64,000 nucleotides of DNA from a virus. This document shows positions 1 through 64,000 of this stretch, in pieces. A program made the translations under genes and the position numbers. Location of the stretch: the IMG/VR virus record IMGVR_UViG_3300034158_000010, positions 21,303 to 85,302 of that record; one strand, written 5' to 3'. The notes under the pieces are model-generated. The model ran no database searches, was not told where the DNA came from, and was given only the letters and a program-made list of their open reading frames with translations. How positions within the stretch are numbered: the first letter of the stretch is position 1; every line of letters starts with the position of its first letter.

Positions 1-94
1 GGGTCCGGGTAGGGGGACTTGACGTGCCAACGTGTTAAGTAGTAGTTCTCTCATGATACCGTCTCGAGTTAGTGATCTACATAATTGGTCAACG

Positions 95-178
95 CGGCAT
101 AAGAGAACTCCCGAAGGAGTCCTCAAATACCAATGGGTCCTTCTGAGCAGCTTCAGTTTGCGACGGAGAGGCTTTTAT
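95..178. repeat. Imperfect direct repeat, copy A
   Basis: About 84 bases that match 1140-1223 at roughly four positions in five. The first 30 bases (CGGCATAAGAGAACTCCC and onward through the hairpin) are nearly identical in both copies, and a second conserved block (CAGCTTCAGT then TGCGA and GGAG) follows. The copies bracket the kelch gene. Each contains a hairpin terminator for the minus strand. Confidence 0.8.
103..124 (-). terminator. Hairpin terminator after the kelch gene
   Basis: Inverted repeat with a CGAA/TTCG loop; on the minus strand the stem is followed by TTATGCCG, the same tail seen after other terminators here. It lies about 60 bases downstream of the minus-strand kelch gene. 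Confidence 0.6.
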
Positions 179-183
179 GTTTA

Positions 184-1092
184 CTACGTCACTTGGAACC
201 GCCAGATATCTTTAAAGATAGTTGAACTAGACAACACCCCACCACCGTACATGTAAATACCACCACGGTATGTAGTCAAGCCGTAACCATATCGTGCGGC
301 TGGCCCGCCGGATGGCTGGGTTATAGTCGTCCAAGTTGTACCATCAAAGGTACACATTCGATCAACGGTTTCACCAGAACCTAGGCCATCATAAATATAA
401 GCTACCCCATCAAACACGGCTGCACGAACCTCAGATGTCTTATAGGGTGCAACTGGCATCACTGCCCATGTATTAGTAGCTATCGTGTATTTCCATACAC
501 TGGTTTGAGGAGCACCATTTTGTTCTATCCGGCCATGTGTGTAGTAAATGGAGGTAGGTTCCAACTGGAACAATGCACCAGCATAGCGCTGTGCCGGTAG
601 CTTTGCTAACGTCGTCCAAGCATCCGTAGACGGATCATATCGGCGTACAACATCAGTGAGATTGACGTTTGAATTTAGCCAACCGCCCGCAACGTAGATC
701 TGGTCGCCCACAACTAAACTTGAACCCGCTACAAGGTATGGTGTGTAGGGTGCTAACGTGGTCCATTCACCAGTAACGGTGTCGTAGCAATTGTGCGTAC
801 TAACCGATACATTCGTACCACCGGCGATGATGTGAATCTTGGTGCCAACTGCTTCCATTACTACCTGTGTTCGTGCTGGGGCACCACTTAAAGGAGTGAG
901 GGTGTTCGTAGGGACGTTCAGTTTATAAAAGGCTGACGTGCTACCAGAGGCGTTTGTGCCACCGTAGATATAAATGTCGTCACCGATCGTTACCATCCGC
1001 ACGTAGTTCACAGCCTGCAACTCGGGGAAATTAAGTTGTGCCCAACCTAGGGGAAGTTTAGGTTTATCAGGCATGAATAATAGCTCTATCAT
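184..1092 (-). CDS. Kelch-repeat beta-propeller protein
   Basis: 302 residues made almost entirely of kelch-type repeats. Six blades can be counted from recurring 'IYIYGG', 'IHIIAGG', 'IYVAGG', 'IYYTHG', 'AYIYDG' and 'IYMYGG' strands, each followed about 25-30 residues later by an aromatic 'W' strand (for example 'EWTTLAP', 'AWTTLAK', 'TWAVMPV'). That fits a six-bladed propeller. There is no signal peptide or membrane segment. The start is the ATG preceded by GGAGGG; an in-frame ATG 6 codons later is possible. Propellers of this kind bind proteins or glycans; a fibre or receptor-binding role on the virion, or interaction with a host protein, are both inferences. The gene stands alone between two copies of a repeat, suggesting a replaceable cassette. 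Confidence 0.8.
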   Translation of the reverse strand: MIELLFMPDKPKLPLGWAQLNFPELQAVNYVRMVTIGDDIYIYGGTNASGSTSAFYKLNVPTNTLTPLSGAPARTQVVMEAVGTKIHIIAGGTNVSVSTHNCYDTVTGEWTTLAPYTPYLVAGSSLVVGDQIYVAGGWLNSNVNLTDVVRRYDPSTDAWTTLAKLPAQRYAGALFQLEPTSIYYTHGRIEQNGAPQTSVWKYTIATNTWAVMPVAPYKTSEVRAAVFDGVAYIYDGLGSGETVDRMCTFDGTTWTTITQPSGGPAARYGYGLTTYRGGIYMYGGGVLSSSTIFKDIWRFQVT

Positions 1093-1139
1093 AGTGACCC
1101 TCCATTCATGGTCATACTATCATCCATTTAAGGCCGAGA

Positions 1140-1223
1140 CGGCATAAGAGAACTCCCGAAGGAGTCCTCGAATACCACTTCGGTCTACCACAACAGCTTC
1201 AGTATGCGATGGAGGACCCTTAA
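1140..1223. repeat. Imperfect direct repeat, copy B
   Basis: Second copy of the repeat at 95-178. It sits between the tRNA cluster and the kelch gene, so the pair flanks the kelch gene exactly. Confidence 0.8.
1148..1169 (-). terminator. Hairpin terminator after the tRNA cluster
   Basis: Same hairpin as at 103-124, within repeat copy B. It lies about 60 bases downstream of the last tRNA on the minus strand. Confidence 0.6.
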
Positions 1224-1227
1224 GTAA

Positions 1228-1303
1228 TGGCACGCATCCCAAGAATCGAACTTGGAACCTACGGTTTTGGAGACCGTCGCTCTGCCAATTGAGCTAGACA
1301 CGT
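1228..1303 (-). tRNA. tRNA-Trp (anticodon CCA)
   Basis: 76 bases with encoded 3' CCA. Acceptor ACGTGTC pairs with GATGCGT (two wobbles), D arm GCTC/GAGC, anticodon loop CTCCAAA, T arm CCAAG-TTCGATT-CTTGG. Trp has a single codon (UGG), so carriage may serve codon supply or replace a host tRNA cleaved by defence; that is inference. Confidence 0.93.
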
Positions 1304-1306
1304 AAA

Positions 1307-1382
1307 TGGCTCCATGACCTGGACTCGAACCAGGGACAAACGGATTAACAGTCCGTTGCTCTACCAACTGAGCTATCATGGA
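1307..1382 (-). tRNA. tRNA-Asn (anticodon GTT)
   Basis: 76 bases with encoded CCA. Acceptor TCCATGA/TCATGGA, anticodon arm ACGGA-CTGTTAA-TCCGT, T arm CCTGG-TTCGAGT-CCAGG. Only three bases separate it from the Trp gene, so the two are probably processed from one transcript. Confidence 0.95.
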
Positions 1383-1388
1383 ATGTGG

Positions 1389-1556
1389 CTATGCAACTTT
1401 ACCTTCACGCTCATCAAGAGTGTAGTCGGCATCGTTGACGGCTTCTTTCAAAGCCTGATGGTCAAGTTTAAGGTTCTTCCAGCTAAGTCGATCACAGCAT
1501 CGACAATCAGCGGGACCAAAGTTATCAAGTGGACGTTGTTTGATTTTCACTTTCAT
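1389..1556 (-). CDS. Small protein encoded inside the tRNA cluster
   Basis: 55 residues starting MKVKIKQRPL; the ATG is preceded by GAGGT at a usable distance, so I prefer it to a longer open frame that would run back through the tRNA-like gene. It holds a 'CRCC' cysteine cluster near residue 20 and an acidic C-terminal third. No family recognised. It is transcribed in the same direction as the tRNAs around it. Confidence 0.5.
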   Translation of the reverse strand: MKVKIKQRPLDNFGPADCRCCDRLSWKNLKLDHQALKEAVNDADYTLDEREGKVA

Positions 1557-1585
1557 AGCTTTTACCTCGAGAATAAATCGAGTTA

Positions 1586-1664
1586 TAGTAACAGCGAGTA
1601 TCGAAGTCGCACACAGCCACGGATTGGTTACCGGAGCCTGTCCTACCAATTGGACGATGTCACT
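1586..1664 (-). pseudogene. Degenerate tRNA-like gene
   Basis: The acceptor arms AGTGACA and TGTTACT pair over seven bases, the D arm GTCC-AATTGGTA-GGAC is intact and a TTCGATA T loop is present with a four-of-five base-pair stem. The 28 bases where the anticodon arm and variable loop belong do not fold into a standard 5-base stem with a 7-base loop, no anticodon can be assigned, and there is no encoded CCA (the 3' end reads TAA), unlike the three neighbours. Either a decayed tRNA or one with an unusual anticodon arm. Confidence 0.55.
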
Positions 1665-1676
1665 ATAACTTGAAAA

Positions 1677-1761
1677 TGGTGGAGAGACAAGGATTCGAAC
1701 CTTGGAAGAATTAACGCCGGATTTACAGTCCGGTCCCTTTGAGCCGCTCGGGAATCTCTCC
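1677..1761 (-). tRNA. tRNA-Tyr (anticodon GTA)
   Basis: 85 bases with a long variable arm, as expected for bacterial tRNA-Tyr. Acceptor GGAGAGA/TCTCTCC, discriminator A, encoded CCA, anticodon arm CCGGA-CTGTAAA-TCCGG, T loop TTCGAAT. Confidence 0.95.
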
Positions 1762-1900
1762 TAAAACTGGTGGTCAGTACCTGGCTCTTAACAGGCTGCA
1801 TGCAACTAAGACTGCCCCGACTCGTAAGCAGTGAAGGTTTGTTAAGACGGCATGGTCTTACATAGTATTACATAACCAGTATAGTTTTAATTTATACTGT

Positions 1901-1920
1901 CCCCTACCCGAAGGTAGGGG
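1901..1920 (-). terminator. Hairpin CCCCTACC-CGAA-GGTAGGGG
   Basis: Perfect 8-base stem with a CGAA/TTCG loop just after the stop of the minus-strand gene 1927-2169. No clear T tract follows on the minus strand. The 1762-1926 interval otherwise holds no gene that I can support. Confidence 0.5.
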
Positions 1921-1926
1921 TATGTA

Positions 1927-2169
1927 TCAACGGTTCCAGATATCACCAAGTTTTACACGGTTGGTAGGTCTGGCACCAGAGGTGTAGTAGTTAACACCGT
2001 ATGGACTTGCAGCTACACACGGGGTATATGGGATACCCTTCTCCTCACAGATCTTTCGGAAAGCATCCTCCGACTCTTTAAACTTACGTACCATCTCCAG
2101 AGCCTTAGCTCGTGCATTGGGGTCACATGGACGTTTCTTGAGATCAGACAATTTGAATACTGGGATCAT
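1927..2169 (-). CDS. Hypothetical protein, 80 aa
   Basis: Charged, helical N-terminal half ('ARAKALEMVRKFKES') and a tyrosine/glycine-rich C-terminal half. No family recognised. Follows the 268-residue gene with a 4-base gap and an AGG-type ribosome site, so it is likely co-transcribed with it. Confidence 0.65.
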   Translation of the reverse strand: MIPVFKLSDLKKRPCDPNARAKALEMVRKFKESEDAFRKICEEKGIPYTPCVAASPYGVNYYTSGARPTNRVKLGDIWNR

Positions 2170-2173
2170 TGGA

Positions 2174-2980
2174 TTAACCTAGGAATACAAGACGGGTGTT
2201 CTGACGACCAAGCTTAGCCATCAAGCGGTACAGGTTGTTCAGGTTCAATTGGTTAGCGTGAATGTAGCGACTAACCCCGACGATAACCAGTAGATTGAAG
2301 TTCTTTTGGAACGATCTGATGTTCACCAGTTCGTTGGCCAGGATTCGACCTTCAGCTAACCACTTGGTGTCATCGTAAGCATCGTCTTCAATAGACTCGT
2401 ACTGTCCGGCATTCAGAAAACGCATCGCAGCGCGGGTGTCGGTTGGGTAGAGGCGTACCACGCCTTCCTCGATCACGTCCTTCTGGTTGTTAGCCAACTG
2501 CATCAATTGATCAAAGGATGGAATGAGGTCATCCTTACCATGTTCATCGGAATAACGGCTACCGTCGATAGCTACCATTTCATCACCGTGGTGCATACGC
2601 AGCCAATCTACAACTTTCCATTCAGTGCCTTCAACGATGTCACCACTGATAAAGGTAGCTTCATCACGGAACTTGGTCCAAGCTGGAGCTTCGTGTCGAT
2701 TCGCTGTATTCGTAAGGTAAACACTTCGGTGGAATTTACGGGCGATCAATTTAGCGAGGGCTTCTTCCTGCGTCAGATCACGGTCTTCATTAGCAAACTC
2801 AGTTGCATCGATGTCAGGGGTGAAGTAATGGAAAAGAGCGTCTACAGATACTCGCTCGGCATGAGACACGGGAATTGGGTCAGTGTCGATGGTGTATGTA
2901 CCATGACGCCCTGCTAGGCAATACATCGGTTTGTAATCAGCTTGTGCTACAGGTGATGCTTCTTCTTTACGACTTATCAT
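2174..2980 (-). CDS. Hypothetical protein, 268 aa
   Basis: Soluble, acidic-to-neutral protein without signal or membrane segments. An AGGA ribosome site precedes the ATG. The sequence contains a 'VDWLRMHHGDEMVAIDGSRY' stretch that I cannot tie to a family. Lies in the minus-strand block with the inner-head candidate, but its role is unknown. Confidence 0.75.
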   Translation of the reverse strand: MISRKEEASPVAQADYKPMYCLAGRHGTYTIDTDPIPVSHAERVSVDALFHYFTPDIDATEFANEDRDLTQEEALAKLIARKFHRSVYLTNTANRHEAPAWTKFRDEATFISGDIVEGTEWKVVDWLRMHHGDEMVAIDGSRYSDEHGKDDLIPSFDQLMQLANNQKDVIEEGVVRLYPTDTRAAMRFLNAGQYESIEDDAYDDTKWLAEGRILANELVNIRSFQKNFNLLVIVGVSRYIHANQLNLNNLYRLMAKLGRQNTRLVFLG

Positions 2981-3078
2981 TTCTGTATCCTATTCCCATA
3001 CTGGGATGTGGTTTCAGTTTATGTAGCGATAGTGCTACAGTTTATTATCCACATCAGTAAAGTTTGAGACGGCATAAA

Positions 3079-3110
3079 ACCCACCGTCCAGGTTAGAGGA
3101 CAGTGGGTTC
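3079..3110 (-). terminator. Terminator of the 801-aa gene
   Basis: Imperfect stem AACCCAC-CGTCC / GGAC-AGTGGGTT; on the minus strand the stem is followed by TTTTATGCCG. Placed 55 bases after the stop of the minus-strand gene at 3165. Confidence 0.65.
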
Positions 3111-3164
3111 CACACGGCTTACTAGTTTTACCAAGTAAATCAAGGTGTTACATATAATTGCTAA

Positions 3165-5570
3165 TTACGCCTGATGTTTGTTAACCAACGTGAGGTAGTT
3201 AGCCAGGTCTTCCAGAATCAACTCCAGACGAACCGTTACTTGGTGTAGGCAATCGAACGGATCATTGGATACGTGGGCGTGCATACGTAGCTTGTTCATC
3301 ACCTCAACGGCTTTATCACTTTGGGAATAACCACGGTAAGGGGCATCGGTAAAGTCTGGACCATGACCATACATCTCGTAGTGACCATCTTCGGCAATAC
3401 GGATCAGGTTAGCGGTATTGGTAATCAACTTCTTAAGAGCACCTACCTTACCAGTTGGAACTTCGTCGATCTCAACGGTAGCGGAACCTGCACGATGGGC
3501 CTCACGACTAAAGCCTTCCTCACCATCTTCCCAGTTATCCTTACCCCAGATAACGAAGTCATGAGAGTTAGAGAATACGTCGAAGTATGGCTTGGGTTCG
3601 TCCGCCTGCATTTTCTTCAATAGCTCAACGAACTCGTCTTCACGGTCAGCGTTACCATTAAATGCATCAAGCTTAGAAGCCCACTTGTTTTCCCAAGCTT
3701 CCAACTTCTGGTCGTACTTACTCAGGTCCTTGATGATCTTATCGTACGCCAGTACGTCACGCTGAAGATCAGCGATCCAATTCGGGTTATACTTACCGTT
3801 GGACAAGAAGATGGCTGTCTTAGAACCCGTCATGGTAACGGCAGGGAGAGCTGTGTCTGGACCATTAGTAAACTTAGCCGCTACGTCGATAGACGCAATG
3901 GGTAGTTCAGCTACGATCTCAGCTTTCTTAGGACCCGAGAAAAGTTTCTTCAGTGTGTCGAAGATACCTTCATTGGAAGCCACCAGATACGTCTCACAAG
4001 CTGCCTTAAGCTCCTGAGTAGTTGGGATAGTCGGTTCGTTGAAAGCTTCAAAGCTATTAGTGGTTACGTTGGTAATGGACTTACCAATGTAGTTAACCAA
4101 CGAGTCAGCGATGTTCTCAGCATTGATCCATGCAGCGTGTGTAGTGATACGTTGCTTGATCTCGGCATTCACCATGTAGGTGATCGTTGAGTATGCTTGT
4201 TCTAATCGTGAAATAGCCGCGTAAATAGGGGCATGATCTGGATTAGGAACGTGTGGTGCATGCGGAGTGGATGGACGAGGGGCGTACAAAGACTTAACGT
4301 AAGCAGCGTTAGGTAACGACATGCTAACCCGGAGACTACCCTCGTAAGTTGTTTGGACACCGTGTACCGTGCCAATCAAATCACTGAACATACGAACTTC
4401 AACTTTAGTCAAAGCATCGCCCGTTTGTGATACGAGTTCCGTTTCCATCAACTCAGGTTCTTTCAAGTTAATGTTCAAGCGGATCATGTATGGATTGATG
4501 CGGGCAATGGCTAGATCCAATGGCGCCGTTGAAGTCTGTCTTCCGTTCGAATACATGCTCAGGGCGTTAACCGCAATCTTTAACGCATCTTTAATCTTCA
4601 ACATCTCACGAGAGTTATGTTGCGACACCGCATTAACCGCAGCCTTATAACGCTGTACGTAGCTCTGTGCTGTCTGTGGGGTGAAGTCTGGCAAAGCCCG
4701 ATAGTTGACCTGACCTAGTGTATACTTCTGGCGAGACAGCCACGTAGGGTCACCGATAGTGCGACGGAGTTTATTACGTAAGTCTGGATCTTTACCAACC
4801 AAGTGGATCTTAGTCGGGCGATTTGCAAAGAAGTCTTTAATACTCTGCCAGATACCTTCTACCGAAACTACGTCCCCAACGGGGGTATAAACGATAGCTG
4901 GATCGTTAACAATGTTTTCCAAACCGATAGCCATGAATTGACGGGCCACTGGGTCTAGACCGTCTGCGCCTGCATCGGTGATTTGTTTTTCGTACTGCTT
5001 TACGGTCTTAGACATTTTAGTCTCTCGTTGGGGTTGCTGTTCAAGGCTAACCGTATTCCGGTAAGCGTATAGTAGTTGTAGGCGTTTGTTTGCCTGTTCG
5101 TAATAGCGTTCCATACCAGGCTTAATCAGGATCACACCTTTGACGTTCTTACCAGCGTAGTCTTCACGAAGCATTCGCATGATGTAAGAATTCAAGCCCT
5201 TACCTTCTTGGGCATACTTCTTAAGGTATCCCATCGACTCAGGCGTTGTTGATTTTAAGGTATAGATGTAACGTGAACCCGTGGTGAAGTTAACAACCAT
5301 CCAGTCTGGACCGTAATCATAACTAGCCACCCCAGAGTTACCGCCAATGTTAGCATAAGCATAACCCGGACGATTGTCGTCGAGCAGTTGAGCTACCGCT
5401 GCTGGAGTAACCCCTAGTTCCTCAGCTACTTCCTCATCGGTATCTTTCCAATAAGTACTAACGGTGTTAGCTGCCTCGTCCCAGTACTTCTGTATTACAT
5501 CTAGTGCATCCTCTATGGATACTTTCAGTGGGTATTCTACCCTCTGGATTAATCGGTCAAGGCTGGTCAT
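3165..5570 (-). CDS. Probable inner-head virion protein with two prohead-protease-type sites and an N-terminal KTSC-like domain
   Basis: 801 residues. Residues ~72-146 resemble a KTSC domain (a strand 'WMVVNFTTGSRYIY' followed by 'YLKKYAQEGKGLNSYIM'). A second part begins at Met186 ('MSKTVKQYEKQ'), which could be a separate start although its ribosome site (GAGAGA) is weak. After it come two similar junctions, 'SVE-GIWQSIKDFF' at Glu238 and 'SNE-GIFDTLKKLF' at Glu534. In phiKZ-like phages the prohead protease is known to cut after S/A-x-E, so I read these as cleavage sites that release mature inner-head segments. A histidine/proline-rich linker lies at ~432-448. The protein thus looks like a fusion of two propeptide-cargo modules behind a KTSC domain. 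Function inferred, not proven. Confidence 0.6.
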   Translation of the reverse strand: MTSLDRLIQRVEYPLKVSIEDALDVIQKYWDEAANTVSTYWKDTDEEVAEELGVTPAAVAQLLDDNRPGYAYANIGGNSGVASYDYGPDWMVVNFTTGSRYIYTLKSTTPESMGYLKKYAQEGKGLNSYIMRMLREDYAGKNVKGVILIKPGMERYYEQANKRLQLLYAYRNTVSLEQQPQRETKMSKTVKQYEKQITDAGADGLDPVARQFMAIGLENIVNDPAIVYTPVGDVVSVEGIWQSIKDFFANRPTKIHLVGKDPDLRNKLRRTIGDPTWLSRQKYTLGQVNYRALPDFTPQTAQSYVQRYKAAVNAVSQHNSREMLKIKDALKIAVNALSMYSNGRQTSTAPLDLAIARINPYMIRLNINLKEPELMETELVSQTGDALTKVEVRMFSDLIGTVHGVQTTYEGSLRVSMSLPNAAYVKSLYAPRPSTPHAPHVPNPDHAPIYAAISRLEQAYSTITYMVNAEIKQRITTHAAWINAENIADSLVNYIGKSITNVTTNSFEAFNEPTIPTTQELKAACETYLVASNEGIFDTLKKLFSGPKKAEIVAELPIASIDVAAKFTNGPDTALPAVTMTGSKTAIFLSNGKYNPNWIADLQRDVLAYDKIIKDLSKYDQKLEAWENKWASKLDAFNGNADREDEFVELLKKMQADEPKPYFDVFSNSHDFVIWGKDNWEDGEEGFSREAHRAGSATVEIDEVPTGKVGALKKLITNTANLIRIAEDGHYEMYGHGPDFTDAPYRGYSQSDKAVEVMNKLRMHAHVSNDPFDCLHQVTVRLELILEDLANYLTLVNKHQA

Positions 5571-5629
5571 CTCAGCTCCATATATTTACTAGTATATGAT
5601 TAAGGGGAGGGTATACTTAACGGCATAAA

Positions 5630-5651
5630 AGCCCTAGCTACGGCTAGGGCT
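5630..5651 (-). terminator. Hairpin terminator
   Basis: AGCCCTAGC-TACG-GCTAGGGCT with A-rich sequence on the left and TTTAT on the right, so it can act on both strands. It lies just past the stop of the minus-strand gene 5662-5889. Confidence 0.7.
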
Positions 5652-5661
5652 TTATATCGCT

Positions 5662-5889
5662 TTACGCAGCTTCTTCGATGCGGTTCATCTTAACGATTAC
5701 CTTCTCACCGTTATGTAGCTTAGCGACAATCGTGGTATGGTCCTGCATCAGAGCTGGTCGAACACCGATGACCGACTTAACATCTGGATGACTATTCTTA
5801 ACTTCTTTAAGTAGTCCTGCCCAAGTCAGGTTGGCATTACCCATTGCGGTCAAAATGTTACCGGCGATAGTTTTATTCAAGTTTTTCAT
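5662..5889 (-). CDS. Hypothetical protein, 75 aa
   Basis: Starts MKNLNKTIAG after an AGGA ribosome site. Basic N-terminus, one 'TTIVAKLHNGEKVIVKMN' beta-like C-terminal stretch. No family recognised. Stands alone between two hairpin terminators. Confidence 0.65.
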   Translation of the reverse strand: MKNLNKTIAGNILTAMGNANLTWAGLLKEVKNSHPDVKSVIGVRPALMQDHTTIVAKLHNGEKVIVKMNRIEEAA

Positions 5890-5923
5890 TTTTTGTATCC
5901 TAATTAGTCAAAGGGGAAATAAA

Positions 5924-5943
5924 GTCCTACCCGAAGGTAGGAC
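5924..5943 (-). terminator. Terminator of nrdB
   Basis: GTCCTACC-CGAA-GGTAGGAC; on the minus strand the stem is followed by TTTATTTCC. It is the first terminator downstream of nrdB. Confidence 0.7.
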
Positions 5944-5980
5944 TCCATACACAAACCAACACTAAAGGAGAAACCACATC

Positions 5981-6013
5981 ATGCAACCCACCAAGTCGCA
6001 CATCATGGAGTAA
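5981..6013 (+). other. Ten-codon mini-ORF with a strong ribosome site
   Basis: ATG CAA CCC ACC AAG and onward to TAA encodes MQPTKSHIME. AAAGGAG lies 10 bases upstream. It is on the plus strand in a gap between minus-strand genes, so it may be chance or a leader peptide. No promoter is seen. Confidence 0.25.
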
Positions 6014-6058
6014 CTTCGGCAATCAGACTCAGTTACATACTATTACTTAAATGTATGC

Positions 6059-7219
6059 TTAAGCCAGATCGAAGTCGAAGGTCTCATCTTCACGGGAAGT
6101 GTCTACAGCGTTTACCATGTACTGGTTGTTGTCAACTTCTTGAGGGCTGGTTTGGTTAGCCGCAAGGTCGAGGTACTCAGTCATGTAAGGGAGTGGGTTC
6201 TTCTCAGGGAATTCCAGAGGGAAGCCGGTGACCAGTTCGAACTGTGCACGCATCTCATCAGTGATGTGATCCTTAGCACCAGTGAAGGTACCAGCAGCGT
6301 TACCGTTGAACAAGACCCATTGGATCATCTTCTTAACAGTTACACCTGGTAGTTCACGACCTTCGGAGAACAGGTAGGTCAACCAATTGACTTCCGTCAT
6401 GATGATTTCCCAGAACAGCTCTACACCTTCAGCCATGGTGTCTTTATAAGCTTGCTGACCACGTGGGGTTTTCAGCATTGCCTTGATGACTTCCTGACCG
6501 AACTGAGCGTGTACTTCGAACTCATCGATAGCGATCTTCTGAACGCCCATCGCGATTGGTTGGAACCGACCCATCTTACCGAAGGCGAAGGTTACAGCAA
6601 ACGATGCCATGAACTGAATACGCTCAAGGTAGTAGAGCGCCAGCAAGAACTTGAAGATCTTGTTGTACAGGTCTTGGTCGTTAGGGATCGTACCGCAAGC
6701 ATAAGCATGTGATGCGTCGTGTGCTTCACCCATTACCTTGGCTACGGCCAGCATACGTTCTTGCGCTTCTTGCACCTTCAGGATTTCATCGAGGATGACC
6801 TGCGGGTTCTTGAAGGAGTTACGCACGATCTCGGAGTAGGTAAGAGCGTGAAGGTTCTCGTTGGAGTTGATCAGTACGTAACCTGCCCAGACGCGGGAGT
6901 CTGTGATTACTGGACCCAAGATGTTAACGATAGCACGAGATGCGGTAGCGTCAGCTTCCCACTGCCATGCCAAGGTCTTAACCATCATGTCGTAGTCACT
7001 ACGGGTAGCGGTCTCGAATTCATGCAGGCAGTCACCATACGGGAATTCGTTCTCGTCCCAGTCCATCATCTTCAAGCGTTTGTACAGGTTGAACAAAACC
7101 GGGTGGTGGTTGTTAATCGAATCGAACAGACCGGGTTCTTGACCGAGGATGATCTCGTTAGAATCGTAGTCAGTTTTTTGGTTGTTAAAGATCTTGATCG
7201 GGAGGTCAACAGTGGACAT
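6059..7219 (-). CDS. nrdB: Class Ia ribonucleotide reductase, small (beta) subunit
   Basis: 386 residues. Provides the diiron-tyrosyl radical for reduction of ribonucleoside diphosphates with NrdA (10216-12507). Motifs visible in order: WE88AD as first metal-ligand region, E121-x2-H124 with the radical tyrosine Y128 in 'ENLHALTYSEIVRN', LE199R in 'YLERIQFMASFA', then 'DEFEVH' with H237. The last motif is odd: the usual beta-subunit spacing is E-x2-H, whereas here glutamates sit 2 and 4 residues before the histidine. The acidic C-terminus 'EDETFDFDLA' fits the tail that docks on the large subunit. Its ATG overlaps the stop of the upstream minus-strand gene (TAATG), implying translational coupling. 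nrdA is about 3 kb away, separated by plus-strand genes. Confidence 0.95.
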   Translation of the reverse strand: MSTVDLPIKIFNNQKTDYDSNEIILGQEPGLFDSINNHHPVLFNLYKRLKMMDWDENEFPYGDCLHEFETATRSDYDMMVKTLAWQWEADATASRAIVNILGPVITDSRVWAGYVLINSNENLHALTYSEIVRNSFKNPQVILDEILKVQEAQERMLAVAKVMGEAHDASHAYACGTIPNDQDLYNKIFKFLLALYYLERIQFMASFAVTFAFGKMGRFQPIAMGVQKIAIDEFEVHAQFGQEVIKAMLKTPRGQQAYKDTMAEGVELFWEIIMTEVNWLTYLFSEGRELPGVTVKKMIQWVLFNGNAAGTFTGAKDHITDEMRAQFELVTGFPLEFPEKNPLPYMTEYLDLAANQTSPQEVDNNQYMVNAVDTSREDETFDFDLA

Positions 7220-7674
7220 TATTCGGCGCTCGCTTGCTCAGTTTTGAAAGATTCGTTTGCATAGTAGTCAACCATACTCACACGTGAAATGTGTTTAATG
7301 GTTTTACCGTTAGCTAAGGTTTGATCGTGCTCGGTGTCGACACAGAAAAGAGAGTACCATTCTTCGTGTACCTCAAGTTCTGTTAGGTCAGTGCAATCGT
7401 AACCCTCAGGACCTTGGCTTGGTCTACCCGGCTTAGGTAGGTATTCGGCAAGTCCGCAGATGGCACTACCATGGAATCGCAACCGGTGATGTCTGGTCGG
7501 ATTGAAGGTGAATTCTTTTGTATCGGCTGGGTTCCACAACATCAGGTGGTTAGCCGCTTCAGTAGATTCCAGATAATAGTTACGGGTACCGATCATGATG
7601 CCAACAGCATGACCATGTTCATTAACCCAGCGAACACAACCGGGACCGTCTTCAACCTGTTTAATGTGTGCCAT
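7219..7674 (-). CDS. Hypothetical protein upstream of nrdB, 151 aa
   Basis: AAAGG ribosome site before ATG; the stop overlaps the nrdB start. No recognised family. Has a histidine/arginine-rich 'TRHHRLRFHG' and several tryptophans; no membrane segment. Coupling to nrdB suggests it is expressed with it, but I cannot assign a role in nucleotide metabolism. Confidence 0.7.
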   Translation of the reverse strand: MAHIKQVEDGPGCVRWVNEHGHAVGIMIGTRNYYLESTEAANHLMLWNPADTKEFTFNPTRHHRLRFHGSAICGLAEYLPKPGRPSQGPEGYDCTDLTELEVHEEWYSLFCVDTEHDQTLANGKTIKHISRVSMVDYYANESFKTEQASAE

Positions 7675-7757
7675 TGAATTACCTTTGCGTGAGTTGTGGT
7701 TTTGTCTGTACTAGATCTTGCTATGCGGTATTCTTTTATTAGAACCTGTTTAAAGCC

Positions 7758-7765
7758 TATATTAC
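7758..7765 (+). promoter_or_regulatory. Early-type promoter TATATTAC
   Basis: Context TTTAAAGCCTATATTACA, 29 bases before the ATG at 7794. The octamer is identical to the published phiKZ early promoter consensus and recurs here at 8760, 12629, 17059, 33717 and 63916. Confidence 0.75.
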
Positions 7766-7793
7766 ATTTGTGAATTAACTAAGAGTAATAACC

Positions 7794-8180
7794 ATGAAAC
7801 GTCTTGATCTGGAACTGATTACCCGTAACTCGTTCAACAGTCAACGCAGCTATGAGGCTGCCATTTATGCCGCCCAAACCATCAACATGCTGCGCCAGTT
7901 TTCTAAGCAGGGTTATCTTATCCTGAACTACGAGAACGTTGTAAAGCTGGATGCTAAGATCGTTCTGGATGACGATGGCCAATTCCAGTTCATCGTGATC
8001 AGTGACCATGAGAAAGCCAACGTGATGCTGGTTGGTGATGAGTCTGTTACCTGCGCTGGTAAACGCGGTGAGCCGGATAGCGAAAAGATTTACTGCACCA
8101 AGAAGACCATTCGTGAGTTCTTCAAACTGTGGCGAGTATGTCAGATCACCAATGTACTTAAAGCAGTCGACATCGCTTAA
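7794..8180 (+). CDS. Hypothetical early protein, 128 aa
   Basis: First gene after the TATATTAC motif. Mixed alpha/beta protein with 'GQFQFIVISDHEKANVMLVG' in the middle and a basic C-terminal third. No family recognised. Position suggests early expression. Confidence 0.75.
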   Translation: MKRLDLELITRNSFNSQRSYEAAIYAAQTINMLRQFSKQGYLILNYENVVKLDAKIVLDDDGQFQFIVISDHEKANVMLVGDESVTCAGKRGEPDSEKIYCTKKTIREFFKLWRVCQITNVLKAVDIA

Positions 8181-8207
8181 CCCAAACCCAAATCAAGGAG
8201 TATCCCC

Positions 8208-8738
8208 ATGTCTCACATGAAAGGCTGTGATGTTGTAGTGCTGGAAGATTCGGACAAGGTCGATACTAACCCGACCAACGCCGAGATCATTATCGACCAG
8301 GAGTCGATCAATCGTCGTGTCCCTGCGTGCTTTCAGGCTTTACTGTCTGAAGCCCACAAAGACGTGGTCGTTGAAGATATTGAAGATCGCCTGCGTTCGG
8401 GTAACTTCAATGCTGACCTCGATGGTGATACCCCACCACCGATGTTTGAATTCTTTGCTGGTCGTCTGGCTGCGCTGTTGGAAAAACGTCGCATCAAACT
8501 GTCCACTGAGAAAATGGTCTGGTTCACCCTGCGTACCGAACCTAATGGTGACGTATACCTCAACTGGCCAATCAGTGCATACATGCCTGTCAGCGCCGGT
8601 GGTATCTATCATGATCAGAAGGTACAACGTGCCTGCACTCGACTGAAAGGTCGTGCACATATCAAAGGTATCCGGGTCACTGGCTCCGTCAAACCATCGG
8701 CAATCCCGATGTACTTTGAATGGGTCGACACCGAATAA
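8208..8738 (+). CDS. Hypothetical early protein, 176 aa
   Basis: Starts MSHMKGCDVV after AAGGAG. Acidic N-terminal half, a second half with 'WFTLRTEPNGDVYLNWPIS' strands. No family recognised. Second gene of the early block. Confidence 0.75.
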   Translation: MSHMKGCDVVVLEDSDKVDTNPTNAEIIIDQESINRRVPACFQALLSEAHKDVVVEDIEDRLRSGNFNADLDGDTPPPMFEFFAGRLAALLEKRRIKLSTEKMVWFTLRTEPNGDVYLNWPISAYMPVSAGGIYHDQKVQRACTRLKGRAHIKGIRVTGSVKPSAIPMYFEWVDTE

Positions 8739-8759
8739 CATTAGAACCGTTTTAAACGC

Positions 8760-8767
8760 TATATTAC
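8760..8767 (+). promoter_or_regulatory. Early-type promoter TATATTAC
   Basis: Context TTTTAAACGCTATATTACAT, 37 bases before the ATG at 8804. It is a second start within the same early block. Confidence 0.75.
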
Positions 8768-8803
8768 ATTTGCGAATAAACTAACTAGATGGAGTTACAC
8801 CTC

Positions 8804-9145
8804 ATGGAACACTGCGAAGTTAAAGACCAAATCCAAGTCGCTCTGCTGGCCGTTACCTCTGAACTGTTCGGACGGTTGTGGGTTGAGTTTGGCGACCATG
8901 GTATTCCATCGATGAACATCTGGGAAGAGTCGAAAGCGATCGAAGTACAGCATGAAGAAGGCGTGTACAACATCCACATCCGTGTGGGTGAAAGCCAGAT
9001 CGAAATGGTCTGGTCTGAAGAAATGAAATACGTCGCTGGTAAAGACGGTATTAAGTCTTATGACTTTGGTACCGCTACTCGTGACGAACTGTCCCAGGCC
9101 GGTAGTCTGGTAATGATGTACTTTGCTCAATGCATGTCTCTCTAA
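8804..9145 (+). CDS. Hypothetical early protein, 113 aa
   Basis: I start it at MEHCEVKDQ because GGAG lies 8 bases upstream; the in-frame ATG at 8789 has no ribosome site. Acidic protein, no family recognised. Confidence 0.75.
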   Translation: MEHCEVKDQIQVALLAVTSELFGRLWVEFGDHGIPSMNIWEESKAIEVQHEEGVYNIHIRVGESQIEMVWSEEMKYVAGKDGIKSYDFGTATRDELSQAGSLVMMYFAQCMSL

Positions 9146-9155
9146 GGAATCTGTA

Positions 9156-9665
9156 ATGTCTGATCTTACTCGCTTGTACGAAATCCAACACGACATCGGT
9201 GTCATCGTAAGCAATGGCATCAATGCTCACATGGGTACCGATAAAGAGCGTGAGTTCATGAACCTGTGCATGGACGCAGGTTTGGCTGTAGTTCGTAAAC
9301 TGCGCGATCTGGTTGATGTCGGTTTGACTTTCGATATCTGGAAGACCTACTACATCAACGAGTCCATCAATAACGAATTGATGGATCGCCTGGACAACGC
9401 CGACGGTGACCTGAAGAAACTGCACGCTGAAGTAGCTGCAATGGATTTGACCGAGTACTACGAGACTGACGTGGTTCCACACGCTACCCTCGAAGCACTG
9501 AACGCTCAGGTTGAACAACTGGTTGAGAATCATGCGATGCTGCGTGAGATCTGGGCCGAGGAAGATGAAGAAGGCGAACTGGTTGAAGTTCGTGATCCGA
9601 ATACACCTACCCTCGATCCAGAAATGCGTGTGCACTTCGATTCGACACTCGTCAAAAAAGATTGA
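9156..9665 (+). CDS. Hypothetical early protein, 169 aa; paralogue of 9731-10159
   Basis: Start MSDLTRLYEI has AAGGA upstream. Largely helical and acidic. Shares 'LTEYYETDVVP' with 'HAYYEADVLP' of the gene at 9731, in both cases about 40 residues before a helical C-terminus, so the two are probably duplicates. Function unknown. Confidence 0.7.
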   Translation: MSDLTRLYEIQHDIGVIVSNGINAHMGTDKEREFMNLCMDAGLAVVRKLRDLVDVGLTFDIWKTYYINESINNELMDRLDNADGDLKKLHAEVAAMDLTEYYETDVVPHATLEALNAQVEQLVENHAMLREIWAEEDEEGELVEVRDPNTPTLDPEMRVHFDSTLVKKD

Positions 9666-9730
9666 CCCGTAACATCAAACCCTTTACTATGGTTTCACCA
9701 AATCAAATAACCCCCTAGGAGTAATACCCC

Positions 9731-10159
9731 ATGTTCGATATCAAATTGTCCAACGTTGCTGGCTATGCTGAAATCCAACGTGCCGTCATCGCCAAGGCGT
9801 ATGACCAAGCACAGGTAGCAGCGATGAACCACGATCTGGTTTACATGGAGGCACTGCGTGCTGACACCGTAACTGGTCTGAACTTCACCATCGAGTGCAT
9901 CGAGAAGAAGTACGACTACTACACCTGGTTCGCTGGTAGCAACTACATCAGCCGTACCAGTAAAGTAGCTGCGCTGGATACCAGCGGCGAGTTGCTCGCT
10001 ATCTTCAATCGCATGGAAAGCCTGGACGCTCACGCTTACTACGAAGCTGACGTTCTGCCGATCATGTCCACACCGATCAGCATCCTGCTGCAAGGTCGTG
10101 CCGAGATCCTGGAAGTACTGGATCAAGCGATCGAGGAAATGCGCAAGCTGCGTAAGTAA
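9731..10159 (+). CDS. Hypothetical early protein, 142 aa; paralogue of 9156-9665
   Basis: Starts MFDIKLSNVAG after AGGAG. Carries 'YYEADVLP' near residue 105 and a helical 'LEVLDQAIEEMRKLRK' end. It is the last gene before a convergent terminator shared with nrdA. Confidence 0.7.
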   Translation: MFDIKLSNVAGYAEIQRAVIAKAYDQAQVAAMNHDLVYMEALRADTVTGLNFTIECIEKKYDYYTWFAGSNYISRTSKVAALDTSGELLAIFNRMESLDAHAYYEADVLPIMSTPISILLQGRAEILEVLDQAIEEMRKLRK

Positions 10160-10167
10160 CGGCATAA

Positions 10168-10192
10168 AGCCCCTACCATTACGGTAGGGGCT
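10168..10192. terminator. Bidirectional terminator
   Basis: AGCCCCTACC-ATTAC-GGTAGGGGCT between convergent genes, preceded by CGGCATAA and followed by a T-rich stretch. Confidence 0.75.
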
Positions 10193-10215
10193 CTAAGCTT
10201 TTCTTTTTTGTTACT

Positions 10216-12507
10216 TTACATCTTGCATGCGCCGCTAGCGCAATCGGTATCCTCGGTTACGTTACCTTGTGCAGACTCCATAGCTTCCAACGAGAGGTTA
10301 GCTGTGGTTTCGGTATTGAAGTAGTAACGTGTCTTCATACCCATCTGAACTTGATAGAAGTAGTTCTTCAACAGTTCGTTAGAATCGATCTGTTCTTTAC
10401 CGATGATTCGGCGCCACAGGTCAGCACTGATAGACTGGTCACAGAACTTCTGGATGATAGCGTAGCAATCAATCATGTCCTTAGTAGGGATATCCCATGC
10501 CAATTCGTATTTGTAGGCTGGATCATCCCCGTATGGAGCTGCCCAGTACAGCAAGTTGTTCTGATCGTTCTTAGACAGAGTCAGGCGACGTACAGGATAC
10601 ACGCCATTAGCTCCCCCAAGCGCTTTAGAGCTACTTTCACCCGGCATGTAAGCACAGAGTACGCTGTGACCAATACCACCGTTAGCGATGATCTTAGCGC
10701 GTAGTTCTTCCCACTTGTAGTAGGAGTCGAATGGAGTACCATCTTTCTTGATCTTGTCTACCGAACGCTTGTAGGTATCGATAGGCAACCAACCCGAAGG
10801 CCAGAGAGTCTTGTGCATCCAAGGTGCCAGACCACGTTCCTGAGAGATCTTCAAGGAAGCTTCAATCAGATAGAACATGTGACGTTCAGCGATGAAGTGA
10901 ATCTCTTGTTTACCAGCATCACTGGAATACTTGAGACCTTCACGAGCCATGTGTGTAGCCAGGCCCATGATACCAACACCAGCAGACATCCGAGACTTAG
11001 CAGTCAGCTCCAAGTGTGGGAACACGTAGCTGGAGTTCAGGATGCAGTAGTCAATCATCTTCAGAGCATAGTAGCAAACCTTCTGGTAAGTTTCTTTGTC
11101 CGGGATGTTCTCAATCGACACAGCGGCCAGAGAACAAGTAGCGATCTCGCCACGACCATGGTCTTCTGTAGAGTACAGATCCATCATGTCGTAGTAAGGG
11201 GCGGTTGGTTCAGCGATCTCCATGCACAGGTTCGAGGAACGAATAGGTTCTTTGAATGGAGTGTGACGGTTCATCTCATCGATCTGACCAACGTAGGCTA
11301 CGCCGGTTTCTTGAGCTTCTACCAGAGACGTCCGCAGTACGTCACGAGCAGATGCCCAGTGCTTCACGAACGTTTCATCAGCTTCATACTTAGCGTACAG
11401 AGTCTTGAACAGTTCGATGTCTTTACCGTAGAACGCTTCGTGCAGATCAGGAGCGGTGTATGGGTTGAAAGCGAAGATAGGTTCTTTCTTCATTGCCTTC
11501 TGTGCAAAGTGAGCGTTAGCCAACATTGCGAAGTGCATGTCACGGTTACGACGGTCCTCAGTCGAACGTGGGTTACGCAGGGCTTGGATCATGTCTGCTT
11601 CTTGGTCGAAAGCTTCGAAGAAACAGGTTACAGCACCACCGCGACCAGCTTGGGTGTTAGCTACGATGGACTTACCCATCGAGTCGTAGTACTTCTTCTT
11701 ACCATGGTGCAAGAACAAGCCATTGCGTACAGCATCGCCAACAGAACGAGTCATGATGTTAACACCAATGCCCGCAGACATCTGTGTCATTTTGTCGCCG
11801 ATGTAGTTCCCGATAGCGAGCGAAGTGCCATTATCACCAGAAGCAAAAAGGCAGCAGCTAGCGAAGCCCCGGTGAACAGTACCAAGGTTAATGTAATTAG
11901 GAGTAGGTGCCGACAACTGCTTACGAGCAAAGAGTTCGTAATAATCGCGTACCACTTGGAGACGAGTTGCTTTAGGCTCATTCTCAGCAAGGGCCATGGC
12001 CATGCGCATATAAGTAAATTGAGGTGACTCATATTCAGCTCCGGTTACTCGATTACCCAGAGCGTACTTCTTACGGATCTGGTGCAGGGCGAAGTGTGGT
12101 TGTTCGAAGTCGATCTCATGGTTAATGAACTTCTCGATCTTCAGGTAGTCTTGAGTGGTATACTTGAGTTTGACCATCAGACCATCTTGTTGCATGCGAG
12201 TGTGCAGTGCTTTAACAGTCGGGATACCATTGGTGCCGTAAAGGTTCTTGTGAATCCACACGGCGTACAGGCGACCGGCCAACAAGTAGTGAGACCAAGT
12301 ACGGTATGCCAGAATGGTTTCGATCAGGTGCATCTGGAAATCTTGCGATGACACTACCTCAGGCATAGTAGCGGTAGCTTCCATTACGATAGAAGTCCAA
12401 TCTACTTTATCCTTAAGGTGCTCGGTACCCCACTCCATCCAGCGGTTAGGCTTTGCCGGATTAAAGGCTTCGTGGGTTAGGTCGAGTTTGATGATGGTCT
12501 TGATCAT
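10216..12507 (-). CDS. nrdA: Class Ia ribonucleotide reductase, large (alpha) subunit
   Basis: 763 residues, close to the usual ~760. Reduces NDPs to dNDPs. Active-site set is complete: C218 ('FASCCLF'), N426-x-C428-x-E430 ('SSNLCMEI'), partner C458 ('ATCSLA'), radical-transfer Y728-Y729 ('KTRYYFNT') and the C-terminal redox pair C756/C761 ('DCASGACKM'). The N-terminal ~90 residues have roughly the length of an ATP-cone but no 'VxKRDG'-type signature, so allosteric activity control by dATP may be lost (inference). A TATGTTTA motif lies 44 bases upstream on the minus strand. Separated from nrdB by a plus-strand early block. Confidence 0.96.
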   Translation of the reverse strand: MIKTIIKLDLTHEAFNPAKPNRWMEWGTEHLKDKVDWTSIVMEATATMPEVVSSQDFQMHLIETILAYRTWSHYLLAGRLYAVWIHKNLYGTNGIPTVKALHTRMQQDGLMVKLKYTTQDYLKIEKFINHEIDFEQPHFALHQIRKKYALGNRVTGAEYESPQFTYMRMAMALAENEPKATRLQVVRDYYELFARKQLSAPTPNYINLGTVHRGFASCCLFASGDNGTSLAIGNYIGDKMTQMSAGIGVNIMTRSVGDAVRNGLFLHHGKKKYYDSMGKSIVANTQAGRGGAVTCFFEAFDQEADMIQALRNPRSTEDRRNRDMHFAMLANAHFAQKAMKKEPIFAFNPYTAPDLHEAFYGKDIELFKTLYAKYEADETFVKHWASARDVLRTSLVEAQETGVAYVGQIDEMNRHTPFKEPIRSSNLCMEIAEPTAPYYDMMDLYSTEDHGRGEIATCSLAAVSIENIPDKETYQKVCYYALKMIDYCILNSSYVFPHLELTAKSRMSAGVGIMGLATHMAREGLKYSSDAGKQEIHFIAERHMFYLIEASLKISQERGLAPWMHKTLWPSGWLPIDTYKRSVDKIKKDGTPFDSYYKWEELRAKIIANGGIGHSVLCAYMPGESSSKALGGANGVYPVRRLTLSKNDQNNLLYWAAPYGDDPAYKYELAWDIPTKDMIDCYAIIQKFCDQSISADLWRRIIGKEQIDSNELLKNYFYQVQMGMKTRYYFNTETTANLSLEAMESAQGNVTEDTDCASGACKM

Positions 12508-12550
12508 TGGGTTATTTCCAGTTCGGTGTATTGGTGTGTGATTTGGTAAC

Positions 12551-12558
12551 TAAACATA
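12551..12558 (-). promoter_or_regulatory. Possible late promoter motif TATGTTTA
   Basis: TATGTTTA on the minus strand 44 bases before nrdA. The same octamer precedes the tail sheath gene (28996) and the minus-strand gene at 61276-62361 (62386). phiKZ late promoters are known to centre on TATG; the assignment here is inference from three occurrences. Confidence 0.35.
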
Positions 12559-12606
12559 CTCTTTACCTGTCAAGTAAATTTAAACATCCTCTGGTCTTGC
12601 ATAAGG

Positions 12607-12636
12607 TTGACAGAATTTATTACAAGTTTATATTAC
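12607..12636 (+). promoter_or_regulatory. TATATTAC promoter with a sigma70-like -35 box
   Basis: TATATTAC at 12629-12636, 39 bases before the ATG at 12675. TTGACA lies at 12607-12612, 16 bases from TATATT, so this copy also looks like a host sigma70 promoter. The other TATATTAC copies do not have such a -35 box. Confidence 0.65.
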
Positions 12637-12674
12637 TCCTATGAGAATACCTAACTATGTTAAAAGAGGTGATT

Positions 12675-13205
12675 ATGGACATTAAGAAACTGGTACCCCA
12701 ATTCGATCGTAACGATGTAAACATGGGCACTTTGTTTGATATTCCAACGGGTAAGTTAACGGTGCCTGCGGCTCTGACTGAAGACGACATGCTGAATGGT
12801 TCAGGTAAAATCATCGGTGCATTGGCTGCGCATCAAGCGTACCATCCACAATCCAATAGCAAGAATATGTATCTGCTCCACCTGCTGGAGAAAGGTATCG
12901 AAGAGACTAAGGGTGGCACCGTAGAGCGCTTCAGGTACGCGTGTAACCTGTTTACTCTGATGGGCTTCATCGTTAAGTGGGACGGTACTACAAACGCCCC
13001 ACAGGTCACGTGGTACGATACTGAAGGTTTCTCAGTAGACTGGGATATTAATGGGTACATCAAGTCTAAGCTGTATGACGACTTCACTCCACCAGCCGAT
13101 GACGTTAAGTTGGGTGAACACTTCCATGCGCAAGTAGCTAACCTGAAAGCTAACCAGAAGAACGTCGTAGATATCACCATCGACTCTTACTCAGATCTAA
13201 CGTAA
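12675..13205 (+). CDS. Hypothetical early protein, 176 aa
   Basis: Start MDIKKLVPQF chosen because AGAGGTG sits just upstream; the ATG at 12657 lacks a site. Soluble protein with 'FTLMGFIVKWDG' and 'VTWYDTEGFSVDWDI' strands. No family recognised. Monocistronic between its promoter and the terminator at 13212. Confidence 0.75.
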   Translation: MDIKKLVPQFDRNDVNMGTLFDIPTGKLTVPAALTEDDMLNGSGKIIGALAAHQAYHPQSNSKNMYLLHLLEKGIEETKGGTVERFRYACNLFTLMGFIVKWDGTTNAPQVTWYDTEGFSVDWDINGYIKSKLYDDFTPPADDVKLGEHFHAQVANLKANQKNVVDITIDSYSDLT

Positions 13206-13211
13206 ACGAAT

Positions 13212-13229
13212 CCCTACCTTCGGGTAGGG
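13212..13229 (+). terminator. Hairpin terminator
   Basis: CCCTACC-TTCG-GGTAGGG, extended by AACGA/TCGTT flanks that also pair, then a T-rich tail. Confidence 0.75.
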
Positions 13230-13294
13230 GTTACTCGTTTCTTTTTACTGGGTAGCACCTAGTCTATGTAATGGTATTTTCGGAGTATCCTCTA

Positions 13295-13660
13295 ATGGCT
13301 CTTTATTCTGCTTTAACCCCAGTGCTAGAAGCACACCAGTGGCATCGTAATGGTGACCACCCAGAAGACCGTACAATCAACCGTATCAACACAGGTCGAG
13401 TAATCCAAAGACATCCAACATATCGACGCGGTGCAGATCACCGTGTACCTTGTTACCTATGTGGTAAACCAATGGGGTTACATGGTATCATCAATCCCAT
13501 TGTTTATATCCCCGAAGAAGATACCACTAACTCTGTATGTCCAGGTGATTACATCATCACTCATCGGTCTGAGAAAAATGGACTGACCAGAGGATATACT
13601 GTGTACAAGCAACAACTCTTCGACTTTTTCTATGGTCCATACAAGGAACCAACCGAATGA
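13295..13660 (+). CDS. Small phage protein with a PGD-YII module, 121 aa
   Basis: Start MALYSALTPV follows CGGAG. The protein has 'HQWHRNGDHP' near the N-terminus and 'PGDYIITHRS' followed by 'QQLFDFFYGPY' at the end. That order resembles a widespread small phage protein type in which a W-x-NGD-P segment is followed by PGDWII and F-x3-Y; the role of that type is not known to me. An inserted 'CYLCGKPMGLHG' segment could bind a metal. Confidence 0.6.
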   Translation: MALYSALTPVLEAHQWHRNGDHPEDRTINRINTGRVIQRHPTYRRGADHRVPCYLCGKPMGLHGIINPIVYIPEEDTTNSVCPGDYIITHRSEKNGLTRGYTVYKQQLFDFFYGPYKEPTE

Positions 13661-14211
13661 CTCTGATTGCCAAACCCGCTATCGACGATAACAACGTCCT
13701 CAATGAGATCGCTCGTGACTGCTTGGTCACCACTGATGATCCTAACACCACCATGCTGCGCCGTGGTTTCAAACTGCTCACCGAAGACGGGGTTGTACAT
13801 GAACTGTCCTTTGCACAACTGGACGGTTTGATTAACATTCTGGATCTGTCTCGTGACGTAGCGGGTATTACCCCACTCCAGTATGTGATCACCACCTACG
13901 ACATCAAAGACCTGTTGGATATGGGCACAGCTGGTTGGCTCGTACCTGAGTACTCGATCACGGTTATGCACAACATCAAGACCGTTCGATTCGAAGGCCG
14001 TCTGACTCAAGTAGGTCACGCTGATAAAGAGTTCAGCTTTGCATTGGGCGACTTTGACTTCATTCAACAGTTTAGCCTGAGCCGTGTGATTTCTACACAA
14101 GCTGAACAACTGAAGGTAGCTGCTGGTACCTTCGACATGTCCTACGTTTATACGTTCGGTCCAGAAGGCATCACCCTGAAGACACTGGAGCTAACTCACA
14201 ATGAAGCTTAG
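13657..14211 (+). CDS. Hypothetical protein, 184 aa
   Basis: ATG overlaps the previous stop by 4 bases (ATGA) and its own end overlaps folA by 11, so the three are one translationally coupled unit. Soluble, mixed alpha/beta. No family recognised. Confidence 0.75.
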   Translation: MTLIAKPAIDDNNVLNEIARDCLVTTDDPNTTMLRRGFKLLTEDGVVHELSFAQLDGLINILDLSRDVAGITPLQYVITTYDIKDLLDMGTAGWLVPEYSITVMHNIKTVRFEGRLTQVGHADKEFSFALGDFDFIQQFSLSRVISTQAEQLKVAAGTFDMSYVYTFGPEGITLKTLELTHNEA

Positions 14212-14749
14212 TATGATCGTAGCACGCTCTCTGGATGATGTGATTGGTCAAGGTAATGGTATCCCTTGGGACTGTCCACCCGATATGATGAACTTCAAAG
14301 CCATTACGTCTGGTCCGGGTAAGGCTATCGCGATGGGTCGTAAGACTTGGGATTCCCTCCCTAAGAAGCCTTTGCCTAACCGCTTGAACATCGTTATTAC
14401 CAGTAACCCTGAGAACGTTACCGATGCCAATGAAGACGTCATCATCGTAGGTAGTATTGATGAGGCTATTAAGGTTGCAGGTAACTTGGATGTAGCTGAA
14501 CTTATCTTTATCGGTGGAGCTACTATCTACAATGAAGTAGTGCATCTGGTCGATGAGGTTCACCTGACTGAGATGAACTTGATGTTGGCTGAGTTGGTAG
14601 AGAACCCAACTAACGTTTTGTTTGAATACACCTTTCCTTGGTCACAGCATAACCCAGACCAGGATTGGGTTATCGTAGATCGCCACACGTGCTATGACGA
14701 CGACCAGAACGAGTTGTACGAATACTTCCACCTGCGCCGTAAGCGCTAG
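14201..14749 (+). CDS. folA: Dihydrofolate reductase
   Basis: 182 residues. NADPH-dependent reduction of dihydrofolate, needed when thymidylate synthase consumes folate. Motifs: 'VIGQGNGIPWDCPPD' containing W23 and the substrate-binding acid D28, 'MGRKTWDSL' (~45-53), 'PNRLNIVIT' (~59-67) and 'FIGGATIY' (~103-110). The C-terminus is about 20 residues longer than the E. coli type and ends in a basic 'HLRRKR'. No thymidylate synthase is in the window. The gene closes an operon and is followed by a convergent terminator. Confidence 0.95.
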   Translation: MKLSMIVARSLDDVIGQGNGIPWDCPPDMMNFKAITSGPGKAIAMGRKTWDSLPKKPLPNRLNIVITSNPENVTDANEDVIIVGSIDEAIKVAGNLDVAELIFIGGATIYNEVVHLVDEVHLTEMNLMLAELVENPTNVLFEYTFPWSQHNPDQDWVIVDRHTCYDDDQNELYEYFHLRRKR

Positions 14750-14759
14750 ACGACATATT

Positions 14760-14781
14760 GCCCCTACCAATCGGTAGGGGC
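14760..14781. terminator. Bidirectional terminator between folA and terminase
   Basis: GCCCCTACC-AATC-GGTAGGGGC followed by TTTATG on the plus strand and CAATATGTCG on the minus. Confidence 0.75.
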
Positions 14782-14798
14782 TTTATGCTGTTTCTTTT

Positions 14799-16994
14799 TT
14801 AGAAGTTAGCGTGAGTACCACGGAAGCGTTCACGTTGTGCGCGTTCTACTTCACCATAACGGTTAGTACGCATTCTACGAACACGATCATCATGTACTTG
14901 TTTAATCATGGCGTCAATACCCACACCGCCAGATTCGCCGACATCAATCCAACGAGAAATAGCGCGTAGACGCATTTCCAGTTTAGCGACCAACATTTTG
15001 TTAGACTCGCCTTTAAGCTGTTCCAGAAGTTTATCAAACTCATCTTTATACTTCTTAGACTGTGCGTCACGGTACAGTTCAACACTGGTTTGTTCAACAT
15101 CACGAGTAGTAGCACGAGAGAAAATGGTCTTAGGATTAATACCGTAGTATTCCAAGTTCTCACCACGGATACACATCCAGTGGCCAAGCAGCATCGATAC
15201 ACACATGTCATCGTGTGCGTCGTTGTTGTGGTCAATACGACCGTTCTTGATGGTCAGTGCCAGCATCTCTGTAATCAGCTGCTTATCGTTCATCGTACGG
15301 CCACCCAGATCAACCGAGGAACCCAGCGAGTCTTTATACAGGGCATTACGTGAGTAACGACCAGAACCAGCTGTGTTGAAGCCGAAGTGACGTTTAAAGC
15401 GATCGTAGAACTGAGGTGTACGTTGAGTAACCGGAGTCGTCCGAATGCACTCGTACTCCGATTCCATCAATTGCGCTTCGTCAACCACACGGTTAAAGAT
15501 ACGCTTGAATGGATCGATCCCCTTAGAGTGCAGGATCAGGATTACGATGTCAATCAAACTGATACCCGTAGACTTACGTTCTGGAATCCAAGTGATACCT
15601 GGATAACGGATCAACAGCTCAGCAATGTACGTGGCCAACATACTAACGTTAGTTTCATTGTAACGACCAGCAAACAAGATCTCGTGAGTTTCAGTATCGA
15701 AACCTACCAGACCGGTGGCATCGTTATCTTCACCGAGGAGTTCACTAGGGTCACAACCCATCACTACCTTACAGTTGGCCATACGCGACTCAATCTGTTC
15801 TTTAGGGATGTACCAACGCAACATGTAGCCGTCATCGTTTTGTTCGTAGTGCAACGGTTCACGCATTGCTTCTTTAAGAATCTTCTTGTGTTCCTGAGTC
15901 AGAGGAGAACCCTCACCACCCACGGTCCAGATGTTAAAGAAGTCACGGTCAGCAATCTCACCAAAGGAACTAGATTCCCGAAGTGTGCGATACAGCCATA
16001 GATCGTCACGACCTAGTTGACGGTGGTTAAACGCGCCGTAGATCAATGGCGTCTTACCGGTTGTTCCTTTCTCCACCATCAGCTCTACAGCAGCTTGTGT
16101 TGGAAGGTCAAAGTAAGTCTCACTCCAGATAGCACCACCGGTCATGAACCCGTGTGCAAACTTACCATCTCGTGTGGTTACGTTACCAGCCGTCGTAGTG
16201 AAGATGTTACCGAAGAACTGTTTCTCACGACGGGCGTTATCACGTGCAGCAGATCCCGCAGCTAGTGCTACTGGCAGGGAGATCTCGATCAAGCTAATGT
16301 ATGCAAATTCGTCGAACTGCATGATAGGTACAGTCAGACCACGACCGAGTTTATCCGCAGCGATCTTATCGTTACGGGCTACAGCTGTTTTGTAACGGTT
16401 CTTCAAACGTACGCAGGTCAGGAGTTCAGAGTTGTCAGCATCATTACGATCAACCATGTCGATGTAATCAGGTAACAGTTCTCGCATCTCTTTAAGACGT
16501 TCGATGTTCGAGTCGCGGAGCTTAGCATCTTTCGTGATGAGGTTGATGGTAGTCTTGTAACCCCAGATAAACATCAGGCCAACCATCAGTACGTCCGTTG
16601 ATACAGACTTACCCGTTTGACGAGGTTGGAGCAATCCAAAGTTGATGTGGTTAAAGAAACTCCAGTACAACGCGATGTTACCACGGTTAGCCAGGAACTT
16701 TGAAGGTACAGCACCCACTTGCGGAATACGAGCGACTTCCCTAAAGTAGTACCACGGGTTAAACTTACATTCAAAGGCGATCTTGGCTTTTGTCGTAATA
16801 TCGAGACCCTCATCATAAGGATCTACACCCGATAGCTCTGGTTGCATCAGTGCGAGGGGAAACTTCCAGTTCTTAACTTTCAGTTCATCGCGATACAAGT
16901 GAGCCAACTTAAGGAAGGTCGTATTAGTGGTATTAAGGTCAGCGCGAGCGGTATGGAAGCGATCCCAATCCGAAGCGAATAACAGCATATCCAT
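14799..16994 (-). CDS. terL: Terminase large subunit (packaging ATPase-nuclease)
   Basis: 731 residues. Packages DNA into proheads. ATPase half: Walker A 'QPRQTGKS' (K129, S130), Walker B 'IMQFDEF' (D228, E229), and a coupling-type 'FTTTAG' near 265. RNase H-like nuclease half: D415 in 'MGCDPSE', E472 in 'WIPERKSTG' and the D-rich 'NDAHDDM' around 591-597. No intron or inserted endonuclease is seen. The start is the ATG with GAGG 10 bases upstream. It occupies its own minus-strand unit between a terminator and a plus-strand early promoter. Confidence 0.93.
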   Translation of the reverse strand: MDMLLFASDWDRFHTARADLNTTNTTFLKLAHLYRDELKVKNWKFPLALMQPELSGVDPYDEGLDITTKAKIAFECKFNPWYYFREVARIPQVGAVPSKFLANRGNIALYWSFFNHINFGLLQPRQTGKSVSTDVLMVGLMFIWGYKTTINLITKDAKLRDSNIERLKEMRELLPDYIDMVDRNDADNSELLTCVRLKNRYKTAVARNDKIAADKLGRGLTVPIMQFDEFAYISLIEISLPVALAAGSAARDNARREKQFFGNIFTTTAGNVTTRDGKFAHGFMTGGAIWSETYFDLPTQAAVELMVEKGTTGKTPLIYGAFNHRQLGRDDLWLYRTLRESSSFGEIADRDFFNIWTVGGEGSPLTQEHKKILKEAMREPLHYEQNDDGYMLRWYIPKEQIESRMANCKVVMGCDPSELLGEDNDATGLVGFDTETHEILFAGRYNETNVSMLATYIAELLIRYPGITWIPERKSTGISLIDIVILILHSKGIDPFKRIFNRVVDEAQLMESEYECIRTTPVTQRTPQFYDRFKRHFGFNTAGSGRYSRNALYKDSLGSSVDLGGRTMNDKQLITEMLALTIKNGRIDHNNDAHDDMCVSMLLGHWMCIRGENLEYYGINPKTIFSRATTRDVEQTSVELYRDAQSKKYKDEFDKLLEQLKGESNKMLVAKLEMRLRAISRWIDVGESGGVGIDAMIKQVHDDRVRRMRTNRYGEVERAQRERFRGTHANF

Positions 16995-17058
16995 AATGAC
17001 GAGCCTCTAATAAAAGGTAATGTGTTCATAGGGTTGGTAATAGAAGCCCTTTAAAGCC

Positions 17059-17066
17059 TATATTAC
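17059..17066 (+). promoter_or_regulatory. Early promoter TATATTAC
   Basis: Context TTTAAAGCCTATATTACTTT, followed by AGTGAATCT; this ~29-base context is repeated almost exactly at 33710. It lies 42 bases before the ATG at 17108 and drives the longest early operon in the window. Confidence 0.8.
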
Positions 17067-17107
17067 TTTAGTGAATCTTACATTAAATAACTGATAGGAA
17101 ATCGGAA

Positions 17108-17224
17108 ATGTATATCGAAGAACTTGAACGTGATGCCACCCCAGAAGAAATTGTTCTGGGTTTAGTATTCGCCGTAGTAGCGGTCACCGTGGTCTATAAT
17201 TTCCTGACCTGGGCTACTGAGTAA
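17108..17224 (+). CDS. Small single-pass membrane protein, 38 aa
   Basis: MYIEELERDATPEE followed by a hydrophobic segment (~15-33, 'VLGLVFAVVAVTVVYNFL'). AGGAA precedes the ATG. It is the first gene of the early operon, so a host membrane target right after infection is plausible but unproven. Confidence 0.6.
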   Translation: MYIEELERDATPEEIVLGLVFAVVAVTVVYNFLTWATE

Positions 17225-17242
17225 CCTAACGGAGTTTTGTAA

Positions 17243-17848
17243 ATGCGCAATTCGAACAACTTACCGGAATTGAAATCTAAAGCTGAATGGGCAATTTTAA
17301 CGAACGAATGGAAGAACGATTGGTGGTATGATCGTCGGGAGAACGTTAAGCGAATGGCCTGGTGTATCTTGACCGAAGAAGTTGCTACTCGTTTGGGTAA
17401 GTGGCTGAGTAACTTCGAGTTGATCATCGAGCCCTTCGCCGGTACTGGCTACATCGCTGAACATCTGCGTCGTGCTGGTGGATTGACCCGTAAGCAATAT
17501 CGTGCTTATGATGGTTGCCGGTCTCACTGGAAAGAATCCGACCGTCCGAACTACGGCTTTACTAAGTCGGGTTGCTTCAACCTCAATTACAAGACTGCCG
17601 ATGTGGTAGTCATGACCTGGCCGAACTATAATGAGAACCTTGCGTATCGGGTTGTTCGTAAAATGGTTCCCGGTCAGTACCTCGTCTATAATGGTGAGGG
17701 TAATTACGGTTGCACGGGAGATGACAAGTATCATGAATATCTCGAAACGCACTTCGAGAAGTTCGAAGCATTTTGTGACGAGCTTAATGAACACCACATT
17801 AAGTACCTGTCCATCCATGATCGTTGGTACGTCTATCGTAAAAAATAA
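17243..17848 (+). CDS. SAM-dependent methyltransferase-like protein
   Basis: 201 residues. Motif I is clear at 61-69 ('IIEPFAGTGYIAEHLRRAG', E63-P-F-A-G-T-G). The next acidic strand is 'RAYDG' (~87-91). Where DNA/RNA methyltransferases carry D/N-P-P-Y there is 'VVMTWPNYNENL' (W126-P-N-Y129), a divergent motif IV. Substrate is unknown: DNA, RNA or small molecule all remain open. It lies second in an early operon, a place where counter-defence functions are common in phages. Confidence 0.65.
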   Translation: MRNSNNLPELKSKAEWAILTNEWKNDWWYDRRENVKRMAWCILTEEVATRLGKWLSNFELIIEPFAGTGYIAEHLRRAGGLTRKQYRAYDGCRSHWKESDRPNYGFTKSGCFNLNYKTADVVVMTWPNYNENLAYRVVRKMVPGQYLVYNGEGNYGCTGDDKYHEYLETHFEKFEAFCDELNEHHIKYLSIHDRWYVYRKK

Positions 17849-17858
17849 GGATTGATTC

Positions 17859-17966
17859 ATGCGTCGTAAAACTAGAGTAAATCCCACCGACCGCAAGTGG
17901 GTAGCTGTAATTGCAGTGGTTGATTTGGTCATGGCATTAGCTTGCCTTGGTTTCACTTTCCTTTAA
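17859..17966 (+). CDS. Small membrane protein, 35 aa
   Basis: Basic N-terminus 'MRRKTRVNPTDRK' then one hydrophobic segment to the C-terminus (~14-35). AAGGAT ribosome site. No family recognised. Confidence 0.55.
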   Translation: MRRKTRVNPTDRKWVAVIAVVDLVMALACLGFTFL

Positions 17967-17977
17967 AGGACTTATCC

Positions 17978-18472
17978 ATGTTGATCCGTTACAATACACC
18001 ACTCTATCGTAAGCTGTACAAGTCGTACGTTGAGCGTTACGATAACTGTGACAAGGTTGAGAACATCGAAGATCGTGTCCGTGGTATCTGCGCTCACATT
18101 CGTAATGCAGATCTAGGCGTATCCGTCTGGAGCTGTGAAGGGCATGACGAACCGTTTAACGCCTACACCGGCTACATCATGTTTGCCCCACGTAACCGGG
18201 AAGCAGCTTCCATCATGATGGATATCTTCCAACAGGTCAGTGCCAAGCTTATCCAGCTTTATGGTTGGGACTCCGGTATTGAGATCGAACACGACCTCGT
18301 ATGTACCACCGATACCGAAGGTCGTGAACATCAGTACCCGTGTGTAACCATCCGTAACACCAGCATGACCGAGCATCATGCTAACGTCTGGTGGAAGGCG
18401 GTTGACACTGTAACAAAAGCTCTACTCAAGTCTCGCATTGAATTGCAGGCATTCCTCAAGACCAAGAAGTAA
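17978..18472 (+). CDS. Hypothetical early protein, 164 aa
   Basis: Start MLIRYNTPLY follows AAAGGA; the upstream in-frame ATG at 17942 lies inside the previous gene. Contains 'VSVWSCEGHDEPFNAYTGYI'-type residues (Cys, Glu, His close together) seen in a number of phage early proteins, but no family I can name. Confidence 0.7.
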   Translation: MLIRYNTPLYRKLYKSYVERYDNCDKVENIEDRVRGICAHIRNADLGVSVWSCEGHDEPFNAYTGYIMFAPRNREAASIMMDIFQQVSAKLIQLYGWDSGIEIEHDLVCTTDTEGREHQYPCVTIRNTSMTEHHANVWWKAVDTVTKALLKSRIELQAFLKTKK

Positions 18473-18520
18473 TCCCCAAACGATCGCAGCGTTAACTGCA
18501 TATTTAAACCGAGGTTAAAG

Positions 18521-18937
18521 ATGAATAGTTTGCGTGAACGTTTCATTGAAGACACCCGTCGTTCAACTGATGCACGGCGTGATAGCTGTGGTCTGGATTT
18601 TCGGACCAGTTCTCAGAAGGGTCAGGAAGGCCGCTTCCTGAACAAGCATACCCACGCGATGTGGCTTGGTTATCAGCTGGCCCATACCGCAGCCTTTTAT
18701 GATGACAAAGTTGAGAACGAGGAATCGGTCTTGATGGGACGTTATGTCGTAATGAACCGGGTCGGTCCAGGTGTTAAGGTTAAGTCCAGTCACCACCCAT
18801 TCGTACATCGTGGTCGTAAGACTGCACTCGATGAAGCTGAGCGATTGACCCTGGAGCACAACAGTGAGTTTGTTGTATTCCGCTGTGTAGCTGCACGAGC
18901 ACCTAAAACCATTACCGAGGTCACCACCAATGCGTAA
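18521..18937 (+). CDS. Hypothetical early protein, 138 aa
   Basis: GAGG before the ATG. Arginine-rich N-terminal part. No family recognised. Overlaps the nucleotidyltransferase-like gene by 8 bases. Confidence 0.7.
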   Translation: MNSLRERFIEDTRRSTDARRDSCGLDFRTSSQKGQEGRFLNKHTHAMWLGYQLAHTAAFYDDKVENEESVLMGRYVVMNRVGPGVKVKSSHHPFVHRGRKTALDEAERLTLEHNSEFVVFRCVAARAPKTITEVTTNA

Positions 18938-19631
18938 CTACACCGCTGCTCAAATCCGTACCATGGTTGAATCTCTGGGTCGTGTCTATGACATCCCGTC
19001 TCACGAGTTCATGCTCACTCACGGAACGGCTATGGTTGTTCATGGGCTGCGTACCACCACCAAGGACATGGACATCACGGTTAACACCACGGTGTTCGAT
19101 AAACTGGTCGGTTACATCGGGGCTACTACTGACATCCATGGTCAGGTGATCTGGTTGCCGGGTGCTATCGAGATCCGTCCTCTGAAGACCCTCCGTACCC
19201 CAAGCTTCTTTGAGAACCTCAACGGTTGCCGGGTGCAGTCTTTGCAGTCACTGTTGGAGACATATCAGTCGCTGCAAGCTGAACCACTTCCAGGTCGTGA
19301 TAAAGGTGCTCAAGATGGCACCAGCATTGATCTGTGTGTCGCGCGCCTTGCTCGTGAGGCGAATGAAATTGCTCGTGATGTTGAGATGACTATCCGGTCT
19401 GTAGGTGATGATCTCATCACTGCAATCATGACCATGGGTGGGACTGATATTTGGGCCAAGATCAATGGTACGGTATCGACAACTATCAAAGATGCCACCC
19501 ACAGTAAATGGCACGTGACATTCAATGCCACTGAACGCTGCGTAGACATTTACGAAGTCAGTGAAATTGATATGAACGGTCGTGTCGAGGGTGGTCGTGT
19601 AAGTTTTACTAAGAGGCTGATCACCGTATGA
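18930..19631 (+). CDS. Nucleotidyltransferase-fold protein
   Basis: 233 residues. 'LTHGTAMVVHGLRTTTKDMD' (~29-48) matches the pattern of a DNA polymerase beta-like nucleotidyltransferase: a small-residue helix start, T-x-D/K and catalytic D46-x-D48, then a strand 'ITVN' and later 'GAIEIRPL' that can supply the third acid. Further on, 'VQSLQSLLETYQSL' and 'SIDLCVARLAR' resemble the helical part of minimal or AbiEii-type nucleotidyltransferases. Substrate unknown. A possible degenerate paralogue is at 59127. It sits in an early operon with a methyltransferase-like protein. Confidence 0.55.
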   Translation: MRNYTAAQIRTMVESLGRVYDIPSHEFMLTHGTAMVVHGLRTTTKDMDITVNTTVFDKLVGYIGATTDIHGQVIWLPGAIEIRPLKTLRTPSFFENLNGCRVQSLQSLLETYQSLQAEPLPGRDKGAQDGTSIDLCVARLAREANEIARDVEMTIRSVGDDLITAIMTMGGTDIWAKINGTVSTTIKDATHSKWHVTFNATERCVDIYEVSEIDMNGRVEGGRVSFTKRLITV

Positions 19632-19861
19632 AAGCACTACTGTTGGCTACACTGATCGGGGCGTCAGGTAATGATGCTCCGAATGTTGATCAACAACACA
19701 TCTGGTTTGAAGGACCAGCTGCGTACACCGAATGTGTCATCACTGAAGCTGCCTTGCATTTCGGTACTCCAACGTCGCAGGATGGCGACAAGGTCTCTAC
19801 CTTGAAAGTCCGTGCAACTGCGACTGCAACTCGTACTACACGCTGCATCAAATTTAACTAA
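19628..19861 (+). CDS. Hypothetical small protein, 77 aa, possible secretion signal
   Basis: Starts MKALLLATLIGASG, a short hydrophobic stretch that could be a signal sequence although it is brief. Two cysteines follow (~36 and ~74). ATG overlaps the previous stop. Confidence 0.6.
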   Translation: MKALLLATLIGASGNDAPNVDQQHIWFEGPAAYTECVITEAALHFGTPTSQDGDKVSTLKVRATATATRTTRCIKFN

Positions 19862-19873
19862 GAGGATCTTACC

Positions 19874-20557
19874 ATGCAACCTAAGAAAATGGCTCCAACC
19901 AAAGTGCTGGCCGAACTCAACTTTCTTGAGTTCCATCAGCAGAAGGGTCAACTGGAATGCGGTACCTATCGGGTAGTGGAACACGATGGGGAAATCAACT
20001 ATGCGGTGCTGGGTCAGTGCCGTGGTACGCTGGTCTTTGATATCGACTGGTATACTGAAGACGAGTATATCAGCTACGGTGAAGATGATGCCCGCCTGAA
20101 TGCCATCATGGACTTCGATCCAGACCTCGATGAAGAACTGATGGATTCCTGGGATCGTGCGATGCATCGGGAAACTGATAACCGTTTGGCTGACGAGATC
20201 GCAATGGCTGACCATGACGAGTTCCGTCGGGTTAGTGCTGAGGATTTTGCTAACGACGATGATCGGGTTGACGACGAGCATTTGATCGTTGAGATGTCGA
20301 GGCCGGGTAAAACGCTGGGTGAGTTGTTGCGTGAGCATCTGGACAACAAACCTGAAGTTACTACCAACACTCCGATGTTCAACGAACGTCCTTACATCGA
20401 AGCTGCCGACCTGGCTGAAGCTGAGTTTGAGGATATGACAGAGCCGGAGTTTGATATGCATCGTCATGACCTCAGTAGTTTCATGGAACGTTCCCATGAA
20501 CAGCTGAATATCGCCATGGCGGCTTTACCACCTGAAGCAATTAAGAGCGGTGAATAA
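19874..20557 (+). CDS. Acidic protein, 227 aa
   Basis: Very acidic in the middle ('EDDARLNAIMDFDPDLDEEL', 'ANDDDRVDDEHL'). Acidic phage proteins of this sort may mimic nucleic acid, but that is only a possibility. AGAGGA before the ATG; its stop overlaps the next ATG. Confidence 0.75.
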   Translation: MQPKKMAPTKVLAELNFLEFHQQKGQLECGTYRVVEHDGEINYAVLGQCRGTLVFDIDWYTEDEYISYGEDDARLNAIMDFDPDLDEELMDSWDRAMHRETDNRLADEIAMADHDEFRRVSAEDFANDDDRVDDEHLIVEMSRPGKTLGELLREHLDNKPEVTTNTPMFNERPYIEAADLAEAEFEDMTEPEFDMHRHDLSSFMERSHEQLNIAMAALPPEAIKSGE

Positions 20558-20757
20558 TGCTTCGACTAATCCGTTGGCTCATTGGGTTCTGTACCCATGA
20601 CTACGAATTGCTCTCCATTACCGATGTTAAATACGTCGGTGATGAGGGTCCTATTCAGGCAATCGATCTTGCTCACCGTGGGGCGATTAAATACCAAGCA
20701 TTACGCATGCGTTGTACGCGCTGTGGTAAAGTCACAACTAAAAAGGTTAAACCATGA
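20557..20757 (+). CDS. Small putative zinc-binding protein, 66 aa
   Basis: C12-T-H14 near the N-terminus and C53-x2-C56 ('MRCTRCGK') near the C-terminus form a possible zinc site. Basic tail. Coupled to its neighbours by TAATG and a 4-base overlap. Confidence 0.6.
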   Translation: MLRLIRWLIGFCTHDYELLSITDVKYVGDEGPIQAIDLAHRGAIKYQALRMRCTRCGKVTTKKVKP

Positions 20758-21014
20758 ATCGTTTCGGTACCTACCGGATGGAAGTTGTCGTAACCCCTAT
20801 CGATGGTAGTACGGTTAACTTCAAAGAACGTGACCTGTACTTCGGTATGGGTTTATGTCTGTCTTACACCGGGCGTAAGTATGACGGTACGGTAATCATT
20901 GAAGGTAAGGAAGATCATCTGCGTAAGCTGATGGGACAACACAACTTCAAGATCGCTGTACCGATTCACGCTGCACCAACATCAATCCCAACCGCAGGAG
21001 TACCCGTACAATGA
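20754..21014 (+). CDS. Hypothetical protein, 86 aa
   Basis: Beta-rich ('RMEVVVTPIDGSTVNF', 'KYDGTVIIEGKEDHL') with a Pro/Ala-rich tail. AAGG upstream. No family recognised. Confidence 0.65.
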   Translation: MNRFGTYRMEVVVTPIDGSTVNFKERDLYFGMGLCLSYTGRKYDGTVIIEGKEDHLRKLMGQHNFKIAVPIHAAPTSIPTAGVPVQ

Positions 21015-21277
21015 AATTGCTTTTACACACGGCAATGTATCTGTTGGTAATGGCAGGCTTCATGCTTTGTACCAATACCTTTATTTACAAAACCATTCCT
21101 CTGATTCGTGGGGATCTGGTTGGGGTTGAACTGGAGCATGCTTTGCTGGGTAACTCCATGCTGTTCGCAGCTGGGTTTGTGGTGTGGACATTCGCACTGA
21201 CACAGATCCGGGAATTCCAACGCTCGACTGACGGTGAATGCCGTAAATGTAAATGCAAGGAGTGTAAACGTGGGTAA
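21011..21277 (+). CDS. Two-pass membrane protein with a cysteine-rich tail, 88 aa
   Basis: Hydrophobic segments at ~3-21 and ~46-64, then a C-terminal 'CRKCKCKEC' cluster (~77-85) that could bind metal on the cytoplasmic side. AGGAG 10 bases before the ATG. Confidence 0.65.
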   Translation: MKLLLHTAMYLLVMAGFMLCTNTFIYKTIPLIRGDLVGVELEHALLGNSMLFAAGFVVWTFALTQIREFQRSTDGECRKCKCKECKRG

Positions 21278-21494
21278 GCTATTCTGGAAAGCAATGCGGA
21301 TACTTATGCTGATTATCGCTGGTTTCTATGGTATCAGCATCATCGTTAGTTTGGTTGCGTATGGCGTGAACTGGTACTCACCGGGTGTACCCGGCATTGA
21401 AGACCTTCCACCGTTCCGTGATCAGATTGCCTACTACACCTCTGCGTACTTTGGTTCATACTGGATCAAGCGCAAAATCATTGACGAGGATTAA
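21270..21494 (+). CDS. Membrane protein, 74 aa, GTG start
   Basis: GTG at 21270 is placed 7 bases after AAGGAG and overlaps the end of the previous gene by 8 bases, which decides the start over an upstream frame opening. One hydrophobic segment (~8-33, 'ILMLIIAGFYGISIIVSLVA'). Confidence 0.65.
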   Translation: MGKLFWKAMRILMLIIAGFYGISIIVSLVAYGVNWYSPGVPGIEDLPPFRDQIAYYTSAYFGSYWIKRKIIDED

Positions 21495-21496
21495 TC

Positions 21497-21691
21497 ATGA
21501 ACTTCAATTGGCGTGTAAAAGTTTTGGGTAACACCAGCGATGCTCTGCTGGCTATGGGCTTTGCTGTTAACACTTACGAGTGTGCATCAGGTGAACATTG
21601 GGTCATCGGTTGCAGTCACTCGCAGTTGGAAGCTGATGTCAAGCGTAATGGCCTGACCGCTATCACCCAGTATGAAGCAATCCGAGGTTAA
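21497..21691 (+). CDS. Hypothetical protein, 64 aa
   Basis: GAGGAT before ATG. Small alpha/beta protein; no family recognised. Confidence 0.65.
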   Translation: MNFNWRVKVLGNTSDALLAMGFAVNTYECASGEHWVIGCSHSQLEADVKRNGLTAITQYEAIRG

Positions 21692-21695
21692 GTAA

Positions 21696-21902
21696 ATGGC
21701 AGTGTCTATCCCGGTGTCGGCATGGAATCGTTTCGTGTTTGACCGTAAAGATCCTCGACGCTGGGGAGAACAGTTCTATGATTACATGGAGCTGCATTTA
21801 TTAACCAACCCATTTGATAAAGTGTGGTGTGATGGCATGCGCCGAACTGGTTCTAAGACCGGTCGTCAAATGGTAATGAACGCACTCGATCACAGTCGTT
21901 AA
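21696..21902 (+). CDS. Hypothetical protein, 68 aa
   Basis: GAGG before ATG. Tryptophan- and aspartate-rich ('DRKDPRRWGEQFYDYMEL'). No family recognised. Confidence 0.65.
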   Translation: MAVSIPVSAWNRFVFDRKDPRRWGEQFYDYMELHLLTNPFDKVWCDGMRRTGSKTGRQMVMNALDHSR

Positions 21903-21915
21903 GGAGTTCTAGCTA

Positions 21916-22167
21916 ATGGTCACTACCCGCAGTGAATTGATTGAACGTCTTCTGACCGAAGACTGCCGTAAAGCTCTGGCTGAGGTCAACGATGTTATCG
22001 CTGAAATCAAGTTGGATGAGTTTCAATTCGATGGCGATGACATGTTCGTTATCCACATGGAAACCAGGCTGTACGATAGCGAAGCTGCCTTGGTGCGCGA
22101 AGTCCTGGAAGCAGCTGGTTGGAAGAGTGTCAAGGTTAAAGATAGTCGTGTTTCGTTCAACTTCTAA
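21916..22167 (+). CDS. Hypothetical protein, 83 aa; member of a small paralogous set
   Basis: AAGGAG before ATG. The C-terminal half, strand 'FVIHMETRL', helix 'EAALVREVLEAAGWKS', strand 'VKVKDSRVSF', has the same layout as the genes at 22599, 22924 and 23174. Confidence 0.7.
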   Translation: MVTTRSELIERLLTEDCRKALAEVNDVIAEIKLDEFQFDGDDMFVIHMETRLYDSEAALVREVLEAAGWKSVKVKDSRVSFNF

Positions 22168-22177
22168 GGAGTAACCG

Positions 22178-22609
22178 ATGGGCCTTAAATATGCGGTATC
22201 AGCGCAGGTGTTTGAGAAGCAAGACCGAGTAAAGAAAGACTATGTACTCATGATGTTTGAGCGACATGGTTTCATGTACGGTGGTTTAGTACCAGCTAAC
22301 GCGGCTGCTGAGTACACAGTCGAAGCTGTACAGGCTATGGTCACTCAGCTGTACAGTGATCTTCCATGGCTACCGTTCGTGAAAGGTAACGACTACTCTG
22401 ACATCCTTACACAGTTGGATCAAATCGTTGACCGTATCCGCACGGGTACCACCGATTACTTCGACTGGGATAATGACGTGGAAGAAGTCGCTGAGTCCTT
22501 CTGCGCGGCGTACGCTCGTAATCACCGTGAGATGACTGTGCACTACGCGTACATGGCTACCCAAACCGAAACCAAACCTTACTTCAAGGAGACCCCATAT
22601 GTACGATAG
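22178..22609 (+). CDS. Hypothetical protein, 143 aa
   Basis: AAGGAG before ATG. Helical, tyrosine-rich; no family recognised. It separates the first member of the paralogous set from the other three. Confidence 0.7.
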   Translation: MGLKYAVSAQVFEKQDRVKKDYVLMMFERHGFMYGGLVPANAAAEYTVEAVQAMVTQLYSDLPWLPFVKGNDYSDILTQLDQIVDRIRTGTTDYFDWDNDVEEVAESFCAAYARNHREMTVHYAYMATQTETKPYFKETPYVR

Positions 22610-22931
22610 CAATCGCGACGATACTATCCCCCGTGCCACAGAGGTACTGGGTCACTTCAAACGTAACATTACCGCCGATGCACTGAACCGTTTGCGTGAT
22701 GCTTTTAAAGCGGGTTGGAAATCACCGGTTAAGATTACCAACCCACTGGACTTTGAGATCAAGGTCGATTTCGGACGGTCCTTACCAGACGATGCGCGTA
22801 AAGCGGTAGAGTCTGAACTGGCACATCACGGATGGGCTAACCATATATTCACCACTCACGTGGTAGACGGTGTGGCTGCCGACCAACTGTTAGTGAAGCT
22901 GGATCACACCGAGGCTTGTAAGTATGCGTGA
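22599..22931 (+). CDS. Hypothetical protein, 110 aa; paralogous set member
   Basis: AAGGAG before ATG. 'FEIKVDFGRSL' then 'ARKAVESELAHHGWAN' and 'ADQLLVKLD' match the strand-helix-GW-strand layout of 21916 and 23174. Confidence 0.7.
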   Translation: MYDSNRDDTIPRATEVLGHFKRNITADALNRLRDAFKAGWKSPVKITNPLDFEIKVDFGRSLPDDARKAVESELAHHGWANHIFTTHVVDGVAADQLLVKLDHTEACKYA

Positions 22932-23163
22932 ATTAGATGAACTCATCAGGCTGATTAAGATCTCGACGAGTTCGCCTCCTCACCGCAGTCCAACGACCAC
23001 TGATGCTGATTGGCACTGGCGTATCGCTATGCCGCACATCATGTCAGCTGAAGAACAAATCTACATCACCCAAGGCTTAGGCTTGACGGTGGGTAAGTAT
23101 GCCTTCGGTGGGAATACCGATAACAACGGTAAAACCCAGGTCATCAAAATCTACGTTTACTAA
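22924..23163 (+). CDS. Hypothetical protein, 79 aa; divergent paralogous set member
   Basis: 'WHWRIAMPHIMSAEEQIYI' followed by a final strand 'TQVIKIYVY'. Same layout as its neighbours but the GW turn is replaced by 'LTVGK'. Overlaps the previous gene by 8 bases. Confidence 0.65.
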   Translation: MRELDELIRLIKISTSSPPHRSPTTTDADWHWRIAMPHIMSAEEQIYITQGLGLTVGKYAFGGNTDNNGKTQVIKIYVY

Positions 23164-23173
23164 GAGCTAAGTA

Positions 23174-23440
23174 ATGATCCCTAAGAAAATGGATGTGTTG
23201 CGCAAGGCCCATACACCGTTCATGCGGCGTTTGATTGAACTGGTGGGCGATCACTTGACAAAGGCTGATTTCAGCAATGCCGCTGATTCATCGTGGTCGA
23301 TCACGTTCCATCTGGGGCAACGGCTCACCAGTGCTGATGAATTCTTTATTCGTCAGGAGTTGGATGCGGCAGGTTGGGGTTGTTCAGTTCGCACGCGTAG
23401 TGTGACTGAAGATTCGCTGGTTGTATTTATCCGCATGTAA
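23174..23440 (+). CDS. Hypothetical protein, 88 aa; paralogous set member
   Basis: 'SWSITFHLGQRLTSADEFFI' then 'RQELDAAGWGCSV' and 'DSLVVFIRM'. Best match to 21916. The ribosome site is weak. Confidence 0.7.
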   Translation: MIPKKMDVLRKAHTPFMRRLIELVGDHLTKADFSNAADSSWSITFHLGQRLTSADEFFIRQELDAAGWGCSVRTRSVTEDSLVVFIRM

Positions 23441-23453
23441 TCAGGAGTGCTAC

Positions 23454-23624
23454 ATGGCTAAGAAATTGACTAAAGGTAAAAGAGCATTCCTCATCCAACG
23501 GGTTGGTTTGCTTCTCGAATGGGTGTGTCCTTATTGGGAGCGGGCTAATTACGCTTCCAGTATTGAGCTGGCGCGATACGTCTCAGCACAACGTGCTGCG
23601 CTTTACTTAAAGCGTAGTACATAA
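23454..23624 (+). CDS. Small basic protein with SKGK-type N-terminus, 56 aa
   Basis: Start MAKKLTKGKRAF follows AGGAG. The N-terminus resembles those of 38828, 40247 and 40627 (K-x-S/T-K-G-K, then L and Y). Basic throughout. Last gene of the 17-23.6 kb operon. Confidence 0.65.
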   Translation: MAKKLTKGKRAFLIQRVGLLLEWVCPYWERANYASSIELARYVSAQRAALYLKRST

Positions 23625-23633
23625 CAACATAAA

Positions 23634-23655
23634 GCCCCTACCTCACGGTAGGGGC
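23634..23655. terminator. Bidirectional terminator
   Basis: GCCCCTACC-TCAC-GGTAGGGGC between convergent genes. Confidence 0.75.
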
Positions 23656-23676
23656 AATATGCCTTATTTTTTTTGG

Positions 23677-25338
23677 TTACGGACCACTACGCTGGAAGAC
23701 AGGAACTGCTGTGGTAGCCAGTTGCAGGTCAGAGTCGTAAAGCTCACGTACCCAATGGATGGTCAGAGACTCACCCGGATTAAGATCGTTGTTGACGCGC
23801 AGAGCGACGTTCCACTGTTCAACGCTGAACTTGTACGAGTTGTGCAGGAACTGGCAATAGAAGTGAGTAGGTTCTGGAGCGAACTCCTCAGTTTCCAAGT
23901 TAACCAATGGTTGTGCATTGTAGTACATACGTTGCAGCCATTGCGTCTTAGATTGTGCCCCGTTAGCAAGGCGCATGTCCCAGTTGTTGGTAGAGATGTA
24001 ATCCATATCTGCAACCAACCCACGACCGTAAGATTCAATCTGGTCAGGACGAGGGAAGACTTCCCAACTAGCGCGTTGTTCACCACTGGTCAAGAGAGCA
24101 AGTTGGAACGTGCTCACGTAACGGAATGGTGCGAAACGACCGTCTACCTTATTCAGGTTAACAGCGTACGTCAGGGTTTGTACTTCACCGTAAGCCCGAG
24201 GACGATAAGCAGCCGAGTTAACACCTAGCTCTACATACGGAGTTACGTTGTAATACTGTTGACGATCTGCGTTGTACAGCCAGAACTCCAAGCGGTAACC
24301 AATCTGTGCGTTGACCCACGAAGGGTAAGCAAACAGACGGCAGCTATATGCACCGTCAGCAGGGACAGTACGAGCGATGTAGTTCTCGGTGATAGCGCGA
24401 TCAGCGGTTGGTACCAATGCATAACTAATCTCATCGGCAGCCAATTGATAACGCAGGGTGATCGGGAACTCTTGCCCTTCAGCGGTCGCTACGTAGTTCT
24501 CCAGACCCAACAAGGCCATTGGTGCAATACCAACATCCATACGGTTCTGCATGCCACCACGATACGATACAACGCCTTGCATCGGCAACGACTTAACCAT
24601 TACGTTCAATGGGAACTCGATTACCTTAGGATCGGACTGGGACAGGAATGGGGTATCAATAGCAATACCTTCAACATAACGCTTGGTCTGATCAGTCTGA
24701 CGCAGGACTTGGGTATTCATGACCAGAAGCTGTGCATAACTCACAACACCTTCTTTGTCATCATACGCCACCAGTGTTACACGCTCACCATTAGCCAGAT
24801 CAGTTGAAGTGTTACCAACCATCGGAACCTTGATCGTTTGTACTGGTTGACCGTAGATGTCTGCTGTTTCAACTGGAATGAATGGACCCAAGAAGTTCCC
24901 CGAAGAATCGTAGAACGTCGAGATCATCTCACCTGTTTCATGGTTAATGTCACTACCACGGAATACAGCGTAACTTGCGACCATCGAACCGTAGAAGTGT
25001 AGGCGCTTATCTGGCGACAACACATACGGCGTAACCGACGTATCGATAAAGCAGCGATAGGACTCAGAGCTATAGCCTGGACCAACACCTACCAACACGT
25101 TCTCTTCACCATCGGGGTCAGTGTGCGGTTTAGGTTCCCAGTCTTCGAAGGTAGGAACCCATGTACCTTCTTCTACGTCAACGACGCGTTCAAAACCTTT
25201 ATCGTAGTCAACTACCAGGTCGTTAACGTTGGCTACCCAACGATCGGTCTGGTTAGCTGCCAACTTGATTTCAGTCTTGAGCCAAACCCGGAAACCTCGA
25301 TCCGGGTTATAGAAGTTCGAGTTGTTGTAATCGGCCAT
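23677..25338 (-). CDS. Virion structural protein, 553 aa
   Basis: Beta-rich, aromatic protein with no membrane segment or enzyme motif. It lies third in a minus-strand unit directly divergent from the sheath gene. In phiKZ three genes (gp26-gp28) lie between terminase and sheath; size order and position suggest equivalence, so a tail or baseplate role is likely. This is inference from order, not from a recognised domain. AGGA ribosome site. Confidence 0.7.
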   Translation of the reverse strand: MADYNNSNFYNPDRGFRVWLKTEIKLAANQTDRWVANVNDLVVDYDKGFERVVDVEEGTWVPTFEDWEPKPHTDPDGEENVLVGVGPGYSSESYRCFIDTSVTPYVLSPDKRLHFYGSMVASYAVFRGSDINHETGEMISTFYDSSGNFLGPFIPVETADIYGQPVQTIKVPMVGNTSTDLANGERVTLVAYDDKEGVVSYAQLLVMNTQVLRQTDQTKRYVEGIAIDTPFLSQSDPKVIEFPLNVMVKSLPMQGVVSYRGGMQNRMDVGIAPMALLGLENYVATAEGQEFPITLRYQLAADEISYALVPTADRAITENYIARTVPADGAYSCRLFAYPSWVNAQIGYRLEFWLYNADRQQYYNVTPYVELGVNSAAYRPRAYGEVQTLTYAVNLNKVDGRFAPFRYVSTFQLALLTSGEQRASWEVFPRPDQIESYGRGLVADMDYISTNNWDMRLANGAQSKTQWLQRMYYNAQPLVNLETEEFAPEPTHFYCQFLHNSYKFSVEQWNVALRVNNDLNPGESLTIHWVRELYDSDLQLATTAVPVFQRSGP

Positions 25339-25341
25339 CGA

Positions 25342-27993
25342 TTAAGTCCTCGTGATGTAAATGAATGGCGAGAGTTCCATCTCTTGACGCAACATCAGCT
25401 TCAACACACGAGTGTAATACGTGTACTGTTCGTCAGTCAGGGCAACAGGGGATTCAAACCAATGTGGATAAACCTTCACATGGTTGGTATTGTAATCGTG
25501 GTTCAGGATATCGAAAGACTTCAACCAGTCGTAAGACTTAAGCTGATTAACGATGTCCATGTCCGTATACCGACCGTTCACGTAAGGAGGTTTAAGACGA
25601 CCAGCCAACATGTCCGTCAAGATCTTTTGCGAGTAACTGGAGTAAACGTGATAGTGGCGAGGGATATTATCCGTTTGCGTACGATCGCGTCTAGGGAAGT
25701 AATACCCCATAGCGTCACTAGTCCATTGGTCACGCTTTATATCCTCGTCACGGGCCTTCAGATCGTCTTTAAACACGGTCTTGAGAGTTACCTGCGGAGT
25801 TTGTATCTGAAACGGTGCACCATTGCGTTCACCTTTGATGGTGTAAGCATTTCTGTCCTCTTCAAACACAACATCACGATAGTCTTTATAGTGGCCATCG
25901 ATGATGATACGCTGCATTTTGTTTTCATGGATGTGGTAAGCCGCGTCGTTAGACAGGATACCGTATTCCACAAACCCAACTTCACTTGGGGGATTACGTT
26001 TAAGGTCAGGTGTGCAGAAACCACTGCCTCGGGTAAGGATCGTTTGTACGCCAAGATTCGAACGGTACTCAAGGTTGTTCACCACGACCATATCGTCTTC
26101 AGTAAAGAAGTCCAAGCCATAGCACAGAGCACGGTTGTTTTCAATGACGTCGAGTTGACCGAATGGGATCTCAAGCGGTTTGTTAACCAGTCCTGCGCCC
26201 ATGTCTTCCCAAGCTGAGATCTGATAACGAATCAAACCCACGGTGTCAAGATAACGAACTTCTTTAAGGTAGAAGTACTCATCCGTCCGAACGTAACCAA
26301 GATAGCTATTAGCGGGTACGGTCCAAACCCATTTGGGGTTATAGAGATCGTCATCAAAGAACCCGTAGGTATCTCGATCAGGTGCGTCAGTAATGTCAAC
26401 CCACTCCTTGGTAGGTACACCACCCCAAACTTTGGTCACGTACACACGCCAGTTATAACCGTACTTGATCGGTACTTCAGTGTTACCGTACACACCACCC
26501 AGATTGTCAGAACCTTTACCCGTGATGCACTCGACCATAGCGCAATTAGAGGCATGTGGGAAATACTGCTTACCACCGGAGTGATAGTAGTAACCCAACA
26601 GCACACCAGCTGCGTCGTATTCGAACACAGTGCAATCGCGCCAGTAGTAGAAGGCAAGATCCGCACGGCGTACACCGGTATTAGGATCAGGTACAACTGG
26701 AGCTGGGTTATCAGCCAGCAGCTTCCCACATTCAAAGTAACCGAATACTTCACCCGCCCAATTCTGAGCGTCTACCTTACCCTGCGCATTAAGTGCTGGG
26801 TCGTTATAGGTGATCGGGTAAATGATCTTAGGATCAGCTGACATGAACTGAACGTATTGAGATCGTTCAAGGTTCTCTGCACGCCACAGCGGGTTATGTG
26901 AATCAACACCCGTCATGCACTCAAGGATCTGCCGCGAGTTAAGCTTATACAGTTCCCAGATGCGTTGTACGTCAGCAACCAGTGGTCGCTCGTAAGCCCC
27001 GTAACGAAGATACATCCGCACAGTCAAATTACTGGCATCGGTCCACACCGGGTTCTCAGCTACAAACTCTTGCACCTTACTAACCGGTAGGCTGTAGTCT
27101 TTGTGAGTCAGTTGACGTAACCAAATCCCATCGTTGTGATGGACAGTGATCCCTTTAAAGCCGCCAGCTACAGTAGTGGGCTTAGTCAGCGTCAAAGTGA
27201 TGTCGTCGTAGAAGTCAATGACCTTAGCATCTGGATCAGTGTAGTGCAGGATGTACTTACGTTGTGTGTCCAGTGTGGAGTTGAAGGTCTTGAGGTCAGT
27301 CAGAGGTAAAACCACCTCTTTCTTGATCGAACCGTCCAATACAAACTCACAGTGGTCACCTGGCTTCGCTGTAACGATGCTGATTTCGTTTACAGGGCAT
27401 CCGTTGACGTAGTACATAGCAACACCGCCCTTAGCGGCTAACGTGTCTATACAGCGGATCTGGAGCTGTCTGATCGAATCCTGTGTCGGAGCGATAATAC
27501 AGTCGGTAATGATCCACCGGCGATTAGCTTCTGCTGAACGTACGGAGTCGAAGTAGGCATTGTGATACAGGTGCAGGTAAATCTGGTGATCATCCAACGT
27601 TGGGAACAGGTCGTTGATCTTTACAGCTACCAAAAGGTTCTCACGACTGGTAACCATCACGTAGGTTTCAGACATGCTGTAACGAATACCGTTGGTCTGG
27701 TAGACGTCTGCTAATGTCAGGTGTGTAGACGCTAAGTCTTTCAACTTGATCCAAGTGTCACGGCGCAACAAACCCATACCGACGTTTGCTGGAATGACCT
27801 GTCCAATTTGATAGACGTGATAATAGTCACGGTTGTTGTTAGTCGGCATGAAGTACCGAGTCTGTTCAACAACGTAGTTTGACCGCACACCGTAGCGTGG
27901 GGTCAATTGCTGGAGAGCATACGTGAACTGGTTATCAACAGCGGGGTTACACCAGACATTATCAATTGCGTAGCGCAAGAGATAGTTATCCAT
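25342..27993 (-). CDS. Virion structural protein, 883 aa
   Basis: Long beta-rich protein with many aromatic and proline residues, starting MDNYLLRYAI after AAGGGA. Three bases separate it from the next gene. Position matches the middle of the phiKZ gp26-28 group; baseplate or tail role inferred. Confidence 0.7.
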   Translation of the reverse strand: MDNYLLRYAIDNVWCNPAVDNQFTYALQQLTPRYGVRSNYVVEQTRYFMPTNNNRDYYHVYQIGQVIPANVGMGLLRRDTWIKLKDLASTHLTLADVYQTNGIRYSMSETYVMVTSRENLLVAVKINDLFPTLDDHQIYLHLYHNAYFDSVRSAEANRRWIITDCIIAPTQDSIRQLQIRCIDTLAAKGGVAMYYVNGCPVNEISIVTAKPGDHCEFVLDGSIKKEVVLPLTDLKTFNSTLDTQRKYILHYTDPDAKVIDFYDDITLTLTKPTTVAGGFKGITVHHNDGIWLRQLTHKDYSLPVSKVQEFVAENPVWTDASNLTVRMYLRYGAYERPLVADVQRIWELYKLNSRQILECMTGVDSHNPLWRAENLERSQYVQFMSADPKIIYPITYNDPALNAQGKVDAQNWAGEVFGYFECGKLLADNPAPVVPDPNTGVRRADLAFYYWRDCTVFEYDAAGVLLGYYYHSGGKQYFPHASNCAMVECITGKGSDNLGGVYGNTEVPIKYGYNWRVYVTKVWGGVPTKEWVDITDAPDRDTYGFFDDDLYNPKWVWTVPANSYLGYVRTDEYFYLKEVRYLDTVGLIRYQISAWEDMGAGLVNKPLEIPFGQLDVIENNRALCYGLDFFTEDDMVVVNNLEYRSNLGVQTILTRGSGFCTPDLKRNPPSEVGFVEYGILSNDAAYHIHENKMQRIIIDGHYKDYRDVVFEEDRNAYTIKGERNGAPFQIQTPQVTLKTVFKDDLKARDEDIKRDQWTSDAMGYYFPRRDRTQTDNIPRHYHVYSSYSQKILTDMLAGRLKPPYVNGRYTDMDIVNQLKSYDWLKSFDILNHDYNTNHVKVYPHWFESPVALTDEQYTYYTRVLKLMLRQEMELSPFIYITRT

Positions 27994-28004
27994 TGTTTGT
28001 TCCC

Positions 28005-28946
28005 TTAGTCGAAGTTTTCGTACTGTTCGCTTACTTGACGGAATACCATGTCGGTAAACCCTTTAAGCTCATGTGGACGAGCCACGGTATCGGCACGTTG
28101 AGACAATACTGTCTTACGATAACTGCGGTCACCCACAGCCATATACAACATAGCGATGTATGTCGGGAGATGTTCCAAGGCTACGCCAACGTTCTCACGG
28201 GAGTTGGTGCCGAACCAGCTGTTAGACAGCAACAGGAAGAGATCCTGAAACTTAAGCTTACCGGTACGTTCCTGATAAGACTTAGTCGACATGGCTTCTG
28301 CCAGATCATCAGCATTCTTCAGAGGACCCACGTCAAGGATAACGTTGATAACGAAGTCAGGTGGTACGCCAGTGATACGCGATACAACCGAAGCGAACTG
28401 TTGACGGGCTTCTTGGTTAGCGTCCTGAAGTTCAGGCATGCACATTGCGTAATAGTAGTAGGCGCAAATAACCCACAAGGCCATCTGAGATTCGATGGTT
28501 AAACCGAACTTGGTTACGAGTGGCCCACTAACCCAACGAGTGAACACCTTGGCTGGAATATCACCGAGGCGGCTAAACATGGAATCATCACCTTTCAATA
28601 GGCGTGTATTCAATGCCATTCGGATACATTGAAAACTCCAGTCGTTGTTTGCTGCCAGACGATATGTACCTTGGCGTGCGTCGTACTTAAAATACTGCCG
28701 TCCATCGATCAACAGCTTAGGCTCTCCTTGCGTCCCAATATCAATGTACTGGGTGAACATAGGGATCGACTCGTGCTCTGGAATCGGGGTAACGAAATAA
28801 CAGTTTTTAAGCAGGTAATTGGCTGGCGTCTTTACCTGAGGAAAAGGTTCACTGAGTTCAGCCTTTCTCACCTCACGGTAGAGTTTGTCAAGACCTGCCT
28901 GTGAATAAATGCTACAGATTTTCGTTTGATACGGTAGGGTATACAT
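28005..28946 (-). CDS. Virion-cluster protein, 313 aa
   Basis: I start it at MYTLPYQTK, where GAAGGAT lies 8 bases upstream; a longer frame would need a TTG start at 28994 with no site. Helical, no recognised domain. First gene of the minus-strand virion unit, divergent from the tail sheath gene. Confidence 0.7.
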   Translation of the reverse strand: MYTLPYQTKICSIYSQAGLDKLYREVRKAELSEPFPQVKTPANYLLKNCYFVTPIPEHESIPMFTQYIDIGTQGEPKLLIDGRQYFKYDARQGTYRLAANNDWSFQCIRMALNTRLLKGDDSMFSRLGDIPAKVFTRWVSGPLVTKFGLTIESQMALWVICAYYYYAMCMPELQDANQEARQQFASVVSRITGVPPDFVINVILDVGPLKNADDLAEAMSTKSYQERTGKLKFQDLFLLLSNSWFGTNSRENVGVALEHLPTYIAMLYMAVGDRSYRKTVLSQRADTVARPHELKGFTDMVFRQVSEQYENFD

Positions 28947-28995
28947 CAAGGTGTATCCTTCTCTAGGGTTGTAAAATTTAACTAGTGACGTCAAC

Positions 28996-29003
28996 TATGT
29001 TTA
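28996..29003 (+). promoter_or_regulatory. Possible late promoter TATGTTTA before the tail sheath gene
   Basis: TATGTTTAATAAATATG at 28996-29012 in an A/T-rich divergent gap; 73 bases before the sheath ATG. Same octamer as before nrdA and before 61276-62361. Confidence 0.4.
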
Positions 29004-29075
29004 ATAAATATGATTGACTGTTAGTTAACACTCATAACATCGAGTTCAAAGCTCCACATTTGGGAGAACCAAAAG

Positions 29076-31172
29076 ATGGCAACTTTCACTAATGCGGTCC
29101 CGCGCGTGATTTTTAACGGGATTCGTGATCGTAGTCGTCGGGCACTTATCCGCCCTGACGAGTCCTACGCTCAACACACACCTTTGCTGCGTCTCTTCAC
29201 TGAGACTGGTCCAACTGCCACCACCTATGTTGGTGATACCGATGACGGCTTTGCTGGTATCTACGGTCAGATGTCCCTTGACCCACGCAGTAAGTATTTT
29301 AACCAACAGGGTCTGTTGGCTTTGAACCTGTTGGGTAATGCCAACGGCTTCTATGTAAAACGTTTGAAACCTGAAGACGCTGCTAACCCTGCGCGTATCA
29401 TCTTGGCCATTGATATGGTTCGGGACATGGTGCCTAAGCAAGTTACTCGCCTGAGCGGTTTCGTTTATCCTGACACCGTGCAAGTTGGTGGTTCGGGTGG
29501 CGTTACTACACTGGCCGATGAAATGATCGAAGGCTTCAAAGCCCGTATCGTTCTGATCCATGACAACGATTCTGAAGTGGGTACCCAGCGCGTTCTGCCT
29601 GGTAACTTCCAATCCAGCATCGACGGTACACAGTCTACTCAATATCCATTGATGGAACTCCCAGCATCGTTCTTCGGTAAACTGGGTAACCAACTGGGTA
29701 TGCGTGTATGGTGTCCGACTGCTCTTGACATCGAAGGCTATGACGAAGCGGTGACCGACAAGTTCGATACCCGTATGTTCGGCTTCCAGTTCGTTGAGCT
29801 GATGGAAGGCTTGAATACACCTACCATCATGAAGACTGTTACTGGTGCAGACTATGTAGCTGTTTCTTTTGATGAAGGCGTTTGGTCTGAGTCTACTGAT
29901 GCTGAACTGTCTATCGACCAAGTTCTGATTCAGTCGTACGAAGATGATGGCATTGAATCGGGGATGACTCCTCTGTACTCGCCATTCAGCCAAGTCTTTG
30001 TTTATCGCGATAACATCGCTATGGTTCAACAACTGATCTTTGATTCGGAGCTGGTTTACAATAGCTCGTTCGCTGATCGTGTTAAAGGTCCGGGTCAAAT
30101 CGACTTCCTGACCATGCTGAACTTCGACGGTGACCAGTACCAAACCATTCAGTTGGATGGTGCATTGGAAGGTGGCGTACTGCTTGGTAAGAATGCTTCG
30201 GTATTCGCAACCGGCGGTGCTGACGGTACTACCAACTTCACTGAGTACGTTAAACAGGTTGACCTTGAGAACACCAACTTCGGTGATCTTGAAGACCAGT
30301 ACGAAGACGTTGCTCGCTTCCAGTTCGGTTTCCTCTATGACACCGGTCTGCCATTGGCTTCTAAGTATCGGATGATGCGCACACTGGCTCGTCGTCAAGA
30401 CTTGCAGTGCATGTTCACCACCTACGTAGAAACTGATGCACGTGGTCTCTCGGCTGCTGATGAAGTATCTCGTTGCATCGCTATCATGACTCGTCTGAAG
30501 GCGTTCCCTGAATCGGTACTTTACGGTACTCCGGTTGCTCGGGCAATGATCGTTCTGCAATCCGGTAAGCTGATGGGTGGTAACTACACCAAGCGTATCC
30601 CTGCGGTAACCGACGTTGCGATGATGTGGGCACGTTATGCTGGTGCTGGTAACGGTATCCTGCGTCCGGGCTTCGAAATGGATGCAAGTCCTAACAACGA
30701 AGTGTCCCTGATCAAGAACCTGAACGTTCCGTTCTTCAACGCTCGTACTGCTAGCAACCTGTGGTCCAACGGCGCTACCTACTCGACTACGTACAATAAA
30801 CGTCGTCAGTATTACGCTTGCCTGCGTTCCGTTTACCTGGACGATACTTCGGTATTGCTGTCCCCAGTAACTGTGAACATCTGCTGCGTAATCATGCGTC
30901 TGATCCACAAGGTTCACGCTAAGTTCAGCGGTAACGCTTCTCTGACCAAGGAACAACTGGTAGAGCGTTGCGACCAAGAGATCCTGGACATCACTCGTGA
31001 CCTGTTCGGTTCTCGCGTAGATATCATTCCTCGGACTGAGATCACCAAGACCGACGACAATAACGGCTTCAGCTGGACCTGTACTGTGACTGTTGCGGCG
31101 AACAACCCGCGCACCACCATGGACTTCAAGCTTGAAACCATTCGTCGTGATACCGTAACTCAAGTCGCTTAA
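29076..31172 (+). CDS. Tail sheath protein
   Basis: 698 residues, almost exactly the size of the phiKZ sheath gp29 (695). N-terminus '[20 protein letters not shown]' followed by an 'IYG...LD..S.YFN' pattern and '[13 protein letters not shown]' is typical of contractile sheath proteins. The C-terminal ~150 residues form the conserved sheath domain that interlocks subunits. Polymerises around the tube and contracts at infection. Strong codon-biased, ribosome site GGGAG. Followed directly by the tube gene. Confidence 0.88.
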
Positions 31173-31206
31173 GGCGGCTTGTGTTTCATCATTAGAGGAA
31201 TAACCG

Positions 31207-32082
31207 ATGAAACGTTATACAGATCCAATGGCCCCCGTCACCGGTTACGGTGCTGGCGGGGCAAAGAACACCATTAACTTGGCACAGGCGGGTACTGATG
31301 TATTCCGTCCTGACCTGGCTAACTTGGCGAGCAACACCCCTTACGTAAGTCGTAACGTTGTTCCTTTCCTGCTTGAAGCACCTCGGTTCTTCCAGTACGC
31401 TAAGGACCCACGTCAACTAGTTCGTTCTCTGAAAGCTCTGGTAGAAAACCACGTACGTACCATCGATGGTCTGCAACAAACTGTAACGGTAGATACCGCT
31501 GACGCTCCTTGGGGTGGTTCGGGTGAAGCCATTCAGGTTGCTACTAACGTTACCCGTGCTCGGTCTAACCCTTCGTTGGGTTGCTGGGAACTGCAAGGTC
31601 GTGCCGTTCAGCGTTTCTTGCGCTGGTGGATTACCTACGGTATCGGCGATGAGAACACCAAGGTTCCACGTATTGTGGCTGAAGGTAACGTTCCTGTTGA
31701 GAAATACGATGCGACCTTCTATGGCGCTACCGTTCTCTTCGTAGAACCAGACCCAACGTTCCAAGACGTGACTAGTGCCTACCTGTGTACTAACATGTTC
31801 CCTCTGTCTACTGGTCCATGGGAGTCCCGTAAGGATGCTTCTCAGATCGGTCAGAACTTGGACTTGTCCATTGAGTTTGCTGCGATGACCGACGTTTCCG
31901 AAGGTGTGCAAATGTACGCTCGTGAACTGTTCCAGCGCATGAACATCCGTGGTATGAACCCGAACGATCAACGCACCTGGACCGAAGGCATCTCTGCTAA
32001 CGTTAACGCTGCGAACATCGGCCTGAAAGAACAGCTTGAGCGTTCCGCCAGCAACCGTGTAACCTACAACGGGGTTAACTAA
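31207..32082 (+). CDS. Tail tube protein
   Basis: 291 residues, placed 34 bases after the sheath gene with AGAGGA before the ATG. Glycine-rich N-terminus, beta-rich core ('[17 protein letters not shown]') and alpha/beta end. Position after the sheath and length correspond to phiKZ gp30. Forms the inner tube through which DNA passes. Confidence 0.82.
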
Positions 32083-32087
32083 TACTC

Positions 32088-32369
32088 ATGGCACAACCTA
32101 ACGGAACATGGCCCTTGAGCCACAGTAGCAATACCTTTACTGGTAAGTCTCCATCGGCTACTACGGATGAAGCACAGAAGTACAAAGACATGCTAGGCTT
32201 TCAAGCGGCTGGTGAGGACGTTGGGTTGTTCTACCAATTGAATCAAACGGCAGCAGCGGAGCCTGAGGAACCTGTAGCTTACGGTAATAGTAAGTCACGG
32301 CAGAGCCAGAACATTGCCAACTACGGCAATGACGCTCGACCGATTGAAGCAGGCGGCGTGTACAGTTGA
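32088..32369 (+). CDS. Small protein following the tail tube, 93 aa
   Basis: Gly/Ser/Asn/Gln-rich, low complexity, no recognised domain. Six bases after the tube gene and before a terminator, so it is co-expressed with sheath and tube. Possibly a minor virion component. Confidence 0.65.
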   Translation: MAQPNGTWPLSHSSNTFTGKSPSATTDEAQKYKDMLGFQAAGEDVGLFYQLNQTAAAEPEEPVAYGNSKSRQSQNIANYGNDARPIEAGGVYS

Positions 32370-32378
32370 CAGCATATT

Positions 32379-32398
32379 GCCCAGCCATCAGGCTGGGC
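32379..32398. terminator. Bidirectional terminator
   Basis: GCCCAGCC-ATCA-GGCTGGGC followed by TTTATG; convergent genes on both sides. Confidence 0.75.
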
Positions 32399-32407
32399 TT
32401 TATGTCG

Positions 32408-33652
32408 TTACCGAGTGTAATAGCTTTTAGTGATTGCTCTCAGGATGAGGTACAAACACAGTCCGGTACGGGTAGATGCAACTTGACCAGCGTGTTTAGA
32501 GTTAGTAGCGTTCTTCACAATCTGATCACCCATATCACGGATGAGGATTACACGTGGGTCAGAAGACTTAGGTGCCATCAACAATAGCCGTAGCCGTGCA
32601 GTCAGTGGTGCCAGATCATTCTGTCTTTGAACAGACAGTTTAATCGACTGCATATACTCAAAGCAATACAACAGTGATTCATCTACGAACTTGGTTAAGT
32701 CCTTCGATCGAGCTTGGTTAAAGTTACGGGCGATAAACTCAAGCGATTGAATCAACATAGCTTCAGGCATGGTGTGCATGGCATTACCAATAACTCCGAG
32801 CAAGTCATTCTTAATCAGGTTGTCCTTAGAGATACACACGGTGTGCATGTAACCGATATAAGAACGGTAACCGTTTACTTTGTCACGTAGCGCCATTTCA
32901 CCATCGGTGTTGATCATGATATCCGAAGTAGTACGGATCATTGCACCGGAGTTCAAGGTAGCGATGTAGACAGAGTAGTACTTGTTGATCAGTTCACGGA
33001 TACGGGTCTGTGTGTCTGTTACTACCCGACGAGTCCAGTAGTCATAATCAACGCCCGGTTGTTCTGATAGCACCGGCCAGTAGATAGACTCATTCGAGAT
33101 AATCCCTACCGCACGATCTTTAATCAGGTTACCCCAACTACCCAGAGTTTTGATATCGAACTTGTAGTTCAGCGCAGCGAATGAAGCTTCAGCTACTTCC
33201 CGTCTGGCAGGGTACTTGAAACGTCGCACAAGCAACGATGTCAGGTACTTGTAGTGTAGGACCTGGAATGCATGCTTGCACGCCTCCTGTCGCGTTTTAA
33301 TCGGGATGTTGGATTCCTTAAGCAGTCGCATGGTAATGTAACCCGGAGTGTAGTTCATCACGTCTGATGCTACCTTCTGGTTTGCAGGGTCCACGCCTTC
33401 TGCCCTTTGGAAATCGTATTGCAGGTGATCTTCATCTACGTGAAGTACGTCATCAAACCAAAGCTCTCGGTCTGTGTCGTAGAAGTAGATAGGGTTCACA
33501 CCCATGAGCACCCCACCAAAGAAAGCGGAGTGATCTTCGTTACGGTTCATAAAACGAATCGAGAACTCGATGATCCGTTTACATAGGGCGGCATCAAACT
33601 TAACATGTTTGAAATGTTCATCCATTACCTCCCGCATTGTTTTCTTTGCCAT
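32408..33652 (-). CDS. Hypothetical protein, 414 aa, probable virion-cluster protein
   Basis: Helical protein starting MAKKTMREVMDEH after GAGG. No membrane segment or enzyme motif that I can place. Strand and length resemble those of virion genes; role unknown. Confidence 0.7.
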   Translation of the reverse strand: MAKKTMREVMDEHFKHVKFDAALCKRIIEFSIRFMNRNEDHSAFFGGVLMGVNPIYFYDTDRELWFDDVLHVDEDHLQYDFQRAEGVDPANQKVASDVMNYTPGYITMRLLKESNIPIKTRQEACKHAFQVLHYKYLTSLLVRRFKYPARREVAEASFAALNYKFDIKTLGSWGNLIKDRAVGIISNESIYWPVLSEQPGVDYDYWTRRVVTDTQTRIRELINKYYSVYIATLNSGAMIRTTSDIMINTDGEMALRDKVNGYRSYIGYMHTVCISKDNLIKNDLLGVIGNAMHTMPEAMLIQSLEFIARNFNQARSKDLTKFVDESLLYCFEYMQSIKLSVQRQNDLAPLTARLRLLLMAPKSSDPRVILIRDMGDQIVKNATNSKHAGQVASTRTGLCLYLILRAITKSYYTR

Positions 33653-33716
33653 GACTGTAGCCTCTTGATTAATCAGATCATTAGACAGACTCGTATATTA
33701 GAAGTCATTTAAAGCC

Positions 33717-33724
33717 TATATTAC
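33717..33724 (+). promoter_or_regulatory. Early promoter TATATTAC
   Basis: Context TTTAAAGCCTATATTACTTT then AGTGAATCT, almost identical to 17050-17079. 37 bases before the ATG at 33761. Confidence 0.8.
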
Positions 33725-33760
33725 TTTAGTGAATCTACTAACATTAAAGAGGATCTTGAT

Positions 33761-34030
33761 ATGAATACAGCTACCGTACTGCGTGAGAAACATGCCCCAG
33801 ACCAAGCTTCGGAATACATGCGCGGTCTTGACGTTGATAGCATCGTCTATCCTGAAATTCATGAAGACGTTCCGGTGTTCCGTAACCGTCGTCAGTGGAA
33901 ACGTCATCTGGTTGCCGTGCACAACGCTAAGTACCTGGACAGTAAAGCTAACCCGGTATCGCGCAACGAAATCATTCGCGAGGTTGTTATCGATACGGTT
34001 GATGGTTTCCAAAAAGGCTTGGGGATCTAA
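33761..34030 (+). CDS. Hypothetical early protein, 89 aa
   Basis: AGAGGAT before ATG. Basic middle ('FRNRRQWKRHLVAVH'). First gene of an early operon. No family recognised. Confidence 0.7.
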   Translation: MNTATVLREKHAPDQASEYMRGLDVDSIVYPEIHEDVPVFRNRRQWKRHLVAVHNAKYLDSKANPVSRNEIIREVVIDTVDGFQKGLGI

Positions 34031-34032
34031 AC

Positions 34033-34200
34033 ATGTGGATCAAACTGGTTAACACCGCCTTCGAGGTTAAACAGGATATTCACCACTTCCTTAAACCTAA
34101 AGGTGACTGCAAAGACGACCATGGCGAGCGTAGCAATAACAAGCTGCGCGATCAACCGTTCTATCAACGTGCCCGTAACGGCAAGATGAGGAAGCACTGA
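34033..34200 (+). CDS. Small basic protein, 55 aa
   Basis: MWIKLVNTAFEVKQD with a strongly basic C-terminal half ending RNGKMRKH. Its TGA overlaps the next ATG by one base, which supports translation. Confidence 0.6.
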   Translation: MWIKLVNTAFEVKQDIHHFLKPKGDCKDDHGERSNNKLRDQPFYQRARNGKMRKH

Positions 34201-34499
34201 TGCTTAAGAAGCCATCGAATAGCATACTGGATATATTCACACGAGTGTATCACCTGTATACTCACCTACAGAGTGATAGTGACAAAGAGATCCATATCGA
34301 GACGGTTGGTCATGCCTTGACCATCGGCGATAACCCGCTACAAACGATGCTGCTCTTTCAAAGTGATTGCAACGGCGGTGTGGTGATTAAGAAATACGGT
34401 TACACTGATGACGTCGAGTGTCTGGTTGACACCGATCACTTCAAAGTAACTGACATGCGTGGGATCGAAGATTACATCATCGCATCCTTCGAACTGTAA
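34200..34499 (+). CDS. Hypothetical protein, 99 aa
   Basis: Beta-hairpins followed by a C-terminal helix ('MRGIEDYIIASFEL'). The overall layout resembles the paralogues at 35861, 36167 and 36897, but similarity is weak by eye. Confidence 0.65.
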   Translation: MLKKPSNSILDIFTRVYHLYTHLQSDSDKEIHIETVGHALTIGDNPLQTMLLFQSDCNGGVVIKKYGYTDDVECLVDTDHFKVTDMRGIEDYIIASFEL

Positions 34500-34526
34500 C
34501 GGCCTATCCAATAACAGGAGTTGTAC

Positions 34527-35123
34527 ATGAGCAAGGTATCTACCTTTGCCTCCGCGTTTAAAGACTGCGGTATCGGCGGACGTTTCAGTAAGTTCCAATT
34601 GGTTCAGGATCGCGAGTGGTTCAGCTTGATAGATGTAGATACATTGTCTAACAGCACGCATTGCTTTCGGATCTGTGAGACCTTCAACCCTAAAGCCTTC
34701 GATCAAATCAGTGGGCGTGACGCTCAGCTTCTGATCGAGAACAATCCAGAGTGGCTGACTTATTTTAAGACGGCTCAAAAGATTGTTGCGCGGGTTGTGA
34801 AAGACCATGGGGTTACTCGGTATGAGGATCATCACGTTGATCGGTCCGAAAACCTCTATTACCTCGACCGGTTGCATAAATCGGTGTTCGTGGTAAATAA
34901 CCAGTTTGTTATGGAGATCGGTCCGGTATTCCGTATCGCTCCTGAGATCCCGAGTCATGTAGTCTACGCCTATCTTGAGGCGAATGGGATGCGTGACCTT
35001 ACCTGTAAAGATCGGGTGAAAGTATTTACACGTTACGATGAAGTTGTTATTTACTATCGTGGCGATTCGATTTATACTAATCTCACAGTCACACAATTCA
35101 ATGAAGTGTTCGAGGTAGCGTAG
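34527..35123 (+). CDS. Hypothetical protein, 198 aa
   Basis: Start ATG at 34527 is 6 bases after AGGAG. Contains 'HCFRICETFNPKAFDQI' and repeated aromatic residues. No family recognised. Coupled to the next gene through TAGTG. Confidence 0.7.
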   Translation: MSKVSTFASAFKDCGIGGRFSKFQLVQDREWFSLIDVDTLSNSTHCFRICETFNPKAFDQISGRDAQLLIENNPEWLTYFKTAQKIVARVVKDHGVTRYEDHHVDRSENLYYLDRLHKSVFVVNNQFVMEIGPVFRIAPEIPSHVVYAYLEANGMRDLTCKDRVKVFTRYDEVVIYYRGDSIYTNLTVTQFNEVFEVA

Positions 35124-35512
35124 TGGATATTGAAGTACAGGACGTATCTGTAGATTGCATTCTTGACTATGTCTTGAAGCAACCGCAAACCAGAATCCCA
35201 GTGTGGGAGAAGGTAGTGCTTGATCAGACTACCATTATCCCAATGATGCGTAATGGGAACCATGCACGTCTCCGTAAAGGCTTCGGTCTTTTCGTGGGGC
35301 GCTGCATGGTGGGCTATGCCGTGATTGACGAATCCAAGCACAGCTTAGAGCTGTTGCATATCTCGGCTGGCGTACGTGGGCATGGTTTGAGTACGTTTCT
35401 TTTGAAACAACTTCATATCAAATCAGTATCAGTTGATGAGGCTAACCATGTCGCCATCAAGCTGTATCGCAAACTCGGTTACACAATCGACTTGATTAAG
35501 GAAGAAGAATGA
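35123..35512 (+). CDS. GNAT-family N-acetyltransferase
   Basis: 129 residues with GTG start overlapping the previous stop. Acetyl-CoA loop 'GVRGHGLSTFLLKQL' (R85-G-H-G88) follows the strand 'LELLHISA', and 'NHVAIKLYRKLGYTI' (~108-122) is the usual motif B. This is a minimal GNAT; substrate is unknown. Phage GNATs can modify host proteins such as RNA polymerase, but nothing here shows the target. Confidence 0.8.
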   Translation: MDIEVQDVSVDCILDYVLKQPQTRIPVWEKVVLDQTTIIPMMRNGNHARLRKGFGLFVGRCMVGYAVIDESKHSLELLHISAGVRGHGLSTFLLKQLHIKSVSVDEANHVAIKLYRKLGYTIDLIKEEE

Positions 35513-35850
35513 ACACCATTGTACCTGCTCACTCCCTGGCTACCCAAGCACTGTTGGACGTGAATAACGAGTTCCTCAGAACGGCGGCAACGTTCAAGAA
35601 CAAATTCGGCCAACCCGTGGAGATCAAGGTGTCGATCGAGAACGGGGTGACTCATCCGAAGTTCGCCTATACCCTGAATGAATATCGCGCTGAGGTGACA
35701 GCTGACCAATTCGGAAAGTTGTCGATCACGCTGTTTCATAACCATCGGTCGCTCATTACCTACAGTGATCCTGAGGGTAATCGAAATGAACTCATCACCG
35801 GTGCGTATTCCGACACCATTCTCCACTGGTTGATCAACCACGACAAATAA
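35509..35850 (+). CDS. Hypothetical protein, 113 aa
   Basis: ATGA overlap with the acetyltransferase stop. Beta-rich centre, helical end 'DTILHWLINHDK'. Possible distant member of the 35861/36167/36897 set. Confidence 0.7.
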   Translation: MNTIVPAHSLATQALLDVNNEFLRTAATFKNKFGQPVEIKVSIENGVTHPKFAYTLNEYRAEVTADQFGKLSITLFHNHRSLITYSDPEGNRNELITGAYSDTILHWLINHDK

Positions 35851-35860
35851 GGATTTTCAC

Positions 35861-36160
35861 ATGCCACGTTTCTTGCCATCCCCTGTATTCGCCTTCACCA
35901 AAAAACTGCTGGTGGAATTCGATAACTACGTTGAAGAGATCAACGAGAAGACTACCCGCATCTTGATCCATCCGATCCCGGAAGGTATTCGCCTGCGTAA
36001 CTTGGCAGACGATCGTTCCGCTACCGTTGAGATCAGTGGTGCACTGGTAACCATTCGTACCCTCGTCAAAGGTGCAGTCTTTCAAGAAATTTGGATGGCC
36101 GAAGATGAAGTAGAACGCATCTGCGACGACCTCATCACTTTCTTCACCCCACAGGAGTAA
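35861..36160 (+). CDS. Hypothetical protein, 99 aa; paralogous set member
   Basis: AAGGA before ATG. 'EGIRLRNLADDRSATVEISG' then strands and a final helix 'EVERICDDLITFF' match the N-terminal half of 36167 and the protein at 36897. Confidence 0.7.
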   Translation: MPRFLPSPVFAFTKKLLVEFDNYVEEINEKTTRILIHPIPEGIRLRNLADDRSATVEISGALVTIRTLVKGAVFQEIWMAEDEVERICDDLITFFTPQE

Positions 36161-36166
36161 TATCAC

Positions 36167-36904
36167 ATGGCTGTAATCCGCACTTGTACCGTTACCAGTA
36201 ATGCCCAACTCGTCCGTGCGATGGTTGAGCGCTGTATGAATGAAGATCGTGGCGTTGACATGTTCATCACCAATGCTGACGATGGTATCAAGTTCTCTAA
36301 CTGGGAAGGTTCCCGTAGCGCTGTGGTGATCGGTCATCCGATCTCTGTGGACTGCGTACGTATCACCTGGAAAGAACTGGACCGTGATGGCGGACGTGCC
36401 TGGGATGAAGACATCACTACCCACAGCTGTGAATCGTTGTTCGGGGTTAGTGAAGCTTTGACCCGTTTCATCTGCGATGCCGAATGGCCTAACTTCCTGA
36501 CCCGTCATCGTAAATCCTACCCACGGGTTACCGAGTTCTTCGATGACAAGCCATACGGTACAGTGGATGTGGTTATCCAGATTAGCTCGAGTCTGGAATC
36601 CCTGGATCTGTATCGCACCTGGGTTGAACAGAAGCTGACCTACAAGCAAGACGGGGGAGGCTACATGCACACGATCGGTCACATCAATGATCGACCTGTT
36701 TGCATCACCCCGATGATCCACAATGTGGGTGGTGTTAACGTGCTGTACGTTGAGGTCCAAAGCTCTTTGGTGGATTGGGAAATGATCGAGGATTGGGTGA
36801 AGCGCGTAGTGCCTGAAGGTACTCCAATGTGCAACAGTCCGATCAATGCACTCGGTTATATCCGTGACGCTATTCGTAAGAAAGGGGAAACTACCGATGT
36901 TTAA
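36167..36904 (+). CDS. Hypothetical protein, 245 aa; paralogous domain plus extra domain
   Basis: Residues ~1-110 carry 'DGIKFSNWEGSRSAVVIGH' and a helix 'VSEALTRFI', parallel to 35861. The remaining ~130 residues form a second beta-rich domain. AGGAG before ATG. Confidence 0.7.
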   Translation: MAVIRTCTVTSNAQLVRAMVERCMNEDRGVDMFITNADDGIKFSNWEGSRSAVVIGHPISVDCVRITWKELDRDGGRAWDEDITTHSCESLFGVSEALTRFICDAEWPNFLTRHRKSYPRVTEFFDDKPYGTVDVVIQISSSLESLDLYRTWVEQKLTYKQDGGGYMHTIGHINDRPVCITPMIHNVGGVNVLYVEVQSSLVDWEMIEDWVKRVVPEGTPMCNSPINALGYIRDAIRKKGETTDV

Positions 36905-37196
36905 AATTGTTGCTCAACCAAGCGTAGCTTACTGCCAAGCACTGCTCGCAGAGCTGGAAGCCTTGACCACTGGTGAAGATGCAGCTCATATCCCACGGGT
37001 ATGGGTCCAGCATAGTGAAGGTGGTCTTACCTTTACCCACTCCGATCTTCACCGTGTTTGCCAGGTGAATATCTGGGGTGCGGTATCGGTCGAATTGACT
37101 CGGGCACACTACGTCGACGGGAGTAGTTGTATCGGTATGTCTACGGAACAAGTAAAGGACGCTGCTAAAAAGATCTTTGATTTTATGGCAGAATGA
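36897..37196 (+). CDS. Hypothetical protein, 99 aa; paralogous set member
   Basis: Start MFKIVAQPSV follows AAGGGGA and overlaps the previous stop. 'GGLTFTHSDLHRVCQVNIWG' then strands and a helix 'EQVKDAAKKIFDFM' repeat the layout of 35861. Confidence 0.7.
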   Translation: MFKIVAQPSVAYCQALLAELEALTTGEDAAHIPRVWVQHSEGGLTFTHSDLHRVCQVNIWGAVSVELTRAHYVDGSSCIGMSTEQVKDAAKKIFDFMAE

Positions 37197-37203
37197 CATA
37201 ATG

Positions 37204-37223
37204 GCCACTCCTTCGGGAGTGGC
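37204..37223 (+). terminator. Hairpin terminator
   Basis: GCCACTCC-TTCG-GGAGTGGC followed by a long T tract. Confidence 0.85.
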
Positions 37224-37278
37224 TATTGTTGTTTTTTTCTTTTATCTTGTGTAACCAATAACTTTACCGAGGTTCACT

Positions 37279-38094
37279 ATGAGCTGCTGTACTGTCAGAG
37301 AGCGTCCAGATTCGGATATCTCTTTTCAACATCTAGGTTGCCCATGCGATACTTGGGCACACTTAAAAGATATGTTCGTCTATCTTAAAGATGAACGTGC
37401 TGGGGTGATCCCATGTAAACCAGATGAGTTCACTGTGCAGTGGACCCCATTGGATGCGATCACGTATATGTACGCCGTTACCGATAAACTTACCGGTGAG
37501 GTGATTGAATACAGTGTTGTTAAGGACTTCCCTAAAGAATCTCCTGAGCGTGCATTTGAGCGGGATTGGCGTTATCGGGAACTCGTGTATAACCGTGGTG
37601 TCATTCGTGCCGTAGAGGACCTTCTAGAAGCCATGGAAGAGACTGTACCACACGAACGGTTCAAGTTAGAACGGGTACCGATGAAGTCGTACGTTATTCA
37701 TAAACCTATCCAAGAAGATCTGGGTGTGATCGTATTCAAAATTGAATATGACGTGGAGCGCCGAGACGCCCGTCCATTTGACAAGACTGTATGGAACCAA
37801 GTCTATCAAGACAGCATCATCGACTTACCTAATGTCACTGACAAGGTGGCTTATGGTACTGAAGTACTGATGAAACGTTTCCGTAAGATTGGAGTGCGGT
37901 TCCAAGGGATTGAGTTTGAGCATATCCACGATATGAAACGCTTTACCATCGTCGGGTTGGCTTACCGTGATGAATACACTAACACCGTCATCCGTATTCG
38001 CTATCAAGAGATGGATCTGAATGATCCTACCCTGCGAGTATACCACGAGTACTACACAAAGAAAGGTCCACAGAATGGCTATTACATCTGCTGA
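37279..38094 (+). CDS. Hypothetical protein, 271 aa
   Basis: GAGG before ATG. N-terminal cysteines ('MSCCTVRERP', 'GCPCDTW') may form a metal site. Beta-rich remainder. No family recognised. Confidence 0.7.
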   Translation: MSCCTVRERPDSDISFQHLGCPCDTWAHLKDMFVYLKDERAGVIPCKPDEFTVQWTPLDAITYMYAVTDKLTGEVIEYSVVKDFPKESPERAFERDWRYRELVYNRGVIRAVEDLLEAMEETVPHERFKLERVPMKSYVIHKPIQEDLGVIVFKIEYDVERRDARPFDKTVWNQVYQDSIIDLPNVTDKVAYGTEVLMKRFRKIGVRFQGIEFEHIHDMKRFTIVGLAYRDEYTNTVIRIRYQEMDLNDPTLRVYHEYYTKKGPQNGYYIC

Positions 38095-38428
38095 TTACAT
38101 CGAGTACGATATCCCTACACAAGCTGAGGCTATGAAAGTACCTCCCGCTGTATTGAAGGTCATCATTCGCAAGACATTTAACATGGCGCCGTTTGGGTTG
38201 ATTCCCGATAAGATCAACTTCATTCCCTCGGCTAAGGCTTACCCACCTGTTACCGAGGCTGATGGTACTGTGCTGGCGGTTAACTACCCACAACGCTTAC
38301 TGTTGAATAGCGAGAACTCTTTGGCCATCGGTCTGTATAAAGATGAAGGTACCACGGTTCCTACGATCCAAGCCTTTATCGAGAAAGTAGCTCCATCGGT
38401 GTTTGATCTGAGTCCTTGGAAGGCATAA
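38075..38428 (+). CDS. Hypothetical protein, 117 aa
   Basis: Start MAITSADYIE follows AAAGGT and overlaps the previous gene by 20 bases. No family recognised. Confidence 0.7.
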   Translation: MAITSADYIEYDIPTQAEAMKVPPAVLKVIIRKTFNMAPFGLIPDKINFIPSAKAYPPVTEADGTVLAVNYPQRLLLNSENSLAIGLYKDEGTTVPTIQAFIEKVAPSVFDLSPWKA

Positions 38429-38434
38429 CTTACG

Positions 38435-38452
38435 GCTAGCCTTCGGGCTAGC
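38435..38452 (+). terminator. Hairpin terminator
   Basis: GCTAGCC-TTCG-GGCTAGC followed by TTTATGTCGG. Confidence 0.8.
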
Positions 38453-38483
38453 TTTATGTCGGTAACAGATTTTATTTCAAGTT

Positions 38484-38491
38484 TATATCAT
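38484..38491 (+). promoter_or_regulatory. Second-class promoter motif TATATCAT
   Basis: Context ATTTCAAGTTTATATCATG followed by TCTGTGTATTC. The same ATTTCAAGTTTATATCATG string is at 62446-62465 and a shorter version with the same downstream tail is at 56529. Lies right after a terminator and 32 bases before GTG 38523. Confidence 0.65.
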
Positions 38492-38522
38492 GTCTGTGTA
38501 TTCTAAACTAAATGGTGATGCC

Positions 38523-38828
38523 GTGAAAGCTGGTTCGTGTGAGAAAAATCAGACATACGCGGGGTATCGAGGTGGTATGGTTCTGAGGTATCCGATGTGT
38601 GTAACACTTAGTAACCGCAGTGAGCAAATAACCCACATGCGTGATAACCGGGATGAGGCAAATACCGACTGGCACTGGATTAAGGATGTTCGTGACGGGC
38701 CGGGCATTAGAGAAATTAATGATGGTTGGGACCGTGACAACTTTCGCTTGGCGCACACCACCCATTACAATAGACCAAATCAATGTGTTCGTGACCGACA
38801 CGATCATACCGCGTTAGGGGCAAACTGA
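38523..38828 (+). CDS. Hypothetical protein, 101 aa, Asp/His/Arg-rich
   Basis: The frame is open from ATG 38490, but that ATG overlaps the promoter motif and would not be transcribed, so I prefer GTG 38523; the start is uncertain. Charged protein ending 'NQCVRDRHDHTALGAN'. Its end resembles those of 39457 and 39925. Confidence 0.5.
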   Translation: MKAGSCEKNQTYAGYRGGMVLRYPMCVTLSNRSEQITHMRDNRDEANTDWHWIKDVRDGPGIREINDGWDRDNFRLAHTTHYNRPNQCVRDRHDHTALGAN

Positions 38829-39040
38829 TGGCAAAGATTTCTAAAGGTAAGTTTCGCTGGTTGCGTGCTTACTACTCGACCTTCGTCTTACCGGTGTTCT
38901 ATATCGATCGACAGGGGCGACCATGTATTGTTAGTCGTGGTAAGGCAATGGTAAACGTTAAGCTGGTTGGACCACAGGGTGAGAAAGCTCCTCCACCGGT
39001 TGAACCTCAAACTTTCACTATTGACTTCACGGGGTTCTGA
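38828..39040 (+). CDS. Small protein with SKGK N-terminus, 70 aa
   Basis: MAKISKGKFRWLRAYY; then a beta-rich part and proline-rich 'KAPPPVEPQTFTIDF' end. N-terminus shared with 40247, 40627 and 23454. Confidence 0.65.
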   Translation: MAKISKGKFRWLRAYYSTFVLPVFYIDRQGRPCIVSRGKAMVNVKLVGPQGEKAPPPVEPQTFTIDFTGF

Positions 39041-39042
39041 TT

Positions 39043-39282
39043 ATGCTCTCTAAGAACATTGAACGCAAGCAACGTGTTACCAAGCATAACGACCACTACC
39101 TCGTTACGTGCGGTGGTTTCGATATGTCTAAGTACAAGCTAACCGGCATGCATGGTGATGGTGGAACGTACACCCAAGTAGTGGAACATCCAAAACCAGT
39201 ACGGGCGTTGTCACTGAACGAACTGTTCTTTTACAACGATGTTCGTCGGGTAGTCGAGAAGATTAAGAAAGAGGATAACTAA
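39043..39282 (+). CDS. Hypothetical protein, 79 aa
   Basis: Basic, with a helical C-terminus ('DVRRVVEKIKKEDN'). No family recognised. Confidence 0.65.
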   Translation: MLSKNIERKQRVTKHNDHYLVTCGGFDMSKYKLTGMHGDGGTYTQVVEHPKPVRALSLNELFFYNDVRRVVEKIKKEDN

Positions 39283-39284
39283 TC

Positions 39285-39464
39285 ATGTTTTGGTTCTGGC
39301 TGGGGATTGTACTGATTGCTCTAGGCGCCGGTGTACAGACTATGACGTTCTGTATCTGTTACATAGGTAGCTATCGACCTGCACGTGAAGTGACGATCAC
39401 TGGATACTTCGTAGGGGGTATATTACTAGCGTGTGGCATCTTTGCAGTTTATCCACATGGGTAA
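39285..39464 (+). CDS. Two-pass membrane protein, 59 aa
   Basis: MFWFWLGIVLIALGAG begins the first hydrophobic segment (~2-25); the second is ~40-56. GAGGAT precedes the ATG. Confidence 0.6.
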   Translation: MFWFWLGIVLIALGAGVQTMTFCICYIGSYRPAREVTITGYFVGGILLACGIFAVYPHG

Positions 39465-39738
39465 TCAACTTAAGAAAAACATTTACTACAAAGGGGTTAG
39501 GCCAGCGCTCGGTGTACGTACGCGAGATGATCGAGGCGGTAACAATTTCATCGATCGCACTGGATATCCCGGAAATGGTCAAATGACTATTTTTGCTGAC
39601 TCTCTACGTGAAACTGAAGATAACCTATTTCAAGAGTCGACACTTGCCCGGATACCCTTCGATTACAAATGGTCCCCTAATCAACGTGGTGATTGCGCTT
39701 TTGGTGATCACGACGATGAACGACACGATTGGAGTTAA
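39457..39738 (+). CDS. Hypothetical charged protein, 93 aa
   Basis: Probable start ATG 39457 overlapping the previous gene; no good ribosome site is visible, so the start is uncertain. Arg/Asp-rich and ends 'GDCAFGDHDDERHDWS'. A TATATTAC octamer lies 31 bases upstream within the preceding gene. Confidence 0.5.
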   Translation: MGNQLKKNIYYKGVRPALGVRTRDDRGGNNFIDRTGYPGNGQMTIFADSLRETEDNLFQESTLARIPFDYKWSPNQRGDCAFGDHDDERHDWS

Positions 39739-39739
39739 C

Positions 39740-39928
39740 ATGAAATTCTTGGCTATCTGTTTAATCATGATCGGTACTGTTTTGGGTACCCATACGTACA
39801 TGATGGGTGTTGACTATACCAGCTGGACCATGGCGGTCATAAAGGTTGCTGTGGCGGTGGGTATGGTCATAGGTGGGTGGTGGCTACTCTACGATGATGA
39901 GTATGACGTATCGCCGGTGTATCATTGA
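39740..39928 (+). CDS. Two-pass membrane protein, 62 aa
   Basis: Start MKFLAICLIM follows GGAG. Hydrophobic segments at ~2-20 and ~31-50, acidic tail. Confidence 0.6.
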   Translation: MKFLAICLIMIGTVLGTHTYMMGVDYTSWTMAVIKVAVAVGMVIGGWWLLYDDEYDVSPVYH

Positions 39929-40254
39929 GGTTTAAGAACCGCTGTTACGAACAAGTCCGTGTAGCCTACAACGGAATGGGTTGTGAATGGACACATGGGT
40001 TCTTTAGGCCAGACATGATGGCACGAGCGGCCACTGGTTCTGGTGGTAATCGGTTTGACCACGATGACCCTAACCATGATCTCAATCGACGACGTGACAG
40101 CGATGACAACCCAGACATGTTCTGTCCTAGGCGTGGTGAAGGACGGGAGTTTGAATACGAGCGGGTGGCACAGCGTACTAATGCTTGGCACCGTAAACGA
40201 TCTGAAGACTGTGTCAACCCACCTGAGGATGACGAGGATTGGATAGATGATTAG
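39925..40254 (+). CDS. Hypothetical charged protein, 109 aa
   Basis: Probably a TTG start overlapping the previous stop (TTGA); start uncertain. Asp/Arg/Asn-rich, ending 'PPEDDEDWIDD'. Similar style and ending to 38523 and 39457. Confidence 0.5.
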   Translation: MRFKNRCYEQVRVAYNGMGCEWTHGFFRPDMMARAATGSGGNRFDHDDPNHDLNRRRDSDDNPDMFCPRRGEGREFEYERVAQRTNAWHRKRSEDCVNPPEDDEDWIDD

Positions 40255-40627
40255 TAAAGGTAAACGGCGTAATCTGGTAAGCACTTATGCCTGTCTTGAT
40301 TTCATACGCAAGATAGGTTTACCCAATAAAGGTATTGACGTCTTTGCATTGTGTGCTCGGGGTAGTCGTCTACTCCATGTACGCAAACCTGTTAAACCGG
40401 AACCTTTCGATTACGATAAGTTCTTGGAGACGGCAGTAGGTTCCAGTGAGTCATGGGAAACTGCTGGTAAGATGGCTACCGCGATTTGTGGTGAGGCACT
40501 ACGACATCAAGAACAACAGGTGGTACGTAAGCCTCGGGTGACCGTTGTAAAATGCGTTGACTGGTCTAACACTGATCTACCGTTGGATGTCATGCTACCA
40601 TCATTCGTTGAAAAGGGGCCACTGTAA
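40247..40627 (+). CDS. Protein with SKGK N-terminus, 126 aa
   Basis: MISKGKRRNLVSTYACLDF; GAGGAT upstream. Overlaps the previous gene by 8 bases and the next by one. No enzyme motif seen. Confidence 0.65.
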   Translation: MISKGKRRNLVSTYACLDFIRKIGLPNKGIDVFALCARGSRLLHVRKPVKPEPFDYDKFLETAVGSSESWETAGKMATAICGEALRHQEQQVVRKPRVTVVKCVDWSNTDLPLDVMLPSFVEKGPL

Positions 40628-41040
40628 TGGCACGTGCTAGTAAAGGTAAGGTTAAGCATCTGTGGAAGCTGTATGGCGTGTGGCATCTGGTAGCCCTGCA
40701 TAATTCCATGATCTGGTTCTTTGAGCCTAGCCCTGAGATGAGGGCTATCTCCGAGGCATGGTTGGTGAAGAACATGCATCCACAACCCTTCGTAAAAGAA
40801 GTGGCAACCAAGGGTTACTACGATGGTTGCCGTAAGATCGATTGGGAGGTAGACAACCTCGTACAAGTATCGATGGGTGAAGTAACCGACCATGAGCGTT
40901 ATGCTGAAATCAAGAGCGGTCGTCATCGATTCGGTGAACCGACAGTAATGTCATGGGGTAATGGTCTCCTGACTTGTGAAACCACTGCGCCAGATGGAAC
41001 GAAGATTGTGGCAGTAGACTTCGAAGCTAATCTGCTTTAG
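40627..41040 (+). CDS. Protein with SKGK N-terminus, 137 aa
   Basis: MARASKGKVKHLWKLYGVW; AAGGGG upstream. Same N-terminal signature followed by an unrelated C-terminal part rich in Met and Trp. Confidence 0.65.
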   Translation: MARASKGKVKHLWKLYGVWHLVALHNSMIWFFEPSPEMRAISEAWLVKNMHPQPFVKEVATKGYYDGCRKIDWEVDNLVQVSMGEVTDHERYAEIKSGRHRFGEPTVMSWGNGLLTCETTAPDGTKIVAVDFEANLL

Positions 41041-41146
41041 TCGCGCGCCGCGCAGTAGTATCTCTAGGTAAAAGCATTAATATGATCGAATAGATCTAAA
41101 GAGCCTTTCTTAGTTGTTTTCTTGATTAAGATTTTACATAAATAGT

Positions 41147-41186
41147 AATATTATGAGGGGGTGGCTTGTGGCCCCCGAATAATATT
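41147..41186 (+). other. Long hairpin in the leader of 41242-42249
   Basis: AATATTA...GGGGG and CCCCC...TAATATT form a nested inverted repeat of 40 bases with a TGGCTTGTGG loop. It lies in a 201-base gene-free gap. It is not followed by a T tract, so a regulatory leader is as likely as a terminator. Confidence 0.55.
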
Positions 41187-41198
41187 TCCTTATTCTTA

Positions 41199-41216
41199 GT
41201 ATAGCACTAGCTATAC
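41199..41216 (+). other. Inverted repeat GTATAGC-ACTA-GCTATAC
   Basis: Perfect 7-base arms, 18 bases before the AGGAG of the next gene. May be an operator or a second leader hairpin. Confidence 0.5.
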
Positions 41217-41241
41217 GGTTTTATACCCTCAGGAGCTTAAA

Positions 41242-42249
41242 ATGATCACACTACCTAAGCGTGCTCATCGCCTACTACACTGTGGTGGTGCACGTGATGT
41301 ACTATCCGATCTGTCCTTTGAAGAGATGGGTCAGATCTACGGAGATGAATACCTAGGTGAGGTATCTATTACAACCGGTTTATTAATGACCCCTTATATC
41401 TCACCACGTGTGAAAGAGTCGATGCAAGAAGCAGCGAGTGAATATGCCTTTATCAACGGGATGGACACTTACGGTGTCTGGGTACAAGCCGGTGGTGTGG
41501 GTACACGTGCAGACTTCATGAGATCCATTGCCCCTCCTAAGGAACCTGCTATGTATGATCCACTGTTCGAAGAAATCTTTGGTATGACCAACGTAGCTGA
41601 CTTCGTAGTAGTCAGTCCCGAGCTTAAGAATGCGATAGACAAAATGAACGAACCTGAACCAGTAGGAGTTATCCAAGTGCGTGAACCAACAGCTGAAGAC
41701 TATGCAGCCGCAGCAGCGGGTCTGATACCCTTCCCAAGCCGCCCAACCAAACCACTGATGGAAGTACTCCCTGAACTCAAAGGGGTATTCCTTAAGCAGT
41801 CTAAGATGTCCCCAGAAATGGAAGCCTTGTTTGCCAGTATCATGGGTGCTCACGCTGAGAATTTCGAACAGATCTTTGACCTGGCTAAGGAAGAAGGTCG
41901 CAAAGCGCAACTACGTTGGATGATTACCTATGACCAATTCTTAGTAAACAAAGCCTTGGCAAAGTTCCTACGTCGCTGTGGTAATGCAGCTGAATTACTG
42001 GCTGAAGAACGTCGTAGTGGTGATAAGCAAATGCGGTTGTTTGCAATCGCTGAGAAAGCGGTCCATGACCAGTTCAATGTTGCAGTGGAAGAACTGTTTG
42101 CCTACACCGATGAACCGTACGAGTACATCATCGACGCGGTTCAGGATAACACCTTCAACTTGGCTATTCGCAATAAGCATGGTGTTATCATTCCAATGCT
42201 CAGCATCAAGTATGCTGCTTACGGCTTTACTTTTACGGCGCATCGATAA
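41242..42249 (+). CDS. Hypothetical protein, 335 aa
   Basis: AGGAG before ATG. Alanine-rich linker 'AAAAAGLIPFPSRP' near 150-165 separates an N-terminal part from a helical C-terminal part. No family recognised. It is the first gene of the cluster that ends with the tubulin. Confidence 0.7.
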   Translation: MITLPKRAHRLLHCGGARDVLSDLSFEEMGQIYGDEYLGEVSITTGLLMTPYISPRVKESMQEAASEYAFINGMDTYGVWVQAGGVGTRADFMRSIAPPKEPAMYDPLFEEIFGMTNVADFVVVSPELKNAIDKMNEPEPVGVIQVREPTAEDYAAAAAGLIPFPSRPTKPLMEVLPELKGVFLKQSKMSPEMEALFASIMGAHAENFEQIFDLAKEEGRKAQLRWMITYDQFLVNKALAKFLRRCGNAAELLAEERRSGDKQMRLFAIAEKAVHDQFNVAVEELFAYTDEPYEYIIDAVQDNTFNLAIRNKHGVIIPMLSIKYAAYGFTFTAHR

Positions 42250-42515
42250 TGGGTATACTAACTATTGATGATTGGGAACGTCATTACCCACCGACGGTGG
42301 TGAGTGATTATGAGCGGGCCTTAAAGGTTATGACTAACGTTGATTTCGATGAGCTAAAGCGTTGTGTAGATGCTGAACACGCTCGTCGTTATCAATCCAC
42401 TCACACTACCAACAACACTCGTTCAGCGATACCCGCTCTGCTCCGGTCTGGTACCACTATCCTCTTGAACCCTAACTCCCCTTTTAATACCGAGGTTAAA
42501 AATGCACAAGGTTGA
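42249..42515 (+). CDS. Hypothetical protein, 88 aa
   Basis: TAATG coupling to the previous gene. Helical N-terminal half with 'DDWERHYPPTVVSDYERAL'. No family recognised. Confidence 0.65.
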   Translation: MGILTIDDWERHYPPTVVSDYERALKVMTNVDFDELKRCVDAEHARRYQSTHTTNNTRSAIPALLRSGTTILLNPNSPFNTEVKNAQG

Positions 42516-42654
42516 TTTCACTGATAATGTCACTAACTACAACGCAATCTTCCAACACGTGATCGTGAATGGTGGGGCGCTGGAACTGGTTGTTGGTTCG
42601 ACTGGTCAGCACCTGAATGTAATCGTGCCAAAGGAGGCTATTGAGAATGCTTGA
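42502..42654 (+). CDS. Small protein, 50 aa
   Basis: MHKVDFTDNVTNYN, then two strands 'HVIVNGG' and 'LELVVGS'. GAGG upstream. Overlaps genes on both sides. Confidence 0.55.
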   Translation: MHKVDFTDNVTNYNAIFQHVIVNGGALELVVGSTGQHLNVIVPKEAIENA

Positions 42655-43150
42655 TTCCAAAGCAGTGGTAAAAGAAGCGCTTGAACACATGCGTACCCCG
42701 TTCACCATGGATCAGTTGATGGACAACTGCTTCGCTGATGGTATCCCTATTACCAATCACCAAGCACGGGCTATCACTGAGATCGCCGATGACGTCATCC
42801 GTAAGGGTGGCTTCTACACGATGGCTCAACTGCAAGACAACCGTGGTACGAACTTCCAGTTTTATAACGTCGTAGGTGAAGTGGTTAACACCATTACCCT
42901 GAACCTACCGAACATCGCTAAGGATCGTAAGATCCCTACCCGTAACTGGTTGGTGTCGTTGTTCAGTCACATTGGTTATCACAACAAGCGTCTGGAAGTT
43001 AAGTACATGGAACAACTCATTGAGTCCCATGTCCGTGATGGTGGTAGCTGGTCGTCCAGTATGTCTGGCGATGCTGTCTACTTCGTGTTCCGTATGAACG
43101 AACGTGTTAAAGCGCGTTATGAATTCCACCGTGAGGATTTGACCCAATGA
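42647..43150 (+). CDS. Hypothetical protein, 167 aa
   Basis: ATG 42647 is 9 bases after AGGAGG. The N-terminal part is helical with 'TMDQLMDNCFADGIPITNHQ', which could be a winged-helix-like fold, but I cannot confirm it. Confidence 0.7.
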   Translation: MLDSKAVVKEALEHMRTPFTMDQLMDNCFADGIPITNHQARAITEIADDVIRKGGFYTMAQLQDNRGTNFQFYNVVGEVVNTITLNLPNIAKDRKIPTRNWLVSLFSHIGYHNKRLEVKYMEQLIESHVRDGGSWSSSMSGDAVYFVFRMNERVKARYEFHREDLTQ

Positions 43151-43491
43151 CTGAAAAATTAAACGGGTGCAGTATTGATGTCGATACCTTTACCGTATTG
43201 GTTTGCGGTATGCCTTTGCTTAAGGATCTACTGACCCCTTTTAAAGCGCAGATCCAACATGACGCTATGGTAGCATTCAATCAGATTGCTTTGGCCATTG
43301 TAAAGATCCATGGACCTGCGTTTGGCCTTGATCCAGAGAACCCACCTGAACCAAAGCGGTGGTCACTGGGCACTGGTAGTAAAGAGGAATCTGATTACAT
43401 GATGAGTTTCCTACCGGTTAAAGAACTCCAGCGTAGTGAGGTAGTTAGCTACCAAACTGCTCGTGAAATCAAACCGTTGGCAGGATTCTAA
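43147..43491 (+). CDS. Hypothetical protein, 114 aa; pair with 43493-43774
   Basis: ATGA overlap with the previous gene. 'DTFTVLVCGMPLLKDLL' and 'RWSLGTGSKEESDYMMSFL' correspond in order to 'NNYTVVLNSRAAIAQVM' and 'HWTLGAVTMADATYLQGFL' of the next gene. Confidence 0.7.
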   Translation: MTEKLNGCSIDVDTFTVLVCGMPLLKDLLTPFKAQIQHDAMVAFNQIALAIVKIHGPAFGLDPENPPEPKRWSLGTGSKEESDYMMSFLPVKELQRSEVVSYQTAREIKPLAGF

Positions 43492-43492
43492 C

Positions 43493-43774
43493 ATGACGCA
43501 GCTATTCACTATCGATGAGAACAACTACACCGTGGTATTGAATAGCCGTGCCGCTATCGCTCAGGTGATGGAAGACACAGGCGTCAGTTCATTAGTTGGT
43601 TTCAACCGTGCAGCTGTACTGATCGTAAGACAGTTCGGTCACGTGCAAGGTGTTACTCTGGATGACAATGATTTAGAACACTGGACCCTCGGTGCAGTGA
43701 CGATGGCAGATGCAACTTATCTACAAGGCTTTCTTGCTGGCGACGCCAGTGAGATTGTATCCCTTAGTAATTGA
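43493..43774 (+). CDS. Hypothetical protein, 93 aa; pair with 43147-43491
   Basis: Start MTQLFTIDEN follows AGGAT. Clear duplicate of the preceding gene over most of its length. Lies directly before the tubulin gene. Confidence 0.7.
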   Translation: MTQLFTIDENNYTVVLNSRAAIAQVMEDTGVSSLVGFNRAAVLIVRQFGHVQGVTLDDNDLEHWTLGAVTMADATYLQGFLAGDASEIVSLSN

Positions 43775-43791
43775 AACGGAGCTACACCCTG

Positions 43792-44766
43792 ATGAAACCT
43801 TATGATTTCGAAGAAGCAGCAACTCCTGTAAAAACCTGTTTGATCTTTGCTGGTGGTTGCGGTCTCAACGTAGCTACCCACGTTATGGATCTTCCTAACG
43901 TTCATTGCATTGACACCTGCGATAAGAACATCGTTGATGCTCACCGTACTGGTAAAGTCTTTCTGACCCAAGGTACTCGTGGCGCTGGTAAGAACCGTGC
44001 ATTCATCCTACCTAAGGTTCGTCCACAAATCCCAACCTACATGGCGACTCTCCCTGAAGCAGACTTCTACATCGTCTGTTATTCGCTGGGTGGCGGATCG
44101 GGTTCGGTACTGGGTCCTTTGATCACTGGTGCTCTGGCGGATCGTCAAGCGGCTTTCGTTAGCTTCGTAATCGGTGCTATGGAATCTCCAGAAGTACTGC
44201 AAAACGATATCGATACCATGAAGTCGTTGGAGTCGATTGCGGTTCGTAAAGAAACGCCTATCGTAATCAACTACACCCCGAACGTTAACGGTCAGACCTA
44301 TGAGTATACCAACTCTCAGGTAGCTGCTAACATCCGTCGCATGGTTTGCCTGACTAACCAGAACCACCAGCGTCTGGATGTGTTCGATGTTCAGAACTGG
44401 GTACGCTTCACTGACAAGCATAAGAACCTGATCCCTCAGGTGTGTGAGCTGCACATCAGTGACAGTCGTAAAGATGCTGAGCTGGTTCCTGAACCAATCG
44501 CTGTTGCCAGCCTTTACCTCGATCCATCCAAAGAGTTCGCTTTTGGTTCTGCGATCGTACGCACCACCGGTATCATGCGTCCCGATGATCTGGACGTTAC
44601 TGAAGAACAACTGCACTTCGTCATCAACTCGGTTGGTGTTGTAGAAGTCATGAAGTCTATCAGCGATACCAAAACTGAGGTCACTCGTCAACTGGCAAAG
44701 TTCGTACAGCGTAACCCGCTGCTGGACCCAGATGACAATGCTGATGAAGATGGCATGGTAGTCTAA
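43792..44766 (+). CDS. phuZ: Phage tubulin/FtsZ-like GTPase (PhuZ type)
   Basis: 324 residues; PhuZ of 201phi2-1 is about 315. The tubulin signature 'SLGGGSGSVLGPL' is at ~98-110 (G100-G-G-S-G-S105), a T1-type 'FAGGCGLNV' at ~19-27, and an acidic tail 'DPDDNADEDGMVV' fits the PhuZ C-terminus that drives filament contacts. I cannot place the catalytic T7-loop aspartate with certainty. In phiKZ-like phages PhuZ forms a spindle that centres the phage nucleus and carries capsids to it. I start at ATG 43792, 10 bases after GGAG. A terminator follows directly. Confidence 0.88.
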   Translation: MKPYDFEEAATPVKTCLIFAGGCGLNVATHVMDLPNVHCIDTCDKNIVDAHRTGKVFLTQGTRGAGKNRAFILPKVRPQIPTYMATLPEADFYIVCYSLGGGSGSVLGPLITGALADRQAAFVSFVIGAMESPEVLQNDIDTMKSLESIAVRKETPIVINYTPNVNGQTYEYTNSQVAANIRRMVCLTNQNHQRLDVFDVQNWVRFTDKHKNLIPQVCELHISDSRKDAELVPEPIAVASLYLDPSKEFAFGSAIVRTTGIMRPDDLDVTEEQLHFVINSVGVVEVMKSISDTKTEVTRQLAKFVQRNPLLDPDDNADEDGMVV

Positions 44767-44772
44767 ATAACA

Positions 44773-44792
44773 GTCCCACCTTCGGGTGGGGC
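44773..44792 (+). terminator. Hairpin terminator after phuZ
   Basis: GTCCCACC-TTCG-GGTGGGGC then TTTATT. Confidence 0.8.
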
Positions 44793-44818
44793 TTTATTCC
44801 CTTTTAGGAGTTAACAGA

Positions 44819-45025
44819 ATGGCTAAATTAAATGCTGGTGATGTATTGAGCGAAACGCCTCGGATTCTCGTGGTTGAAGGCACTAACAACTTTGTGACCA
44901 TTCGCTCGCCTGCTCCGAATGCGTACATCCACGAGTTCATGTGGATGAAAGGTTACAAACACATTAGCACTGGTACGTTGTACATCGACGGTCAATGCAA
45001 CTCCACTTTTCAAAAGCATTTCTGA
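44819..45025 (+). CDS. Small beta-rich protein, 68 aa; paralogous set member
   Basis: Start follows AGGAG. '[16 protein letters not shown]', 'FVTIRSP' then a helix and 'YKHISTG' match the order in 45033 ('[16 protein letters not shown]', 'YVTINIR', 'FDAVYTG'). An SH3/KOW-like barrel is possible. Confidence 0.65.
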
Positions 45026-45032
45026 GGTTAAC

Positions 45033-45311
45033 ATGTGGACAGAAGTTGATATCGATACCATCCCTCTACCGATCGAACCGAAGTTCAAGTTCCGTAAAGG
45101 GGACGAGGTTAAGTTTAACGACACTCGGTTTCACATCTACGAGTGTAACGCCGACTACGTCACAATCAATATTCGCAAGAAGTACGCCACTGCTGACCTG
45201 ATGCAATTTATGGAAACCCGATTTGATGCGGTCTATACTGGCCCTATGTTGAATTGGACCGAAGGTAGTCATTTAACTTTTAAAAGGAAAACACCCGATG
45301 TCCAGATTTAA
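45033..45311 (+). CDS. Small beta-rich protein, 92 aa; paralogous set member
   Basis: GAGG before ATG. See 44819 for the shared pattern; extra N-terminal ~20 residues and a charged tail. Confidence 0.65.
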
Positions 45312-45615
45312 AGAAGGTGAGGGGCTATGGTACATCACACCGGATATCTTCACATCTCAAGTATTGGAACTCGGTAAGCGTTACACCGTCCTCTTGCTGG
45401 CAGATGGCGACGTTGTCATCAAGGGTTACGTTGTAGCTGGCGTAGGTAATTTCGATGCGGACTGGAACCTGACTCTGGGGGCGGACGATATGACGTACCT
45501 ATCGCTAAAGTTGCCTTACTTCAGTTCGCATTACATTAATGGGTTTGATATCATCATCCGGGATGACGAGAAAACCTTGATCATGTTACCCAACGTGAGT
45601 TATAGCCGTGGCTAA
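45298..45615 (+). CDS. Hypothetical beta-rich protein, 105 aa
   Basis: AAAAGGA before ATG, overlapping the previous gene by 14 bases. '[20 protein letters not shown]' suggests a barrel of the same general kind as its two neighbours. Confidence 0.65.
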
Positions 45616-46069
45616 AGTAACGGTACTTAATTGCTGGAACGCTGAGAAGTATCCTCTACCCGTCCCTGTGATCAGCTTTAACGAGTGGAACGGTCCTATA
45701 CCGGGTGAGCGTCACACTTACCCGTTAGGTACCCATCACAAGGACGTACAGCGGATCTACGTGGATGACGTTGAAGAACAGATCGACTCCACGTATCGCT
45801 TGTTTGATTACATCGACGCGCTGAAGATCTTCACGTTCTTGGATAAGTACCCAGGTGAAGACATCATGGTACATTGTGCGGCGGGTTCATCGCGTAGCCC
45901 TGCATGCGCTAAGTTCATGATCGAGTATCTGGGCTATGAGTTGGACACCGAGGTTAACAGCCCTGATTATGACCGGTGTCATAATACTCACGTCTACTAT
46001 ACTCTGAAACGGGCGATCTTCGATCACCAGCGAATTCAACAAACCTTAAGGATGGCAAATCGTGGCTAA
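45608..46069 (+). CDS. Dual-specificity/tyrosine phosphatase-like protein
   Basis: 153 residues, GTG start overlapping the previous gene. The signature 'IMVHCAAGSSRSPACAKF' holds the catalytic C90 and R96 (H-C-x2-G-x2-R-S). An upstream 'YVDDVEE' (~51-57) can supply the general acid. Cysteine-based phosphatases of this fold act on phosphotyrosine/serine proteins, but also on RNA 5' ends or lipids. No signal peptide, so it acts in the cytoplasm. In this early-type cluster it may change host signalling or remove a phosphate-based defence signal; that is inference. Confidence 0.82.
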   Translation: MAKVTVLNCWNAEKYPLPVPVISFNEWNGPIPGERHTYPLGTHHKDVQRIYVDDVEEQIDSTYRLFDYIDALKIFTFLDKYPGEDIMVHCAAGSSRSPACAKFMIEYLGYELDTEVNSPDYDRCHNTHVYYTLKRAIFDHQRIQQTLRMANRG

Positions 46070-46262
46070 ACGTAATAAGTTCAAAGGTAACAATGCAAAG
46101 CTGGTGGGTGACACTCGTCTTACTCAACGTGAGATGAAGAAAATGTCTGCGGCGTACTACAACGTACAACGTGACTTTGAAACCCGCACAGCTGCTGAAG
46201 CGGCCAATGCGGCACGTACCACCGAGGACGTTAAACCGGCGGTCTTCGATGAGTTGGGTTGA
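46062..46262 (+). CDS. Hypothetical basic protein, 66 aa
   Basis: GTG start with AAGGA upstream, overlapping the phosphatase end. 'MAKRNKFKGNNAKLVG' then an alanine-rich helix. Confidence 0.6.
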   Translation: MAKRNKFKGNNAKLVGDTRLTQREMKKMSAAYYNVQRDFETRTAAEAANAARTTEDVKPAVFDELG

Positions 46263-46341
46263 TATAGCCAAGATAGGTAGTCTACTGTTAACCGTAGTTG
46301 CCTTCTATGGTTTCATCTGGTACATTGACGAAAGGGGATAA
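46249..46341 (+). CDS. Tiny membrane protein, 30 aa
   Basis: MSWVDIAKIG followed by a hydrophobic segment (~8-25, 'KIGSLLLTVVAFYGFIWY'). The ribosome site (GGCGG) is weak. It overlaps the previous gene and abuts the next membrane protein. Confidence 0.45.
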   Translation: MSWVDIAKIGSLLLTVVAFYGFIWYIDERG

Positions 46342-46343
46342 CT

Positions 46344-46523
46344 ATGATTGGTGCAATGGGTAACCTCTCTGCATGGGGCGTTGGGATGTTTCTTCTGTTC
46401 GGACTGTTGTTCTTGGTGTCCGACGATAGTACTAAGTACCGTAAACCGGTAGGTATCATCTCGTTGTTTTGGCTGGTGACAGCGGTGGTTGCTTCAACCA
46501 TTCGTGAGACCTATATTCCTTAA
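46344..46523 (+). CDS. Two-pass membrane protein, 59 aa
   Basis: GGGGA before ATG. Hydrophobic segments at ~10-27 and ~39-55 joined by 'SDDSTKYRKP'. Confidence 0.6.
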   Translation: MIGAMGNLSAWGVGMFLLFGLLFLVSDDSTKYRKPVGIISLFWLVTAVVASTIRETYIP

Positions 46524-46531
46524 GGTGAGTT

Positions 46532-46984
46532 ATGGCTAAGTCCAAGAAACAGATAGATGAATCTGTAGCTTGCGACCTAGGGCTTGTACTCTCACCCCAT
46601 ACCAGAACGATACGGGAAGTTGCAGAAGCGGGTAACGCCACGGTGTGCTTGATCTTTGCTTTTGAATGTGACGACTACGTATGTTACGATCTGGTTCCAG
46701 TTTGGCGTGAAGTAAATGGGATGCGAATCAAGTTACCTAAGTTTCAATCGCACCCCACCGTCGTGGAGCGATTGCGCAAGCTGCTCTATAGACGGTACTA
46801 CACAACCGATGGACGATACCTGTATCCACTTAAGGTAAAGTCCGTTGATGAGTTTAACCGGCGACTACCCTTTGAAGTAGGGAACATCACCGACTGCTTG
46901 ACCACACTTATTGAACCGGACCTAGTCATGGGTCTACGATCTAAATCACTGTTATTCCACCGAAGGAAAATTCAATATGAATGA
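46532..46984 (+). CDS. Hypothetical protein, 150 aa
   Basis: AAGGTGA before ATG. Basic ends, cysteine-containing 'FECDDYVCYDLVPVW'. No family recognised. Confidence 0.7.
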   Translation: MAKSKKQIDESVACDLGLVLSPHTRTIREVAEAGNATVCLIFAFECDDYVCYDLVPVWREVNGMRIKLPKFQSHPTVVERLRKLLYRRYYTTDGRYLYPLKVKSVDEFNRRLPFEVGNITDCLTTLIEPDLVMGLRSKSLLFHRRKIQYE

Positions 46985-47348
46985 AGTTAAACCGTATAAC
47001 AACGAAGCCTTCCTGACGTTGTTCAAGGCTATCCGTGAAATGAACAAGTGGTATCACAAAGACCTTGTGTCGATCCCAACGTTCAAGTCTACACCAATTC
47101 GTGGGTTGTGGACGGTTTGGCGCCCTACTGGCACAGGTTATCAAATCCTGTTGGATTCAGACCATCGTACCTACGCAATGTTGGAATGGAACTTCAAGAG
47201 TCAGGAGTTGTTTATCCAGGACCTGAAGCTGACCATTTCGGAAGCCGTGGTCGATCAGAACGAAATCCAAGAACATCTGCTGCTCGCAGTGGTTCGTATC
47301 TACGCTGACATTAAGGAGAAGATCGCATGCACCGCCGTGGAGAACTGA
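46977..47348 (+). CDS. Hypothetical protein, 123 aa
   Basis: GAAGGAAA before ATG. Helix, beta sheet, helix. Its layout is similar to that of 47327 ('FKAIREMNKW' versus 'LKEFRDLDLP', both followed by 'P..F.S..I'), so the two may be related. Confidence 0.7.
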   Translation: MNEVKPYNNEAFLTLFKAIREMNKWYHKDLVSIPTFKSTPIRGLWTVWRPTGTGYQILLDSDHRTYAMLEWNFKSQELFIQDLKLTISEAVVDQNEIQEHLLLAVVRIYADIKEKIACTAVEN

Positions 47349-47605
47349 TTCGCCTACTTAAAGAGTTCCGGGATCTGGACCTCCCTATGGTCTGTGCACC
47401 TTTGGATCAGTTCACGTCCGTTCGTATTACCCTACGTGGTACTACATTCAGCTTCGTTAAGAAGTACCGTGGTAAGGAAGAGGATGTGGCTATCGTTTAT
47501 ACCAACACCGATGGGGAATATACCGGTATGGTTGTCGAAGGTAACGTTGCTACCGCTATGTCGTTACTGTTGTTCTCGCTGGAGATCGCAGTAGAGAACA
47601 ACTGA
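47327..47605 (+). CDS. Hypothetical protein, 92 aa
   Basis: AAGGAG before ATG; overlaps the previous gene by 22 bases and the next by one. Possible relative of 46977. Confidence 0.7.
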   Translation: MHRRGELIRLLKEFRDLDLPMVCAPLDQFTSVRITLRGTTFSFVKKYRGKEEDVAIVYTNTDGEYTGMVVEGNVATAMSLLLFSLEIAVENN

Positions 47606-47802
47606 TGGACGCCCGTCAGCAAATCGAGAGTGTCAAGTGCGATGCTCTCAGAATGTTAAAACTAATTGCTGCACGTGAGGGTACCGATGAAGCTTTCAAT
47701 TTATATTCTCCTGACCACCTTGGTGTGTATAGCACTGTCGGTGACGAAGTGTGTGATGGACACACGGGAATATGTGGAGGAGACCCGTTTCACGATTACT
47801 AA
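47605..47802 (+). CDS. Hypothetical protein, 65 aa
   Basis: ATG overlaps the previous stop (TGATG). Its last ~115 bases overlap the next gene in another frame. The C-terminus has two cysteines in 'VCDGHTGICGGD'. Confidence 0.5.
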   Translation: MDARQQIESVKCDALRMLKLIAAREGTDEAFNLYSPDHLGVYSTVGDEVCDGHTGICGGDPFHDY

Positions 47803-47926
47803 CTCGATGAGTAATCAGGAACAAAGTTACAGAGCGTGTTTGAAACGTACCTCCAGTTGGATGGGCGTCACAGACCGTAACAAAATGACCGCGTGTTCTA
47901 AAGAAGTGGGATTCTATGAAAATTGA
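47687..47926 (+). CDS. Membrane-anchored protein with paired cysteines, 79 aa
   Basis: Start MKLSIYILLTTL follows GAGGG. N-terminal hydrophobic segment (~3-20), then an outward-facing part with C51 and C70. The segment 'YRACLKRTSSWMG...TAC' has the same 19-residue cysteine spacing and flanking residues as 48113-48379, so the two are paralogues. Nested with the preceding gene and overlapping the lipoprotein gene by 11 bases. Confidence 0.6.
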   Translation: MKLSIYILLTTLVCIALSVTKCVMDTREYVEETRFTITNSMSNQEQSYRACLKRTSSWMGVTDRNKMTACSKEVGFYEN

Positions 47927-48092
47927 TTTGAGTTGGATATTCCTTGGTTTGCTGGCGCTATCTTTCGGGGGCTGTGCAGGACTGAGTACGATCGGCGATA
48001 AGTATGAAAGTGCTGAACGTTATAAAGCTGACCGTTATTTGGAAGGCGTAAAGTTCAAAGCAAGGTTGGAAGCTGGTGAAGTAGTCCGTTAA
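47916..48092 (+). CDS. Small lipoprotein, 58 aa
   Basis: Signal 'MKIDLSWIFLGLLALSFGGC' with C20 as the likely lipidated cysteine (lipobox L-x-x-C type, here F-G-G-C). The remaining ~38 residues are charged and helical. This is the size of an outer-membrane spanin subunit, but a spanin role is only a suggestion. Lies between two related membrane-anchored proteins. Confidence 0.6.
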   Translation: MKIDLSWIFLGLLALSFGGCAGLSTIGDKYESAERYKADRYLEGVKFKARLEAGEVVR

Positions 48093-48112
48093 TAACTGGG
48101 TGGAGTTTAACA

Positions 48113-48379
48113 ATGCAACTTGATAAAGAGGTGTTAAAAGATTCACGGGCATTTGCCAAATGGGCCGTCATCTTGACACTCGTGTTTGGCCTGGGTGGTT
48201 TGATCTTCACTCATGTACGCGAGGTTCGTGAAAGCGATCGTATCGAAGCTGAAGAACTACGTGCCTGGCAAAGTTCGCCAGAGTATGCCTTCAGGTTCTG
48301 CTTGACGACCGTAACTGGTATTGACGGTACGGCTACACCAGATCAGATCAAAGCCTGTAAAGAAGCGTCACTTCGTTAA
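48113..48379 (+). CDS. Membrane-anchored protein with paired cysteines, 88 aa
   Basis: GGAG before ATG. Membrane segment ~17-34, charged linker, then C63 and C82 in 'YAFRFCLTTVTGIDG' and 'IKACKEASLR'. Paralogue of 47687-47926. The two cysteines may form a disulfide in the periplasm. Confidence 0.65.
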   Translation: MQLDKEVLKDSRAFAKWAVILTLVFGLGGLIFTHVREVRESDRIEAEELRAWQSSPEYAFRFCLTTVTGIDGTATPDQIKACKEASLR

Positions 48380-48388
48380 CGTCATAAA

Positions 48389-48409
48389 GCCCCTCCGTAA
48401 TGGAGGGGC
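48389..48409. terminator. Bidirectional terminator
   Basis: GCCCCTCC-GTAAT-GGAGGGGC between convergent genes, preceded by CATAAA. Confidence 0.75.
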
Positions 48410-48425
48410 GATATGCCTTATTTTT

Positions 48426-49247
48426 TTATTGTGCCGCGATCAGAGTACGGATGTGGTGCCGATTACCCTCAGGGTCGTTGAAGCACCGCAAGATCTTTTG
48501 AACCTTACGTAGTTGCTCATCGTACTTGTCATTAGCGTCAGCCCACTCGTATACCTTATCACGGAATACACCAAGCTCTTGACCACCTGCCAACTGAGCT
48601 TCACCCATCTCGATGAACATCTCGTTGTAGCAGTAAGCCTGAACAGCGTACTCAACCAACTTAGCGAATGCAGGCCAGCTAGGTTGACGAATGTTGTTTA
48701 GTTCCTCATCGTTACCCAGACGACAGCTAAGATAAGCGGTGGCCGTAGGCATAGCGATAAAGCGTACCATGAATGTGTTGTGGTTAATCAAACCCAAGTA
48801 ACTGGTTTGTGCCACAGGGATACGACGAGCCGCATCTAACACCTGCCGGGTAGCTGAGGTCATTGCGCCTTCACGGTAAGTAGTCATGAGACCACCGCTC
48901 TGATAACCCAGTACACCGAAGTGCATACTGTACAGCTGGACGATTGGCCTGCCTTGGGTATACTCATCAGGAATGTAGTAAACAGTCGTATATGGGTCTA
49001 CGTACTGTGCTCGAACTGGGAAGTCTAGAGGGATGAAAGTCTTAGTACCACCGATCACTTCCAGGTCAGGTTTAATACGGGCCTCGATTATCGCTTCTCG
49101 AATACGATGCTCCATCGAAAAGTTAGATCCACAACCAGCATTATCCAGAGCAATGGTCGCCTTATTACCGGCAACGAAAACCTGCTGGAGTACCTGACGG
49201 GGGATACGGGGTCGAATGTAGTTTAGTGCATATTGGATAGCGCTCAT
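48426..49247 (-). CDS. Hypothetical protein, 273 aa, possibly virion-related
   Basis: Starts [14 protein letters not shown]. Soluble, mixed alpha/beta. The minus-strand position, length and lack of overlaps resemble those of virion genes in the window. No domain recognised. Confidence 0.7.
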
Positions 49248-49354
49248 TCCGAAAACGTCCTATATCGCATTTCAGGGGCCTTCCCGGTGGGATAGTTATA
49301 CTTGGGAGCGTATACTATACGAGGGGAAGCATTTAACTCATTTAATTTGAGATC

Positions 49355-49362
49355 TATATCAT
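49355..49362 (+). promoter_or_regulatory. Second-class promoter motif TATATCAT
   Basis: Context TTTAATTTGAGATCTATATC then ATGC, 27 bases before the ATG at 49389. Confidence 0.6.
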
Positions 49363-49388
49363 GCTACTGGATTAATAGAGGAAAGACT

Positions 49389-49811
49389 ATGCACGAAAAC
49401 AAGCCACAGCCATACGATCTCCACGTGTTTGATATCAGACCTGTGCTCCCCCTGATCGATCATGGTAGTATTCGTCTATTGGCGTTCATGCGTCATGATA
49501 AACGAACTGGCCGTAACCCAGACCATGCAATGATTATCACCCAAGGGAGCGAATATGATCAACGTGTAAGAATCACCAGTGATGAAATCCTAGATGACTT
49601 CATCTCGATTGCAATCAATTCATTCGAACATACTTGGGTACATCGTAACCTGAGTCACGTATCTGATGCAGAGCACCGAATATATCGGGAATTCCCTGAG
49701 GCATGGCGAGCACTGTATCAATGCATTCATTTCCAACCGGAACACGCTGGGTTGTTCGCGCACTATCAGAGAATCAATGATGCGATCTACCTGGCTGTTC
49801 CGAAGTATTAA
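49389..49811 (+). CDS. Hypothetical protein, 140 aa
   Basis: Start MHENKPQPYD follows GAGGAAAG; the longer frame to 49302 would cross the promoter motif. Histidine-rich. No family recognised. Confidence 0.7.
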   Translation: MHENKPQPYDLHVFDIRPVLPLIDHGSIRLLAFMRHDKRTGRNPDHAMIITQGSEYDQRVRITSDEILDDFISIAINSFEHTWVHRNLSHVSDAEHRIYREFPEAWRALYQCIHFQPEHAGLFAHYQRINDAIYLAVPKY

Positions 49812-49821
49812 GGGTTAAGTA

Positions 49822-50877
49822 ATGTCTGGATCAAAACGTTTTATCGTGCTTGAAAGTCAAGACCACGTTGATGTACTAAAAGAGTGTATTGAGTTTCTTG
49901 CGTTGACCGCTCCTGAGACTAAGCTGAAGGTGATCAGCACTCGTGAAGCTTCAACCATCCTGTACTTCCTTACTCGTGATGCAGTAGACACCGCTCTGGC
50001 ACATCGGGTAGGTGACACTAGTAACGTTGAGGCTATCTGCGCTATCCTTTACGGGATCGGTAAGACATCGGTAACTAAGAACCATCTGGATGCGTACGAA
50101 GCTATTCGCACGCACAGCCTGTGGATGGGCGTAGAGCATAACCTACGGATTCAACTCAAGCAGTATATCCCACTGGATTGCTGGACTGACTGGACCGTAA
50201 TTAAGTCGTCCGGCTTGCTGGGTTTGACTGAAGGTGAAGATCATCGGATCACCGAGTTTAATAAGTTGGCTAAAGGTCAACCGGTTAATGAGGATGAGAC
50301 CGAAGAGGCAGTAGCTACTATTAACTGTTCGAACCCGATCAACTATCTGTACAACCAGTTCATTCAGCGTTACGGTGATAAGATCCACACCGCTCAACAA
50401 CACATGTCTCAACCCGGTGTTCAGATGGATTCGTTCTATCGGAAGATGATGTCGGACTTCTTTGCTAACCCCACCGAACAGATCGCTGCAATCTTCTGTG
50501 AAGGTATCACCCGTGTTAATCCTCAGATCGAACTGGCTGAGCATTGCCCAACGGTTAACCAAGTCCTGTTGAAGATCCTGAACATCTACGATATGGAAAC
50601 ATTTCATCGGGAAGTTGTATCGAAGCTGGTGATTGCATTCGGTATGGGTCAGATCAGTTACAGCGTCAAGAAGGACGAGTCGTATAAGCTGGAGTTCTAC
50701 ACCGGCACCAACATCATCTCGATCTTCAAGAAGTTGTTTTCGACCATTACAGAAAAGTACGAGGAAGAGTTATTACATGCACTCAATCGTGGCGACTACC
50801 TACCGTATGAAGAACGTAAGGTCGCTGAACGCGTATTTGCTGAACGCGCCAATATGGTACTTAACCTTCGCCAATGA
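49822..50877 (+). CDS. Hypothetical protein, 351 aa
   Basis: Helical protein, soluble. 'MSGSKRFIVLESQDHVDVL' at the start. No enzyme motif recognised. Overlaps the next gene by 4 bases. Confidence 0.7.
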   Translation: MSGSKRFIVLESQDHVDVLKECIEFLALTAPETKLKVISTREASTILYFLTRDAVDTALAHRVGDTSNVEAICAILYGIGKTSVTKNHLDAYEAIRTHSLWMGVEHNLRIQLKQYIPLDCWTDWTVIKSSGLLGLTEGEDHRITEFNKLAKGQPVNEDETEEAVATINCSNPINYLYNQFIQRYGDKIHTAQQHMSQPGVQMDSFYRKMMSDFFANPTEQIAAIFCEGITRVNPQIELAEHCPTVNQVLLKILNIYDMETFHREVVSKLVIAFGMGQISYSVKKDESYKLEFYTGTNIISIFKKLFSTITEKYEEELLHALNRGDYLPYEERKVAERVFAERANMVLNLRQ

Positions 50878-51344
50878 GCACACAAAATATCCTGATCGTA
50901 TTTGATCACTGGGACGCTACTCGGTTTCAGAGTGATCACTGGGCTACAGCCTCGTGGTTCTTTGGACCGGGTGGGAAGTTCCTCAGAGCAATCGCCACCA
51001 TGGCGGTAATTCAACCCAATCCAGATGAAGGCGAACACTATGTTGAAACGCTTACTGACACCGCGCTTGACCTCATTGGTTACCGGTGTGATGACCGAGA
51101 CGAAGCCAATCCAGCACCAACTCTCGACGAAGATCAACGGCAAGAAGTGGTCGACTACCTTATCGAGTGCAATCGGGCAATGCGTCCGTACTTGCCGAAC
51201 GGCGGGACAAACGTGCTTCACTCGTACGTAACTGACCCCAACTACAATGAACTCTATCTGATTATAAAACATCATGATGAAAGAGAACATCCTGATACGT
51301 CTGGATTCGGTTGTGGTATACGGTCAGTCAAATCAGCTGGTTGA
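50874..51344 (+). CDS. Hypothetical protein, 156 aa
   Basis: ATGA overlap with the previous stop. 'NILIVFDHWDATRFQSDHW' and a later strand 'ELYLIIK'. Its 3' end overlaps 51274 by 71 bases in another frame. Confidence 0.65.
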   Translation: MSTQNILIVFDHWDATRFQSDHWATASWFFGPGGKFLRAIATMAVIQPNPDEGEHYVETLTDTALDLIGYRCDDRDEANPAPTLDEDQRQEVVDYLIECNRAMRPYLPNGGTNVLHSYVTDPNYNELYLIIKHHDEREHPDTSGFGCGIRSVKSAG

Positions 51345-51672
51345 ATTACTGGGTGAACGTGTAGGCTTAAGCGTCGAAGAAATTAACGATGCTATTATAG
51401 CCTACACTGAATACCATTGGTTCAATGATTGCCATACGTTTAATGATCGCGACTTTGTGGACATGTACTTCATGGGTGATACCATGGGGTACGATGTTCT
51501 TTATGCCGTTAAGAACCAGTTCGGCGAAATAGGAGCACTACTACCATGTGCCATGACCAGCCTAAAATATGCGAGTTCATTCGATGACGGCCTCTACGTC
51601 GTATGTACCCACGACCCACACCCTAATGACTTTCGATTCCACTCGAATCTTGAGGCATATAGTTCCCAGTGA
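51274..51672 (+). CDS. Hypothetical protein, 132 aa
   Basis: MMKENILIRLDSVVVYG. No good ribosome site; translation probably depends on coupling with the overlapping upstream gene. No family recognised. Confidence 0.6.
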   Translation: MMKENILIRLDSVVVYGQSNQLVELLGERVGLSVEEINDAIIAYTEYHWFNDCHTFNDRDFVDMYFMGDTMGYDVLYAVKNQFGEIGALLPCAMTSLKYASSFDDGLYVVCTHDPHPNDFRFHSNLEAYSSQ

Positions 51673-52084
51673 TGATAAAGGAATGGTTGACTTCATCATC
51701 ATCAATTACGGCCAAGCATTACAAGATGCCCTGCGTTACTTTGACGCTGACATTAATAACCACATGCGTATGGCGTACACTGACCTGTACTACACCGCAG
51801 CGGTCGATGAAGACGCGTACAACAGCACCAGCGACATCGATGTCGGTAAACAGCCAGCGTGGTTCAGACGCACTGTGAGCGAGTCTGGGATCATACTGGC
51901 TAAGAAGGCGCGGTATGATGAATTGGTGGAGCTGTGTATTGATACCTTTAACGTTGAGATCGCAGCTTATATACGTTCCATCCAAATGGCGCAGTCCCGG
52001 CAAATTTATACTGTACGTGTTCTAGGTTATGAAAACCGTACCCTTAAACTGTTGATCGGTACTGACGCTCCAATAATCCCATAG
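51626..52084 (+). CDS. Hypothetical protein, 152 aa
   Basis: The frame is open from 51569; candidate ATGs are at 51569, 51626 and 51683, none with a well-placed ribosome site, so the start is uncertain. Ends with strands 'TVRVLGYENRTLKLLIG'. Confidence 0.55.
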   Translation: MTFDSTRILRHIVPSDDKGMVDFIIINYGQALQDALRYFDADINNHMRMAYTDLYYTAAVDEDAYNSTSDIDVGKQPAWFRRTVSESGIILAKKARYDELVELCIDTFNVEIAAYIRSIQMAQSRQIYTVRVLGYENRTLKLLIGTDAPIIP

Positions 52085-52091
52085 GTGACCT

Positions 52092-52859
52092 ATGCAACAA
52101 CGCGCTATAGGTATGACGATCAATCATCGTGAGATCGATCATCTTCTGCAACAAATGGCAGACGTAATACGAAACGCAGCTTACAAAGTATGCGGTGAGA
52201 AATACCCAGTTGGACATGAACGACGAAGTGAGTGGTTTGACGAGACGGGTACATTACTAGCGATGGATGATACTTCAGTTAAAGACCTGCTGAAGGATGC
52301 TATCGACCACTACTTGATGTTTCATGCCGTAGCTCGTTCGGGTAACCAATCCGATTTCAACTATTACCTGAATGATAACTTTCAGATGATCGTTGAGCAC
52401 GTTGAGGCTAATCCACACATCGGTAGTTATCTATCGGCATCCTTTGCATCAGCTTGCGGCATACTGGCCTCTACTCTGGCTCCGGTAATCGAAGACCTGA
52501 GTAGTTCTGGACATGGTGTCGATCGAGTTGAATCGTTCACGTTGAATACCGAGGAATCCTATTACCTGGTAGTTGGTGAGGATCAAGAGACATACGACCC
52601 AAAGGACGATGACCTCAGCACGGTTGATACTTATCAGTCGCCTGAGGAACTCGCTGCTCAAGCTGCACGCTTTAAGGCACGGCAGGCAATGTCAACTGCG
52701 GCGGCACCTGGACTTCCAATACAGATCTCTATCCAAGACTACTCTAGTGTACTTGCGTTACCGATTGAACCCCTTCCACGGCATCCACACATCAACGGCG
52801 ATCAATACCATGCATTGACAGCCAACATTGTAATCCCTGAACTAGGACTCACCGCATGA
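52092..52859 (+). CDS. Hypothetical protein, 255 aa
   Basis: AGGTGA before ATG. N-terminal helical part, 'ESYYLVVGEDQ' strand at ~160, then an alanine-rich linker and a proline-rich C-terminus. No family recognised. Confidence 0.7.
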   Translation: MQQRAIGMTINHREIDHLLQQMADVIRNAAYKVCGEKYPVGHERRSEWFDETGTLLAMDDTSVKDLLKDAIDHYLMFHAVARSGNQSDFNYYLNDNFQMIVEHVEANPHIGSYLSASFASACGILASTLAPVIEDLSSSGHGVDRVESFTLNTEESYYLVVGEDQETYDPKDDDLSTVDTYQSPEELAAQAARFKARQAMSTAAAPGLPIQISIQDYSSVLALPIEPLPRHPHINGDQYHALTANIVIPELGLTA

Positions 52860-53281
52860 TGGCAATCACCAGTAACTTCATCGTCTTAGATTCCGAACAT
52901 GGAAAGCTTATGGCTGACCGTTGGGTAGCTGAGTTCGATGTGAAGCGTGAAGAGATTTACGCATCACTTGCAGATACGCCCGGTTCGGATGAGGATGGAC
53001 TCGTTCGAGCTATGGTGGACATCACCATTCATAAAGGGTTATCGCTCCGCCAATATCAGAAGCACGTAATCGAGACCTACTCGTATTACCAGATGCACCA
53101 CTGTGATGACGACCTGTTGGAACAACTCATCAGTGGTACCGAACCTGCTGATATCCATGACCTCATTCAGATGACGTGTGAGTTCCAGACGATGGGTGTA
53201 GCTAACCAAGACATTCTGTCGATTGTACCGTTGGATCTTAAGGGTACAGTAGGGTTCATATTCCAACCGAAGCTACGGTAG
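52856..53281 (+). CDS. Hypothetical protein, 141 aa
   Basis: ATGATG start overlapping the previous stop. Helical and acidic, ends in 'GTVGFIFQPKLR'. No family recognised. Confidence 0.7.
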   Translation: MMAITSNFIVLDSEHGKLMADRWVAEFDVKREEIYASLADTPGSDEDGLVRAMVDITIHKGLSLRQYQKHVIETYSYYQMHHCDDDLLEQLISGTEPADIHDLIQMTCEFQTMGVANQDILSIVPLDLKGTVGFIFQPKLR

Positions 53282-53313
53282 ATAGTATGAATCCTTAAGC
53301 TGGTGGTACGACT

Positions 53314-53718
53314 ATGCAACTCCAAGAAATCCCTATCGGTACGGTAATCTCATTCGAGGTATATCCTTCTGCCCAATTCGGTAACAACTTCCAATCGGTA
53401 ACTCTGAAGGCGGTGTTTGATTCTAGCCTAGCTCGTATCTTAGGCTTCGATTACATCGCCGCTAACCAACAAGTCTTCGACACTCTTCCTGCTGGTACTC
53501 CAAGTGATCCAACGCAGTACAACTACTTCCAGATTCAACTGGCAAGTGGTGAGACTCAGATCCTTGGTGTGCCTTGGATTCGTGCCGGTACGCTTAGCAT
53601 CCACAATGGCAAGCGCCTAACGTTGGTATTCGATGACATCGACGAAACCCGTAAAGCACGAATCATTGCCGCCGTTCGTGGCGTTAATGAGAACCCTACT
53701 TCGACGGTCTTCAACTGA
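53314..53718 (+). CDS. Hypothetical beta-rich protein, 134 aa
   Basis: GGTGG before ATG. 'IPIGTVISFEVYPS' and 'LGVPWIRAGTLSIHNGKRLTL' suggest a small beta barrel. It ends the operon at a terminator. Confidence 0.7.
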   Translation: MQLQEIPIGTVISFEVYPSAQFGNNFQSVTLKAVFDSSLARILGFDYIAANQQVFDTLPAGTPSDPTQYNYFQIQLASGETQILGVPWIRAGTLSIHNGKRLTLVFDDIDETRKARIIAAVRGVNENPTSTVFN

Positions 53719-53726
53719 TCCGTAAC

Positions 53727-53746
53727 GCCTCACCTTCGGGTGGGGC
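53727..53746 (+). terminator. Hairpin terminator
   Basis: GCCTCACC-TTCG-GGTGGGGC then TTTATGCCG and a T tract. Confidence 0.85.
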
Positions 53747-53805
53747 TTTATGCCGTTTCTTTTTTTACCTGAGTGCCTCTAGTTATATAGACTTTGGAGG
53801 TCATG

Positions 53806-55956
53806 ATGGAACCCAACGAAAAACCGAATCCCTTTTATCAAGACATTTCCGAATACGAACGTGACTTAGACGTCATTGATCCAATGATGCGAGACACGGC
53901 GTTGTATCTGTCTGCAATGACTGGTGATCCATTAGACCAGTGTTTAGCTTATGTTCAGACCTCGATGTCGCCGGGAGGTGAGTTCGAGCTGACCGACCCC
54001 AAGACGATGGTTCTGTATAAGAACGAACAAGGGGATCGGGAAAAGCGTGTGGTTAAGTTCAGTCAGTTCCTCGGTCGAGTTAAACAGCACAAGTTGCTGC
54101 TCTCACCAAGTATGTCTGTTTACATGCCTGAGAACATCCGTCAATCGACGCATGCTCAATACATCGCTGAAGGTGTTGCTAACCGTAAAGCCGTAAAGAA
54201 AGAACAACTGCGATTGGAAGGTGAAAAGACCCCAGAAGCTATGGAACTCGCAGCCGTTCGTAAAGGCGAACAAGAGAACTTCAAAATTAACAATAACTCC
54301 TACTCAGGAGCCACCGTTAGTGCTGCAACTATTCTCTACTACAAATCCACTCACTCTAGTTTGACCTCGACGTGCCGGGTAGCTACTTCTTATGCTAACT
54401 CGAACAACGAGAAGTTCATTATGGGTAACCGACACTACTACACGCCTGAGGTAACCAAGGCGAACATGTTGAGTCTGGCTAACCATACTGACCTGAAAGA
54501 ACTCGAGCAGTGCATGCGCAAGTTCAATCTGCATTACCCAACCGCTGACGAAATCATTGACATGGTTTTGTATTCAACTGCTCACTACTGGAACAACCCA
54601 GACTATACGCGTCAACTGCATCGTCTGGCTAGTGGTCTGTCTCCGATTCAACGTGCTGCTATTATGTACGTCGGTGACCTATACCACATCTACCAATACA
54701 ACAAAGACATGGTTAAAGGTTTCTTGACTGAGTTGTCTCAGTTAGGTACAACCGCTCAAGTTATCACCAAGGAAGCTTACAACAAGTTCGATAGTGACAT
54801 GCAACTGCTGGCTAACTTCATCTGCTACGAGGAAGTTAATGGTCGTAACAACGAGGTACTGGAGAAAGAGAACCCTGAAGTCTTTGACGTGATCTATTCG
54901 ACTGGTGAAAACATTCGAGTAACTCTTAAGAAGTATCAGTTGTTCATCAAGGCTATGTTCCTGACCAAGAACATGCCATCGAGTATCCATGCATTCCCAA
55001 CAGCTTATCGTCGTGCTGCTGTGATCTCCGACACTGACTCCACTATGTTTACCCTGCAATACTGGGTAGAGGAATTCTTTGGACGGATTACATTCAGTAA
55101 AGAAGCTAAGCGTCTGGTGTTTGCACTGGTGTTCTTGGTAGCTGAAGTAGTGATGCACATTCTGGCCATTCAATCCACTAACATGGGTGTGGCTGAGAAC
55201 AAGCTTCGTTTGCTGGCTATGAAGAACGAGTACTACTTCGCCGTACTGAGTCTGACCACTCGATCGAAACACTACTATGCTTCTCAGGATGCGTTGGAAG
55301 GTGTAATGTTCTCCAAGGCACGTATGGAAGTTAAAGGTGTGGGTCTTCGGGATAGTAAGGTTCCGCCACGGATCAACAAAGCTGCTAAGAAGATGATGGA
55401 TCACATCATCACAACCATCAAGCGTGAAGAGACTCTGGACTTGCCTGATATGCTTCAGCAGATCGGGAACATCGAACGTGACATCATGAAGTCTATTTAC
55501 AATGGTAAGGCTGAATACCTGACCACCGGTAAGTGTAAGCGTGCAGATGCTTATAAGACTGAAGACAATGCCACGTACGCTAAGTACAAGTTCTGGAAAG
55601 AAGTCTTTGAACCATCCTTTGGCTTCTTGGAAGCACCACCCTACTCGTTCGTTAAGGTATCGGTTACGATCGATAACCGTACACGTTTCGAAGCATGGTT
55701 GGAGACCATTGAAGATCTGGGTCTGCGTAACCGTTTGAAAGCTTGGGCCTTGGCTAACAATAAGAAAGGCATTACCAACTTCCACGTACCAATGTCTGTT
55801 ATCGAAAACCACGGTGTGCCAGAAGTAATCACCCGTGTCGCTAACGTACGTTCGGTAATCTCTAACACAATGGGTAGCTTCTATCTCCTCATGGAATCCC
55901 TCGGGATCATGTTGTCAGATAAGAAGATCACTCGCCTGATCTCGGACTTCTATTAA
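53806..55956 (+). CDS. Family B DNA polymerase, C-terminal (palm/thumb) half
   Basis: 716 residues, starting at ATG 53806 (GGAGG 5 bases upstream). Two polymerase motifs are present in order: motif B 'KINNNSYSG' (K160, N164, S165, G168; family form K-x3-N-S-x-Y-G) and motif C 'VISDTDSTMF' (D409-T-D411-S). After it, 'EVKGVGLRDSKVPPRINKA' (~516-534) fits the thumb K-G-x-x-x-R-S-x-x-P segment. Neither the 3'-5' exonuclease motifs nor motif A (D-x2-S-L-Y-P) is seen in the first 160 residues, so they must be in another gene. Split polymerases are known in phiKZ-like phages such as SPN3US. Copies the phage genome together with its missing half. Confidence 0.8.
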   Translation: MEPNEKPNPFYQDISEYERDLDVIDPMMRDTALYLSAMTGDPLDQCLAYVQTSMSPGGEFELTDPKTMVLYKNEQGDREKRVVKFSQFLGRVKQHKLLLSPSMSVYMPENIRQSTHAQYIAEGVANRKAVKKEQLRLEGEKTPEAMELAAVRKGEQENFKINNNSYSGATVSAATILYYKSTHSSLTSTCRVATSYANSNNEKFIMGNRHYYTPEVTKANMLSLANHTDLKELEQCMRKFNLHYPTADEIIDMVLYSTAHYWNNPDYTRQLHRLASGLSPIQRAAIMYVGDLYHIYQYNKDMVKGFLTELSQLGTTAQVITKEAYNKFDSDMQLLANFICYEEVNGRNNEVLEKENPEVFDVIYSTGENIRVTLKKYQLFIKAMFLTKNMPSSIHAFPTAYRRAAVISDTDSTMFTLQYWVEEFFGRITFSKEAKRLVFALVFLVAEVVMHILAIQSTNMGVAENKLRLLAMKNEYYFAVLSLTTRSKHYYASQDALEGVMFSKARMEVKGVGLRDSKVPPRINKAAKKMMDHIITTIKREETLDLPDMLQQIGNIERDIMKSIYNGKAEYLTTGKCKRADAYKTEDNATYAKYKFWKEVFEPSFGFLEAPPYSFVKVSVTIDNRTRFEAWLETIEDLGLRNRLKAWALANNKKGITNFHVPMSVIENHGVPEVITRVANVRSVISNTMGSFYLLMESLGIMLSDKKITRLISDFY

Positions 55957-56153
55957 TGCGTGAACTGAATGATAAGCTCGACTCTGTTATTAGTGGGGTC
56001 GAGATTGGACTAGGGGTTGACGATTGTTATTGGTCAGCTATTGAAGCAGCAGTTCGAGTATTGAAACTCGTTAAAGAACTAGCTGCTTCTGATGTGGAGA
56101 TGTCTAAAGAAGACTTCTCTGAATTGATAATTGAAACGGTGGGTAACGTATGA
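55956..56153 (+). CDS. Small helical protein, 65 aa
   Basis: TAATG coupling to the polymerase half. Acidic and helical. Could be a partner or unrelated; no family recognised. Confidence 0.65.
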   Translation: MRELNDKLDSVISGVEIGLGVDDCYWSAIEAAVRVLKLVKELAASDVEMSKEDFSELIIETVGNV

Positions 56154-56524
56154 CGTACGAACAAGAGCTGGAAGAGAAGATCGAGAAGTTTGTTAAGCCT
56201 TATACCGAACTGGATCTTTACTCAACTGAAGACATTAACACACTCGTAACTAAAGTGCGTGAACACTTTCTGGAGTCGCGTGTTGAACTGTTGGACATCC
56301 GTGTGATCGGGAAGACACAGGACGTACTGGCTGAGTTTGAGATGGCTCCAGGTTATAGCTTCACCGCGATGAAGGTGGTTGAAGAAGACGGTAAGTTTAC
56401 GGTCAATGTAACTATCGATCCCGATGATCCCGACCCATTGATGACCTTGGAATTCATTATCCACGAATTCAATTTAGTTCATCCGGGTATCGAAGTGAAG
56501 GCCAATGTAATAGAACCCGTTTAA
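56150..56524 (+). CDS. Hypothetical acidic protein, 124 aa
   Basis: ATGA overlap. Mixed alpha/beta with 'VTIDPDDPDPLMTLEF'. No family recognised. Confidence 0.7.
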   Translation: MTYEQELEEKIEKFVKPYTELDLYSTEDINTLVTKVREHFLESRVELLDIRVIGKTQDVLAEFEMAPGYSFTAMKVVEEDGKFTVNVTIDPDDPDPLMTLEFIIHEFNLVHPGIEVKANVIEPV

Positions 56525-56528
56525 AGTT

Positions 56529-56560
56529 TATATCATGCCTGTGTATTCAAACACAGGCAT
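56529..56560 (+). promoter_or_regulatory. TATATCAT promoter motif fused to a perfect hairpin
   Basis: TATATCAT at 56529-56536 overlaps ATGCCTGTGT-ATTCAA-ACACAGGCAT (56535-56560, 10-base perfect stem) followed by TTTATAA. The promoter is 44 bases before ATG 56580. The hairpin could end the upstream operon or sit at the 5' end of the new transcript. Confidence 0.6.
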
Positions 56561-56579
56561 TTATAACGTGAGGTGCAAT

Positions 56580-56957
56580 ATGTCGACCGTAACTGTAACT
56601 GATATCGGCCTGATGAAACGAGGTGATCCTGCTTCTATCTTGATCTTTAATCCAGGTGTGGAGGATATCAATTTCGAGAAGGGTAATGTTTTCAATGGTG
56701 TGGTCTATGAGGTACTTGGTTCTGAGATGGTAACCGTGAACTTCATGGCGGGCGATGGCTCGTATACTCGGAGTAGTATGCCATCGGCTGAATACATCAG
56801 GTCGTATGACATCACGGTCCAACTGACTCCAGCTGAGTACATCCGGCGTACCAATGCACTCCATGCGGAGCGTGTCGGTAAGCTGGTGGAAGTATTCCAA
56901 GCTGGTATGGTTGAAGCTGGTAAAGAACATGATGAACGAATGGGCGTACTGGCATGA
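56580..56957 (+). CDS. Hypothetical beta-rich protein, 125 aa
   Basis: Start MSTVTVTDIG follows GAGGTG; the frame from 56535 begins inside the hairpin and is rejected. 'GNVFNGVVYEVLGSEMVTV' resembles the barrel core of 44819 and 45033. Confidence 0.65.
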   Translation: MSTVTVTDIGLMKRGDPASILIFNPGVEDINFEKGNVFNGVVYEVLGSEMVTVNFMAGDGSYTRSSMPSAEYIRSYDITVQLTPAEYIRRTNALHAERVGKLVEVFQAGMVEAGKEHDERMGVLA

Positions 56958-57121
56958 GTAACCGTGACCCTGAACTCCGTAAGCTCTTTGACCGCATGCG
57001 TACACTTGGTTTCCACAAGAACCTGGTCATGGTAACAGCAAAAGCTAAACCGATGACGCCAGCCGAGATTGAAGCGGCTAACCAACCTCGCTTCATTGAC
57101 TACATTGGAATAATGAAATGA
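56954..57121 (+). CDS. Small basic protein, 55 aa
   Basis: MSNRDPELRKLFDRMRTLGF; ATGA overlaps at both ends with its neighbours, which supports translation. Confidence 0.6.
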   Translation: MSNRDPELRKLFDRMRTLGFHKNLVMVTAKAKPMTPAEIEAANQPRFIDYIGIMK

Positions 57122-57612
57122 TCGACTCCCTGTATCACACTCTGTTCCGCCTCGTTACCGTAGGTCCACGTCCTTCCACAGACTGCGTATCCGTAACGGG
57201 TATCACCGAAGCTATTAAGCTTGGGTTGGTTACCGTAGAACCGCACGAAGATGTAGACTGGTATCGCATTACCTCACCGGGCATTCAAACCCTGCTTGAT
57301 GCTTACGAGAAACGTCCTGATCCAGAAGAGGCTATCTTTGGCGCGGTACACATCGAGTTCGCTGAGCGCTGCGGTGAGGGCAAGTTGGATGGTAAGCCAC
57401 TCGTTGTACTGGGTGGTGCGCTAGCGTGGGCTCAGGAGTATCTGCTGGGTTCTAAGCTCAAGTTCTCGAGCTGCTTCGGGGCGTATGACTATGCCACCTT
57501 CGATTACCTCGATCTGGACGGTAAGATTTGGTTGATGAAGCCGGGTGATTGGCTGATCCTGCGTGAAGACCATAACCACATCATGCACCGCTTTTACTCC
57601 GAGGAAGATTAA
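57118..57612 (+). CDS. Hypothetical protein, 164 aa
   Basis: ATGA overlap. N-terminal part contains 'SVTGITEAIKLGLVTVEPHE', C-terminal part 'WLMKPGDWLILREDHNHIM', similar in style to the PGD-W-I module noted at 13295. No firm family. Confidence 0.65.
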   Translation: MIDSLYHTLFRLVTVGPRPSTDCVSVTGITEAIKLGLVTVEPHEDVDWYRITSPGIQTLLDAYEKRPDPEEAIFGAVHIEFAERCGEGKLDGKPLVVLGGALAWAQEYLLGSKLKFSSCFGAYDYATFDYLDLDGKIWLMKPGDWLILREDHNHIMHRFYSEED

Positions 57613-59075
57613 TGATCCCGCATCCGTTCAAGACTGATACATGGGTTGAAGGTGATCGTTCCGGTCATCTGAATGCCTGTCAAGAGATCTTCTTACCTAC
57701 CAGTATCTTCAATGAGGACTCAATCGATAACAACGTACAGCTTCGTGGTAATACTCCTGTAGCTGATCTGTGCGTACTCGGTATGAAACAATCCTTTCTG
57801 GACTATGCTGCGCTGCGTAACGATATCCACATGACCCAAGTGCACGCTAAGGTTAAGCGTCTACTGGAACATGAGAAGATCATCAACAGTTTCTGGTCAG
57901 GTGCCACACCTAATCAACTGATGCCGGATCTGGACGTTGAAGCACTGGCCATTCGTTTGATCTCCGAACATGAGGAAGATCTTACTTGGCTGGACAACAG
58001 TTTAGGTGCCGTGCGAATGGCAATGATCGAAGAACGCTCCAAACTTTTCAGCAGCTTTGCTGTTAACAATTCAATGAAGGAACTCGGTACTATGCAATCT
58101 ACAACTGATCTCGCTCTGGCTATGCAAACTCAAAACGTCTTGAGCAAGTCTGCTCCAGGTTACATTGATCCACATCACCCCGACGCTAACCACGGTGGCC
58201 CAGCTGAACTGCGTGGTGGTTTTAAACGCGATGATCTGGTAACTGTCAACGCCATTACCGACGGCGTCAAATCCCTGGGTGCATTGATCGAAGGCGCTGA
58301 GAAGGCCACTGACGAATCGTCTGGTCGACTTAATGTTCCTAAGCTTAAAGGCTTGGACTCGTTCCGTCGTGTTCCAAAGCGTAAGAAGTCCAAGCCTAAA
58401 TCCAAGCACCTTCCGAACATGAACAATGCTCGTGTGAAGTCTGCTCTGGGTACGGTCATTCTGATGAAGCTGGGTCAGATCCAACGTGACACCAGCGATT
58501 CACAAAAGAAAGCTCTGTTGAAAGAGTTGCCTGCTGCTGATCTGTTGGAAATGGCTACTGGTGAGAAGCTGCCTGAGTATCAGGCTAACCTGATCAACGG
58601 CATGCAAGCTAAGGCTGATCCAGACGCTCCGATTGTGAAGCGTATGGCTGACGTTGCTACTCCATTCGGCGATCCTGCATTGGGTATGGTTCATCTTGAC
58701 CCACTCCCGTACCTGGATAGTGAAACCGGTGAACGTAAAGTACTCAAGGTGGAACTTGATCCGGCTGATCCAGAGCCAGGCCGCACGGTCGAAGTTATTC
58801 AAGACGCGGTACTGGGTCGTGGTCTGACCAATTCGGTAATGCACCTCGACGTAGACGGTTACCTGACCAAAGAACAGCGTCAAGAGATCTGGGTTAAGAA
58901 CCTTGATATTGCCTTGGCTACCTACATCCACCCTGACCTGTTCCCTGGTGAGATGAGTCCTGAGGTTTGTGCTGAGGTTGCTACTAAGCTCCGTGCATAT
59001 CTCATCGAGAAGAACGCTGCACTCGATGAACAGACCATCGTCCAGGCTTTCCATGAAGTACTGAAAGCCGACTAA
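57612..59075 (+). CDS. Hypothetical protein, 487 aa
   Basis: TAATG coupling. A strongly basic linker 'RRVPKRKKSKPKSKH' (~251-265) divides a helical N-terminal half from a C-terminal half with 'DVDGYLTKEQRQEIW'. The linker could bind nucleic acid. No enzyme motif recognised. Confidence 0.7.
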   Translation: MIPHPFKTDTWVEGDRSGHLNACQEIFLPTSIFNEDSIDNNVQLRGNTPVADLCVLGMKQSFLDYAALRNDIHMTQVHAKVKRLLEHEKIINSFWSGATPNQLMPDLDVEALAIRLISEHEEDLTWLDNSLGAVRMAMIEERSKLFSSFAVNNSMKELGTMQSTTDLALAMQTQNVLSKSAPGYIDPHHPDANHGGPAELRGGFKRDDLVTVNAITDGVKSLGALIEGAEKATDESSGRLNVPKLKGLDSFRRVPKRKKSKPKSKHLPNMNNARVKSALGTVILMKLGQIQRDTSDSQKKALLKELPAADLLEMATGEKLPEYQANLINGMQAKADPDAPIVKRMADVATPFGDPALGMVHLDPLPYLDSETGERKVLKVELDPADPEPGRTVEVIQDAVLGRGLTNSVMHLDVDGYLTKEQRQEIWVKNLDIALATYIHPDLFPGEMSPEVCAEVATKLRAYLIEKNAALDEQTIVQAFHEVLKAD

Positions 59076-59083
59076 CCTCAATA

Positions 59084-59103
59084 GCCTTACCTTCGGGTAA
59101 GGC
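59084..59103 (+). terminator. Hairpin terminator
   Basis: GCCTTACC-TTCG-GGTAAGGC then TTTATGCCC. Confidence 0.8.
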
Positions 59104-59126
59104 TTTATGCCCTAAAGGAGTTTCCC

Positions 59127-59564
59127 ATGGATCAACGATCCGCGCGGCACCTGATCGCTAACCTGCGTCGTCACTACGGTATCCATGGCGATGCTATACT
59201 GGCCTGTTACGACACCGCTATCCTCGGTCTACACCCTTACACCGAGGTTAACTACGTGACTGTCTCCATCAGTCCTACCAACTGGAAACTGCTCTGCGAA
59301 AAGGTCAGTGAAGAAACCTTCGTGAAGCATCCCGGTAGTAACGTGGATTGCATCAAGTTGTTTGACAAGTTGTATGTGCGTAAGGAATCACGGGTTAACG
59401 ACGATAACGTAGTGTGGGTACCTAATCTGGGTTGCTATACTCCGACCAATCGTTACCTGCGTGAATCGTTTGACCGCATTATGATGTCAGCTAGTAGTAC
59501 CAAGAAACAATTGGCACACGCTACTAAACTGACCGACCTCCATATCGAAAAGCTGAAGGTGTAA
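59127..59564 (+). CDS. Hypothetical protein, 145 aa; possible degenerate nucleotidyltransferase paralogue
   Basis: AAGGAG before ATG. 'YDTAILGLHPYTEVNYVTVS' aligns with 'GTAMVVHGLRTTTKDMDITV' of 18930, and the C-terminal 'LTDLHIEKLKV' resembles the R-x-K-D-x2-D-I end of such proteins. The catalytic D-x-D is absent, so if related it is inactive. Confidence 0.6.
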   Translation: MDQRSARHLIANLRRHYGIHGDAILACYDTAILGLHPYTEVNYVTVSISPTNWKLLCEKVSEETFVKHPGSNVDCIKLFDKLYVRKESRVNDDNVVWVPNLGCYTPTNRYLRESFDRIMMSASSTKKQLAHATKLTDLHIEKLKV

Positions 59565-59565
59565 C

Positions 59566-59943
59566 ATGCGCTACGGAACTGAAGTTATCATGCGTGGTAT
59601 GCGGTACTTCGATTATCGTCGTATCGGTCAACCTGATCTGGATGTACCACAGCTAAACGCTAATAAGCGGTTGTGGCAATTCAAGACGCTGGGTGAGTAC
59701 GCCAAAGGCGGAGTCAATACCAACGAAGACGGTTACCGTTCACTCGATCAGGGTGAGATCCATGGGGCGATAGTATCGTCGCATACCGAAGCTGGCGCTG
59801 TTGAAATACTGCGGTTGATGTTGAACCCAGATGGCATGATCTATGACGCCACGCATTGGAACCTTGAGCTGCTTGGGTATGATACCCGCTCCAATGATAC
59901 CGAAGAAACCATCTACATTGACTGGGGTTACTATGTCCTTTAA
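59566..59943 (+). CDS. Hypothetical protein, 125 aa; paralogous set member
   Basis: 'GEIHGAIVSSHTEAGAVEIL' followed by 'WNLELLGYD' is parallel to 60111 and 60728. AAGGTG before ATG. Confidence 0.7.
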   Translation: MRYGTEVIMRGMRYFDYRRIGQPDLDVPQLNANKRLWQFKTLGEYAKGGVNTNEDGYRSLDQGEIHGAIVSSHTEAGAVEILRLMLNPDGMIYDATHWNLELLGYDTRSNDTEETIYIDWGYYVL

Positions 59944-60109
59944 ATTCTACGATGACGCTCTGGCCTTACGCCGGGAGCAGAAACAAAAGCTTCTTGATGC
60001 TGGCGAACTGCGTTTACCAACCGATGATGAACGTCGATTGATGCAGTACCAGATGTACGTAGCTTCGGGTTCTATGGGTAGTAAAACCACTCCACTCTAC
60101 AGAGGTTAA
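59933..60109 (+). CDS. Small protein, 58 aa
   Basis: MSFKFYDDALALRREQK; GGGG upstream, overlapping the previous gene by 11 bases. Helical. No family recognised. Confidence 0.6.
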   Translation: MSFKFYDDALALRREQKQKLLDAGELRLPTDDERRLMQYQMYVASGSMGSKTTPLYRG

Positions 60110-60110
60110 C

Positions 60111-60458
60111 ATGTTCAACACTACGCTGGCTCTGTCCACCCAGAAGAAGATGACGCCTGGTCAAGCTGCTAAAGCTAAGTCCAATGCGGACACCATCATC
60201 TGGAATCGGAACAACCGCTCTGATATTGACACTAAGGGTTATAAAGCCTATCTGTATCATTTGAAGAAGGTGAGTGATAACCAAGACAAAGAGTACGACG
60301 AACTGATCATCTCTGCTATCGATATGGATAGCGCGATCGATACGTTTAACTCTGCGTGCATGCGTGGGGATTACTACGAGGGGGCAGAGTTCAACATCAC
60401 CTTGATGGGTGTTGACTTTGAGACTACACGCACTGACAAAATTGTCATGGCCGTGTGA
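60111..60458 (+). CDS. Hypothetical protein, 115 aa; paralogous set member
   Basis: AGAGG before ATG. 'YDELIISAIDMDSAIDTF' then 'FNITLMGVD' corresponds to the pattern in 59566 and 60728. Basic N-terminus. Confidence 0.7.
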   Translation: MFNTTLALSTQKKMTPGQAAKAKSNADTIIWNRNNRSDIDTKGYKAYLYHLKKVSDNQDKEYDELIISAIDMDSAIDTFNSACMRGDYYEGAEFNITLMGVDFETTRTDKIVMAV

Positions 60459-60459
60459 C

Positions 60460-60738
60460 ATGGAACAAACCTCCCTCAAGCAAATGCGTGCAGAGTTAAA
60501 CGCTAACCAATGTGCCTACATTGAACACCACCTACACTACCGCTATATTCAACCAGAACTCAATCATCCCTTCGATGAGTCTAAGCTTACACCAGAAGAA
60601 TTGGTGGGGGCTAAGGATCGCGTAGAACGCCTCAACGCAATGATGGAGAACTGGAGTATCGGTAGCATGGCCTGGTACATTCAAGAAATCGCCGTAATGG
60701 CACAGACTAAAGAAGAGGATATTGACGATGATCGCTGA
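60460..60738 (+). CDS. Hypothetical helical protein, 92 aa
   Basis: ATG 60460 directly follows the previous stop. Acidic helical protein; no family recognised. Confidence 0.65.
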   Translation: MEQTSLKQMRAELNANQCAYIEHHLHYRYIQPELNHPFDESKLTPEELVGAKDRVERLNAMMENWSIGSMAWYIQEIAVMAQTKEEDIDDDR

Positions 60739-61060
60739 AAGCAAGAACGAACACGGTGGTGTGTTTCAGTTGTTCGACGATACCGAGTTCGTATTCACCG
60801 AAGGACATGCCCAGAGCGTATACCACTTCATCAATCGTGGTACAGCTGGGATCTTACGCGATTACGTGGACTGCCATCATCTGATGACGGCTGTAGTAAT
60901 GGCCCCAAGTTACAACGACGCTATCAAACTGGTGACGGATGAACACTTGGGTAACTTCGCTAAGGACTACATCTTTGAAGTCCATTACATCGGTGCAGAT
61001 ATGATGCCCTCACAAGGACCTCGTATTCTTACCTTTGCCACCAAGCCACCACTCGAATAA
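60728..61060 (+). CDS. Hypothetical protein, 110 aa; paralogous set member
   Basis: ATG 60728 has GAGGAT upstream (a TTG at 60722 is too close). 'HHLMTAVVMAPSYNDAIKLV' then 'FEVHYIGAD' parallels 59566 and 60111. Confidence 0.7.
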   Translation: MIAESKNEHGGVFQLFDDTEFVFTEGHAQSVYHFINRGTAGILRDYVDCHHLMTAVVMAPSYNDAIKLVTDEHLGNFAKDYIFEVHYIGADMMPSQGPRILTFATKPPLE

Positions 61061-61069
61061 GGAAACAAC

Positions 61070-61237
61070 ATGCACGGTGAAGCTAGTACTGTAACCAGCG
61101 ATCTGTGGGAAATCTATCAGGACATCGGTCGTAGTAATGCGGGCGATGATTTGACAGATGCACAGAAAGCTAAGTTGGTTGAAGACCTACGGTCGGTAGC
61201 TAACAAACTGGAAGCACAACTCCCAGTTTACAACTAA
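61070..61237 (+). CDS. Small acidic protein, 55 aa
   Basis: MHGEASTVTSDLWEIY; AAGGAA before ATG. Helical. Last gene before a convergent terminator. Confidence 0.6.
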   Translation: MHGEASTVTSDLWEIYQDIGRSNAGDDLTDAQKAKLVEDLRSVANKLEAQLPVYN

Positions 61238-61248
61238 GACGACATATT

Positions 61249-61269
61249 GCCCCTCCGTGACGGAGGGGC
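61249..61269. terminator. Bidirectional terminator
   Basis: GCCCCTCCG-TGA-CGGAGGGGC then TTTATTTC; convergent genes on both sides. Confidence 0.8.
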
Positions 61270-61275
61270 TTTATT

Positions 61276-62361
61276 TCATTTTTCTTTTATGTCGCTGATC
61301 AACTCTTGAACCTGTTTCTTAAACGTCTTAACAAATTCTGTACTGCCCATCGAATTGAAGATCTGATCATTGGAACCATCAATAAGGTCAATCATGATTC
61401 GGTTAAGTTGCGAGGCATCATAACCATGATTGCGTAGGACCATACGTACTAAGTATCTCACCTCTGCTAATCGAGCCAATGTGATTACCCATTGGTTCTG
61501 GTAAGTTACGGGTTCACGCGGTAACTCCATCACTTGGAACAAGTTAGATTTCACCAGCATTGGAGTAATCCAAGCCAATCCCTCAACTTCAATCCCTTTG
61601 ATAATAGCCTCGAAGTTAATCGATGCTTCTAAGCGCTCCAGACGAGGTGTAAGGTCGGTTAGATAGAAAGGGTGGGACAATGGGAAGGTTGGAGTCTTAA
61701 TGCCTTGAGAGGACCGATCCAAGCGGTTAAAGAAAGCGATGTCTAAGAAGCTATCGATCATGTTAGGTAGGACGTAACTACCCACGAAACGGTAAGAGTT
61801 CTCAAACTGAACTACCCCAAGAGATTCCTGCCAACGACGCCAGTAACGATACTGAACCATCAACATGGGAATGTTAATACTGATCACCCCATAGGAACGA
61901 CCGGGCGTGGTATTGTTCATAATGGGTAGGGTACAATCTGTACGCGTGTGGTACAGATACTTCACTGGGGTAAGTTCACGCCAGCGTTTACCAATGTTGT
62001 TCATGTCAAACTTTTCAAAGCTGGCCATCACACATTCTTCAGACTGCGGTCCTAGGGTAATACCCTTTGGATGGATGCGTCCTTTATTAATAGGTGTGGT
62101 AATGCCAAACTCTTTCATGAAGCCACGAGCATAGCGTTCAACTTGGTTAGCCCACTCAGGATCATCAACCTTGGTGTTGATTACAAACTGCTGAATGATC
62201 AACGCAAACATGTTCTTTGAATCGACGTACTTCGGATTACGGTTGTAGTACTGCTTAACGTCTTTGATTAACGTAGCATACTGTGCCCGCACGTACTTCA
62301 GGTTTGGATCTAAGGTTTGACCTAGCAAGCGGGTGGGTCTATCCCGGAAGAGTGCGTACAT
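61276..62361 (-). CDS. Hypothetical protein, 361 aa, possibly virion-related
   Basis: Starts MYALFRDRPTRLL after AGGA. Soluble; helical at both ends. Strand, size and the TATGTTTA motif 25 bases upstream suggest late expression. No domain recognised. Confidence 0.7.
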   Translation of the reverse strand: MYALFRDRPTRLLGQTLDPNLKYVRAQYATLIKDVKQYYNRNPKYVDSKNMFALIIQQFVINTKVDDPEWANQVERYARGFMKEFGITTPINKGRIHPKGITLGPQSEECVMASFEKFDMNNIGKRWRELTPVKYLYHTRTDCTLPIMNNTTPGRSYGVISINIPMLMVQYRYWRRWQESLGVVQFENSYRFVGSYVLPNMIDSFLDIAFFNRLDRSSQGIKTPTFPLSHPFYLTDLTPRLERLEASINFEAIIKGIEVEGLAWITPMLVKSNLFQVMELPREPVTYQNQWVITLARLAEVRYLVRMVLRNHGYDASQLNRIMIDLIDGSNDQIFNSMGSTEFVKTFKKQVQELISDIKEK

Positions 62362-62385
62362 ACTTGAGTCCTGTTGATTTATAGA

Positions 62386-62393
62386 TAAACATA
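62386..62393 (-). promoter_or_regulatory. Possible late promoter motif TATGTTTA
   Basis: TATGTTTA on the minus strand 25 bases upstream of 61276-62361; see also 12551 and 28996. Confidence 0.35.
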
Positions 62394-62456
62394 GAATGTG
62401 TTGTCGCAGTATAACATTAATCCTTCCTTTATATGCAATAGATTTTATTTCAAGTT

Positions 62457-62464
62457 TATATCAT
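62457..62464 (+). promoter_or_regulatory. Second-class promoter motif TATATCAT
   Basis: Context ATTTCAAGTTTATATCATG, identical over 19 bases to the copy at 38476-38492; 28 bases before ATG 62492. Confidence 0.7.
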
Positions 62465-62491
62465 GGCTGTACACTAACAGAGGGCTTGACC

Positions 62492-62674
62492 ATGACAGTT
62501 AAGAACACCATCTTAGATATCAGTAAGACTGAAGCTACCTTTGGTTGGAACTGGCCACCCCGTTCACCATTGAACCTGATTAAGTTTGATGAGGCAATGA
62601 CGCGACTGGTGCATAAAGTGCGCGATAGCAAAACCCTCGTCAGTATCGTTGTAACTACCACCGGAGAATACTGA
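62492..62674 (+). CDS. Tiny paralogue 1 of 3, 60 aa
   Basis: Start MTVKNTILDI follows AGAGGG. Core helix 'DEAMTRLVHKVRDSKT' and end 'VVTTTGEY'. Its two neighbours share length, helix and ending. Confidence 0.75.
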   Translation: MTVKNTILDISKTEATFGWNWPPRSPLNLIKFDEAMTRLVHKVRDSKTLVSIVVTTTGEY

Positions 62675-62856
62675 TGACCGTACATCTAATCATGCTCCCT
62701 ACTTTCCGTGGGTGTCTGTATAACCCGCTGAACAAAGACGGTAACACCATCAACTGGATTAATTGGGAACGAGCCGTTGACCGCTTGGCCAACAAACTGG
62801 CGAGTGGTTCTACCATTACTCGTATCTTCGTTAAGTCTGTAGGAGCTGCACAATGA
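62674..62856 (+). CDS. Tiny paralogue 2 of 3, 60 aa
   Basis: TGATG coupling. Core helix 'ERAVDRLANKLASGST' and end 'ITRIFVKSVGAA'. Confidence 0.75.
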   Translation: MTVHLIMLPTFRGCLYNPLNKDGNTINWINWERAVDRLANKLASGSTITRIFVKSVGAAQ

Positions 62857-63038
62857 CTACTAAATCACTGCTGGTCGACATCAATGATCGTTTCGTAGAT
62901 ACTGGTTGGGATTCGCCAAAGGTACAACCCTTTAACTGGCGTGACTATGAAGCCAGTGTTGATCGACTGGTTACTAAAGTACGTGGACCAAACACCATCA
63001 CCCGCGTTGTCGTTACTACCACTGGGGAAGTTGAATGA
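62853..63038 (+). CDS. Tiny paralogue 3 of 3, 61 aa
   Basis: ATGA overlap. Core helix 'EASVDRLVTKVRGPNT' and end 'ITRVVVTTTGEVE'. Closest to copy 1 in its first residues ('DIN...GWDSP' versus 'DIS...GWNWP'). Confidence 0.75.
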   Translation: MTTKSLLVDINDRFVDTGWDSPKVQPFNWRDYEASVDRLVTKVRGPNTITRVVVTTTGEVE

Positions 63039-63193
63039 GTCCTGAACTGATAGAGTTCCAATCCCGTAGTCGACTCAACCGTCCACCTTCCCAAGCTAAG
63101 GTTATACCGATTGAAGCACTACTTGAGAAAAAAGATACTGGCAATAACAATGTGGTAGAGGAAACTGCCGTCAAGGTAATTCCTACCGCTTAA
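63035..63193 (+). CDS. Small protein, 52 aa
   Basis: MSPELIEFQSRSRLNRPPSQ; ATGA overlap with copy 3. Not a member of the triplet. No family recognised. Confidence 0.6.
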   Translation: MSPELIEFQSRSRLNRPPSQAKVIPIEALLEKKDTGNNNVVEETAVKVIPTA

Positions 63194-63264
63194 CTTATTC
63201 CCTGATAAACTTAAGGAATACTTTTTGTGGTATGTTATGTAATGCACAAACTGTGTTACACCAA

Positions 63265-63281
63265 CAGGCAAATATTGCCTG
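63265..63281 (+). other. Inverted repeat CAGGCAA-ATA-TTGCCTG
   Basis: Perfect 7-base arms in the 118-base gap before the homing endonuclease gene. May be a terminator or leader hairpin of the endonuclease unit. Confidence 0.45.
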
Positions 63282-63311
63282 ATACATGGTTTATTGTGTT
63301 GCGGAGGTTAA

Positions 63312-63899
63312 ATGATAGGCGTATATTTTATCCGTCATCCCACCGGTCCGTTCTACGTTGGTCAAACAAAACAGTTTGGTACGCGACGTAGTCAGCATAG
63401 GCGTAAGCTTGAACAGGGTATACATCCTGCTGAAAAATTACAAACTGCATTCACTGCAAATCCAACACTTGAGTGGGAATTTATTCCAACCACAGATGTG
63501 GCAGAAGCTCAAGCATTGGAGGACTACCATCTGACAATAGGTATCGATGATCCTAACTGTGCGAACAAGTACGGTAATGGTGGCGTTAATCCTAGAGTAG
63601 ATGGACACACCGGAATAACTCAATCTAGGGAAACTGTTGAAAAAAGAGCAGCTAAATTGAGAGGTAGCACCATGACCGATCAAGCTCGACTAAACATATC
63701 GAGTGGACATCGTGAAAGTGATAAGGTCAAAGCCCATATGGCTAGACTTCAAGAAGCCGGTAAGCGCAAGGTTGTAGTGGATGGAGTTGTTTACGATAGT
63801 GTAAAAACTACCGCAGATGCCTACAGTATACATTCGGCCACCGTTTTACAACGCATTAATAGCAATAGTGATAGGTTCAGCTCTTGGACTTATTACTAG
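63312..63899 (+). CDS. GIY-YIG homing endonuclease
   Basis: 195 residues, GGAGG before ATG. N-terminal nuclease: 'GVYFI' and 'FYVGQTKQF' (GIY-YIG core), then 'RRSQHRRKL' and the acidic 'ALEDYHLTIG' (~74-83). The middle has two NUMOD3-like segments ('SRETVEKRAAKLRG', 'TDQARLNISSGH') and the end an intron-encoded-nuclease repeat ('VVVDGVVYDSVKTTADAYSI'). Such free-standing enzymes cut an allele that lacks them and are copied by repair. Codons are more A/T-rich than the neighbours, consistent with recent arrival. Confidence 0.88.
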   Translation: MIGVYFIRHPTGPFYVGQTKQFGTRRSQHRRKLEQGIHPAEKLQTAFTANPTLEWEFIPTTDVAEAQALEDYHLTIGIDDPNCANKYGNGGVNPRVDGHTGITQSRETVEKRAAKLRGSTMTDQARLNISSGHRESDKVKAHMARLQEAGKRKVVVDGVVYDSVKTTADAYSIHSATVLQRINSNSDRFSSWTYY

Positions 63900-63915
63900 A
63901 AAAGATTTGAGATTT

Positions 63916-63923
63916 ATATTACT
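63916..63923 (+). promoter_or_regulatory. Early promoter TATATTAC
   Basis: Context GATTTATATTACTAAGGTGA followed by ATCT, as in the 17059 and 33717 copies. Drives a gene beyond the window; AAAGGA at 63989-63994 is probably its ribosome site. Confidence 0.75.
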
Positions 63924-63958
63924 AAGGTGAATCTGATAATCAGATGCACTAGTAACAA

Positions 63959-63974
63959 TTACTTGATCAAGTAA
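63959..63974. other. 16-base palindrome TTACTTGATCAAGTAA
   Basis: Perfect palindrome between the promoter at 63916 and the ribosome site near 63990. Possible operator; no loop, so not a terminator. Confidence 0.45.
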
Positions 63975-64000
63975 TAAAACCACCTTTAAAGGAAAGTACC

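What the first reader, a model, noticed from the sequence alone, without database searches (positions are those of the whole stretch)
47605..48379. Envelope module: two paired-cysteine anchored proteins around a lipoprotein
47687 and 48113 each have one membrane segment and two cysteines exactly 19 residues apart in a similar context; between them lies a 58-residue lipoprotein, and 47605 is nested with the first. The set could be a spanin-like lysis unit, a superinfection-exclusion device or an envelope defence. I know of no described module with this exact layout.
Basis: partly seen in the sequence, partly recalled or inferred. Interest (0 to 1): 0.6.

Follow-up and report, generated by a model that had tools for sequence, protein, structure and literature searches.

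The report
Paired membrane proteins beside phage tubulin
A giant nucleus-forming Pseudomonas phage carries, at the end of its tubulin gene cluster, a pair of small membrane-anchored sister proteins, each probably pinned by one disulfide bond in the periplasm; the pair is real, conserved only in some relatives and not yet described, is not the phage's lysis spanin, and most likely acts on the host envelope, perhaps against competing phages.

Summary
The window is a 201phi2-1-like nucleus-forming jumbo phage. ORFs 47687-47926 (A) and 48113-48379 (B) each have one N-terminal membrane segment and a C-x18-C pair. They are diverged paralogs (hhalign E 1.2e-6) and correspond to 201phi2-1 gp69 and gp70. 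Their duplication predates that clade. They occur only in this phuZ-cluster slot, usually side by side. Each is predicted to be a long helix plus a helical hairpin carrying the cysteines, N-in/C-out. The 58-aa ORF between them equals gp71, is found only in these two phages and lies after B in 201phi2-1, so "around a lipoprotein" is not the conserved layout; its lipidation is plausible but unproven. ORF 47605 is similar only over its first ~27 codons, up to where A starts. The spanin reading is not supported: 201phi2-1 has a textbook overlapped Rz/Rz1-like pair near its endolysin, and its i-spanin is conserved in three relatives that carry A (two also B). Best explanation: an accessory inner-membrane/periplasmic heteromer that modifies the host envelope, most likely for superinfection exclusion. 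The architecture is well supported; the function is inferred. No Pfam, PHROG, NCBIfam or PADLOC family covers it.

The parts
47605..47802 (+). Small overlapping ORF (65 aa); first ~27 codons similar to ORFs in 201phi2-1, Viktualia, L005, L017; probable cytosolic peptide
47687..47926 (+). Protein A (79 aa): single TM, C-x18-C hairpin; ortholog of 201phi2-1 gp69
   Evidence: Shine-Dalgarno GAGG upstream
47916..48092 (+). 58-aa putative lipoprotein (lipobox-like LSFGG-C); ortholog of 201phi2-1 gp71
48113..48379 (+). Protein B (88 aa): single TM, C-x18-C hairpin; ortholog of 201phi2-1 gp70
48383..48428 (+). Intrinsic terminator-like hairpin and T run just after B, ending the plus-strand gene run
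   Evidence: z -4.2
43771..44766 (+). phuZ (phage tubulin), upstream gene of the same plus-strand run (context)
48426..49247 (-). DUF7484 / phiKZ gp42-like core gene, convergent, marks the other side of the slot (context)

Best explanation
A and B are an anciently duplicated pair of accessory inner-membrane proteins. Each has a short cytoplasmic N-terminus, one membrane helix that runs on as a rod into the periplasm, and a C-terminal helical hairpin probably closed by a disulfide between the C-x18-C cysteines. They come from neighbouring genes and probably act together as a heteromer. They sit in a slot between phuZ and the phiKZ gp42-like gene where related phages carry other sets of small genes, some predicted to be secreted. 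Most likely they modify the periplasm or inner membrane of the infected cell so that later phages cannot deliver their DNA (superinfection exclusion), with the 58-aa putative lipoprotein as an optional extra part. Shown from sequence: paralogy, conservation and genomic restriction. Predicted: topology and fold. Inferred: disulfide, heteromer, exclusion function.
For: Paralogy of A and B, with A and B on separate branches (92/97 support, 100% of bootstraps), so both copies have been kept since before the clade split. Whole-record searches find the family only in this slot, as neighbours in seven records (window, 201phi2-1, Viktualia, L004, L017, RVTF4, D6). Cysteines invariant. Positive N-terminal flank in nearly all members, and in L012 a domain found elsewhere as a separate protein without a TM is fused in frame before the TM, which fits N-in/C-out. 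Helix plus hairpin predicted for both. Not found in phiKZ, PhiPA3, Phabio, Psa21, PA1C, EL, OBP, Noxifer, Goslar or RAY; Phabio, L005 and L017 carry a different signal-peptide-like Cys-pair family in the slot. It evolves faster than its core neighbour (pN/pS 0.42-0.46 against 0.12). Accessory, variable and fast-evolving is what a phage competition gene would look like.
Against: No characterised homolog, and no experiment on any member was found. The accessory pattern fits any host-adaptation role about equally well. Expression time is unknown: the nearest early-type promoter is about 14 kb upstream, whereas exclusion genes are often early. The AF2 models have modest global confidence (pTM 0.41 and 0.46).
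Confidence: 0.38

Rival explanations
1. Host-takeover envelope modulators: A and B bind a host inner-membrane or periplasmic complex (cell division, peptidoglycan synthesis, Sec/Dsb machinery or an envelope stress sensor) to favour phage growth, without excluding other phages.
For: Same anatomy and accessory distribution as the best explanation; neighbouring genes in the cluster also encode small membrane proteins (window 46344-46523, 201phi2-1 gp64).
Against: Nothing specific points to a host target.
Confidence: 0.3
2. Spanin-like lysis unit: A or B as i-spanin and the 58-aa ORF as o-spanin fuse inner and outer membrane at lysis.
For: IM anchor next to a lipobox ORF, overlapping genes, periplasmic cysteines; a simple scan of 201phi2-1 picks gp70/gp71 as a separated candidate pair; two-component spanins with as few as 62 periplasmic residues in all are reported (PMC6139136).
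Against: 201phi2-1 has a dedicated overlapped Rz/Rz1-like pair near the endolysin; its i-spanin is conserved in relatives that carry A; the 58-aa ORF is absent from most genomes with A/B; no spanin profile hit.
Confidence: 0.05
3. Lysis-timing regulators: A and B are antiholin-like periplasmic sensors that act on a phage holin, like T4 RI (a small anchored protein with a periplasmic disulfide domain; general knowledge).
For: Size, N-terminal anchor, periplasmic Cys pair; A of L005 and L017 has a weakly hydrophobic, Ala/Gly-rich anchor; a two-TM protein lies in the same cluster (46344-46523).
Against: Not near the endolysin or spanin; no holin identified; no homology to RI; not found in phiKZ or PhiPA3.
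Confidence: 0.1
4. PhuZ-spindle accessory: A and B are membrane anchors that organise PhuZ filament ends at the pole.
For: Same plus-strand gene run as phuZ; a phage-encoded polar organiser was hypothesised in 201phi2-1 (PMC4244570); some members have cytoplasmic extensions (L012, L013).
Against: The conserved domain is periplasmic and the cytoplasmic tail of A is about two residues; phiKZ and PhiPA3, which also form PhuZ spindles, lack the family.
Confidence: 0.04

Closest known systems
201phi2-1 gp69, gp70, gp71 (hypothetical proteins, Pseudomonas chlororaphis phage)
   Same: Orthologs of A, B and the 58-aa ORF in the same slot between phuZ and the phiKZ gp42-like gene
   Different: Order is A-B-LP rather than A-LP-B; gp71 has a longer acidic N-terminus; about 29-40% identity
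T4 Imm and Sp, P22 SieA (membrane or periplasmic superinfection exclusion proteins)
   Same: Phage-encoded envelope proteins that interfere with DNA delivery by later phages (PMC11436027; PMC10883804); working analogy only
   Different: Not matched in any family search here; none known to me as a duplicated C-x18-C pair; exclusion not tested here
Two-component spanins (lambda Rz/Rz1; 201phi2-1 gp226 plus overlapping lipoprotein)
   Same: Inner-membrane single-pass protein next to a possible lipoprotein, periplasmic cysteines, overlapping genes
   Different: 201phi2-1 has its own spanin pair elsewhere; the lipoprotein is not conserved with A/B; no profile match; two paralogous anchors instead of one
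T4 RI antiholin
   Same: Small N-anchored periplasmic domain with a disulfide (general knowledge)
   Different: Not in a lysis cluster; no homology seen; paired paralogs

Membership tests
Two-component spanin | i-spanin: one N-terminal TM, N-in/C-out periplasmic domain | tested here: met
   Hydropathy and charge of A and B; AF2; prediction only
Two-component spanin | o-spanin: outer-membrane lipoprotein with lipobox, kept together with the i-spanin | tested here: not met
   Lipobox-like FGGC/IGSC in two phages, but the ORF is absent from most genomes with A/B
Two-component spanin | match to spanin profiles | tested here: not met
   No PHROG hit for A, B or LP, while 201phi2-1 gp226 and its partner hit Rz-like spanin families
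Two-component spanin | is the genome's spanin, usually near holin/endolysin | tested here: not met
   In 201phi2-1 the spanin pair is at 157983-158649, three genes before endolysin gp229
Two-component spanin | complements loss of Rz/Rz1 in lysis | not testable with these tools
   needs a lysis assay
Superinfection exclusion protein | expression blocks infection by a second phage at the envelope or DNA-entry step | not testable with these tools
   needs efficiency-of-plating, adsorption and DNA-entry assays
Superinfection exclusion protein | envelope location | tested here: inconclusive
   predicted inner-membrane anchor with periplasmic Cys hairpin; no experiment
Known bacterial anti-phage defence system | match to PADLOC models | tested here: not met
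   no match at E<=1
Bacterial lipoprotein (58-aa ORF) | signal peptide with lipobox Cys | tested here: inconclusive
   LSFGG-C fits a relaxed lipobox; the ortholog has SIGS-C but a longer acidic n-region

The most novel reading that the evidence does not exclude
A/B, alone or with the other small membrane proteins of the phuZ cluster, form a membrane receptor that anchors or organises the PhuZ spindle at the cell poles in 201phi2-1-like phages, i.e. part of the unidentified phage-encoded polar factor.
Probability: 0.04. Interest if true: 0.75.

Novelty: new variant of a known kind. Interest (0 to 1): 0.33.

Why it matters
It defines an undescribed protein family, the tandem C-x18-C single-pass paralogs, and points to an exchangeable slot for small envelope proteins next to the tubulin gene of nucleus-forming phages. 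If the pair excludes superinfecting phages it would be an envelope-level competition device in phages whose best-known isolation mechanisms act inside the cell. It also removes a tempting but wrong spanin annotation and locates the likely real spanin of 201phi2-1, whose o-spanin is not annotated in the RefSeq record.

Tried and rejected
Spanin: rejected as the main role after finding the dedicated spanin pair in 201phi2-1. Known families: no informative Pfam, PHROG, NCBIfam, PADLOC or Rfam match; sub-threshold Pfam HTH_61 and NCBIfam PatX hits to A ignored as low-score noise. PDB profile search: only weak hits to coiled-coil, designed and Rop proteins. Foldseek on the B model returned with support only the 201phi2-1 homologs. 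Single-protein and alignment scans of IMG/VR found no members outside the relatives already in hand, and the bacterial genome scan found none. Programmed frameshift joining 47605 to A: considered and dropped because A has its own Shine-Dalgarno and start. Local early promoter: none; the TATATTAC at 39419 lies inside an ORF and lacks the extended motif. Papers: no text on the function of 201phi2-1 gp69, gp70 or gp71 was found.

Full report
What the window is. The window is 64 kb of an 85-kb IMG/VR phage record (G000). It carries phuZ (43771-44766; PHROG tubulin PhuZ, E 2.5e-95) and the convergent DUF7484 gene (48426-49247 minus). The latter is a 78%-identical relative of 201phi2-1 gp73 and matches 218 phage records. 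The closest named relatives are 201phi2-1 and Viktualia. At the nucleotide level no phage record matches the locus.

The observation. ORFs 47605-47802, 47687-47926 (A), 47916-48092 (LP) and 48113-48379 (B) are present as described. A and B each have one hydrophobic segment and cysteines exactly 19 positions apart (Cys51/70, Cys63/82). A profile comparison of the A and B families gives probability 90.8 and E 1.2e-6, so they are paralogs, not look-alikes. Both cysteines are invariant across 13 relatives. In a maximum-likelihood tree the A and B proteins form separate groups (92/97; 100% of bootstraps), so the duplication is older than the 201phi2-1-like clade and both copies were kept. Synonymous/non-synonymous counts show purifying selection on A, B and LP (pN/pS 0.46, 0.42 and 0.36), weaker than on the neighbouring core gene (0.12); synonymous sites are near saturation in these pairs, so the ratios are rough.

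Comparative anatomy. In 201phi2-1 the order is A (gp69), B (gp70), LP (gp71). In Viktualia it is A, B and a third protein with C-x18-C. In L004 it is A, B. In L017 it is A, B and a different signal-peptide-like Cys-pair protein, and in L005 A and that protein. RVTF4 and D6 have two adjacent family members each. L013 looks like the N-terminus of the first joined to the C-terminus of the second (by eye). L011 has one member, and L010 a weak one seen only by motif. Whole-record searches find the family nowhere else in these genomes, and not at all in phiKZ, PhiPA3, Phabio, Psa21, PA1C, Noxifer, FLC9, RAY, FBKp24, Goslar, N1M2, OBP, EL or Derbicus; an empty profile search in distant genomes is weak evidence of absence. 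LP is found only in the window phage and 201phi2-1. In RAY, FBKp24 and Goslar phuZ abuts the DUF7484 gene, whereas several Pseudomonas phages have small genes between them, so this is a variable slot.

ORF 47605. Similar ORFs occur in 201phi2-1 (unannotated), Viktualia, L005 and L017. A starts 82 nt inside this ORF in four genomes and 79 nt in 201phi2-1. The visible similarity is confined to about the first 27 codons; past A's start the frame runs on to stops at different points. It is best read as a small conserved cytosolic peptide gene overlapping A. A has its own Shine-Dalgarno.

Topology and fold. The N-terminal flank is positive in nearly all members. In L012 the A-like part is fused in frame after a domain that is a separate protein in L010. 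Together with invariant cysteines this points to N-in/C-out. AlphaFold2 gives the same layout for B (helices 5-53, 56-67, 76-86; pLDDT 78) and A (2-40, 43-55, 64-74; pLDDT 81): a long membrane-crossing helix, then a helical hairpin with one Cys in each arm. A third Cys at the periplasmic end of the TM, with 28 residues between it and the first pair Cys, occurs in six members; except in L004 B it does not sit in a lipobox.

Is LP a lipoprotein? LSFGG-C fits a relaxed lipobox and the Cys is kept in 201phi2-1 gp71, but gp71 has 14 extra residues, several of them acidic, before the hydrophobic core. Plausible, not shown.

Testing the spanin idea. A scan of 201phi2-1 for an anchored protein next to a lipoprotein returned gp70/gp71 as a separated pair, but also a textbook overlapped pair: gp226 (157983-158441) and an unannotated lipoprotein ORF (158260-158649; an in-frame ATG lies six bases in). 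These hit PHROG 'Rz-like spanin' families (E 8.8e-9 and 9e-7) and lie three genes before endolysin gp229. The i-spanin is conserved in Viktualia, G011 and G002, all of which carry A, and two of which carry B. Kongari et al. 2018 (PMC6139136) list 201phi2-1 and phiKZ among phages with two-component spanins; their coordinates are in a supplement I could not read. The spanin role is therefore taken, and the A/B/LP set fails the conservation and profile tests. The window record is a fragment without a gp226 match, so this conclusion is carried over from its relatives.

Expression. The 201phi2-1-type early promoter (consensus in PMC7058600) occurs in the window at 7758, 8760, 17059, 33717 and 63915, all on the plus strand. 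The nearest one upstream of the module is about 14 kb away, as in 201phi2-1 (22127 against 35721). A strong terminator-like hairpin follows B. The module is thus the distal end of a long plus-strand gene run; whether it is early or middle is unknown.

Function. What the sequence supports is a conserved, duplicated, anchored, probably disulfide-bonded pair of accessory envelope proteins in an exchangeable slot. The exclusion function is an inference from accessory distribution, faster evolution and location, with T4 Imm/Sp and P22 SieA as working analogies (PMC11436027). Other host-envelope targets are nearly as likely. A role in PhuZ spindle anchoring, for which Erb et al. 2014 hypothesised an unidentified phage protein (PMC4244570), is suggested only by gene position and is weakened by the absence of A/B from phiKZ and PhiPA3.

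Verdict. A real, undescribed small-protein family.

Noticed in passing
201phi2-1 NC_010821.1 158260-158649 (L059 4761-5150): Lipoprotein ORF overlapping gp226, not annotated in the record, hits PHROG 'Rz-like spanin'; with gp226 it is the likely spanin of 201phi2-1.
   Followed up: yes
window 46344-46523; 201phi2-1 gp64 (L001 4131-4313): Small, probably two-TM membrane protein in the same phuZ cluster; function unknown, could be holin-like or a membrane organiser.
   Followed up: partly
L020 (Phabio) 5519-5767, 5859-6122, 6122-6388; L017 and L005 (reverse-complement coordinates 4702-4950 and 4701-4949): A second family of small proteins with a signal-peptide-like start and two cysteines (about 82-88 aa), three copies in Phabio, in the same slot.
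   Followed up: partly
window 7758, 8760, 17059, 33717, 63915 (+): Early-type promoters matching or close to the 201phi2-1 consensus; seven exact TATATTAC on the plus strand, none on the minus, against 2.0 expected on both.
   Followed up: partly
window 45608-46069 (+): Dual-specificity-phosphatase-like protein (phiKZ gp40 / 201phi2-1 gp62 position) with HCAAGSSRS signature; sub-threshold Pfam DSPc hit.
   Followed up: no
L012, reverse-complement 3825-4424: 199-aa fusion of a domain that is separate in L010, an A-like anchor/Cys-pair domain, and a C-terminal NPIYPFG..KEYCF tail that resembles another small protein in L010.
   Followed up: partly
window 1228-1761 (-): Three tRNA genes (Trp, Asn, Tyr).
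   Followed up: no
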